From assembly GCA_023700985.1 (NCBI GenBank), contig JAMPXV010000002.1:1-45657 (forward strand): 45,657 nt of DNA. The letters run 5' to 3'. Below the pieces are notes generated by a model, which searched no databases, was not told the origin of the DNA, and saw only the letters and a list, made by a program, of their open reading frames with translations. The DNA comes from Lysobacter sp. GTDB taxonomy: Bacteria; Pseudomonadota; Gammaproteobacteria; Burkholderiales; Usitatibacteraceae. Position 1 is the first letter of the stretch. Every line of letters begins with the position of its first letter. Both the position numbers and the translations under genes were made by a program. Positions 1 through 45,657 of this stretch are shown piece by piece.

Positions 1-1
1 A

Positions 2-181
2 CGGGAGGTGCTGCAGGCGATGATCGCGGCCCGGCAGCCGTTCCTCGACTTCTCCTTCAGCCGCGTCAACGCCGACGGCTCGCGCCAGGTGTTCCAGGTG
101 AGCGGCGAGCCCATGTTCGACCAGTCGTGCCGCTTCATCGGCTACCGCGGCATCGGCATCGAGCGTCCGGGCGCGAAGTAG
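2..181 (+). CDS. C-terminal fragment of a PAS-domain protein (truncated by window start)
   Basis: Open frame from base 2 to TAG at 179-181: REVLQAMIAARQPFLDFSFSRVNADGSRQVFQVSGEPMFDQSCRFIGYRGIGIERPGAK, typical of a PAS domain end. Confidence 0.6.
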   Translation, partial: REVLQAMIAARQPFLDFSFSRVNADGSRQVFQVSGEPMFDQSCRFIGYRGIGIERPGAK

Positions 182-190
182 GACGCGCTG

Positions 191-958
191 ATGCCCCTGC
201 CCGCCAGGCCACCGCCGCACAGTCCGGCGCAGAACCGCCTGCTCGCCGCCCTGCCCGACGAGGAATTCGCGCGCCTGGTGCCGCACCTCGAGCTCGTCCC
301 GATGCGGCTGGGCGAGACGCTGCACGAGCCCGGCTGCGCGATGCAGCACGCCCACTTCCCCACCACCGCCATCGTGTCGCTCCTGCACGGCCTGTCGTCG
401 GGGGTGTCCGTGGAAGTCGCGGGCGTGGGCAGCGAGGGCGTCCTCGGCATCGCGCTCTTCATGGGGGCCGACACCTCGCCCACCTCGCCCACCTCGGCCG
501 TCGTGCAGACCGCGGGCTACGGCTACCGGCTCCCGGGCCGGGTCCTGAGGGAGGAATTCGATCGCGCCGGCCTGGTGCAGCGGCAGCTGCTGCGCTACAC
601 GCAGGCGCTGGTCACGCAGATCTTCCAGTCCGGCGCCTGCAACCGCCACCACTCCGTCGAGCAGCAGCTTTGCCGGTGGCTGCTGCTGACCCTCGACCGG
701 ATGCCCTCGAGCGAGCTGGTCATGACGCAGGAGCTGATCGCCGGCGCCCTCGGCGTGCGCCGCGAGGGCATCACGGAGGCCGCCGGGAGGCTGCAGGCCG
801 CCGGGTACATCCGCTACCGGCGCGGCCACATCTCGGTGCTCGACCGCGCGGGGCTGGAGGGGCGAACCTGCGAGTGCTACGCCGTGGTCAAGGCCGAATT
901 CGCGCGCCTGCTCTGCGACGTGCGCCACCCGCGCATCGACTCCGTCCTCGGCACCTAG
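191..958 (+). CDS. Crp/Fnr-family transcriptional regulator
   Basis: 255-aa ORF with cNMP-binding-like N-terminus (LLAALPDEEFARLVPHLELVPMRLGETLHEPG) and C-terminal HTH (MTQELIAGALGVRREGITEAAGRLQAAGYIRYRRGHISVLDR). Confidence 0.85.
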   Translation: MPLPARPPPHSPAQNRLLAALPDEEFARLVPHLELVPMRLGETLHEPGCAMQHAHFPTTAIVSLLHGLSSGVSVEVAGVGSEGVLGIALFMGADTSPTSPTSAVVQTAGYGYRLPGRVLREEFDRAGLVQRQLLRYTQALVTQIFQSGACNRHHSVEQQLCRWLLLTLDRMPSSELVMTQELIAGALGVRREGITEAAGRLQAAGYIRYRRGHISVLDRAGLEGRTCECYAVVKAEFARLLCDVRHPRIDSVLGT

Positions 959-981
959 CGGCGGCGAACGGCGTCCCGGGG

Positions 982-999
982 CTGTAACCTTGCTGTCAC
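982..999 (+). promoter_or_regulatory. Pho box upstream of phoB
   Basis: CTGTAAC-CTTG-CTGTCAC, two CTGTMAC half-sites repeating every 11 bp, 44 bp upstream of the phoB ATG. Confidence 0.75.
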
Positions 1000-1042
1000 G
1001 GCCGGCCCGTAACATGCCGGCAACGATCGTGATGGACACTCC

Positions 1043-1729
1043 ATGCCCGCCCGCATCCTCGTCGTCGAAGACGAACCCGCCATCCAGGAGCTCATCGCCC
1101 TGAACCTCGAGCAGGCGGGGCAGCACCCCGTGATGGCCGCGAGCGCCGAGGAGGGCCTCAGGCGCATCGAGGAGGAACTGCCGGACCTGGTCCTGCTCGA
1201 CTGGATGCTGCCGGGCCAGAGCGGCATCGAGCTCGCGCGCCGGCTGCGCGCCGACGCCCGCACCAGGGCGCTGCCCATCATCATGCTCACGGCGCGCGGC
1301 GACGAGGAGGACAAGCTGCGCGGCCTCGAGACGGGCGCCGACGACTACATCACCAAGCCCTTCTCGATGAAGGAGCTGCAGGCGCGCATCAAGGCGGTGC
1401 TGCGCCGGCGCGCTCCGGAGATCACCGAGGACGCCGTCGAGTTCCATGGCCTGCGCCTGGACCCCGCGACGCACCGCGTCACCGGCGGCGGCGAGACCCT
1501 GCCGATGGGGCCCACCGAGTTCCGGCTGCTGCACTTCTTCATCACCCACCCGGAGCGGGTCTACACGCGCAGCCAGCTTCTCGACCAGGTGTGGGGCGAC
1601 CACGTGTTCATCGAGGAGCGCACGGTGGACGTGCACATCCGGAGGCTGCGCGCCGCCCTCGAGAAGAGCGGCCACGAGACCTTCGTCCAGACGATCCGCG
1701 GCAGCGGCTACCGCTTCTCCCGCCCCTAG
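1043..1729 (+). CDS. phoB: Phosphate regulon response regulator PhoB
   Basis: [26 protein letters not shown]...; receiver plus winged-helix ([35 protein letters not shown]); adjacent phoR and Pho box. Confidence 0.93.
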
Positions 1730-1940
1730 GAAAAGGGGTCGGTGAAAAAGGGGTCAGATCCCATTATTGGGACGGTTCTACGATGAAAGTGGGACGGTTC
1801 TACAGAACCGGTCTATTCGGGCACTTTAGGATCAGCGCATTGAAAGGACGGAATAGACCGGTTCTGTAGAACCGTCCCACTTTCATCGTAGAACCGTCCC
1901 AATAATGGGATCTGACCCCTTTTTCATCGACCCCTTTTCC
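1729..1940. repeat. Long inverted repeat (90-bp arms, 32-bp spacer) between phoB and phoR
   Basis: Arms 1729-1818 and 1851-1940 are reverse complements with one mismatch (G at 1742). Contains GGGGTCAGATCCCATTATTGGGACGGTTCTAC and GTGGGACGGTTCTACAGAACCGGTCTATTC. Confidence 0.95.
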
Positions 1941-1982
1941 GCCGGTCTGGGATAATTGGCCGACGCCCCCTACGACTACCCC

Positions 1983-3317
1983 ATGCGCGACTGGATCGGC
2001 CGCCTCCTCTCGATCGCCGCCATCGCCGGCGCGGGCGCGCTGCTCACCGGGTTCGTGGCCGGCCCGGCGTTCGCCGCGCTCTTCCTCTTCGTCTTCCTCG
2101 TCGTGTCCGTCGCGATCTCGCTGCGCGCGCGCACGCGGCTCGCGAAGTGGATCGCCGACCCGTCGGTCGACGACATGCCCGACGACGAGGGCGTCTGGGG
2201 CGAGATCTACGCCCGCCTGCACCGGATCCTGCGCGAGCAGTCCGTCAACCGCGCGAGCCTCTCGCACGCGCTGTGGCGTTTCCGCCAGGCGGGCGAGGCG
2301 ATGCCCGACGGCGTGCTCGTGCTGGACGCGGACGACCGCATCGAGTGGTTGAACCCTTCCGCGGAGGAGCACTTCGGGCTCACCTTCAAGGGCGACCGCG
2401 GGCAGGCGGTCACGAACCTGATCCGCCACCCGGCCTTCGTGGACTACCTGGCCGCGCAGCACTACGGCGAGCCGCTCCTGCTCCAGGGGCCGGGCGAGGC
2501 CGACCGGATCCTCTCCGTCCAGCTCGTCCCCTACGGAAACCACGAGAAGCTCCTGCTGTCGCGCGACGTCACGCGCTGGGAGCGGCTCGAGTCGATGCGC
2601 CGCGACTTCATCGCCAACGTCTCCCACGAGCTGCGCACGCCCCTCACGGTGCTGTGCGGCTTCCTCGAGACGCTCTCGGACGCGCGCGACGCCGACGAGA
2701 AGGTCTACCGCCGCTCGCTCGAGCTCATGACCGGGCAGGCCGAGCGCATGCAGCGCCTTGTGGAGGACCTCCTCATGCTGTCGCGGCTGGAGGATTCCCG
2801 CTACCCCCTCAAGGAGGAGCCGCTGGACGTGCCCGCGCTCCTGCAGGCGGTGCTCGCGGAGGCCGAGGGCCTGAACCAGGGCGCGCACCGCATCGACTCC
2901 CGTATCGAGCCCGTGTGGCTGCTGGCCAACCGCGAGGAGGTCCGCAGCGCCTTCACCAACCTCGTCACCAACGCCATCCGCTACACGCCGGCCGGCGGCG
3001 ACATCGCCGTCACCTGGGGCGACGAGGGGGGCGAACCGACGCTGCGCGTGCGCGACAACGGCGACGGCATCGCCCCGGAGCACCTGCCGCGGCTCACCGA
3101 GCGCTTTTACCGCGTGGACCGCGGCCGCTCGCGCTCCTCCGGCGGCACCGGGCTCGGGCTCGCCATCGTGAAGCACGTCCTGCAGCGCCACCAGGGCAGG
3201 CTCGACATCGAGAGCGAGGTGGGGCGGGGCAGCACCTTCTCGTGCATCTTCCCCGCCACGCGCCTCGCCCGCCCCTCCGGGACCACGGCCCAGGTGTCCT
3301 CCATCCGCGCCGCGTGA
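1983..3317 (+). CDS. phoR: Phosphate regulon sensor histidine kinase PhoR
   Basis: MRDWIGRLLSIAAIAG... TM helices, PAS, HisKA (RRDFIANVSHELRTPLTVLCGFLETL), HATPase (VTNAIRYTPAGG...GTGLGLAIVKHVLQRHQG). Start chosen at ATG 1983. Confidence 0.92.
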   Translation: MRDWIGRLLSIAAIAGAGALLTGFVAGPAFAALFLFVFLVVSVAISLRARTRLAKWIADPSVDDMPDDEGVWGEIYARLHRILREQSVNRASLSHALWRFRQAGEAMPDGVLVLDADDRIEWLNPSAEEHFGLTFKGDRGQAVTNLIRHPAFVDYLAAQHYGEPLLLQGPGEADRILSVQLVPYGNHEKLLLSRDVTRWERLESMRRDFIANVSHELRTPLTVLCGFLETLSDARDADEKVYRRSLELMTGQAERMQRLVEDLLMLSRLEDSRYPLKEEPLDVPALLQAVLAEAEGLNQGAHRIDSRIEPVWLLANREEVRSAFTNLVTNAIRYTPAGGDIAVTWGDEGGEPTLRVRDNGDGIAPEHLPRLTERFYRVDRGRSRSSGGTGLGLAIVKHVLQRHQGRLDIESEVGRGSTFSCIFPATRLARPSGTTAQVSSIRAA

Positions 3318-3361
3318 CGGGACGGGAGGCAAAGGCACCGGCGGTAGCCTAAAATGACCGC

Positions 3362-3754
3362 ATGATCGGCATCCTCCTCGTCTCCCACGGCGCCTTCGGC
3401 GAAAGCCTCATCCACTGCGCGAGCCACGTGCTGGGCAAGCGCCCCCTCTACGTGCGCCAGCTCGGCGTCACCGTCCACGACGACCCGGAGGAGATCCTCC
3501 CGACCGCCGAGGACCTCATCCGCTTCCTGGACCAGGGCCAGGGCGTGCTGGTGATGACCGACATCTACGGGGCCACGCCCTCGAACATCGCGACCCGCCT
3601 CCTGAAGCCCGGTCGCGTGGAGGGAATCGCGGGGGTGAACCTGCCCATGCTCATCCGCGCCCTCACCTACCGCAACCAGCCGCTCGAGGACGTGGTGGCC
3701 AAGGCGCTTTCCGGCGGCACGGAAGGCGTGACGCGCATGCCGGCGTTGGCCTGA
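3362..3754 (+). CDS. PTS mannose/fructose-type EIIA component
   Basis: MIGILLVSHGAFGESLIHCASHVLG... typical EIIA-Man fold with active-site His in VSHG. Confidence 0.88.
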   Translation: MIGILLVSHGAFGESLIHCASHVLGKRPLYVRQLGVTVHDDPEEILPTAEDLIRFLDQGQGVLVMTDIYGATPSNIATRLLKPGRVEGIAGVNLPMLIRALTYRNQPLEDVVAKALSGGTEGVTRMPALA

Positions 3755-3767
3755 GGACGCCGCCCCC

Positions 3768-4037
3768 ATGCAGAAGCAGGCCGTCCCCATCGTGAACAAG
3801 CTCGGGCTCCACGCCCGGGCCTCCGCCAAGCTCACCCAGGCCGCCGCGCGCTATCCCTGCGCGGTGCACCTCGCCCGCAACGGCAAGCGCGTCAACGCCA
3901 AGAGCATCATGGGCGTGATGATGCTTGCCGCCGGCATCGGCTCCACCGTGGAGATCGAGACCGAGGGCCCCCAGGAGGAGGAAGCCATGGCCGCCCTCGT
4001 GAAGCTCATCGCCGACAAGTTCGGCGAGCCCGAGTAG
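3768..4037 (+). CDS. ptsH: Phosphocarrier protein HPr
   Basis: MQKQAVPIVNKLGLHARASAKLTQAAARY... LGLHARAS active site. Confidence 0.93.
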   Translation: MQKQAVPIVNKLGLHARASAKLTQAAARYPCAVHLARNGKRVNAKSIMGVMMLAAGIGSTVEIETEGPQEEEAMAALVKLIADKFGEPE

Positions 4038-4095
4038 GGCCCGGCCCGCCATGGCCCCCGAGGGCGCCGGCACCCCGCGAAGCGTCTGCTTCACG

Positions 4096-5811
4096 ATGCA
4101 CGGCATCGCCGTGTCCGGCGGCATCGCCATCGGCCACGCGCACCTCTTCCTCGGCATGTCCACCGAGGTGGACCACTACGCGATCCCCCCGCACGACGTC
4201 GGCCGCGAGCAGCGCCGCTACGACCGCGCCGTCAAGGAAGTGCGCGACGAGCTGAAGGAGCTCGCCGAGAGCGTGCGCCACAGCACGGCCGCCGAGCTCG
4301 CGCCCTTCGTGAACGTGCACCTCATGCTGCTCGAGGACGCCGCCTTCGCGGAGGCGCCGCGCGAGATCATCGCCGAGCAGCGCTGCAACGCCGAGTGGGC
4401 CCTGCGCACGCAGTTGGACGAGCTCACGGCGCAGTTCGACGACATCGAGGACGAGTACCTGCGCGAGCGCGAGACCGACGTGCGCCAGGTGGCCGAGCGC
4501 GTGCTCACGGCGCTGGCGGGCTCCAAGCGGCGCCTGGCTATGAAGCCCACGCGCCAGGACACGGACATGATCCTCGTCGCCCGCGACCTGTCGCCGGCCG
4601 ACGTGATCCTCTTCCGCGAGCACCCCTTCGCGGCGTTCGTGACGGACATGGGGGGGGCGACCTCGCACACGGCGATCATCGCGCGCTCGCTCGCGATTCC
4701 CGCCATCGTCGCCCTGCACCACTCGCGCACGCTCATCCGCGAGGACGAGCTCGTCATCGTGGACGGCACGCAGGGCGTGCTCATCGTCAACCCGGATCGC
4801 GCGGTGCTCGCCGAGTACCGCCTGCGGCAGAACCAGGCGCGGCTGGAGCGCGAGAAGCTCAAGCGCCTGAAGACGGCGCCGGCGGCGACCCTGGACGGCA
4901 CGGTGGTACAGCTGCAGGCCAACATCGAGCTGCCGTCCGACCTGGACGCGGTCAGGGCGAGCGGCGCCGCGGGCATCGGCCTGTTCAGGAGCGAGTTCCT
5001 GTTCATGAACCGGCGCGACATGCCGGACGAGGACGAGCAGTACGAGGCGTACCGCGAGGTCGTCGAGGGCATGAAGGGGAAGCCCGTCACGATCCGCACG
5101 CTCGACCTCGGCGCCGACAAGGCGCTCGACGGCCAGGAGAGCATGGCCGAAAACCCGGCGCTGGGGCTGCGCGCCATCCGCTACTGCCTTTCCGAGCCGC
5201 AGCTCTTCAACACGCAGCTGCGCGCCATCCTGCGCGCCTCGCGGCACGGCAAGGCGATGATCCTCATCCCCATGCTCTCCTCCTACGCCGAGCTCAACCA
5301 GGCGGTGGCCGCCGTCGAGCGGGCCAAGGAGGAGCTGAAGACGGAGGGAGTGAAGTTCGACGCCTTCGTGCCGCTGGGCGGCATGATCGAGATCCCGGCG
5401 GCGGCCATCGCGCTGCCGATGTTCATCCGCAAGCTCGACTTCCTCTCCATCGGCACCAACGACCTGATCCAGTACACGCTCGCCATCGACCGCGCCGACG
5501 ACGCGGTGGCGCACCTCTACGACCCGCTGCACCCCGCGGTGCTCTCGCTCATCTCCGGCGTCATCCGCATGGCGCACCAGGCCGAGAAGCCCGTGGCGGT
5601 GTGCGGCGAGATGGCGGGCGACGTGCGGCTCACGCGGCTGCTGCTGGGCATGGGGCTGCGCCACTTCTCCATGCACCCGGCGAGCCTCCTCGAGGTGAAG
5701 CAGCGCGTGCTCTCGACGAGCCTGCCCGACGTCGCCCCGCTCGTGGCGCGCATCATGAAGGCCGACGACCCCGAGAAGATGGTCTCGCTCGTCGACAAGC
5801 TGAACGCCTGA
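4096..5811 (+). CDS. ptsI: Phosphoenolpyruvate-protein phosphotransferase (enzyme I)
   Basis: MHGIAVSGGIAIGHA...; GGATSHTAIIARSLAIPAIV; IGLFRSEFLFMNR; LSIGTNDLIQYTLAIDR. An in-frame ATG exists at 4051. Confidence 0.94.
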   Translation: MHGIAVSGGIAIGHAHLFLGMSTEVDHYAIPPHDVGREQRRYDRAVKEVRDELKELAESVRHSTAAELAPFVNVHLMLLEDAAFAEAPREIIAEQRCNAEWALRTQLDELTAQFDDIEDEYLRERETDVRQVAERVLTALAGSKRRLAMKPTRQDTDMILVARDLSPADVILFREHPFAAFVTDMGGATSHTAIIARSLAIPAIVALHHSRTLIREDELVIVDGTQGVLIVNPDRAVLAEYRLRQNQARLEREKLKRLKTAPAATLDGTVVQLQANIELPSDLDAVRASGAAGIGLFRSEFLFMNRRDMPDEDEQYEAYREVVEGMKGKPVTIRTLDLGADKALDGQESMAENPALGLRAIRYCLSEPQLFNTQLRAILRASRHGKAMILIPMLSSYAELNQAVAAVERAKEELKTEGVKFDAFVPLGGMIEIPAAAIALPMFIRKLDFLSIGTNDLIQYTLAIDRADDAVAHLYDPLHPAVLSLISGVIRMAHQAEKPVAVCGEMAGDVRLTRLLLGMGLRHFSMHPASLLEVKQRVLSTSLPDVAPLVARIMKADDPEKMVSLVDKLNA

Positions 5812-5884
5812 GCCGTCCGGCAGCGGCGGGCTGGGGCCAGGCGGGGAGCGCCCGGGGATGCCTGCAATACTTCCCCGCGGGCGG

Positions 5885-5913
5885 TTGTCCGGCCCGGGCC
5901 GCGGCCCTATAAT
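5885..5913 (+). promoter_or_regulatory. Sigma-70-type promoter of the metX leader
   Basis: TTGTCC (5885-5890), 17-bp spacer, TATAAT (5908-5913); predicted start near 5920, directly before the riboswitch. Confidence 0.7.
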
Positions 5914-5920
5914 CCCCCTC

Positions 5921-5975
5921 ACGCGCCGAATTTGAACTCAGCTTGCGGGCGCGAAATAAATGCGGCTAAAGCGAG
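5921..5975 (+). ncRNA. SAM-II-like riboswitch
   Basis: CGCGCC(5922-5927)/GGCGCG(5948-5953) stem enclosing GAATTTGAACTCAGCTTGCG, followed by AAATAAATGCGGCTAAAGCGAG. Matches my recollection of the SAM-II pattern (stem, A-U-rich loop, AUAAAUGyrGCUAAA); upstream of metX. Confidence 0.8.
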
Positions 5976-5994
5976 AGGCAGGTCTCCCGAAGAG

Positions 5995-6031
5995 AACCCG
6001 ACCCCGCGACAGCCGGTCGGGTTTTTTCTTT
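5995..6031 (+). terminator. Intrinsic terminator between riboswitch and metX
   Basis: AACCCGACC (5995-6003) pairs with GGTCGGGTT (6015-6023), followed by TTTTCTTT; lies 14 bp before the ATG. Confidence 0.85.
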
Positions 6032-6044
6032 GGCGAGCAGCGAT

Positions 6045-7271
6045 ATGACCGAGATTCCTGTCGGCTCCGTGGGCGAAGTCGCGCCGCAGCGCGCCGGCTT
6101 CCTCGAGCCCCTCATCCTCAAGGCGGGCAAGACGCTCGCCTCCTACGAGCTCGTCTACGAGACCTACGGCACGCTCAACGCCGCGCGCTCCAACGCGGTG
6201 CTCGTCTGCCACGCCCTCTCGGGCAACCACCACGTCGCCGGCTGGCACGCCGACAGCCCCAGGAAGCTCGGCTGGTGGGACAACATGGTGGGCCCGGGCA
6301 AGGCCATCGACACCGACCGCTTCTTCGTGATCGGCCTGAACAACCTCGGCGGCTGCCACGGGTCCACGGGGCCGGCCACCATCGACCGCTCCACGGGCCA
6401 GCCCTACGGCGCCAGCTTCCCGCTGGTGACCGTGGAGGACTGGGTGGCATCGCAAGCGCGCCTCATGGACCGGCTGGGGATCGAAAGGCTCGCCGTGGCC
6501 ATGGGCGGGTCGCTCGGCGGCATGCAGGCGCTGCAGTGGACGCTCGACTACCCGGACCGCATCGCCCACGCGATCGTGGTCGCCGCCGCGCCGAAGCTCT
6601 CCACGCAGAACATCGCCTTCAACGACGTGGCGCGGCAGGCCATCGTTTCCGACCCGGACTTCCACGGCGGCAACTTCTACGCGATGAAGACCTTCCCCGC
6701 GCGGGGGCTCAAGCTCGCGCGGATGCTGGGCCACATCACCTACCTCTCCGAGGACCTGCTGGGCGAGAAGTTCGGCCGCGACATCAAGGGCGCCGACTAC
6801 GGCTTCCACTACGAGGTGGAGTTCGAGATCGAGTCCTACCTGCGCTACCAGGGCGACAAGTTCGCGCAGGTGTTCGACGCGAACACCTACCTGATCATGA
6901 CCAAGGCGCTCGACTACTTCGACCCGGCGCGCGAGACGGGCGGCGACTTCGCCAAGGCCGTGTCCGCCGCGAAGGCGGGGTTCCTCGTGGCTTCCTTCAC
7001 GAGCGACTGGCGCTTCCCGCCGGAGAGGTCGCGCGAGATCGTGAAGGCGCTGGTGAAGGGCGGCAAGAACGTGACGTATGCCGAGATCGACGCGCCGCAC
7101 GGCCACGATGCCTTCCTCCTCGACGACGTCCACTATCACCGCGTGATCGCCTCCTACATGGACAACGTGGCGGCCGAGGTCGGCGCCGGCGCGCGCACGC
7201 GGCCGCTCGTCGTGGGCGGCACCGAGCTCGAGGAGATGAAAGGCTACGCGGCAGGGGGGAAGGCGAAATGA
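6045..7271 (+). CDS. metX: Homoserine O-acyltransferase MetX
   Basis: [12 protein letters not shown]...; [41 protein letters not shown]; alpha/beta hydrolase fold, ending with the [11 protein letters not shown] active-site His. Confidence 0.93.
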
Positions 7272-7858
7272 CTCCGCGCTTCGAATTCGAGCTCATCGCC
7301 TCGTGGATCCCGCAGGGCGCGCGCGTGCTGGACCTGGGCTGCGGCGACGGGGAGCTCCTCGCGGGGCTCATGGCCACCCGCGGCGTGAAGGGCTACGGCG
7401 TGGAGATCGACCCCGACCGCGTGCTCGCGGCCGTGGGCCACGGCGTCAACGTGATCCAGATGGACCTCGAGAGCGGCCTGTCCACCTTCGAGGACGACGC
7501 CTTCGACTTCGTGATCCTGTCGCAGACGCTGCAGGCCATGCGCCGCTCGGACCTGATCCTGAAGGAGATGATGCGCGTGGGCCGCGAGGGCATCGTCACC
7601 TTCCCCAACTTCGGCTACTGGCGGCACCGCCTGGCGATCCTGCGCGGGCGCATGCCGGTTTCGGAGGCGCTGCCCTACCAGTGGTTCGACACGCCCAACA
7701 TCCACCTGTGCACGGTGAAGGACTTCGAGGAGCTGTGCATCCAGGTGGGCGTCGAGATCCTCGACGAGCGCGTGCTGCACGAGGGCGGGATCGTGGAGAC
7801 GCTGCCCAACCTGCTGGGGAGCCTGGGCGTCTTCCGGTTCCGTCGCAAGAAGGGGTAG
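7268..7858 (+). CDS. metW: Methionine biosynthesis protein MetW
   Basis: [34 protein letters not shown]...; overlaps metX stop (ATGA). Confidence 0.92.
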
Positions 7859-7859
7859 C

Positions 7860-9038
7860 GTGGCGCTCGCCGGCTTGTGGGTCCAGCTCTTCCTGGCCCT
7901 GGGCTGGACCGTCTACGTGATCTTCCTGCCGCAGCTCGCGGCCCAGGCCGGCATCGCGAAGGAGCTCGTGCCCTGGCTGCTGCTGGCCGACCAGGCGATC
8001 TTCGCCGCGATGGACTGGACGCTGGGCACGATGGCCGACCGCGTCGCCGGCGCCATGCGGCGCCTCGCGAACGCGATCGCGCTCGTCACGCTCGTTTCCT
8101 GCGGGTCGTTCCTCGTGCTGCCGCTCGTGGCGCCGGCCGGCTCCCCGGCGCTGTTCGTCGCCGTCACCGTCCTGTGGTCGGCCACCTCGTCGGCGCTTCG
8201 CGCGCCGCCGCTGGTGCTCATCGGGCGCCACGTGCCCGGGCCGTCGCAGCCCTGGGCGGCCGCGCTCTTCATGCTGGGGATGGGAATCGCGGGGGCGATC
8301 GCGCCCTACCTCACGGTGGCGCTCCGCGGCGCCGACCCGCGCCTGCCTTTCGCGCTTTCGGCGGTGGCGCTGGCGGTCGCCGCGATCGCCATGACGCGCG
8401 CCATCGGCGCCAACCCGCAGCCGGCCGTGGCCGCACCGGCGGCCGCAAGCCCCCTGCACGGGCGCCCGGTGGCGATGTTCCTCTTCGCCGTGGCGCTGCT
8501 GGGGCTGGGCTTCCAGGTGCACTTCGCGCTCAACTCGGCGCCGGGCTACCTGCGCTTCGCGAAGCCCGGTGACCTGCAGTACCTGATGCCGGTGTTCTGG
8601 GTCGGCTTCAACCTGCTGATCCTTCCGGCCGCGCTCCTCACGAAACGCTACGGAGGGCTCGCCATGATGGCCGTCGGCGCTGCCGCCGGGGGCCTGGCCG
8701 CCGCCGTTGTCGCCAATGCCGGGTCTTTGCCGGCGCTCGTGGCCGCGCAGTTCCTCGCCGGTGGCGCGTGGGGCTGCGTGATGATGAGCGCGCTTTCCGC
8801 TGCGCTGGCCATGGGCCGCACGGGGCGCGAAGGCTTCGTCTCGGGCGCCCTGTGGTCGCTGCTGGCACTCGCCACGTTCACGCGCATCGCGCTGGTGATC
8901 GGCCAGGTGCCGCAGCAGGCGGCGTGGAAGCCACTCCTCGCGTGGGCGCCGGGCGCGATGTGGCTGACGGCAGGGCTGCTGCTCGTGGCTGCGGCTACTG
9001 CTTCGCGAAAAGCCGGGAAGGATCCTCGAACGCCTTGA
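7860..9038 (+). CDS. MFS transporter
   Basis: 392 aa, about 12 hydrophobic segments ([24 protein letters not shown]...). GTG start. Confidence 0.7.
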
Positions 9039-9417
9039 ACTCCAGGGCGTTGCCCGAGGGGTCGAGGAAGAACATCGTCGCCTGCTCGCCCGGCAGCCCC
9101 TGGAAGCGGATGTGCGGCTCGATCACGAACCTGGTGCCGGCGGCCTTGAGGCGGTCGGCCATCGCCTTCCATTCGGCCATGGGCAGCACGAGGCCGAAGT
9201 GGCGCACGGGCACGTTGTCTCCGTCCACCGCGCTCGTGTTGCGGTGGCCGGCTTCCTCGGGCGACAGGTGCGCCACGATCTGGTGGCCGTGGAAGTCGAA
9301 GTCGATCCAGTCGGGGCTGCTTCTCCCCTCGGGGCAGCCGAGCAGGCCGCCGTAGAACTTGCGCGCCTCCTCGAGGTCGCGGACGGGAAAGGCGAGGTGG
9401 AACGGGGGCATCGTCAT
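8995..9417 (-). CDS. VOC/glyoxalase-family protein
   Basis: [51 protein letters not shown]...[15 protein letters not shown]. Longer ORF start rejected because it runs into the repeat. Confidence 0.85.
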
Positions 9418-9426
9418 GGGGACAGG

Positions 9427-9508
9427 TCTCGGGGACGGTTCTGTGGGACGGTTCTGTAGACCGGTTCCGTAGACCGGTTCTGCGGGACGGTTCCGCGGAA
9501 CCGTCCCG
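9427..9508. repeat. GGGACGGTTCT-module repeat cluster with terminal 26-bp palindrome
   Basis: Iterated GGGGACGGTTCTGT / GGGACGGTTCTGTAGACCGGTTCCGTAGACCGGTTCTG, then the perfect palindrome CGGGACGGTTCCGCGGAACCGTCCCG (9483-9508). Confidence 0.85.
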
Positions 9509-9517
9509 GCAGGCATT

Positions 9518-10780
9518 CTAGCCGAGGGCCTTGAGGGTTTCGCGCTTCCACCAGAGCAGGAGCAGGCCGGGGAGGGCGACGAGGAAGGTGAGGAAGAAGA
9601 ACACCGTCCACGAAAGGCCAAGCAGCTTCGGGTCCGTGGCGTAGCCGGCGGCGGGGCCGACGTAGACGCGCCCGATGGCCGCGAGCGCCGACAGCAGCGC
9701 GTACTGAGTGGCGGTGAAGCGCCGGTCGCACAGGGCCATGAGGAGGGCCACGAACGCCGCCGTGCCCATGCCGCCGCACAGGTTCTCGAAGCCCACGGCG
9801 AAGATCATCAGCGGCCAGCTCTTGCCGGCGGCGGCGAGCGCCATGAACGCGAGGTTGGAGACCGCCTGCAGGATGCCGAAGGCCATGAGCGCGCGGTACA
9901 GGCCCAGGCGCACCATGAGCGCGCCGCCGAAGAGCGCGCCGAAGATCGTCGCCGCGAGGCCCATGCCCTTGTTCACGTAGCCCACGTCGTCCAGCGAGAA
10001 CGCCACGCCGCGCAGCAGGAACGCCGTGGTGAGCGACCCCGCGAAGGCATCCCCCAGCTTGTACAGGATGATGAGCGCAAGAAGCACCCAGGCGCCGGGC
10101 CGCGAGAAGAACTCCCGCATCGGCGCCCAAACGGCCTCGTCCAGCGTGCGCGGATGTTGCACGGCCGTCTCGGGTTCCGGCCCCCAGAGCGTGGCGAGCG
10201 CCCCCAGCCCCATGAGCGCGGCCATGACGAGGTAGGTGTTCTGCCAGCCCAGCGCCGGGATGAATCCCGACCCGGCCACCAGCACGAGGGCCGCCGCGCC
10301 GGAAGTGAGCATCGCGACGCGGTAACCGACCACGGTGAAGGCCGCCGCGAGCCCGCGCTGCTCGGGCTTCGCGACGTCCGTCCGGTAGGCGTCGAACACG
10401 ATGTCCTGCGAGGCGGAGGTGAACGCGACCAGCACGGCCAGCAGCGCGAGCCAGGCGAGATCCCCCCTGGGGGAAGCGAAGGCCATCGCCGCGATGAGCC
10501 CCGCGAGCGCGAGCTGGGTAAGCAGGAGCCACCCGCGCCTCCTGCCGAGGAACGGCGGCACGAAGCGGTCCATCACCGGGGCCCACAGGAACTTCCACGT
10601 GTAGGGCAGCCCCACGAGCGTGAAGATGCCGATGGTGGAGAGGTCGACGCCCTCGACCGTCATCCACGCCTGCAGGGTCCCGCCCGTGAGCGCGAGGGGG
10701 AGGCCCGAGGAAAAGCCGAGGAGGAGGATGACCGCGAGGCGGCGGTCGCGAAAGACGGCGGAGTAGTCGTGGGGCGCCAA
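9518..10780 (-). CDS. ampG: AmpG-family muropeptide MFS transporter
   Basis: [73 protein letters not shown] is AmpG-like. Confidence 0.85.
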
Positions 10781-10918
10781 GGTGCGCAGAGGATACCGGA
10801 AGCGGCCGCCCCCGAATCGACGGCGCCGGCCCCCAGGCCGTTCGCTCGCCCCGTGTCCGGCGCGCCGAAGGCCCTAGAATGCAGCCTTCGCCCCCCGGCA
10901 AGCCACCGAAAACCCGCC

Positions 10919-11311
10919 ATGGCCAAGCTGATCAAGACCTTCGACGAATGGAAGCAGCAGCTCACCCCGCTGCAGTTCGAGGTGACGCGCCGCGCCGCCA
11001 CCGAGCGCCCCTTCACGGGCGAGTACGAGAGCCACTGGACGGCCGGCACCTACAGCTGCGTGTGCTGCGGGCAGGACCTCTTCGTCTCCGACACGAAGTT
11101 CGACGCCGGCTGCGGCTGGCCCTCGTTCTTCCAGCCCGTGGCGCCGGGCGCCGTGGAAGAGCGCCGCGACACGAGCCTCGGCATGACGAGGACCGAGGTG
11201 GTGTGCGCGAACTGCGACGCCCACCTCGGCCACGTGTTCGACGACGGGCCGAAGCCCACGGGACTTCGCTACTGCATGAACAGCGCGTCGCTCAGGTTCC
11301 GGCCGGCGTGA
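10919..11311 (+). CDS. msrB: Peptide-methionine (R)-S-oxide reductase MsrB
   Basis: Zinc CxxC pairs ([41 protein letters not shown]). Confidence 0.94.
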
Positions 11312-11675
11312 CGGGGCCGGGGTAGCGCGCCTCGCCCGAGGGCGGGAGCTTGCCGAGCTTCTCGAGGCGCAGGCGGATGGAGCCCTGGGTGCGCGCGTGC
11401 TTGCGCGCCATGTCCGGGATGGCGATACCCGTGTCGAAGGCATCCGCGATGGCGCGGTCCTCGCCCTCGCTCCAGGGCTTGCCGAAGTTGGCGGGCAGGC
11501 GCTCGCGGCGCCTTTCCTTCTCCACCTCGCGCTGCATGAGGTCGATGGCCGAGAAGAGGGCGCGCAGCGCGCGCGGCTCGGCATAGGGGCTGTCCTGCGG
11601 GTACTGCTCGCCGGTGACGGGGTTCACGCCGTCCGCCAGCGCTTTCACGATGGGCAATGCGGATTCGAGATGCAT
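11292..11675 (-). CDS. Conserved hypothetical protein, HTH-like C-terminus
   Basis: 127 aa: [47 protein letters not shown]...[44 protein letters not shown]. Convergent 20-bp overlap with msrB. Confidence 0.65.
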
Positions 11676-11733
11676 GGGGCCTCCGGTAGGTTGAGGCCGC
11701 GTCGACGTGCGCGGCCCGCTATCCGGACAACGA

Positions 11734-13644
11734 TCATTCGCGCACGCGGTTGACCTCGGCCTCCATCGCCGCGCTGGCCCACAGCCAGTCTTCCTCGAGC
11801 TTCGCGATCCGGGCGGCCAGCTCGCCGTGGCGCCTCGAGCGATCCGCCAGCTCCTCGCGCATCGCCTCGTCGTAGGCTTCGGTGGAGCCCAGCCACGCGT
11901 CGAGCGCCTCCTTTTCGGGCTGGAGCTTCGCGAGCTCCCTCTCGATGGCCTGGATCTGCTTCTCGAAGGGCTTCTTCGCGTCCGCGAGCTTCTGGCGCGA
12001 CGCGGCCTGCGAGCGCTTCTGCGCCTTGCGGCCGGCGCCCGTGCCGGTCGCTTCCGGCTTCGCGCCGCGCACGCGATACTGCCGCGACCATTCGCGGTAG
12101 TCGTCGAGGTTTCCATCGAAGGCCGCGACCTTCCCGTCGGCCACGAGCCACCACTGGTCGGTCGTCGCTTCCAGCAAGTGGCGGTCGTGCGCCACCACGA
12201 TCAGCGTGCCCTCGAAATCCTGGAGTGCCTGCGCAAGGGACTCCCGCATCTCGATGTCGAGGTGGTTGGTGGGCTCGTCCAGCACGAGCAGGTTCGGCCG
12301 CTCCCACACGATGAGGGCGAGCGCGAGCCTCGCCTTCTCGCCGCCGGAGAAGTCGGCCACGCGCTGGAAGACCTGGTCGCCGCGGAAGTCGAAGCCGCCC
12401 AGGAAACCGCGCAGCTCCTGCTCGCGCACGCCCGGGGCGATCCGCGCCAGGTGCCACATCGCGCTCTCCTCGAGCCGCAGCTTCTCCACCTGGTGCTGCG
12501 CGAAGTAGCCGATGCGCAGGTCCGGCGAACGGATGATCGTTCCGCTCACGGGCGGCAGGTCGCCCACGATCGTCTTGAGGAGCGTGGACTTGCCCGCGCC
12601 GTTGGGGCCGAGGAGCCCGATGGCCTCGCCGAAGTACACGCTCCATTCGATGTCCGACACGACCGCCTTGCCGCCATAGCCCACGCTCGCTTCGGCGACC
12701 CGGAAGAGGAGCCTGGGCTTCACGGGCGGCTCGCGGAAGGCGAAGGTGAACGGCGAGTCGACGTGGGCGGCCGCGATCACCTCCAGCTTCTCCAGCGCCT
12801 TGATGCGGCTCTGCGCCTGGCGGGCCTTCGTGGCCTTGGCGCGGAAGCGGTCGATGAAGGCCTGCAGGTGCGCCATGGTGCGCTGCTGGGTCTCGTAGGC
12901 CGACTGCTGCTGTGCGAGGCGCTCGGCGCGCTGGCGCTCGAAGGCGGAATAGTTCCCGGCATAGGTCGTGAGCTTCTGGGCGTCCACGTGCACGATCGCG
13001 CCCACGACGGAATCGAGGAACTCGCGGTCGTGGGTGATGAGGAGGAGCGCGCCCGGGTAGGCCTTCAGCCAGTCCTCGAGCCACATCACCGCGTCGAGGT
13101 CGAGGTGGTTGGTGGGCTCGTCGAGGAGCAGGAGGTCGGAGCGGCACATGAGCGCGCGCGCGAGGTTCAGGCGCATGCGCCAGCCGCCGGAGAAGGAGGC
13201 CACCGGGCTCGCCTCGGCCTCGGACGAGAAGCCCAGGCCGGACATCAGCGCCTGCGCGCGCGACTTCGCGGCGTAGCCGCCGATCTCGTCGTAGCGCGCG
13301 TGCAGCATCGCGGCGCGCTCGCCCTCCTCGTGCGCCTGCTCCGCCTCGCGGATGGACGCCTCCACCTCGCGCAGCTCCGCGTCGCCGTCCATCACGAAGT
13401 CGAGCGCGGCGCGGTCGGTGTCGCGCAGCTCCTGCGCGACGTGCGAGAGCACCCAGCGCGCCGGCAGCTCCATCTCGCCCGCGTCCTGGTGCAGCTCCCC
13501 GAGGATGAGCGCGAAGAGGCTCGACTTGCCGGCCCCGTTGGGGCCGACCAGGCCGACGCGGTGGCCGGGGAAGACCGTCAGGGAGGCGTCCTTCAGCAGG
13601 ACGCGCGCGCCGCGGGCGAGGGTGATGCCGGAAAGTTTCAGCAT
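11734..13644 (-). CDS. ABC-F family ATP-binding protein (YheS-like)
   Basis: MLKLSGITLARGARVLLKDASLTVFPGHRVGLVGPNGAGKSS...; two Walker A, two signature and LLLLDEPTNHLD motifs. The ORF-track start extends into the repeat, so ATG at 13644 is preferred. Confidence 0.9.
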   Translation of the reverse strand: MLKLSGITLARGARVLLKDASLTVFPGHRVGLVGPNGAGKSSLFALILGELHQDAGEMELPARWVLSHVAQELRDTDRAALDFVMDGDAELREVEASIREAEQAHEEGERAAMLHARYDEIGGYAAKSRAQALMSGLGFSSEAEASPVASFSGGWRMRLNLARALMCRSDLLLLDEPTNHLDLDAVMWLEDWLKAYPGALLLITHDREFLDSVVGAIVHVDAQKLTTYAGNYSAFERQRAERLAQQQSAYETQQRTMAHLQAFIDRFRAKATKARQAQSRIKALEKLEVIAAAHVDSPFTFAFREPPVKPRLLFRVAEASVGYGGKAVVSDIEWSVYFGEAIGLLGPNGAGKSTLLKTIVGDLPPVSGTIIRSPDLRIGYFAQHQVEKLRLEESAMWHLARIAPGVREQELRGFLGGFDFRGDQVFQRVADFSGGEKARLALALIVWERPNLLVLDEPTNHLDIEMRESLAQALQDFEGTLIVVAHDRHLLEATTDQWWLVADGKVAAFDGNLDDYREWSRQYRVRGAKPEATGTGAGRKAQKRSQAASRQKLADAKKPFEKQIQAIERELAKLQPEKEALDAWLGSTEAYDEAMREELADRSRRHGELAARIAKLEEDWLWASAAMEAEVNRVRE

Positions 13645-13662
13645 TTCATCCGCCCTTGCCGT

Positions 13663-13778
13663 GATGGTCGTTCCCGCGACGACCGTCATTCCCGCGACGA
13701 CCGTCATTCCCGCGAAGGCGGGAATCCAGCAAAAGCCTGCACGGCCGCGGCTGGATTCCCGCCTTCGCGGGAATGACG
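13663..13778. repeat. ATTCCCGC repeat cluster: three 18-bp tandem units plus 29-bp inverted repeat
   Basis: Units 13663-13680, 13681-13698, 13699-13716 (GACCGTCATTCCCGCGAC). CGTCATTCCCGCGAAGGCGGGAATCCAGC (13702-13730) is perfectly inverted at 13750-13778. Confidence 0.9.
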
Positions 13779-13809
13779 ATTGCGGGGGTGAGCGTTTCGG
13801 AAATGACCG

Positions 13810-14583
13810 TCAAAGGGAGCAGTCGTAGTCGATGGTGAGGGGCGCGTGGTCCGAGAAGCTCCGCTCGGTGTAGATGCGCGCCTTCGTCGCGGTGCCCGCG
13901 ATCCCGGGCGTGGCGATCTGGTAGTCGATGCGCCAGCCCACGTTCTTCTCCCGGGCGCGCCCCCGGTTGGACCACCACGTGTACTGCTCGGGCCGCGGGT
14001 CGAGCGTGCGGAACACGTCCACCCAGCCGACCCGGTCGAAGGCCTCGGTGAGCCAGGCGCGCTCCTCGGGCAGGAAGCCGGAGTTCTTCTGGTTGGATCG
14101 CCAGTTCTTCAGGTCGATCTCCTTGTGGGCGATGTTCCAGTCGCCGCACAGGACGAATTCCCGCCCCGAGGCGCGCATCTCCCGCAGCTTCGGCATGAAG
14201 CGCACCATGAAGGAGAACTTGCGCGCCTGCGCCTCCTCGCTGGAGGAACCCGAGGGAACGTAGATCGAGACCACCGAGAGGTTCCCGTAGTCGAGCTGGA
14301 GGTAGCGGCCCTGGGCGTCGATGTCCCCGATGCCCAGCCCCAGCACCGCCCGGTCGGGCTCCTTCCTCGCGTAGATCGCCACCCCGCTGTAGCCCTTCTT
14401 CTCGGCCGGGTGGAAGAAGGCGTGCAGCTTCGCCGGGGCGAGGATCTCCTTCGGCAGGTCCGACTCCTGCGCCTTGATCTCCTGGAGGCAGACGAGGTCG
14501 GCCCGCTGGCGCTTCATCCAGTCGAGGAAGCCCTTGGAGGCGGCGGAGCGGATGCCGTTGGCGTTGAGGGTGACGATGCGCAC
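13810..14583 (-). CDS. xth: Exodeoxyribonuclease III
   Basis: (V)RIVTLNANGIRSAASKGFLDWMKRQRADLVCLQEIKAQ...GDWNIAHKEIDLKN...SDHAPLTIDYD. Confidence 0.93.
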   Translation of the reverse strand: MRIVTLNANGIRSAASKGFLDWMKRQRADLVCLQEIKAQESDLPKEILAPAKLHAFFHPAEKKGYSGVAIYARKEPDRAVLGLGIGDIDAQGRYLQLDYGNLSVVSIYVPSGSSSEEAQARKFSFMVRFMPKLREMRASGREFVLCGDWNIAHKEIDLKNWRSNQKNSGFLPEERAWLTEAFDRVGWVDVFRTLDPRPEQYTWWSNRGRAREKNVGWRIDYQIATPGIAGTATKARIYTERSFSDHAPLTIDYDCSL

Positions 14584-14649
14584 GGAGGGGGCTCGTTTAA
14601 CGGAGCTTAATCAGGGAAAATAGCCCGACATTCTAACGGTCCCGACCCC

Positions 14650-15312
14650 ATGGACACCGCCCGCCCCGCCGCCGGACAGGAATTCCGCCGCCAGTTCGTC
14701 GATTTCGCGATCCGGACCGGGGTGCTGCGTTTCGGGGAATTCAGGACCAAGGCCGGCCGGCTCTCCCCCTACTTCTTCAACGCCGGGCTCTTCCACGACG
14801 GCGCGAGCCTCGGGGAACTGTCCCGTTACTACGCCCAGGCCGCGCTCGCCTCGGGCATCGGCTTCGACCTCATCTTCGGGCCGGCCTACAAGGGCATCAC
14901 GCTGGCGGCCGCCACGGCCGTCGCACTGGCCCAACTCGGTCACAATGTGCCGTTTTCCTACAACCGCAAGGAAGCCAAGGACCACGGGGAAGGCGGCAGC
15001 ATCGTCGGCGCCCCACTGGCCGGCCGGGTCCTGATCATCGACGACGTGATTTCGGCCGGCACCTCGGTGCGGGAGTCGGAGGCGATGATCCGGGCCGCCG
15101 GGGCCGTCCCGGCTGGCGTGCTAATTGCTCTGGATCGGCAGGAGCGGGGGCAGGGGGCGCTGTCCGCCGCCCAGGAAGTCAGCCGGAACCACGGCATCCC
15201 CGTTACTGCCATTGCAACCCTGGACGACGTGGTCGCTACCCTCCGGGAGCGGCCCGACTTGAATGACCGCATCGCCGCGATCGAGGAGTATCGGCGGCAG
15301 TACGGGGCATGA
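14650..15312 (+). CDS. pyrE: Orotate phosphoribosyltransferase
   Basis: [13 protein letters not shown]...[23 protein letters not shown]...[17 protein letters not shown]. Confidence 0.94.
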
Positions 15313-15382
15313 CCCCATAACAGGCTTGGTGGAGCACGGGCGCGCCAGACGCCCGGCCCGGGCGCGAAAGAGGTGCTAAGGA

Positions 15383-16126
15383 GTGAAGACGAAGATCCTG
15401 CTGATCCTGGCGATGTTCGCCGCCCCCGCGGCGCACGCGGCCTTCAAGTGCAAGGACGAGAAGGGCGTCACCCACGTCGGCGACACCCCGCCCGCGGCGT
15501 GCGCGAACGTGGTGATGTACGAGGTCTCCCGCTCCGGAACGGTGCTTCGCAAGATCGACCCCACGCCCACCGGCGACGAGATCAAGGCGCGGATGGAGGA
15601 GAAGGCGCGCGCCGAGGAGGCCGCCAAGGCCGCCGCCGAGCAGCGCCGCAAGGACCGCGCGCTGCTGGCGACCTACAGCTCGGAGAAGGACATCGACACC
15701 TCGCGCGACATCAACCTCAAGCCGATCGAGGGCCGCCTCAATAGCGCGAAGGACCGCATCGTGGTGGTGGACAAGCGCATCAAGGAGCTCGAGACGGAAC
15801 TGGAGTTCTACCAGGCCGGCAAGAGCGGCAAGAGCGGCAAGGTTTCCAAGCCCCCGCCGCAGCTCCAGGCCGACTACGACCGCGCCAAGGCCGAGCGGGT
15901 TTCCCTGGACAAGTCCCTCGTCGACTACGACAAGGAGATGCAGGAGGTCCGCGCCCGCTACGAGACCGACAAGGTGCGCTGGGCCGAGCTCAAGCAGATG
16001 CACCGCGAGGGCAAGCTCGACCTGCGCGACCCCAAGGAGATCGAGGCGGCGAAGAAGTCCGCCGACCAGAAGGCGGGAACCACGGGCAACAAGAAGTACA
16101 ACATCTACATCGTGCCCGCCCGCTAG
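15383..16126 (+). CDS. DUF4124-like secreted protein with coiled-coil region
   Basis: Signal peptide MKTKILLILAMFAAPAAHA, then AFKCKDEKGVTHVGDTPP; long charged helix. Confidence 0.75.
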   Translation: MKTKILLILAMFAAPAAHAAFKCKDEKGVTHVGDTPPAACANVVMYEVSRSGTVLRKIDPTPTGDEIKARMEEKARAEEAAKAAAEQRRKDRALLATYSSEKDIDTSRDINLKPIEGRLNSAKDRIVVVDKRIKELETELEFYQAGKSGKSGKVSKPPPQLQADYDRAKAERVSLDKSLVDYDKEMQEVRARYETDKVRWAELKQMHREGKLDLRDPKEIEAAKKSADQKAGTTGNKKYNIYIVPAR

Positions 16127-16136
16127 GGCGGGGCCT

Positions 16137-17567
16137 TCAGCCCAGCTTCCTCCTGAGGATCTCGCCCGCCTGGGCGGGGTTGGCCTTGCCCTGCGAGGCC
16201 TTCATCACCTGCCCGACCAGGGCGTTGAGCGCCTTTTCCTTGCCGGCCCGCCAGTCGTCCGCGAGCTTCGCGTTGGCGGCGAGCACCTGGTCGACGATCG
16301 CCTCGATGGCGCCGGCATCCGAGATCTGCGTGAGCCCCCGCGCCGCGATGATCGCGTCGGCCGCGCCCTCGCCGGCGGCCATGGCCTCGAAGACCTCCTT
16401 GGCGGCCTTGCCCGACACCGTGCCGTCGAGGACCCGCTTCACCAGCCCCGCGAGCGCGGCGGGCCCCACGGGGCTCGCGTCGGCCTCGGCCTCCAGGCGG
16501 TTGAGGAGCGCCGAGAGCTCCCCGAGCACCCAGTTGGCGCACGCCCGGGGCTCCCCGCCCGCGTGGCGCACCACCTCCTCGAAGTACGTCGCCAGGGCCT
16601 TGGAGGCGGTGAGCGTCGTCGCGTCCACGGGCGCGAGCCCGTAGGCGGCCACGAAGCGCGCCCGCATGGCCGCCGGCAGCTCGGGCATCGCGGCCCGCAC
16701 CGACTCGATCCACTCCGGGGCGATCGCGAGCGGGAGGAGATCCGGGTCCGGGAAGTAGCGGTAGTCGTGCGCGTCCTCCTTGGAGCGCATGGAACGCGTC
16801 TCGCCCTTCTGCGGGTCCCACAGCCGCGTCTCCTGGCGCACCGTGCCGCCGTCGCCGATCAGCTCGATCTGGCGGCGCGCCTCGAACTCGATCGCCTTCT
16901 CGAGGAAGCGGAAGGAGTTGAGGTTCTTGATCTCGCAGCGCGTGCCGAGCGTGGCCGACCCCGCCGGGCGCACGGAGACGTTGGCGTCGCAGCGGAAGGA
17001 GCCCTCCTGCATGTTGCCGTCGCAGATGCCGATCCAGCGCACCAGCGAGTGCAGCGCCTTCGCGTAGGCCACGGCCTCCCTGGCGCTGCGCATCTCGGGC
17101 TCGGTGACGATCTCGAGCAGCGGCGTGCCCGCGCGGTTGAGGTCGATGCCGCTCATGCCGTGGAAGTCCTCGTGCAGGCTCTTGCCCGCGTCCTCCTCGA
17201 GGTGGGCACGGGTGAGGTTCACGCGCTTCTCGCGGCCCTCCACGACGATGTCCAGGAAGCCGCCCGAGACCACGGGCAGCTCGTACTGGCTGATCTGGTA
17301 GCCCTTGGGGAGGTCCGGGTAGAAGTAGTTCTTGCGCGCGAAGACGCTGCGGGGCGCGATCCGCGCGCCGACCGCCAGGCCGAACCGGATGGCGCGCTCG
17401 ACGGCCCCCCTGTTGAGCACCGGCAGCACCCCGGGCAGCGCGATGTCGACGGCGGAAGCCTGCGAGTTGGGCGCGGCGCCGAACGCGGTCGCCGCACCCG
17501 AGAAGATCTTCGAGGCGGTGGAGAGCTGCGCGTGGGTCTCCAGACCGATGACGATTTCCCAGCCCAT
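16137..17567 (-). CDS. gatB: Asp/Glu-tRNA amidotransferase subunit B
   Basis: [52 protein letters not shown]...[13 protein letters not shown]. Confidence 0.95.
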
Positions 17568-17581
17568 GCCGGCCGCGCCGC

Positions 17582-19042
17582 TCACGATCCGTACCCCGGG
17601 GGCGACCGGCGGTGCCAGTCGGTGGCCTGCTGGAAGCGGTGCGCGACGTTGAGCATGCGCGCCTCGTCGAAGTAGTTGCCGATGAGCTGCAGCCCCACCG
17701 GCAGCCCTCCTTCCCCGAACCCGCACGGCACCGAGAGCCCCGGCAGGCCCGCGAGGTTCACGGAGATCGTGTAGAGGTCCTCGAGGTACATCTGCACCGG
17801 GTCGCTCGTCTTCTCGCCGATCGGGAACGCCACGGTGGGCGCGGCCGGGCCGGCGATCACGTCGCAGGACGCGAAGGCCCCGGCGAAGTCGCGCGCGATG
17901 AGGCGGCGCACCTTCTGGGCCTGCAGGTAGTACGCGTCGTAGTAGCCGTGCGAGAGCACGTAGGTGCCCACGAGGATGCGCCGCCGCACCTCGGCCCCGA
18001 AGCCCTCGGCGCGGCTCTTGCGGTACATGTCGTTCAGGTCCGCGTACCCGGCCGCGCGGTGGCCGTAGCGCGCGCCGTCGAAGCGCGAGAGGTTCGACGA
18101 GGCCTCCGCCGGCGCGATCACGTAGTAGACGGGCACGGCGAGCGCCTGGTTCGGGAGGTTCACCTCGACGAGGGTCGCGCCCTGCCGCTCCAGTTCCTCC
18201 ACGCCCGCCATGACGCAGGAAGCGACGTCGGGCGCGAGGTCGGCGGTGAAGTACTGCTTCGGAAGCCCCACGCGCAGGCCCGCGAGCGGACGCGCCAGGT
18301 CGCGCGCGTAGTCCTCCTTCGGCCGCTCGACGCTGGTGGAGTCGCGCTCGTCGAAGCCGGCCATGACGTTGAGCATCAGGGCGAGGTCCTCGGCGCTCTT
18401 GCCGAACGCGCCGCCCTGGTCCAGCGAGGAGGCGAAGGCGACCATCCCGTAGCGCGACACCGCGCCGTAGGTGGGCCGGATGCCCGAGGTGCCCGTGAGC
18501 GAGGCGGGCTGGCGGATCGAGCCGCCGGTGTCGGTGCCGGTGGCGGCGGGCACCAGCCGCGCGGCCACCGCCGCGGCCGACCCTCCGGAGCTGCCGCCCG
18601 GCACGCGCGACGGGTCCCAGGGGTTGCGCGCCGGTCCGAAGAAGGAGCTTTCGTTGGACGAGCCCATGGCGAACTCGTCCATGTTGGTCTTGCCCACGAG
18701 CACCGCGCCGGCGCGGTCGAACTGCTCGACCACGTGCGCGTCGTAGGGCGAGACCCAGTCCGCGAGCATCCGCGAGCCGCAGGTCGTCTTCCAGCCCCGC
18801 GCGCAGAAGAGGTCCTTGTGGGCGATGGGGATGCCCGTGAGCGGCGTGGCCTCGCCGCGGGCCAGGCGCGCGTCGGCCGCGCGCGCGCTCGCGAGCGCCT
18901 TTTCCGCGTCCACGGTGATGAACGCGTTGAGCCCGCCGCCCAGGCGCTCGATGCGCCCGAGAAAGAGGGCCGCCAGCTCCTCGCTCGAGACCTTGCGGTC
19001 GCGAAGGAGGGCGGCGAGCTCGGAAACGGTGTGGTCGAACAT
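17582..19042 (-). CDS. gatA: Asp/Glu-tRNA amidotransferase subunit A
   Basis: Amidase signature [45 protein letters not shown]. Confidence 0.95.
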
Positions 19043-19088
19043 GGTCAGGCCTGTCGGGGCGCGGCGACAGGCCGCGCGGGTGCCGGCA

Positions 19089-19373
19089 CTACTCGATGAC
19101 CTTCGGCACGAGGTAGAGGCCGTCCTCGACCCGGGGCGCGGCGGACTGGAACAGTTCGTGCTGGTCGGTTTCCGTCACGCGGTCCTCGCGAAGGCGCTGC
19201 GTCAGGTCGATGGCGTGCGCCATGGGCTCCACCCCGGTGGTGTCCACGGCCCGCATCTGCTCGATCAGGTCGAAGATCCCGTTGAGGTCGTGCTGCAGCG
19301 CAGCAACCCCCTCCTCGGGCACCTCGATCCGGGCAAGCTCGGCAATGCGGCGGATGTCGTCTCGGGACAGCAT
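19089..19373 (-). CDS. gatC: Asp/Glu-tRNA amidotransferase subunit C
   Basis: [53 protein letters not shown]. Confidence 0.93.
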
Positions 19374-19423
19374 GCGAAAAGCGCTCTAAGGCCTTAATTC
19401 ATCGTGATTTTGGGCTATTATAG

Positions 19424-20521
<1,098 letters not shown>

Positions 20522-20534
20522 CGCCCGAGCCGGC

Positions 20535-21452
20535 GTGATCCACGAGCCGCCTCCGTTCTTCCACCGCGGGCCCAGCCCCCTCGCCCGCCTCACGTTCTTC
20601 GCGCTGCTCGCGATCGCCACGATGATCGCCGACCACCGCTTCGGGGCGCTGGAGGCGGTGCGGCTGTCGCTCTCGGTGCTCGTCGCGCCCCTCCAGCAGG
20701 TCGCCGGGGCGCCCGCCATCGCCTTCTCGCGGCTGGCCGACTACTTCGCCTCGCAGGACCGGCTCATGCAAGAGAACCGCGAGCTCAAGGCGAAGCTCCT
20801 CGACTACGCGGCCGAGGCGCAGCGCTCGAGGCTGCTGCAGGCGGAGCAGGACCACTTCCTCGCCATGACGCCCTCGCGCAGCCGCTTCGCCACCGACGGC
20901 GTGCTGGCCGAGGTGCTCGCCCACGGCCGCAACCCCTTCGTGAGGAAGCTCGTCCTGGACAAGGGCCTCACGCAGGGCATCAAGGCCGGCATGCCGGTCA
21001 TCGACCGCGAGGGCGTGGTCGGGCAGGTGACCGCCGTGGGCACCTTCACGAGCGAGGTGACGCTCCTTACCGAGAAGGACCAGTCGGTGCCGGTGATGCT
21101 CACGAGGAACGGCCTGCGCGCCATCGCCGTGGGCTCCGGCAAGGACGGCTCGATCGACGTGCCCTTCATGCCGGTCTCCGCGGACATCCAGAACGGCGAC
21201 CTCTTCGTGACCTCCGGCATCGACGGCACCTACCCCGCGGGGCTCGTCGTCGCGCGCGTCACCGCCGTCGAGAAGAACACGACCTACGTGTTCGCGAAGA
21301 TCACCGCCAGGCCGGCAGCCGGCGTGGACAACCACCGCTTCGTGCGCATCCTCACCGGGCAGCGCCCGCCGCCGGCGCCGGCGGAGGCGCGCGCCGAGGA
21401 GAAGCGCCCCGCGAAGGACCGGCCCGCGGCCAAGGGGCGCCGCCAGCCATGA
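20535..21452 (+). CDS. mreC: Rod shape-determining protein MreC
   Basis: N-terminal TM, coiled coil (RLMQENRELKAKLLDYAAEAQRSRLLQ) and MreC beta domain; follows mreB. Confidence 0.94.
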   Translation: MIHEPPPFFHRGPSPLARLTFFALLAIATMIADHRFGALEAVRLSLSVLVAPLQQVAGAPAIAFSRLADYFASQDRLMQENRELKAKLLDYAAEAQRSRLLQAEQDHFLAMTPSRSRFATDGVLAEVLAHGRNPFVRKLVLDKGLTQGIKAGMPVIDREGVVGQVTAVGTFTSEVTLLTEKDQSVPVMLTRNGLRAIAVGSGKDGSIDVPFMPVSADIQNGDLFVTSGIDGTYPAGLVVARVTAVEKNTTYVFAKITARPAAGVDNHRFVRILTGQRPPPAPAEARAEEKRPAKDRPAAKGRRQP

Positions 21453-21982
21453 GACCCGCGGACCTGACGCCCGTCGCGCGCGACGTGATGAAGCTCCCCG
21501 CGGGGCCGGGGCTCATCTTCGCCTCCCTCGTGGGCGCCTACCTCTTCAACTCGCTGCCGTGGGGCGGCTGGGCGCTGCTCGCGCGCCCCGACCTCGTGCT
21601 CGTGGTCCTCGTGTTCTGGGCGATGCACCAGCCCGGCTCGGTCGGCCAGGGGCTCGCTTTCGCGCTGGGCCTCGCCATGGACGTGGGCGACTCCATGCTG
21701 CTGGGCCAGCACGCGCTCGCCTACGTGATCGCCACCTTCGGCGCGCAGGTGCTGCGCGTGCGCGTGCTCTCCTTCCCGATCCTCGAGCAGACCCTGCACG
21801 TGCTGGGCCTGTTCATCGGCGCCTCGGCCGTGATCGTGCTGCTGAACCTGCTGCTCGGCGCGCCGCTCCCGGGAGCCGCCGCGGCGCTCTCCCCGGCGCT
21901 CGCCGCGCTCGCCTGGGGCCCCCTCGCGTGGCTGCTCTACCTGCCGGTGCTGCGCCGCATGCGCCGGGAGTCGGCGACATGA
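21449..21982 (+). CDS. mreD: Rod shape-determining protein MreD
   Basis: Small polytopic membrane protein between mreC and mrdA; overlaps both. Confidence 0.9.
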   Translation: MRPADLTPVARDVMKLPAGPGLIFASLVGAYLFNSLPWGGWALLARPDLVLVVLVFWAMHQPGSVGQGLAFALGLAMDVGDSMLLGQHALAYVIATFGAQVLRVRVLSFPILEQTLHVLGLFIGASAVIVLLNLLLGAPLPGAAAALSPALAALAWGPLAWLLYLPVLRRMRRESAT

Positions 21983-23877
21983 GCATCGGGCTCGCCCTTC
22001 GCGACCAGCGCGCCGAGCTCAGCACCTTCCGCGCGCGGCTCCTGGTGGCGGGGCTTCTCGCGCTCGCCGCCTTCGGCGTGCTCGTGGCCCGCTTCGTCTG
22101 GCTGCAGGTGGTCCAGCGCGCGCACTACCACACGCTCGCCGAGGCCAACCGCATCTCGGTGGTGCCCGTCGTGCCCAACCGCGGGCTCATCCTCGACCGC
22201 AACGGCGAGGTGCTGGCCGCCAACTACTCGGCCTACACCCTCGAGGTCACGCCGAGCAAGGTGGGCGACGTCGAGCGCGCCATCGACGAGCTCGCGCAGG
22301 TGATCGAGGTGAGCCCGCGCGACCGCCGCCGCTTCAGGAAGCTGCAGGAGGAGAGCCGCAACTTCGAGAGCCTGCCCATCCGCACGCGGCTGACCGAGGA
22401 GGAGGTCGCGCGCTTCGCCGTGAGCCGCTACCGCTTCCCGGGCTTCGAGATCAAGGCGCGGCTCTTCCGCTCCTACCCGCACGGCGACATCGCCTCGCAC
22501 GCCGTGGGCTACATCGGGCGCATCAACGAGGCCGACGTGCGCCGCATCGAGGCGGCCGGGCTCGCGACGAACTACAAGGGCACCGACCACATCGGCAAGC
22601 TCGGCATCGAGGGCGCCTACGAGAAGGAGCTCCACGGCACCACCGGCAGCGAGCAGGTGGAGATCGACGCCGGCGGCCGCGCCATCCGCTCGCTCTCGCG
22701 CGCCGAGCCCCAGTCTGGCAACAACCTCGTCGTGACGCTCGACGTGAAGCTGCAGCGCGTGGCCGAGGAGGCCTTCCAGGACTTCCGCGGGGCGCTGGTG
22801 GCGCTCGACCCGGCGACGGGCGACGTGCTGGCGCTCGTCTCACGGCCCGGCTACGACCCCAACCTCTTCGTCGACGGCATCGACCCGGCCAACTGGGACG
22901 CGCTCAACAACTCGCCCGACAAGCCCCTGAACAACCGGGCCCTGCGCGGGCAGTACCCGCCGGGCTCCACCATCAAGCCGTTCATGGCGCTGGCCGCGCT
23001 CACCTACGGGAAGCGCACGCCCGAGCAGACGATCTCCGACCCGGGCCACTGGATGCTGCCCGGGGTGTCGCGCCCCTTCCGCGACTGGAAGCCCGGCGGC
23101 CACGGCGTGGTGAACCTCCACAAGTCGATCGTGGTCTCCTGCGACACGTACTACTACGGCCTGGCCAACGACCTCGGCGTGGACGCCATCCACCGCTTCA
23201 TGACGCAGTTCGGCTTCGGCTCGCGCACCGGCATCGACATCGACGGCGAGCTGCCGGGACTGCAGCCCTCGACCGACTGGAAGTGGCAGCGCTTCAAGCA
23301 GAAGTGGTACGCGGGCGACACGATCAGCGTGGGCATCGGGCAGGGCTACTGGCTGGCGACCCCCATGCAGCTCGCCGTGGCGACGGCCACGCTCGCCAAC
23401 GGCGGCACGCCGGTGCACCCGCGCCTGGTGCGCGCCGTGCAGGACGCCCGCACGCAGCAGGTGCGGGAGCTTCCGGTGCGGCTCGGCGACAAGCTCGCCA
23501 TCAAGCCCGAGCACGTCGAGCTCGTGAGGGCCGCGATGGTCGACGTGACGCGCCCCGGCGGAACGGCGGTGCGCGCGGCGCAGGGCGCGCCCTACCTCGT
23601 GGGCGGCAAGACCGGCACCGCCCAGGTGATCGGCATGAAGGCGGGCGAGAAGTACGACGAGAAGCGCGTGAAGGAACGCCACCGCGACCACGCGCTCTTC
23701 ATCGCCTACGCGCCCGCCGACGCCCCGCGGATCGCGCTGGCGCTGCTGGTCGAGAACGGCGGCCACGGCGGCTCGACCGCCGCGCCCATCGCGCGCGAGG
23801 TGCTCGACTATTACCTGCTGGGCAAGCGCCCGGAGCGGAAGCTCCCCCTGGTCGCCGAGGAGGCCGAGGGTGATTAG
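21979..23877 (+). CDS. mrdA: Penicillin-binding protein 2
   Basis: Transpeptidase motifs PPGSTIKPF, SCDTYYY and GGKTGTAQ. Confidence 0.95.
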   Translation: MSIGLALRDQRAELSTFRARLLVAGLLALAAFGVLVARFVWLQVVQRAHYHTLAEANRISVVPVVPNRGLILDRNGEVLAANYSAYTLEVTPSKVGDVERAIDELAQVIEVSPRDRRRFRKLQEESRNFESLPIRTRLTEEEVARFAVSRYRFPGFEIKARLFRSYPHGDIASHAVGYIGRINEADVRRIEAAGLATNYKGTDHIGKLGIEGAYEKELHGTTGSEQVEIDAGGRAIRSLSRAEPQSGNNLVVTLDVKLQRVAEEAFQDFRGALVALDPATGDVLALVSRPGYDPNLFVDGIDPANWDALNNSPDKPLNNRALRGQYPPGSTIKPFMALAALTYGKRTPEQTISDPGHWMLPGVSRPFRDWKPGGHGVVNLHKSIVVSCDTYYYGLANDLGVDAIHRFMTQFGFGSRTGIDIDGELPGLQPSTDWKWQRFKQKWYAGDTISVGIGQGYWLATPMQLAVATATLANGGTPVHPRLVRAVQDARTQQVRELPVRLGDKLAIKPEHVELVRAAMVDVTRPGGTAVRAAQGAPYLVGGKTGTAQVIGMKAGEKYDEKRVKERHRDHALFIAYAPADAPRIALALLVENGGHGGSTAAPIAREVLDYYLLGKRPERKLPLVAEEAEGD

Positions 23878-24967
23878 CAGGCTCTTCGACATCGTCTCGC
23901 GGCGCATCGACGGGCCGCTCATGGTGGCCGTGGTGCTGGCACTCGCCCTCGGGCTCACCGTGGTCTACTCGGCTTCCGGCGGCGCCTCCGTCGACCGCGT
24001 CCTCGGGCAGGCGCGCAACATCGCCATCGCGGCGGCGGCGCTGTGGGTCGTGGCCAACATCCCGCCGCAGGCGCTCATGCGGCTCGCCGTGCCGATCTAC
24101 GCGGCCGGGCTCGCGCTCCTGGTGGCGGTGGCCCTGTTCGGCGAGGTGCGCAACGGCGCCCGCCGCTGGCTCAACCTCGGCTTCACGACGCTGCAGCCCT
24201 CGGAGATCATGAAGATCTCGGTGCCGCTGATGCTCGCGTGGTACTTCCACCGGCACCAGGAGGGCATCAAGCTTCGCGACTACGCGGTCGCCGCGGTCCT
24301 GCTCGCGCTCCCGGTCGGCCTCGTGGTGCGCCAGCCGGACCTGGGCACGGCACTCCTCATCTTCGCCTCCGGCTTCTTCGTGATCTTCCTTGCCGGCCTG
24401 TCGTGGAAGCTGATCGCGGGATTCGTCGTGGCGGGACTGGCGAGCCTGCCCTTCCTCTGGGGCATGCTGCACGACTACCAGCGCAGGCGCGTGCTCACCC
24501 TCCTCGACCCCACCGAGGACCCCCTGGGCGCGGGCTACCACATCATCCAGTCCACGATCGCCATCGGCTCCGGCGGCGTGCTGGGCAAGGGGTGGCTCAA
24601 CGGCACGCAGGCGCAGCTCGACTTCGTCCCCGAGCGCTCCACCGACTTCATCCTCGCGGTGTTCGGCGAGGAGTTCGGGCTGGCCGGCAACCTCCTGCTG
24701 ATCGCCCTCTACGTCCTCATCATCGCGCGCGGCCTGATGATCGCGGCCAACGCCTCGACCACCTTCGCGCGCCTCACGGCGGGCGCGGTGACGCTCACCT
24801 TCTTCACCTACGCCTTCGTGAACATGGGCATGGTGAGCGGCATCCTGCCCGTGGTGGGCGTGCCGCTGCCGCTGGTGAGCTACGGCGGCACGGCGCTCCT
24901 GTCAATGCTCGCGGGGTTCGGCATCCTGATGTCGATCTCCACGCACAAGCAGCTGGTGTCGAGCTGA
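23870..24967 (+). CDS. rodA: Rod shape-determining SEDS glycosyltransferase RodA
   Basis: SEDS family; FTTLQPSEIMKISVPLMLAWYF, GILPVVGVPLPLVSYGGTALLSMLAGFGILMS. GTG start. Confidence 0.95.
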   Translation: MISRLFDIVSRRIDGPLMVAVVLALALGLTVVYSASGGASVDRVLGQARNIAIAAAALWVVANIPPQALMRLAVPIYAAGLALLVAVALFGEVRNGARRWLNLGFTTLQPSEIMKISVPLMLAWYFHRHQEGIKLRDYAVAAVLLALPVGLVVRQPDLGTALLIFASGFFVIFLAGLSWKLIAGFVVAGLASLPFLWGMLHDYQRRRVLTLLDPTEDPLGAGYHIIQSTIAIGSGGVLGKGWLNGTQAQLDFVPERSTDFILAVFGEEFGLAGNLLLIALYVLIIARGLMIAANASTTFARLTAGAVTLTFFTYAFVNMGMVSGILPVVGVPLPLVSYGGTALLSMLAGFGILMSISTHKQLVSS

Positions 24968-25890
24968 TGCGCGCGGCCCTCCTCGCCCTCGTCGCCCTGG
25001 GACTCGCCGCCTGCGGCACCGCGCCCAAGGCGCCCCCGAAGAAGCCGGCCTACTACTCCGACGACGGCCCGCCGGAGAAGGTGCCCGAGGACATCGCCCG
25101 GATCCCCGACGCCGTGCCGCGCGACGAGCCCTACCACCGCTGGGCCAACCGCCCCTACACGGTGTTCGGTCGGACCTACGCGCCCGTGGTGAACGACGAG
25201 CCGATGAAGGAGCGCGGCCTCGCCTCCTGGTACGGCCGCAAGTTCCACGGCCAGAAGACCTCCTCGGGCGAGGTCTACGACATGTTCGCGATGACCGCCG
25301 CGCACAAGACCCTGCCCATCCCGAGCTACGCGCGGGTGACGAGCCTCAGGTCCGGCCAGTCCGTGGTGGTGCGCGTGAACGACCGCGGCCCCTTCCACGA
25401 CGGACGCGTGATCGACCTGTCGTACGCCGCCGCGGCCAGGCTGGGCATCGCCGGCCCCGGCAGCGGCCCGGTGGAGGTCGAGCGCGTCTTCGCGCGCGAT
25501 GCCGCGCGCCTGGCCGCCGCAGCCGCCGCGCCGCGCCCCGCGTCCGCGCCTCCCCCGCCCCCGCCCGGCCCCGTCGCGACCCCGCTCGCCGCCACCGACC
25601 TGCCGCAGCCGCGCGCCGCGGAGATCACCACGCCGATGGTCGCGGCCGAGGCCACGGGGCTCTACCTGCAACTCGGCGCGTTTTCCAGTGTCGACAATGC
25701 GGAGAGCTTCCGCGACCGCATCGCCCGGGAACTGCCGTGGCTGCTGGAGCCGATCCAGGTCGCGGCCTCCGGCAGCCTGCACCGCGTCCGCCTCGGGCCC
25801 TACAGGACCCGGGAGGAGGCGCAGGCCATCGCCGACAAGGTCCGCTCCTCGCTCGACATCGCCCCCCTCATCACTCCCGCCACGCGCTGA
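24967..25890 (+). CDS. rlpA: Septal ring lytic transglycosylase RlpA (lipoprotein with SPOR domain)
   Basis: Lipobox LGLAACGTAP; GLASWYGRKFHGQKTSSGEVYDMFAMTAAHKTLPIPSYARVT; C-terminal SPOR-like region. Confidence 0.92.
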   Translation: MRAALLALVALGLAACGTAPKAPPKKPAYYSDDGPPEKVPEDIARIPDAVPRDEPYHRWANRPYTVFGRTYAPVVNDEPMKERGLASWYGRKFHGQKTSSGEVYDMFAMTAAHKTLPIPSYARVTSLRSGQSVVVRVNDRGPFHDGRVIDLSYAAAARLGIAGPGSGPVEVERVFARDAARLAAAAAAPRPASAPPPPPPGPVATPLAATDLPQPRAAEITTPMVAAEATGLYLQLGAFSSVDNAESFRDRIARELPWLLEPIQVAASGSLHRVRLGPYRTREEAQAIADKVRSSLDIAPLITPATR

Positions 25891-25902
25891 AATGCCCCCT
25901 CG

Positions 25903-27027
25903 ATGATCCGCCGCCTCGCCCTGCTCCCCGCCCTCTGCCTCGCACTCGCCGCCCTCGCCCAGCCCGTCACGCCCCCGCCCGTCGCGGCGCGCGCGTACTA
26001 CCTCCTCGACACGCTCTCCGGGAAGGCGCTGGCCGCGCAGGCGGAGGAGGACCGCTTCGAGCCCGCCTCGCTCACCAAGCTGATGACCGCCTACCTCGTC
26101 TTCGCGGCCATCCGCGACGGCAAGCTCGACCCGGCCGCGACCGTCGCCGTCTCGGAGAAGGCGTGGCGCGCCGGGGGCTCGCGCATGTTCATCGAGCCCC
26201 GCAAGCCCGTCACGGTGGGCGACCTGCTGCGCGGCATGATCGTGCAGTCCGGCAACGACGCCACCATCGCGCTCACCGAGGCGGTGGCGGGAAGCGAGGA
26301 AGCCTTCGCGCAGCTCATGAACCGCGAGGCGAAGCGCCTGGGGCTGCGCAACACGAACTTCGTGAATTCCACGGGGCTGCCGGCGCCGAACCACTACGCG
26401 ACGGCGCGCGACATGGCCGTCCTCGCCGCCGCGCTCATCCGCGACTTCCCCGACCGCTACGCCCTGTACTCGCAGAAGGAGTACACCTGGAACGGCATCA
26501 CGCAGGCCAACCGCAACCGCCTGCTGTGGCTCGACCCCACGGTGGACGGCGTGAAGACCGGCTTCACGGAGGCCGCGGGCTACTGCCTGGTGGCCTCGGC
26601 GAAGCGCGGCGAGCGCCGCCTCGTCTCCGTGGTGATGGGCGCGCAGTCCGACGCGCTGCGCATGTCGGAGAACCAGAAGCTCCTCAACTTCGGCTTCCTC
26701 GCGTGGGACACGCAGCGCCTCTACCGCAAGGGCCAGGTGGTCGCCAACGCCGAGATCTTCAAGGGCACCAGCGCCACGGTGAAGCTGGGCTTCGACCGCG
26801 ACGTGTGGCTCACGCTGCCGCGCGAGCGCTTCGAGGGCCTGCAGGCCCGGCTCACCACGGTGCAGCCCTTCGTGGCGCCCTACTCCCGGGGGCAGAATGC
26901 GGGGATAATGAAGCTCGCCCGCGACAACGCCGCCGTCGCCGAGATCGCCGTCGTGGCCCTCGAGGACGTGCCGGCGGCCGGGTTCCTCTCGCGCGGATGG
27001 GACACGATCCGCCTCCTGTTCCGGTGA
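25903..27027 (+). CDS. dacA: D-alanyl-D-alanine carboxypeptidase (PBP5/6 type)
   Basis: ASLTKLMTAYLVFAAI, SGNDATIAL, DGVKTGFTEAAGYCLV motifs. Confidence 0.92.
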   Translation: MIRRLALLPALCLALAALAQPVTPPPVAARAYYLLDTLSGKALAAQAEEDRFEPASLTKLMTAYLVFAAIRDGKLDPAATVAVSEKAWRAGGSRMFIEPRKPVTVGDLLRGMIVQSGNDATIALTEAVAGSEEAFAQLMNREAKRLGLRNTNFVNSTGLPAPNHYATARDMAVLAAALIRDFPDRYALYSQKEYTWNGITQANRNRLLWLDPTVDGVKTGFTEAAGYCLVASAKRGERRLVSVVMGAQSDALRMSENQKLLNFGFLAWDTQRLYRKGQVVANAEIFKGTSATVKLGFDRDVWLTLPRERFEGLQARLTTVQPFVAPYSRGQNAGIMKLARDNAAVAEIAVVALEDVPAAGFLSRGWDTIRLLFR

Positions 27028-27032
27028 CCGCC

Positions 27033-27905
27033 ATGACCTCCCCCATCGCGCACTTCAACGGCAAGCTGCTGCCCCTCGACCAGATCGCGATCTCCCCGCT
27101 CGACCGCGGCTTCCTGTTCGGCGACGGGGTCTACGAGGTGATCCCCGCCTACGGCGGCCGCCTCCTGCGCGCCCGCGAGCACTTCCGGCGGCTGCAGCGC
27201 TCGATGGACGAGATCCGCCTCGCCAATCCGCACACCCCCGACGAGTGGATCGCCGAGGTGGAGAGGCTCCTCGCCCACCACCCCGGCAACCAGTCGGTCT
27301 ACATCCAGGTCACCCGCGGCGTGCCCGCGAAGCGCGACCACGTGATGCCCGCGGGGCTCGCGCCCACCGTCTTCATGATGGCGAGCCCGCTCGCCACGCC
27401 GTCGCCGGAGGCGGTGGAGAAGGGCGTGGCCTGCGTGAGCGCGAAGGACTTCCGCTGGGAGAAGTGCCACATCAAGTCCACGTCGCTCCTGGGCAACGTG
27501 CTCGCGCGCCAGGTCTCGGCCGACGCGGGCGCCGCCGAGACGGTGCTCTTCCGCGACGGCTTCCTCACCGAGGCGGCGGCCTCCAACGTCTTCATCGTGA
27601 AAGGCGGCGTCGTGGCCGCCGCGCCGCAGGACAACCACATCCTGCTGGGCATCACCTACGAGCTGCTGACCGACCTCGCGCGCGAGGGGAAGCTGCGCTT
27701 CGAGATCCGCCCGGTCGCGGAAGCCGAGGTGCGAGGCGCCGACGAGATCTGGCTGAGCTCCTCGACCAAGGAGGTGCTCGCCGTCACCACCCTGGACGGC
27801 AAGCCCGTGGGCGCCGGCGTTCCCGGCCCCGTGTTCCGCCGCATGCACGCCCTGTTCCAGGAGTACAAGGCGAAGCTCGCGGCCGCCCCGGCCGTCGCCG
27901 GCTGA
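27033..27905 (+). CDS. dat: D-amino-acid aminotransferase-like class IV PLP enzyme
   Basis: ISPLDRGFLFGDGVYEVIPAYGGRLLRAREHFRRLQRSMDEIRL...KSTSLLGNVLARQVSADAGAAETVLFRDGFLTEAAASNVFIVKGG. Confidence 0.88.
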   Translation: MTSPIAHFNGKLLPLDQIAISPLDRGFLFGDGVYEVIPAYGGRLLRAREHFRRLQRSMDEIRLANPHTPDEWIAEVERLLAHHPGNQSVYIQVTRGVPAKRDHVMPAGLAPTVFMMASPLATPSPEAVEKGVACVSAKDFRWEKCHIKSTSLLGNVLARQVSADAGAAETVLFRDGFLTEAAASNVFIVKGGVVAAAPQDNHILLGITYELLTDLAREGKLRFEIRPVAEAEVRGADEIWLSSSTKEVLAVTTLDGKPVGAGVPGPVFRRMHALFQEYKAKLAAAPAVAG

Positions 27906-27915
27906 CGGGTCCCCG

Positions 27916-28194
27916 GTGGCGCACGACGGCCCGGGGGAGAAGCCTCTCCTCGTCTTTCCGACGCCGTTTCCCATCAAGGTGATGGGCCGGCGCGAGGACG
28001 GTTATGCGCAGGCGATCCTCGACGTCGTGATGCGCCACGCGCCGGACTTCGACCCGGCCACGGTGGAGATGCGCCCCTCGAAGGCCGGCAACTACCTTTC
28101 CGTCACCGTCACCATCAATGCCCGCTCGCGCGAGCAGCTGGACGCCCTGTACACGGAGCTCTCCGGCCACCCGATGGTCATGATGGTGCTCTGA
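27916..28194 (+). CDS. ybeD: DUF493/YbeD-family protein
   Basis: [34 protein letters not shown]...[35 protein letters not shown]; upstream of lipB. Confidence 0.9.
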
Positions 28195-28204
28195 GGCCCC
28201 GACC

Positions 28205-28816
28205 GTGCAACCCGTGACGCGCGACCTGGGCCGCGCCGACTACGAGCCGGTGTGGCGGGCCATGCAGGCCTTCACGAAGGCGCGCGACGACGCCACCGCC
28301 GACGAGCTGTGGTTCGTCGAGCACCCGCCGGTGTTCACCCTGGGCCTTGCCGCGAAGCCGGAGCACGTGCTCGACGCGGGCGCGATCCCCGTCGTCCGCA
28401 TCGACCGCGGCGGCCAGGTGACGTACCACGGGCCGGGGCAGCTCGTCGCCTACGCGCTCCTGGACCTGCGGCGTGCCGGCTACGGCGTGAAGGAGCTGGT
28501 GAGGCGCCTCGAGCAGTCGGTGATCGACCTCCTCGCGGGCTATAGCGTGGACGGCGCCCGCCAGGCGGGCATGCCCGGCGTGTACGTGGGCGGCGCCAAG
28601 ATCGCCGCGATCGGGCTGCGCGTCTCGCGCGGCTGCACCTACCACGGCATCTCGCTCAACGTCGACGCCGACCTCGCGGCGTTCGCGCGGATCAACCCCT
28701 GCGGTTACCCGGGGCTTGCCGCGACCCGGCTCGCGGACCTGGGCGTGCGTGATACGATCGACTCAGTGCGGCAGCGCTGGCAGGCCGCCCTGCTCGCCGC
28801 GCTCCGAGCGGCGTAA
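28205..28816 (+). CDS. lipB: Lipoyl(octanoyl) transferase
   Basis: [23 protein letters not shown]...[25 protein letters not shown]. Confidence 0.94.
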
Positions 28817-28824
28817 AGGCCCCC

Positions 28825-29778
28825 ATGTCCGACAACCGCACCCCCGAAGCCAAGCTCGAGGCGAAGCGCGCCGGCAAGACCGCGCGCATCCCGATCAAGG
28901 TGGTCGCCGCCGAGCCCCTGCGCAAGCCCGAGTGGATCCGCGCCCGCGCCGGCGGCGGCGAGCGCTTCCACGAGATCAAGAGGATCCTGCGCGACGCGAA
29001 GCTCGTCACCGTCTGCGAGGAGGCCTCCTGCCCCAACATCGGCGAGTGCTTCGGGCACGGCACCGCGACGTTCATGATCATGGGCGACCTGTGCACGCGG
29101 CGCTGCCCGTTCTGCGACGTGGCCCACGGCCGGCCGCAGCCGCTGGACCCCGACGAGCCCCGCCACCTCGGCGAGACGATCGCCGCGATGAAGCTGCGCT
29201 ATGTCGTCGTCACCAGCGTGGACCGCGACGACCTGAGGGACGGCGGCGCGCAGCACTTCGTGGACTGCATCCGCGCCGTGAGGAGCCTCTCGCCCGCCAC
29301 GAAGATCGAGATCCTCACGCCGGACTTCCGCGGCCGCCTGGACCGGGCGCTCGCCATCCTCGCCGCCGCGCCGCCGGACGTCATGAACCACAACCTCGAG
29401 ACCGTGCCGCGCCTCTACGCGCAGGCGCGCCCCGGCTCCGACTACGCGCATTCGCTGAAGCTCCTGGGCGACTTCAAGGCGGCGCACGCCGGGACACCCA
29501 CGAAGTCGGGGCTCATGGTCGGGCTCGGCGAGACGAACGAGGAGATCCTCGGCGTGATGCGCGACCTGCGCGCGCACGGCGTGGACATGCTCACCGTCGG
29601 GCAGTACCTGCAGCCGTCGAGAAGCCACCTGCCTGTGGCGCGCTTCGTGCACCCCGACGAGTTCCGTATGTTCGAGGAGGAGGCGGCGAAGATGGGATTC
29701 GCCAACGCCGCCTGCGGGCCGATGGTCCGCTCCAGCTACCACGCCGACCGGCAGGCGATGGCCTCGGGGGCCGTGTGA
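28825..29778 (+). CDS. lipA: Lipoyl synthase
   Basis: [41 protein letters not shown] radical-SAM and auxiliary cluster motifs. Confidence 0.96.
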
Positions 29779-30197
29779 GGCGCCTCGCCCTGGCGGCCAC
29801 GCTGCTCGTCTGCGCCGCGGCGGGCCAGGCGCAGAGCCTCTTCAAGTGCACCGACGCGGGCGGGCGGGTCACCTACCAGGAAACCCCCTGCACCGACGCG
29901 CGGACCGAGAAGCGCATGAACGCCCCGCGCCAGGAGACGCGCGACGAGGTCGATGCGCGCCGCCAGCTGGAGCGCGAGGCGATGATGGGCGACGAACTGG
30001 CGGGGCGCTTCGCCGACGACGCGCGCGGCCGCGAGGTCGCCCGGCAGCGGGAGCGCGAGGCGCTGGCGCGCGAGGAGCGCAACCGCCGCCTTCGCGAAGC
30101 CCAGGAGCGGCCCGCGGAGGACGTGCCCTGGAACACGCCCTGGGGATTCCCCGCGAAGCCAGGGCAGGCGCGGCCGCCGGCGAAGCCGAAGAGCTGA
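29775..30197 (+). CDS. DUF4124-like secreted protein
   Basis: GTG start overlapping lipA stop: (V)[47 protein letters not shown]. Confidence 0.75.
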
Positions 30198-30384
30198 GCG
30201 ACCGCGCGGTGCGCGAGCGCGAGGAGCGCCTCGAGCGCGAGGCACAGGAACGCGAGGCCGCCCGCGAGCCGGCCATCATCTACGGGTGGCCCATCCACCG
30301 GCCCGTGAAGCCCCCGCCGCGACCGACGGGCCGCTGAACCGGGGCGTGCGCCGGCGTGCGCCGGCCGCGAGTATCCTCGGCGAA

Positions 30385-30807
30385 ATGGACATCGCCTCGC
30401 GCATCCGCAAGCTGGGCTTCCGGAAGTGGTACGAGCGCCAGCTCATCGAGTGCCATCTCGCGTTCACGACCTGCTTCCTCGCCGGGATCACCGTCGCCGC
30501 CTGCCTGGAGGCGCTGCGGGGCGCCGAGCGGGGGTGGATCTCGGCCACGCTCGTCGCGGCGGTGCTCGGCGCGATCGCGCTGGGGCTGTACTCGTGGCGA
30601 CGCTACCTCACGGTGCTCGAGCGCGCCGAGGTCTACGGCAACCGGTCGAACTGTCCTTCGTGCGACGCCTACGGGCGCTTCGAGGTCCTCGCGACGGGCC
30701 AAACCGCCGAGGGGCCCTATCTCGACCCGCCGTCGGAAGGGCTTCCCTACCCGTGGCTGCGCGTGCGTTGCCGCCGCTGCGGCACGGAGTGGCGCATCCC
30801 GGACTGA
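30385..30807 (+). CDS. Hypothetical two-TM protein with C-terminal zinc-ribbon-like CxxC pair
   Basis: MDIASRIRKLGFRKWYERQLIECHLAFTTCFLAGITVAACLEALRG...CPSCDAYGRFEVL...LRVRCRRCGTEWRIPD. Confidence 0.6.
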   Translation: MDIASRIRKLGFRKWYERQLIECHLAFTTCFLAGITVAACLEALRGAERGWISATLVAAVLGAIALGLYSWRRYLTVLERAEVYGNRSNCPSCDAYGRFEVLATGQTAEGPYLDPPSEGLPYPWLRVRCRRCGTEWRIPD

Positions 30808-31013
30808 CCCGGCTCGCCGCCATCGTCCCCGGGTTGCGGCGGCGCCATCGTCCGGAACGGCGCCTCCGGATCGGCCATTCCCCCGACGCAGGCCGCCAGG
30901 AGCAGCCCCACCAGGACGATCACCGCGAGGCCGGGCTCGCCCAGCCAGATGAGCAGGCCGGGCATCGAGCCCGCACCGGCCACGAAGAATTCCGTCACGT
31001 CGCCCGGCTTCAT
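30747..31013 (-). CDS. Possible small single-TM protein
   Basis: 88-aa ORF MKPGDVTEFFVAGAGSMPGLLIWLGEPGLAVIVLVGLLLAACVGG...; its 3' end overlaps the convergent gene by 61 bp. Confidence 0.35.
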   Translation of the reverse strand: MKPGDVTEFFVAGAGSMPGLLIWLGEPGLAVIVLVGLLLAACVGGMADPEAPFRTMAPPQPGDDGGEPGQSGMRHSVPQRRQRTRSHG

Positions 31014-31125
31014 CGATGCCTCCTTCCCGGAAGGGATGACGCCATCGTGCGCGCCGGCGGCCCCGCGGGCATTGCTCCCCGGGGATGCGGCGAAAGGGCA
31101 GGATAGGCCGGCCGGCGGAAAAGAA

Positions 31126-31148
31126 AAAGCCCGCAGTCGGCGGGCTTT
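31126..31148. terminator. Bidirectional intrinsic terminator
   Basis: AAAGCCCGC-AGTCG-GCGGGCTTT with A-rich 5' and T-rich 3' flanks, between convergent genes. Confidence 0.75.
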
Positions 31149-31151
31149 CTT

Positions 31152-31233
31152 CCCTCATCCCGACCCTTCTCCCGGAGGGAGAAGGGAGATCATCGCTCCC
31201 CTCTCCCTCCGGGAGAGGGGCTGGGGGTGAGGG
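31152..31233. repeat. CCCTCAYCCC...GGGGTGAGGG double-hairpin palindromic repeat
   Basis: CCCTTCTCCCGGAGGGAGAAGGG and CCCCTCTCCCTCCGGGAGAGGGG hairpins inside outer arms CCCTCATCCCGACCC / GGGGCTGGGGGTGAGGG. Confidence 0.8.
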
Positions 31234-31248
31234 CCGGCTCGAGGGCGG

Positions 31249-32850
<1,602 letters not shown>

Positions 32851-32992
32851 GTTTCACCTTTCGTGGTACCCCGGATTCGCCCGGCCGGCTTCTCGGCGAG
32901 GGTCGGATCCGCGAGGGTCTTCGATTTTATTACGTCACAGGGATGGCGGTAATCGCCTATCACGACAAAACGTTTTATACTTCCAGTCGCCC

Positions 32993-33895
32993 ATGGACAA
33001 GTTCAAGGAGCTGACAACCTTCGTGGATGTCGCGCAGCGCGGCAGCCTGTCGGCTGCTGCCCGCGAGGAAGGCATCACGCCGGCGATGGTGGGGCGGCGG
33101 ATAGACCAGCTCGAGGAGCGCCTTGGCGTGAAGCTCTTCAAGCGCTCCACGCGAAAGGTCACCCTCACCCCGGAGGGTGCCACATTCTACGAGGATTGCC
33201 ACCGGGTCCTCGAGGAGCTGCGCTCCGCCGAGGACGCGCTGACCGTCGGCGCCAAGAGCGCGGCCGGCCGGCTCATCGTCACGGCGCCCACCGCGTTCGG
33301 CCGCAAGCACATCGCGCCGCACCTGCCGTCGTTCCTCGCGGCGCACCCCAACCTCGCCGTGCAGCTGCACCTGTCGGAGCGGATCGTCGACCTCAAGAAC
33401 GAGCGCTTCGACCTCGCCATCCGGATCGCGGACCTCAAGAGCGCGGACCTCGTGGCCGTGAAGCTGGCCCGCAACCACCGCGTGGTCTGCGGGGCGCCGG
33501 CCTACTTCAAGCGCGCGGGCCGCCCCGCCACGCTGGCCGACCTCGCGCGCCACAACTGCCTCGTCACGAGCACCGAGGAGGGCGTGGCCGACACCTGGTC
33601 GTTCCACGACCGCGGCAAGCCCGTCACCGTCAAGGTGACCGGAAACCTGCAGTGCAACGACGGCGAGGTGCTCACGCGCTGGGCGCTGGCCGGCGAGGGC
33701 CTCGCCCTGCGCAGCGCCTGGGAAGTGAGCGAGGAAGTGAAGAAGGGGCGCCTGGTGTCGGTGCTCGACGAGTTCGCCGTGCCCGGCAACAACGTCTACG
33801 CCGTGTTCCCGGAGCGCCGGCTGCTGCCCGCCAAGGTGCGCTTCTTCATCGACCACCTCAAGAAGGCCTTCGGGGATCCTCCCTACTGGGAGTAA
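32993..33895 (+). CDS. LysR-family transcriptional regulator
   Basis: MDKFKELTTFVDVAQRGSLSAAAREEGITPAMVGRRIDQLEERLGVKLFKRSTRKVTLTPEG; divergent from aceB. Confidence 0.9.
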   Translation: MDKFKELTTFVDVAQRGSLSAAAREEGITPAMVGRRIDQLEERLGVKLFKRSTRKVTLTPEGATFYEDCHRVLEELRSAEDALTVGAKSAAGRLIVTAPTAFGRKHIAPHLPSFLAAHPNLAVQLHLSERIVDLKNERFDLAIRIADLKSADLVAVKLARNHRVVCGAPAYFKRAGRPATLADLARHNCLVTSTEEGVADTWSFHDRGKPVTVKVTGNLQCNDGEVLTRWALAGEGLALRSAWEVSEEVKKGRLVSVLDEFAVPGNNVYAVFPERRLLPAKVRFFIDHLKKAFGDPPYWE

Positions 33896-34012
33896 GCCGG
33901 AGGAAAAGGGGTCAGAGTCATTTCGAGGAAAAGGGGTCAGAGTCATTTCACCGGAAGCCCGAAGGGTTCTTCGGGAAAGTGAAATGACTCTGACCCCTTT
34001 TCCTCCGGCTTA
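33893..34012. repeat. GGGGTCAGAGTCATTTC inverted repeat between convergent genes
   Basis: Outer arm TAAGCCGGAGGAAAAGGGGTCAGAGTCATTTC (33893-33924), a duplicated inner copy (33925-33951), and the reverse complement at 33979-34012. Confidence 0.93.
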
Positions 34013-34768
34013 CCGGAAGTCCTTGACCACGTGCTGCTGCCGCCGGCTCACGGCCAGGCGCTCGCCGGTTTCCCGGATGACCACGGACCAGCCCGAGTCG
34101 CTCCCCGGGTCGTGGCGCTCGAAGCCCTCGATCGCGGCGCGGGCCACGAGGCAGTTGCGGTGCACGCGCACGAACGCGTCGCCGAACTCCTCCTCCAGCC
34201 GGGTGAGGGATTCCTCGACGATGAACTCGCGGGCCGCGGTTCGCACGGTCAGGTACTTGAGCTCCGCGCGCAGGTACAGGACGTCCGCGACCGGCACCAG
34301 GTGGATGCGGCCGCGCTCGTGGACGCTCAGGTGCCTGCGGGGCTGGCCCGCCGCCGCGGCCAGCGCCTCGCGGGATGGGGCCGCCGCCACCGCCTTGCGG
34401 AGCGCGGCCAGGAGGCGCTCGACGCGGATGGGCTTCAGGAGGTAATCGATCGCGTTCACCTCGAAGGCCTTGATCGCGTACGCGTCGAAGGCGGTGGTGA
34501 AGACGATGCCCGGCGGGTGGGCCATGGCCGCCAGGTGCCGCGCCGCCTCGATGCCGTCGACGAGGGGCATGCGGATGTCCAGGAGGACGATGTCCACCTT
34601 CTCCCGGCTGGCGATCTCCAGCACCTCGCGTCCGTTCCCCGCCTCGTCGACGATGACCAGCGGGAACTCGGCGCGGCAGTCGTCCAGGAGGTCGCGCAGC
34701 CGCGCGCGCGCCGGGGCCTCGTCGTCGGCGATGAGGACGCGGGGGACCTGGGCCTGGGCGAGCGTCAT
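34010..34768 (-). CDS. algR: LytTR response regulator, AlgR-like
   Basis: [23 protein letters not shown]...[22 protein letters not shown]...[21 protein letters not shown]. Confidence 0.85.
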
Positions 34769-35781
34769 CGGGGCATGGTGATGTAGGGCAGGCGGATCGT
34801 CACTTCGTAGTTCGGCCCCTCCACGCGCGAGCGCATGCTCGCCTCGGCGTCGAAGTGCAGCTGCAGGCGCTCGCGGATGTTGGCGAGCGCCATCCGGTTG
34901 CCCGAGTGGCGGTCCCCGTCGGGATGGAAGGGGTTGGTCAGGCGGATGAGGATCTCCTCGCCAACGCGGGCGACCTCGATCGCCACCTCGCCGCCCTGCG
35001 CGAGGGGCTCGACCCCGTGGTAGACGGCGTTCTCCACCAGGGGCTGCAGCAGGAACGCCGGAACGAGGGCGTCCTCGGGAACTCCCTCGGTCCGCCAGGA
35101 CACGCGCAGCCGCTCGCCCAGCCGCAGCTCCTCGATGGCGAGGTACTGGCGGGCGATCCCGATCTCCTTCGCGATCGGGGTGAGCGAGCTGTTGTCGGCC
35201 ATGAACACGCGGAAGAGGTCCGCCAGGTCCTCGAGCGCCCGCTCGGCGCGCCGGGGGTCGCTGCGGATGAGCGACAGGACGGCGTTGATGCTGTTGAAGA
35301 GGAAGTGGGGGCGGATGCGCGCCTGCAGCGCCTCGATGCGCGCCTGCGCGATGGCGGGCGACTGCGCGCGCGCGCGCAGGTCGAAGTAGGCGAGGATCAC
35401 GCCGGTCACGAAGATGACGAAGAACGCCTGGCGGCCGAAGGGCACCGGCGCCTGGTCGAGGAACATCGACCCGAAGACCGCCCCCCAGCCCCAGGCGAGC
35501 GCCAGCTCCAGGGCCACCACGGCGGCCAGCGCCGCGGCGTAGGGCAGCGCGTGCAGGAACCGGCGTCCCGCGCACAGGAGCATGAGGGAAACGATGAGGA
35601 CGGGCTCGGCGAGCGCCGCGCCGGCGAGGAACTGCCCGGCCACGTCCGCGGCCTGGCGCGAGCCCGCCACCGCCGCGGCCAGCACGAAGAGGTTGGCGAT
35701 GACCAGCACGCGCAGCATCACCCCCAGGTTGCAGAAGTTCGGCAACCGGATGCCCGCACCCGTCTGATTTATACTCGGCAC
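34765..35781 (-). CDS. LytS-type sensor histidine kinase, AlgZ/FimS-like
   Basis: [26 protein letters not shown]...[24 protein letters not shown]...LVENAVYHG. Start ambiguous; the GTG at 35781 is one candidate. Confidence 0.82.
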
Positions 35782-35811
35782 GCAGCCATTCTTCCCGACG
35801 CGGCCGACTCC

Positions 35812-37218
35812 ATGCAACACGAAGATTCCGAAAACGGCGTGCAGGCGCCCGCCAAGGCCTGGTCCGGCCGCTTCGCCGAGCCCGCCGACCGGCTCATGCA
35901 GCGCTACACCGCCTCCGTCTCCTTCGACCAGCGCCTCGCCGAATTCGACATCCGCGGCTCGCTGGCCCACGCGCGCATGCTGGCGCGGTGCGGCATCCTC
36001 CCGCCGGGCGACCTGGAGGCGATCGAACGCGGGATGGCGCAGGTCGCCACCGAGATCCGGGAGGGGCGCTTCGAGTGGTCCGTCGCGCGGGAAGACGTCC
36101 ACCTGAACATCGAGCACCGGCTCACCGAACTGGTGGGCGACGCCGGCAAGCGGCTGCACACCGCCCGGTCGCGCAACGACCAGGTGGCCACCGACATCCG
36201 CCTCTGGCTGCGCGAGGAGATCGACGGGCTCCTCGCCCGCCTCCGCGCGGTGCGCGGGCGGCTGCTCGACCTGGCCGAGTCCAATGCCGCCACCGTGATG
36301 CCCGGCTTCACGCACATGCAGGTCGCCCAGCCGGTGACCTTCGGGCACCACCTGATGGCCTACTTCGAGATGTTCACCCGCGACGCGGACCGCCTGGCCG
36401 ACTGCCGCCGGCGCGCCAACCGCCTGCCGCTGGGGGCCGCGGCGCTGGCCGGGACGAGCTTCCCCATCGACCGCGAGTCGGTCGCGGCGGAGCTGGGCTT
36501 CGACGGCGTGTGCGAGAACTCGCTGGACGCCGTGTCGGACCGGGACTTCGCCATCGAATTCCTGGCCGCCGGGGCGCTCGCCATGGCCCACGTGTCGCGC
36601 CTGTCCGAGGAGCTGGTGCTGTGGATGAACCCGCGGTTCGGGTTCGTGGACATCGCCGACCGCTTCTGCACCGGCTCGTCGATCATGCCGCAGAAGAAGA
36701 ACCCGGACGTCCCGGAGCTCATGCGCGGCAAGTCGGGCCGCGTCTACGGCGCCCTGGTCGCTCTCCTCACCCTCGTGAAGGGCCAGCCGCTCGCCTACAA
36801 CAAGGACAACCAGGAGGACAAGGAGCCGCTCTTCGACGCCGCCGACACGCTCGCCGACACGTTCACGCTCCTGGCGGAGCTGCTGGGCGGCGTCACGGCG
36901 CGGCCGGACCGGATGCGCGCGGCGCTGGACGAGGGCTTCGCCACGGCGACCGACCTCGCCGACTATCTCGTCCGCAAGGGGGTGCCCTTCCGCGACGCCC
37001 ACGAGATCGTCGCCCGCGCGGTGCGCGAGGCGGAACTCGCCGGCCGCGACCTGTCCGGGCTGTCCCTGGAGCGGCTGCAGGCGTTCTCGCCGCGCATCGA
37101 GGCCGACGTCTTCGACGTGCTCACGCCCGAAGGATCGGTGGCCGCGCGCCGCCACACCGGCGGAACGGCCCCCGAGGCGGTTCGCGCCGCGATCGCCCGG
37201 GCGCGGGCGCGGCTCTAG
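35812..37218 (+). CDS. argH: Argininosuccinate lyase
   Basis: [43 protein letters not shown]...[26 protein letters not shown]. Confidence 0.95.
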
Positions 37219-37231
37219 GCGCCGCCCGCCC

Positions 37232-37813
37232 CTACTCGCCCTCCCGCTTCGCCTCGTACAGCCAGCACAGGCGCCGCGTCTCCGGCCCGGAGAGGCGGTC
37301 GCCCATCAGCCCGCACCGGGAGATGCGCTGCGAGAGCTTCTGGCAGTGGGTGCAGTCGGTGCACTCGCCGAACATGGCCCCCTCGTTGTCCTCCTGGAAG
37401 GTGGCCAGCGTCTCGCGCAGGGCGGAAGTGGCGTTGCGGATGCGGTTGGGGCTGATGTTGCGCGTCGCGTTCTGCCAGGCGAGCGCCGGCTGCGCCTCGT
37501 AGAGCAGCTGCTCGCCGGCGGTGGAAAGGCGAAGCCGCACGACGCGGCGGTCCACGTCGTCCTGGTAGCGCTCGATGAGGCCCCGGCGGTCCAGGATGAG
37601 GAGCGTCTGGGAGACCGTCCCCTTGGTGAGGCCGAGGTAGGCGGCCAGGGCCTGCGGCGTGTTGGAGTAGCGGTTCGCCTTGCTAAGATAGACGAGCGCG
37701 TGCAGGTGGACCGGCTGCAGGTTCTCGTCGGATCCCGCCTTGCGCAGCTCCGCCCGCATGAGGTTGGCCAGCCGCTCCACCAGCTCCAGAAGCACCAGCG
37801 GGTTCTTGTCCAA
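37232..37813 (-). CDS. MarR-family regulator with Cys-rich C-terminal extension
   Basis: HTH region (NTPQALAAYLGLTKGTVSQTLLILDRRGLIERYQDDVDRRVVRLRLS) and CTDCTHCQKLSQRISRC...RRLCWLYE. Confidence 0.85.
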   Translation of the reverse strand: MDKNPLVLLELVERLANLMRAELRKAGSDENLQPVHLHALVYLSKANRYSNTPQALAAYLGLTKGTVSQTLLILDRRGLIERYQDDVDRRVVRLRLSTAGEQLLYEAQPALAWQNATRNISPNRIRNATSALRETLATFQEDNEGAMFGECTDCTHCQKLSQRISRCGLMGDRLSGPETRRLCWLYEAKREGE

Positions 37814-37848
37814 GTGTTCCCTTCCCGCGCTCCGCGCGCACCCAATTA

Positions 37849-37911
37849 GTATCGGGTCGACACCTGAATGTCAAGGAATTGCGCGGGCGACTTTTCGTGT
37901 CGAGTCGACAC
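37849..37911. promoter_or_regulatory. Paired 15-bp palindromic operators upstream of the MarR-family gene
   Basis: GTATCGGGTCGACAC (37849-37863) and the perfect palindrome GTGTCGAGTCGACAC (37897-37911), 13/15 identical, 48 bp apart. Confidence 0.65.
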
Positions 37912-37944
37912 ATTCCCCGGAAACGGGGGCCCGCGGGCGCGAAA

Positions 37945-38256
37945 TCAGCCGAATCGCAGGCTTTCGCCCGCCTGCTCGGCCGCGATTCTCGAGAGCGAAG
38001 CGAAGAGCTCCGCACCGGAGCGCGTGTCGCGCCACGCGCCGTCCTTCCACGCGAAGTGGAAGCCGCCGGAGCGCGCGGCCACCCAGATCTCGCGGTTGGG
38101 CGTCTGGCGGTTGACGATGATGCGGGTGCCGTCCGGGCATTCGAGGGTGAGGATGCCGGCCTCGAGGTCCGCGTCGAGGCCCTCCGAGGCCTCGGCGGCG
38201 CGCTCGACGCGGGCGAGGATCTCGTCGACCGCGCGGTGGAATTCGCTCTCGTTCAT
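37945..38256 (-). CDS. cyaY: Iron donor / frataxin-like protein CyaY
   Basis: MNESEFHRAVDEILARVERAAEASEGLDADLEAGILTLECPDGTRIIVNRQTPNREIWVAARSGGFHFAWKDGAWRDTRSG. Confidence 0.93.
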   Translation of the reverse strand: MNESEFHRAVDEILARVERAAEASEGLDADLEAGILTLECPDGTRIIVNRQTPNREIWVAARSGGFHFAWKDGAWRDTRSGAELFASLSRIAAEQAGESLRFG

Positions 38257-38289
38257 GGGCGCTCGAAGGGCTGTGCTACGCTTTCGCGC

Positions 38290-38403
38290 ATGATACGCGC
38301 ACTCGCCTGGATCGCGCTCGCGGCGGCCCTCGCCGCCTGCGGCCAGAAGGGCCCGCTCAAGCTTCCCGAGCCGCCGAAAGCCCCGGCCCCCGCCACCCGA
38401 TGA
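38290..38403 (+). CDS. lptM: Small lipoprotein LptM/YifL
   Basis: MIRALAWIALAAALAACGQKGPLKLPEPPKAPAPATR; lipobox plus GQKGPL; between cyaY and lysA. Confidence 0.88.
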   Translation: MIRALAWIALAAALAACGQKGPLKLPEPPKAPAPATR

Positions 38404-39647
38404 GCGCGATCCGGCGCATCGACGGCGAGCTGTGGATGGAGGGCGTGCGCCTGGCGGAAGTGGCGGCGCGCTTCGGCACCCCCTGCTACGTCTACTCGCG
38501 GGCCGCGATCGAGACGGCCTGGCGCGCCTTCGACGACGCGCTCGCGGGCACCGACCACCTCGTCTGCTACGCGGTCAAGGCGAACTCCAACCTGGCGGTG
38601 CTGGGCCTGCTCGCGCGCCTCGGGTCGGGGTTCGACATCGTCTCCGGCGGGGAGCTCGCGCGCGTGCTCGCCGCCGGCGGGCGCCCCGACCGGATCATCT
38701 TCTCGGGCGTGGGCAAGAGCGAGGAGGAGATGCGCGCCGCGCTCTCGGCGGGCATCCGCTGCTTCAACGTGGAAAGCGAGCCGGAGCTGGAGCGCCTCGA
38801 CGCGGTGGCGCGCGCCATGGGCGTGCGCGCCCCCGTGTCCCTGCGCGTGAACCCCGACGTCGACGCGCGCACCCATCCCTACATCTCCACCGGGCTCAAG
38901 GGCAACAAGTTCGGCATCGCGCACCACCGGGCGCTCGCCGCCTACGAGCTGGCCGCGCGCCTGCCGAACCTGCGGGTGACCGGGATCGACTGCCACATCG
39001 GCTCGCAGATCCTCGACATGGCGCCCCTCGAGGAGGCGCTCGAGCGCGTGCTGGAGCTGGCGGCCGCCGTCGCCGCCCGCGGCATCCCCATCGCCCACGT
39101 CGACGTGGGCGGCGGGCTCGGCATCCGCTACCGCGAGGAGGAGACGGCGCTCGACATCGGGCGCTGGTGCGCCGCGGTGGTCGCGCGACTGGCGGGCAGC
39201 CCCTACTCGCTGGTGCTGGAGCCGGGCCGCGCCATCGTCGGCAACGCCGGCGTCCTGCTCTCCCGCGTCGAGTACCTGAAGCTCGACAAGGACAGGCGCT
39301 TCGCCATCGTGGACGCCTCGATGAGCGAGCTCATCCGCCCGGCCCTCTACGAGGCATGGCACGAGATCGTGCCGCTCGCGGCGCCCGACCGCCCGGAGGC
39401 GCTCTACGACGTGGTCGGCCCGGTGTGCGAGTCCTCGGACGTCCTCGGCACCGACCGGCGCCTGGCCATCGCGCCCGGCGACGGCATCGCCATCCTCTCG
39501 GCGGGCGCGTACGGCATGGTGATGAGCTCCAACTACAACTCCCGCCCGCGGCCGGCGGAGGTGATGGTGGACGGCGCGCGGGCCGTGCAGGTTCGCGCGA
39601 GGGAGACGACGGGCTCCCTCTTCGCGGGCGAATCGACGCTCGACTGA
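38400..39647 (+). CDS. lysA: Diaminopimelate decarboxylase
   Basis: FGTPCYVYSRAAIETAW...CYAVKANSNLAVLGLLARLGSGFDIVSGGEL...GAYGMVMSSNYNSRPRPAEVMVDG. Confidence 0.95.
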   Translation: MSAIRRIDGELWMEGVRLAEVAARFGTPCYVYSRAAIETAWRAFDDALAGTDHLVCYAVKANSNLAVLGLLARLGSGFDIVSGGELARVLAAGGRPDRIIFSGVGKSEEEMRAALSAGIRCFNVESEPELERLDAVARAMGVRAPVSLRVNPDVDARTHPYISTGLKGNKFGIAHHRALAAYELAARLPNLRVTGIDCHIGSQILDMAPLEEALERVLELAAAVAARGIPIAHVDVGGGLGIRYREEETALDIGRWCAAVVARLAGSPYSLVLEPGRAIVGNAGVLLSRVEYLKLDKDRRFAIVDASMSELIRPALYEAWHEIVPLAAPDRPEALYDVVGPVCESSDVLGTDRRLAIAPGDGIAILSAGAYGMVMSSNYNSRPRPAEVMVDGARAVQVRARETTGSLFAGESTLD

Positions 39648-39683
39648 GCGGCGCGGCGGGAATCGCCGGAATTCGACCCCTCG

Positions 39684-39704
39684 ATGGTATCGAATCGATA
39701 CCAT
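39684..39704. promoter_or_regulatory. Perfect 21-bp palindrome (putative operator)
   Basis: ATGGTATCGA-A-TCGATACCAT in the lysA/histone-like intergenic region; no T-tract follows. Confidence 0.5.
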
Positions 39705-39959
39705 TCAGCGGTCAGTTCGATCAAATAGTCGCGCTTGACACGGTCCCAAACCGCGGTTCCGCGTATTTTTTCGCATATCATCCGCTCCACCAAGCCGGTG
39801 CAATGAAGCTGCGCAAGCGGCCCGCGGCACCGGAAAGAGCCACCAGGCTTCACCGTTCGATCGAGAAATCCGGGCGCTTGGTAGTGGCGGGGCCAACGGC
39901 GGAAACGCCGCCCGACACGCGAGAGACACTTCGGTCCAACAATCGAAAGGAGCAAGACG

Positions 39960-40301
39960 ATGGCAACCGCGAAGAAGAAACCCGCTGCGAAGAAGAAGGC
40001 CGCCAAGAAACCGGCCGCGAAGAAGAAGGTCACCAAGAAGCCTGCGGCGAAGAAGAAGCCCGCTGCGAAGAAGAAGCCCGCCGCCAAGAAGAAGCCCGCC
40101 GCCAAGAAGAAGGCTGCGAAGAAGAAGGTAGCGAAGAAGAAGCCCGCGGCCAAGAAGAAGAAGGCTGCGAAGAAGCCGGCCAAGAAAGCCAAGAAGAAGC
40201 CAGCGAAAAAGAAGGCGGCGAAGAAGCCCGCGGCCCCCGCGAAGCCCATGGCTCCTGCGGTCACCCCGGTCATCACCCCGCTGATCAAGCCGATGAGCTG
40301 A
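39960..40301 (+). CDS. Histone H1-like Lys/Ala/Pro-rich DNA-binding protein
   Basis: 113 aa: MATAKKKPAAKKKAAKKPAAKKKVTKKPAAKKK... with neutral tail APAKPMAPAVTPVITPLIKPMS; upstream ATCGAAAGGAGCAAGACG ribosome-binding region. Confidence 0.88.
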   Translation: MATAKKKPAAKKKAAKKPAAKKKVTKKPAAKKKPAAKKKPAAKKKPAAKKKAAKKKVAKKKPAAKKKKAAKKPAKKAKKKPAKKKAAKKPAAPAKPMAPAVTPVITPLIKPMS

Positions 40302-40302
40302 A

Positions 40303-40409
40303 CGGAAGCCCCTGGCTTCCGGGCCCTCAAGGCCTGAACCCGAATACGAGGCGCGACCCGACGGATCGGTTGCGCAAGCCGCCGGAGACGCCGCGCGGGT
40401 CGCGCCTCG
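40303..40409 (+). ncRNA. Candidate structured 3' UTR / small RNA
   Basis: CGGAAGCC-CCT-GGCTTCCG hairpin (40303-40321) and perfect 14-bp inverted repeat CGAGGCGCGACCCG (40347-40360) / CGGGTCGCGCCTCG (40396-40409), followed by an intrinsic terminator. Confidence 0.4.
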
Positions 40410-40432
40410 CAAACGGGTGGTTTTTCCCCCAG

Positions 40433-40469
40433 AAGGCCTCACGCCGTCAGGCGCGGCCTTTTGTTTTTT
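40433..40469 (+). terminator. Intrinsic terminator downstream of the histone-like gene
   Basis: AAGGCC TCAC GCC GTCA GGC GC GGCCTT followed by TTGTTTTTT. Confidence 0.8.
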
Positions 40470-40980
40470 CCGGCTCGAGCGCCCACTCGGCGAGCGTCCG
40501 GTAGGTGCCCTCTCCCGGCACCGACTCCACCAGCGCGAACGTTGCCACCCGCCAGGTCACGGGATCGACCCTCTCCGGCGCCAGGGGCGCGCGCGCGCGA
40601 CGCGCCAGCGTGAGGTGCGCGGCGTACGGGCGGTCGTCCGGCGCGAACCCCGCGTCCCGGACGCGCCGCTCCAGCTGCGCCTGCATCGCCAGGAGCTTTT
40701 CCGGCGGCCGCTCGCACCCTGCCCACGCCACGCGGGCCCGGGCGAAGGCGCCCAGCCGGTCCAGCGCAAGGTCGAACGCCTCCGCGGCCACCCCCTGCGC
40801 CGCGGAGGCGAGCGCCGGGATGCGGGCGGGATCGACCTCGCCGAGGAACACGAGCGTGAGGTGCAGCTTCGCCGCCGCCACGGGCCGCCCTCCCGTCCGG
40901 GAGGAGACCTCCGCCGCCAGGCGCCCGAGCGCGGCGCGCGCGGCGGCGTCGGGCCAGAGGGCGAAGAAGAGCCTCGCCAC
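40447..40980 (-). CDS. thpR: RNA 2',3'-cyclic phosphodiesterase (2'-5' RNA ligase family)
   Basis: (V)ARLFFALWPDAAARAALGRLA...AKLHLTLVFLGEVDPARIPAL...PYAAHLTLARRA; two HxTx motifs. Confidence 0.9.
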   Translation of the reverse strand: MARLFFALWPDAAARAALGRLAAEVSSRTGGRPVAAAKLHLTLVFLGEVDPARIPALASAAQGVAAEAFDLALDRLGAFARARVAWAGCERPPEKLLAMQAQLERRVRDAGFAPDDRPYAAHLTLARRARAPLAPERVDPVTWRVATFALVESVPGEGTYRTLAEWALEPEKTKGRA

Positions 40981-40988
40981 GCGCGCCC

Positions 40989-42440
40989 CTAGAGCAGGAA
41001 GACGGTGGCGAGCCCGAGGAAGATGAAGAACCCCATGCTGTCCGTCACGAAGGTGAGGAACACGCTCGAGCCGATGGCGGGGTCGCGCCCGAAGCGCTCC
41101 ATCGCGAGCGGGATGAAGAGCCCGGCCAGCGCCGCGACCACGAGGTTGAGCATCATCGCGAGCGCCATCACGCCCCCGAGGGCGACGTTGCTGTAGAGAA
41201 GCCACGCCACGACTCCCAGGACGCTTCCCCAGATCGCGCCGTTCAGGGCGCTGATGCCGAGCTCCTTGGCGAGCAGGCGCCGGGCGTTGGCCGCGCTCAC
41301 CTGGTCGAAGGCGAGCGCCCGGACGATGAGGGTGGCCGTCTGGTTCCCGGAGTTCCCGCCGATCCCGGCCACGATCGGCATCAGCGCCGCCAGCGCCGCC
41401 AGCTTCTCGATCGAGCCCTCGAAGGCGCCCACCACCCGGGAGGCGATCACGGCGGTGCAGAGGTTGAGGGCGAGCCAGGGGCCGCGGTTCTTGGCCGACA
41501 GCCACACGGACGAGAAGAGGTCCTCCTCCTCGCGCAGGCCCACCTTGCCGAGCGCCTGGGTCTCCTGGCGCTCGCGCACGAAGTCGAGCACCGCGTCGAC
41601 GGTGAGGCGCGCGATCACGCGGCCGTCGGCGGACACCACGGGCGCGCAGACCAGGTCGTAGCGCTCGAAGGCCTGTGCCGCCTCCTCGGCGTCGCTGTCG
41701 GGGGAGAACGACACCACCTCGCGGTCGATGAGGCTCGCGACCTCGTCGTCCGGGTCGCTCACCAGCAGGCGCTTCAGGGGCAGGATGCCGCGCAGGTGGT
41801 CGTCGCGGTCGACGACGAAGAGCGCGTCGGTCTGCCCGGGCAGCTCGTCGTAGCGGCGCAGGTAGCGCAGCGCCACCTCGCAGGTGACGTCCTCGCGGAT
41901 GCTCACCACCTCGAAGTCCATGAGCGCGCCGACGCTGCCCTCGGGGTAGGACAGGGCGGACTGCAGCTGCGCCCGCTCGTGGACGTCCTGCGCCTCGATG
42001 ATGTCCTGCACGACCTCGTCGGGCAGGTCGGAGGCGAGGTCCGCGATCTCGTCCGCGTCGAGGTTCCGGGCGGCGGCGACGATCTCCGCCGAGTCCATGT
42101 CGGCGAGCAGCGTGTCGCGGACGGCGTCGGAGACCTCGAGGAGGATCTCGCCGTCCCGGTCGCTGCGCACCAGCCCCCAGACGACCAGGCGGTCCTCGAG
42201 CGGCAGGCCCTCGAGGATGAACGCCACGTCGGCCGGGTGCAGCCCGTCCAGGCGCCTCTGCAACTCGACGAGGTTGTGCTTGTGGACGATCGACTCGACG
42301 GCCTCGTTCCGCGCGGCATCCCCCTTCAGCTGGCGGTGGACGAGGTCCTCCACCAGCCGCTGCTTGGCGAGCAGCTTCGTCACCGCGTCGAGGTGATCCT
42401 GCGGCGAGGCGGAAGGCGGTTTCTCGGCGGAGAGCGGCAT
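40989..42440 (-). CDS. mgtE: Magnesium transporter MgtE
   Basis: N domain (HPADVAFILEGLPLEDRLVVW), CBS pair, MgtE TM domain (PIVAGIGGNSGNQTATLIVRALA). Confidence 0.93.
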   Translation of the reverse strand: MPLSAEKPPSASPQDHLDAVTKLLAKQRLVEDLVHRQLKGDAARNEAVESIVHKHNLVELQRRLDGLHPADVAFILEGLPLEDRLVVWGLVRSDRDGEILLEVSDAVRDTLLADMDSAEIVAAARNLDADEIADLASDLPDEVVQDIIEAQDVHERAQLQSALSYPEGSVGALMDFEVVSIREDVTCEVALRYLRRYDELPGQTDALFVVDRDDHLRGILPLKRLLVSDPDDEVASLIDREVVSFSPDSDAEEAAQAFERYDLVCAPVVSADGRVIARLTVDAVLDFVRERQETQALGKVGLREEEDLFSSVWLSAKNRGPWLALNLCTAVIASRVVGAFEGSIEKLAALAALMPIVAGIGGNSGNQTATLIVRALAFDQVSAANARRLLAKELGISALNGAIWGSVLGVVAWLLYSNVALGGVMALAMMLNLVVAALAGLFIPLAMERFGRDPAIGSSVFLTFVTDSMGFFIFLGLATVFLL

Positions 42441-42549
42441 CGGGGGGTCGGTCGCGTGCCCGGGCCGCGTGCCCGGAAGGGACGCCGGTATTCTAGGCCG
42501 CCGGCCCGCGCCGCGTCCCGCCGGCGCGCGGATTATTTTCCCGGGCGGC

Positions 42550-43245
42550 TCAGGGAACCTCGGCCGCGCCCATGCGATCGAGGATGATCTGGGTCTTGCG
42601 CTCGAGCCACGGCGTGCCGCGGTTGCGGTCGTAGAAGCGCGGGTTGGGCACCATCGCCGCGAGGCGGGCGGCCTGCGCGGGGGAGAGCGAGGCCGCGCCC
42701 GTGCCGAAGTAGTGGCGCGCCGCGGCCTCCGCCCCGAACACGCCGTCGCCCCACTCGATCACGTTGAGGTAGATCTCGAGGATGCGGCGCTTGTCCATGA
42801 CGGCCTCCATCATGACCGTGATCATCGCCTCCTGGGCCTTGCGCCACGGCGTGCGGCTTCCCGAGAGGAAGAGGTTCTTCGCGAGCTGCTGCGAGATCGT
42901 CGAGCCGCCGGCCACCACCTTGCCGCGCTTCTGGTTCTTCTCCCAGGCCTTCTGCATCGCCTCCCAGTCGAAGCCCTCGTGGTCGGCGAACTTCGCGTCC
43001 TCCGCGGCCACGATCGCGCGCTTGAGGTTGCCGGAGATGCGCGCGTAGGGAACCCACTGGTGGCGCAGCTTCGCGGCGGGCTTCTTCTCGCGGATCCTCT
43101 CCAGGCGCTCTTCCATGAACGCCGTCGACGCGGGGTCGTGCGAGCGCCACCACGCGAGGCGCGCGAGGATGGAGGCCTCGTAGGCGACGAAGGCCGCTGC
43201 CGCCGCGATCGCGACCCAGCCCGCCCACCTCGCCAGCCGCCTCAC
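42550..43245 (-). CDS. mtgA: Monofunctional biosynthetic peptidoglycan transglycosylase
   Basis: GT51: LKRAIVAAEDAKFADHEGFDWEAMQKAWEKNQKRGKVVAGGSTISQQLAKNLFLSGSRTPWRKAQEAMIT. GTG start overlapping aroE stop. Confidence 0.93.
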   Translation of the reverse strand: MRRLARWAGWVAIAAAAAFVAYEASILARLAWWRSHDPASTAFMEERLERIREKKPAAKLRHQWVPYARISGNLKRAIVAAEDAKFADHEGFDWEAMQKAWEKNQKRGKVVAGGSTISQQLAKNLFLSGSRTPWRKAQEAMITVMMEAVMDKRRILEIYLNVIEWGDGVFGAEAAARHYFGTGAASLSPAQAARLAAMVPNPRFYDRNRGTPWLERKTQIILDRMGAAEVP

Positions 43246-44048
43246 GCCGCGCGCAGCGCGGCGATCACGGCCGCCGTCTCCGGCCGCTTGCCCCGCCAGA
43301 GGAGGAATGACTCGGCCGCCTGCTCGACGAGCATCCCCAGCCCGTCGCTCGCGCGCGCCCCGGCCGCTCGCGCGCCCTCCAGGAACGGGAGCGCCGCGGC
43401 GCCGTAGGCCATGTCGTAGGCGGTGGCGCCGCGCGCGAAGAGGCCGGCGGGAAGGGCCAGCGGCTCGCCGCGCGTTGAGGCGGAGGTGGCGTTCACGACG
43501 AGGTCGAACCCCTCGCCCATCGCCTCGAACCCGACGCCCTCGACCCGCCCGGCCGCGCCGAACGCGCGCGCGAGCTCGCGGGCGCGCTCGCGCGTGCGGT
43601 TCGCGATGACGAGCATCGCCGGCGAAAGCGCGAGCAGCGGCCCCACCACGCCGCGCGCGGCACCGCCGGCCCCGAGGAGCAGGATGCGCGTGCCCGCAAG
43701 CGTGAGCCCCAGGTTCGCCGTGAGGTCGCGTACGAGCCCGGCGCCGTCGGTGTTGTCCCCGAGGATGGCGCCAACCCGCATCGCGAGCGTGTTGACTGCG
43801 CCGGCCTGCCCGGCCCGGGCCGTGCGCTCCTTCGCGAATGCGAAGGCGTCGACCTTGAACGGCAGGGTCACGTTGGCGCCGCGGCCGCCGGAGGCGAAGA
43901 ACTCCCGCGCGGCGCGCGCGAAGTCGCCCGGCTCGACGAGCAGTCGCTCGTAGGCGATCGCCTCGCCCGTCTGGCGCGCGAAGCGCGCGTGGATTTCGGG
44001 CGACCGGGAATGCGCAACGGGATTTCCGATGACGACGTAGCGATCCAT
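43242..44048 (-). CDS. aroE: Shikimate dehydrogenase
   Basis: MDRYVVIGNPVAHSRSPEIHARFARQTG...GANVTLPFKVDAFAFA...GDNTDGAGLVRDL...LLLGAGGAARGV. Confidence 0.95.
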   Translation of the reverse strand: MDRYVVIGNPVAHSRSPEIHARFARQTGEAIAYERLLVEPGDFARAAREFFASGGRGANVTLPFKVDAFAFAKERTARAGQAGAVNTLAMRVGAILGDNTDGAGLVRDLTANLGLTLAGTRILLLGAGGAARGVVGPLLALSPAMLVIANRTRERARELARAFGAAGRVEGVGFEAMGEGFDLVVNATSASTRGEPLALPAGLFARGATAYDMAYGAAALPFLEGARAAGARASDGLGMLVEQAAESFLLWRGKRPETAAVIAALRAA

Positions 44049-44177
44049 GGGTCCGGGGGCGGCTCTTGGAGGTTCCGGGGACGCTTCTCGAGGCCCCGCC
44101 GCCATGATAGCCGCCGCAGGCCGGCCGCCGCGATCGTATATATAGTGGAAGGCGGGCGAGGCGGCCTTTGGGCCGAT

Positions 44178-44247
44178 TGCACTTTTTTGGTGCGTGTGTA
44201 AGCTCAACGCACCATGAGCGTGCATCGCGCTGCGCCCTTGCGGTGCA
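44178..44247 (+). promoter_or_regulatory. Three NtrC-type binding sites upstream of glnA
   Basis: TGCAC-N7-GTGCG (44178-44194), CGCAC-N7-GTGCA (44208-44224), TGCGC-N7-GTGCA (44231-44247). Confidence 0.75.
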
Positions 44248-44284
44248 GGTCATTGTTATTCAATGATTTGCGTGCGCTTTTCGG

Positions 44285-44300
44285 TGGCACGCTTTCTGCT
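44285..44300 (+). promoter_or_regulatory. Sigma-54 (-24/-12) promoter of glnA
   Basis: TGGCACGCTTTCTGCT, GG-N10-GC spacing exact. Confidence 0.8.
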
Positions 44301-44379
44301 ATCTATACGGCTCCAAGCACCTATCCACCCGATCCATTCCCCATTCTGGGGCGTCATCCCTCAATCAGGAGAAAGAGTC

Positions 44380-45657
44380 ATGGCAGCGGCCGATGTCTTC
44401 AAGATGATCAAGGAAAACGAGGTCAAGTTCGTGGACCTGCGTTTCACCGACACCAAGGGCAAGGAGCAGCACGTCACCGTGCCGACGAAGATGTTCGACG
44501 AGGACAAGTTCTCGCACGGCCACGCCTTCGACGGCTCGTCGATCGCCGGCTGGAAGGGGATCGAGGCCTCGGACATGCTGCTCATGCCGGACCCGGGCTC
44601 CGCCCGCATGGACCCTTTCATGGACGAGCCCACGCTCGCCCTTTCCTGCGACGTGCACGAGCCGTCCACCGGCAAGGGCTACGACCGCGACCCGCGCTCG
44701 CTCGCGCACCGCGCGGAGGCCTACCTCAAGTCGACCGGCCTGGGCGACGTGGCCTACTTCGGCCCCGAGCCCGAGTTCTTCGTCTTCGACGCCGTCGAGT
44801 GGAAGGTGGACATGTCGGGCGCCTACTGCAAGATCTTCTCGGAAGAGGCCTCCTGGTCGTCCGACGAGAGGTTCGAGGGCGGCAACCTCGGGCACCGTCC
44901 CTCCGTGAAGGGCGGCTACTTCCCCGTGCCCCCGGTCGACGCGCTGCAGGACATCCGCTCGGCGATGTGCCTCGCGCTCGAGGAGCAGGGCGTGGAGGTC
45001 GAGGTGCACCACCACGAGGTGGCGGGCCCCGGCCAGTGCGAGATCGGCACCAAGTTCGAGTCCCTGGTGAAGCGCGCCGACTGGCTGCAGATCCTCAAGT
45101 ACACGGTGTGGAACGTCGCCCGCAGCTACGGCAAGACGGCGACCTTCATGCCCAAGCCCGTCGTGGGCGACAACGGCTCGGGCATGCACGTGCACATGTC
45201 CATCTGGAAGAACGGCCAGAACCTCTTCGCGGGCGACGGCTACTCGGGGCTGTCGGAGTTCGCGCTGTACTACATCGGCGGCGTGATCAAGCACGCGCGG
45301 GCGCTGAACGCCATCACCAACCCCGGCACCAACTCCTACAAGCGCCTGGTGCCCGGCTTCGAGGCCCCGGTGAAGCTCGCCTACTCCGCGCGCAACCGCT
45401 CGGCCTCGATCCGCGTGCCGTTCGTGACGAGCCCGAAGGCGCGCCGCATCGAGGTGCGCTTCCCCGATCCCACGGCGAACCCCTACCTCGCCTTCTCCGC
45501 GCTGATGATGGCCGGCCTCGACGGCGTGCAGAACAAGATCCACCCCGGCGACCCGGCGGACAAGAACCTCTACGACCTGCCGCCGGAAGAGGACGCGAAG
45601 ATCCCGACCGTGTGCCACTCGCTGGACCAGGCGCTCGCGGCGCTGGACAAGGACCGC
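44380..45657 (+). CDS. glnA: Glutamine synthetase type I (truncated by window end)
   Basis: [35 protein letters not shown]...[17 protein letters not shown]...[34 protein letters not shown]. Confidence 0.96.

Follow-up and report, generated by a model that had tools for sequence, protein, structure and literature searches.

The 45,657-nt stretch of DNA that was analysed (the window) carries on its plus strand a metX gene of the homoserine O-succinyltransferase type at 6045-7271 (NF047916, 651 bits, cut-off 560), followed by metW at 7268-7858 (TIGR02081, 260.8 bits, cut-off 189.5), the start of which overlaps the metX stop by 4 nt (ATGA). The upstream neighbour, a ptsI-like gene for PTS enzyme I, ends at 5811, and the DNA leading up to metX-metW contains, in this order along the plus strand, a sigma-70-like promoter, an aptamer of the SAM-II type and an intrinsic terminator. 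Nearly all of the closest named MetX loci come from betaproteobacteria, in keeping with an earlier note on this DNA, which had found the gene content to look betaproteobacterial. The promoter that the same note had read, TTGTCC (-35, 5885-5890) and TATAAT (-10, 5908-5913) separated by 17 nt, agrees with the consensus at 10 of 12 positions and stood up to a promoter scan with shuffles, in which one promoter was observed at 5885-5913 against a shuffle mean of 0.0. Transcription would be expected to start at about 5920, immediately 5' of the first stem of the aptamer (P1), and a TAnnnT box lies 3-18 nt 5' of P1 in 37 of 59 homologous leaders.

P1 is formed by CGCGCC (5922-5927) and GGCGCG (5948-5953) and is followed by an H-type pseudoknot, P2, which is the layout of SAM-II. 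In an alignment of 35 aptamers from collected homologous leaders, each row of which was checked letter by letter, with pairs counted per column, 98.6% of the P1 cells are paired and two of the six pairs show double changes. The core of P2 (5943-5970) joins UUGC at 5943-5946 to A5969, A5968, C5966 and G5965 and is invariant in 35/35 sequences, as is AUUU at 5930-5933, the probable third strand of the P2 triplex by homology to the SAM-V and SAM-II structures (PMC6061858). The P2a helix is also present, CUC at 5937-5939 pairing with GAG at 5973-5975 (paired in 59-87% of cells and showing double changes), although its 3 bp fall short of the 5 bp found in 60% of SAM-II RNAs (PMC6061858). The downstream strand AAATAAATGCGGCTAAAGCGAG (5954-5975) is conserved across the 35 homologues. 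Covariation in this alignment (n = 35) scores 0.176, compared with 0.071 in shuffles, 0 of 500 of which reach that value, and the score falls to 0.076 or less once the pairing partners are slid. The stem, the conserved-looking downstream strand and the CUC/GAG pairing had all been picked out in the earlier note, and each of them holds, the last as P2a. A second pseudoknot pairing named there, AGC (5940-5942) with GCT (5965-5967), was discarded, as the SAM-II fold places UUGC (5943-5946) on GC.AA instead. A pair between the base 3' of UUGC and the base 5' of GCUAAA found no support either, these positions being unpaired in 27 of the 35 sequences. The plain minimum free energy fold of the leader is unremarkable (z-score -1.75), by a method that cannot represent a pseudoknot.

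The nucleotides expected to surround the ligand, AUUU, UUGC and GCUAAA, are invariant in all 35 aptamers, the window included, and the bases that match them in the SAM-V and SAM-II structures build the SAM pocket (PMC6061858), the residue mapping being our own, by alignment. By this mapping U5932 aligns with the U that contacts the sulfonium in those structures, and the bulged U5967 and A5970 would line the pocket, with U5967 corresponding by homology to the base in contact with the SAM adenine.

A default Rfam scan at gathering level returned nothing at this site, a result that on its own would have led to the element being discounted in error. At a relaxed threshold, the Rfam SAM-II model (RF00521, SAM_alpha) aligned with the site end to end at 22.4 bits, below its gathering cut-off of 36 bits, which is a curation threshold rather than a structural feature. 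In this genus, the metX copy is longer by one nucleotide between P1 and AUUU. RF00521 also scores about 22-35 bits directly 5' of metX in congeners and other genera, and only 5 of 41 relatives reach the cut-off. In contrast, a covariance model from which all sequences of this genus had been left out (R3) matches the window at 5922-5978 with 69.8 bits and a rough E-value of 1.1e-17, the next match in the window having an E-value of 0.19. Across the whole genome only two leaders are significant with R3, those of metX and metH, and the metH copy scores 38.2 bits with RF00521, above the cut-off. The earlier note had proposed a search with RF00521 and had held that the lack of a significant covariance-model hit would speak against a SAM-II assignment. 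RF00521 itself indeed stays below its threshold here, but the objection fails, since the betaproteobacterial model matches strongly and a second such model, R2, built from the 35-aptamer alignment, recovers Rfam-certified SAM-II RNAs. Members detected by R2 occur in 194 of 250 Burkholderiales genomes, and R2 also matches genomes elsewhere in the phylum. Among the latter are twelve loci outside the window's class (L209-L220), presumably alphaproteobacterial, which score 56-67 bits with RF00521, so that the betaproteobacterial and the classical sets form one family. At 80 metX loci from named genomes, some of which had supplied seeds for R2, all 27 significant R2 matches lie on the plus strand and end 45-128 nt 5' of the metX match, with no other significant R2 match in the 554 kb that these loci comprise, which supports the control of metX-metW that had been proposed. 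Taken with the invariant pocket, the covariation of P1 and P2a and the cross-recognition between models, the R3 match makes the window element almost certainly a member of the SAM-II class, as first suggested, and SAM its presumed ligand by homology. The comparison of 194/250 genomes with R2 and 5/41 relatives with RF00521 suggests that much of a large lineage is missed at the Rfam SAM_alpha threshold.

Between the aptamer and metX lies an intrinsic terminator (5995-6031, plus strand), with arms AACCCGACC at 5995-6003 and GGTCGGGTT at 6015-6023, an 11-nt loop and a T-rich stretch at 6022-6031, the T tract being followed after 13 nt by the metX ATG (6045). Sequence, hairpin fold and the terminators of homologous leaders all agree with the strong terminator and T-run described in the earlier note; that our own scan missed this plus-strand terminator is due to its upper limit of 8 nt on loop length. 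The loop of this terminator is complementary to the ligand-binding strand of the aptamer, and the predicted antiterminator (5963-6015) pairs CGGCU (5963-5967) with AGCCG (6011-6015) and GCG (5971-5973) with CGC (6005-6007). When partial transcripts were folded, the lowest-energy fold of those ending at 6016-6021 retained P1 and formed this antiterminator, whereas from about 6023 on the terminator is more stable, with an advantage of about 10 kcal/mol in the full-length transcript, and read-through must then depend on kinetics. As the antiterminator takes up bases that would be fixed in P2 and P2a by SAM, ligand binding and antitermination are predicted to be mutually exclusive.

This complementarity recurs in the homologous leaders. 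In 37 of 59 leaders the terminator loop is a better partner for the ligand-binding strand CGGCUAAAGCG than shuffled loops are (p <= 0.05), and 0 of 300 loop shuffles matched or beat the duplex of the window; the shuffles were mononucleotide shuffles and the leaders are related, so these p-values are guides, not independent tests. Partial-transcript folds contained the antiterminator pairing in 47 of the 59 leaders, against 18.6 expected, and lacked it in the other 12. The native strand was the best-pairing one in most leaders, among them several in which it is altered to AAAACG or AAACGA, and where AAAGCG has changed in this way the loop has often changed too (e.g., CGTTTGGC in L021 and CGTTTT in L079). 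This coevolution is supportive rather than proof, given that the leaders are related. A further example is found in the metH leader of the same genome, in which AAGCGAC folds with GUCGCUU. On these grounds the antiterminator probably consists of CGGCUAAAGCG paired with the terminator loop.

Both the position of the terminator and the strand/loop complementarity favour the transcriptional platform that the earlier note had assumed, and we consider it most likely (probability about 0.88) that this SAM-II riboswitch shuts off metX-metW by transcription termination when SAM is abundant. RNA synthesis would begin immediately 5' of P1. At high SAM, the bound ligand would hold GCUAAAGCGAG in the P2/P2a pseudoknot; the terminator (5995-6031) would then form, and transcription would end before metX. 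At low SAM, GCUAAAGCGAG would be free to pair with the emerging terminator loop (CGGCU/AGCCG and GCG/CGC), delaying the terminator and allowing the polymerase to continue into metX-metW. Both the dependence of termination on SAM and the kinetic antitermination step are what we infer from this anatomy.

The strongest alternative, itself unlikely, is that a true SAM-II aptamer is followed by a constitutive terminator and that regulation takes place at translation or elsewhere. There is precedent in metA of Sinorhizobium meliloti, where a translation-type SAM-II is followed by a terminator for which prediction gave no antiterminator (PMC9373788), and the terminator does win at equilibrium in the window leader. 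Nevertheless, some 70 nt separate the aptamer from the start codon, with the terminator in between, many diverged leaders have a loop complementary to their ligand-binding strand, and the metZ SAM-II of S. meliloti was predicted to be transcriptional and yields an sRNA of terminator size (PMC9373788). Transcription termination thus remains our preferred reading, and the window element is in our view a real SAM-II of the ordinary class with the anatomy of a good transcriptional attenuator. As such, transcriptional SAM-II riboswitches in betaproteobacteria have been on record since 2007, and the original SAM-II set of Corbino et al. (2005) already took in Bordetella and terminators (PMC1273637). 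The window element shares with that class P1, the H-type pseudoknot P2, the invariant AUUU, UUGC and GCUAAA, a promoter a few nucleotides 5' of P1, a terminator and methionine genes; it differs from typical members in its short P2a, its sub-threshold RF00521 score, the extra nucleotide after P1 and its place before metX-metW in a betaproteobacterium. SAM-V (RF01826) has a ligand core almost superimposable on that of SAM-II (PMC6061858) but is translational and has an added P3 helix, and this identity was rejected for the window element because P3 is absent and a terminator lies downstream.

The locus also bears on an element described under another name. Leyn et al. (2014) give SAM_alpha only for Rhizobiales and Rhodobacterales and describe, in 35 betaproteobacteria, a new "metXZ" element with a pseudoknot, a terminator and no known ligand; it lies 5' of metXW or metZ, the latter being the downstream gene in Nitrosospira multiformis and three Methylophilales (PMC4239095). 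The genomic distribution of our family agrees with this description: R2 gave no match at metX of N. multiformis and Methylophilales, and it matches 5' of the metZ-like genes of N. multiformis (L237) and Methylobacillus (L239), with no match in one Methylotenera MAG. Compared by position and architecture rather than by alignment, the window element matches the metXZ element in genes, lineages, pseudoknot and terminator; the metXZ antiterminator was placed in GC-rich regions 3/4, unlike in our model. That the metXZ element is a separate RNA unrelated to SAM-II is very unlikely. Such a reading could appeal to the sub-threshold RF00521 score at the window site (22.4 vs 36 bits) and to the same account (PMC4239095), which had no RF00521 matches in betaproteobacteria and named the element as new; yet the P1/P2 pseudoknot and the invariant pocket bases are identical to those of SAM-II, the promoter-to-P1 spacing is similar, the models recognise each other's members, and several members from the same order exceed the RF00521 cut-off. 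SAM is a testable answer to what the betaproteobacterial metXZ element senses.

A third family is found at the same loci. RF02424 (Bp2_Cand287 of Khoo et al., 2012; Bp2_287) is modelled by Rfam as an sRNA on the opposite strand and was mapped between purF and metZ (PMC3521395). It matches the minus strand of the window at 5896-6026 with 24.6 bits, and members of the family were detected by RT-PCR and listed as expressed; a minus-strand sRNA is all the same extremely improbable here and was rejected, as RF02424 and R2 lie on opposite strands at 17 of 17 loci tested (three of them as split matches), the 5' end of the RF02424 RNA is an A-run and hairpin that mirrors the terminator, and promoter, conservation and gene order all indicate the plus strand. 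The best RF02424 match (L223, 157 bits) lies between a purF-like gene and metZ, where SAM-II core, terminator and metZ follow in order; there (L223:1501-1677) and in L224:1501-1703, RF02424 represents, in reverse complement, a SAM-II leader whose linker is longer, and has the A-run hairpin at its own 5' end. Judged from sequence, this "Burkholderia sRNA" is a SAM-II leader modelled on the complementary strand, the evidence favouring the opposite strand, and RF02424 needs re-annotation. We consider it more likely than not that the metXZ element, Bp2_287 and SAM-II are one riboswitch family with a coevolving platform, in which CGGCUAAAGCG doubles as antiterminator on the terminator loop. Our literature search, which reached few subscription papers, found no paper linking SAM-II to metXZ or to RF02424, and within that reach the match of SAM-II to metXZ, the strand reversal of RF02424 and the concrete antiterminator with CGGCUAAAGCG appear to be new. 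With the last, transcriptional SAM-II riboswitches gain a well-defined candidate antiterminator, structural work having centred on a rare translational member.

The family extends to other genes and other layouts. In the genome of the window, the second SAM-II aptamer (L001, contig C306:4130-4208) lies 5' of metH with its own terminator, and an SAH riboswitch (L248, contig C157:2856-2930; RF01057, 68.7 bits) precedes an adenosylhomocysteinase-like gene, so that the SAM cycle appears to be RNA-controlled at three loci. In other genomes, family members precede metX, metZ, metK and a MetN-like gene. SAM-II-like aptamers lie 5' of metK-like genes at L165, L206, L221 and L242, the last two with no obvious terminator and possibly translational; according to Leyn et al. 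(2014), no methionine regulator of metK is known in betaproteobacteria (PMC4239095). At L195 and L240, a SAM-II aptamer lies 5' of a gene for a MetN-like ABC transporter ATPase. Eight leaders (L142, L148, L152, L153, L161, L149, L058 and L071) carry between the 3' strand of P1 and AAAUnCGGCUAAAG an insert of about 10-60 nt that often resembles a hairpin, and such variants (L142, L148 and others) give poor or split model scores. Finally, L016, L018, L025, L026, L227 and L228 have two SAM-II-like aptamers per leader, an arrangement already known for SAM-II (PMC9481103); some have a terminator after the first aptamer only, and some of the second copies read CAACUUGC.
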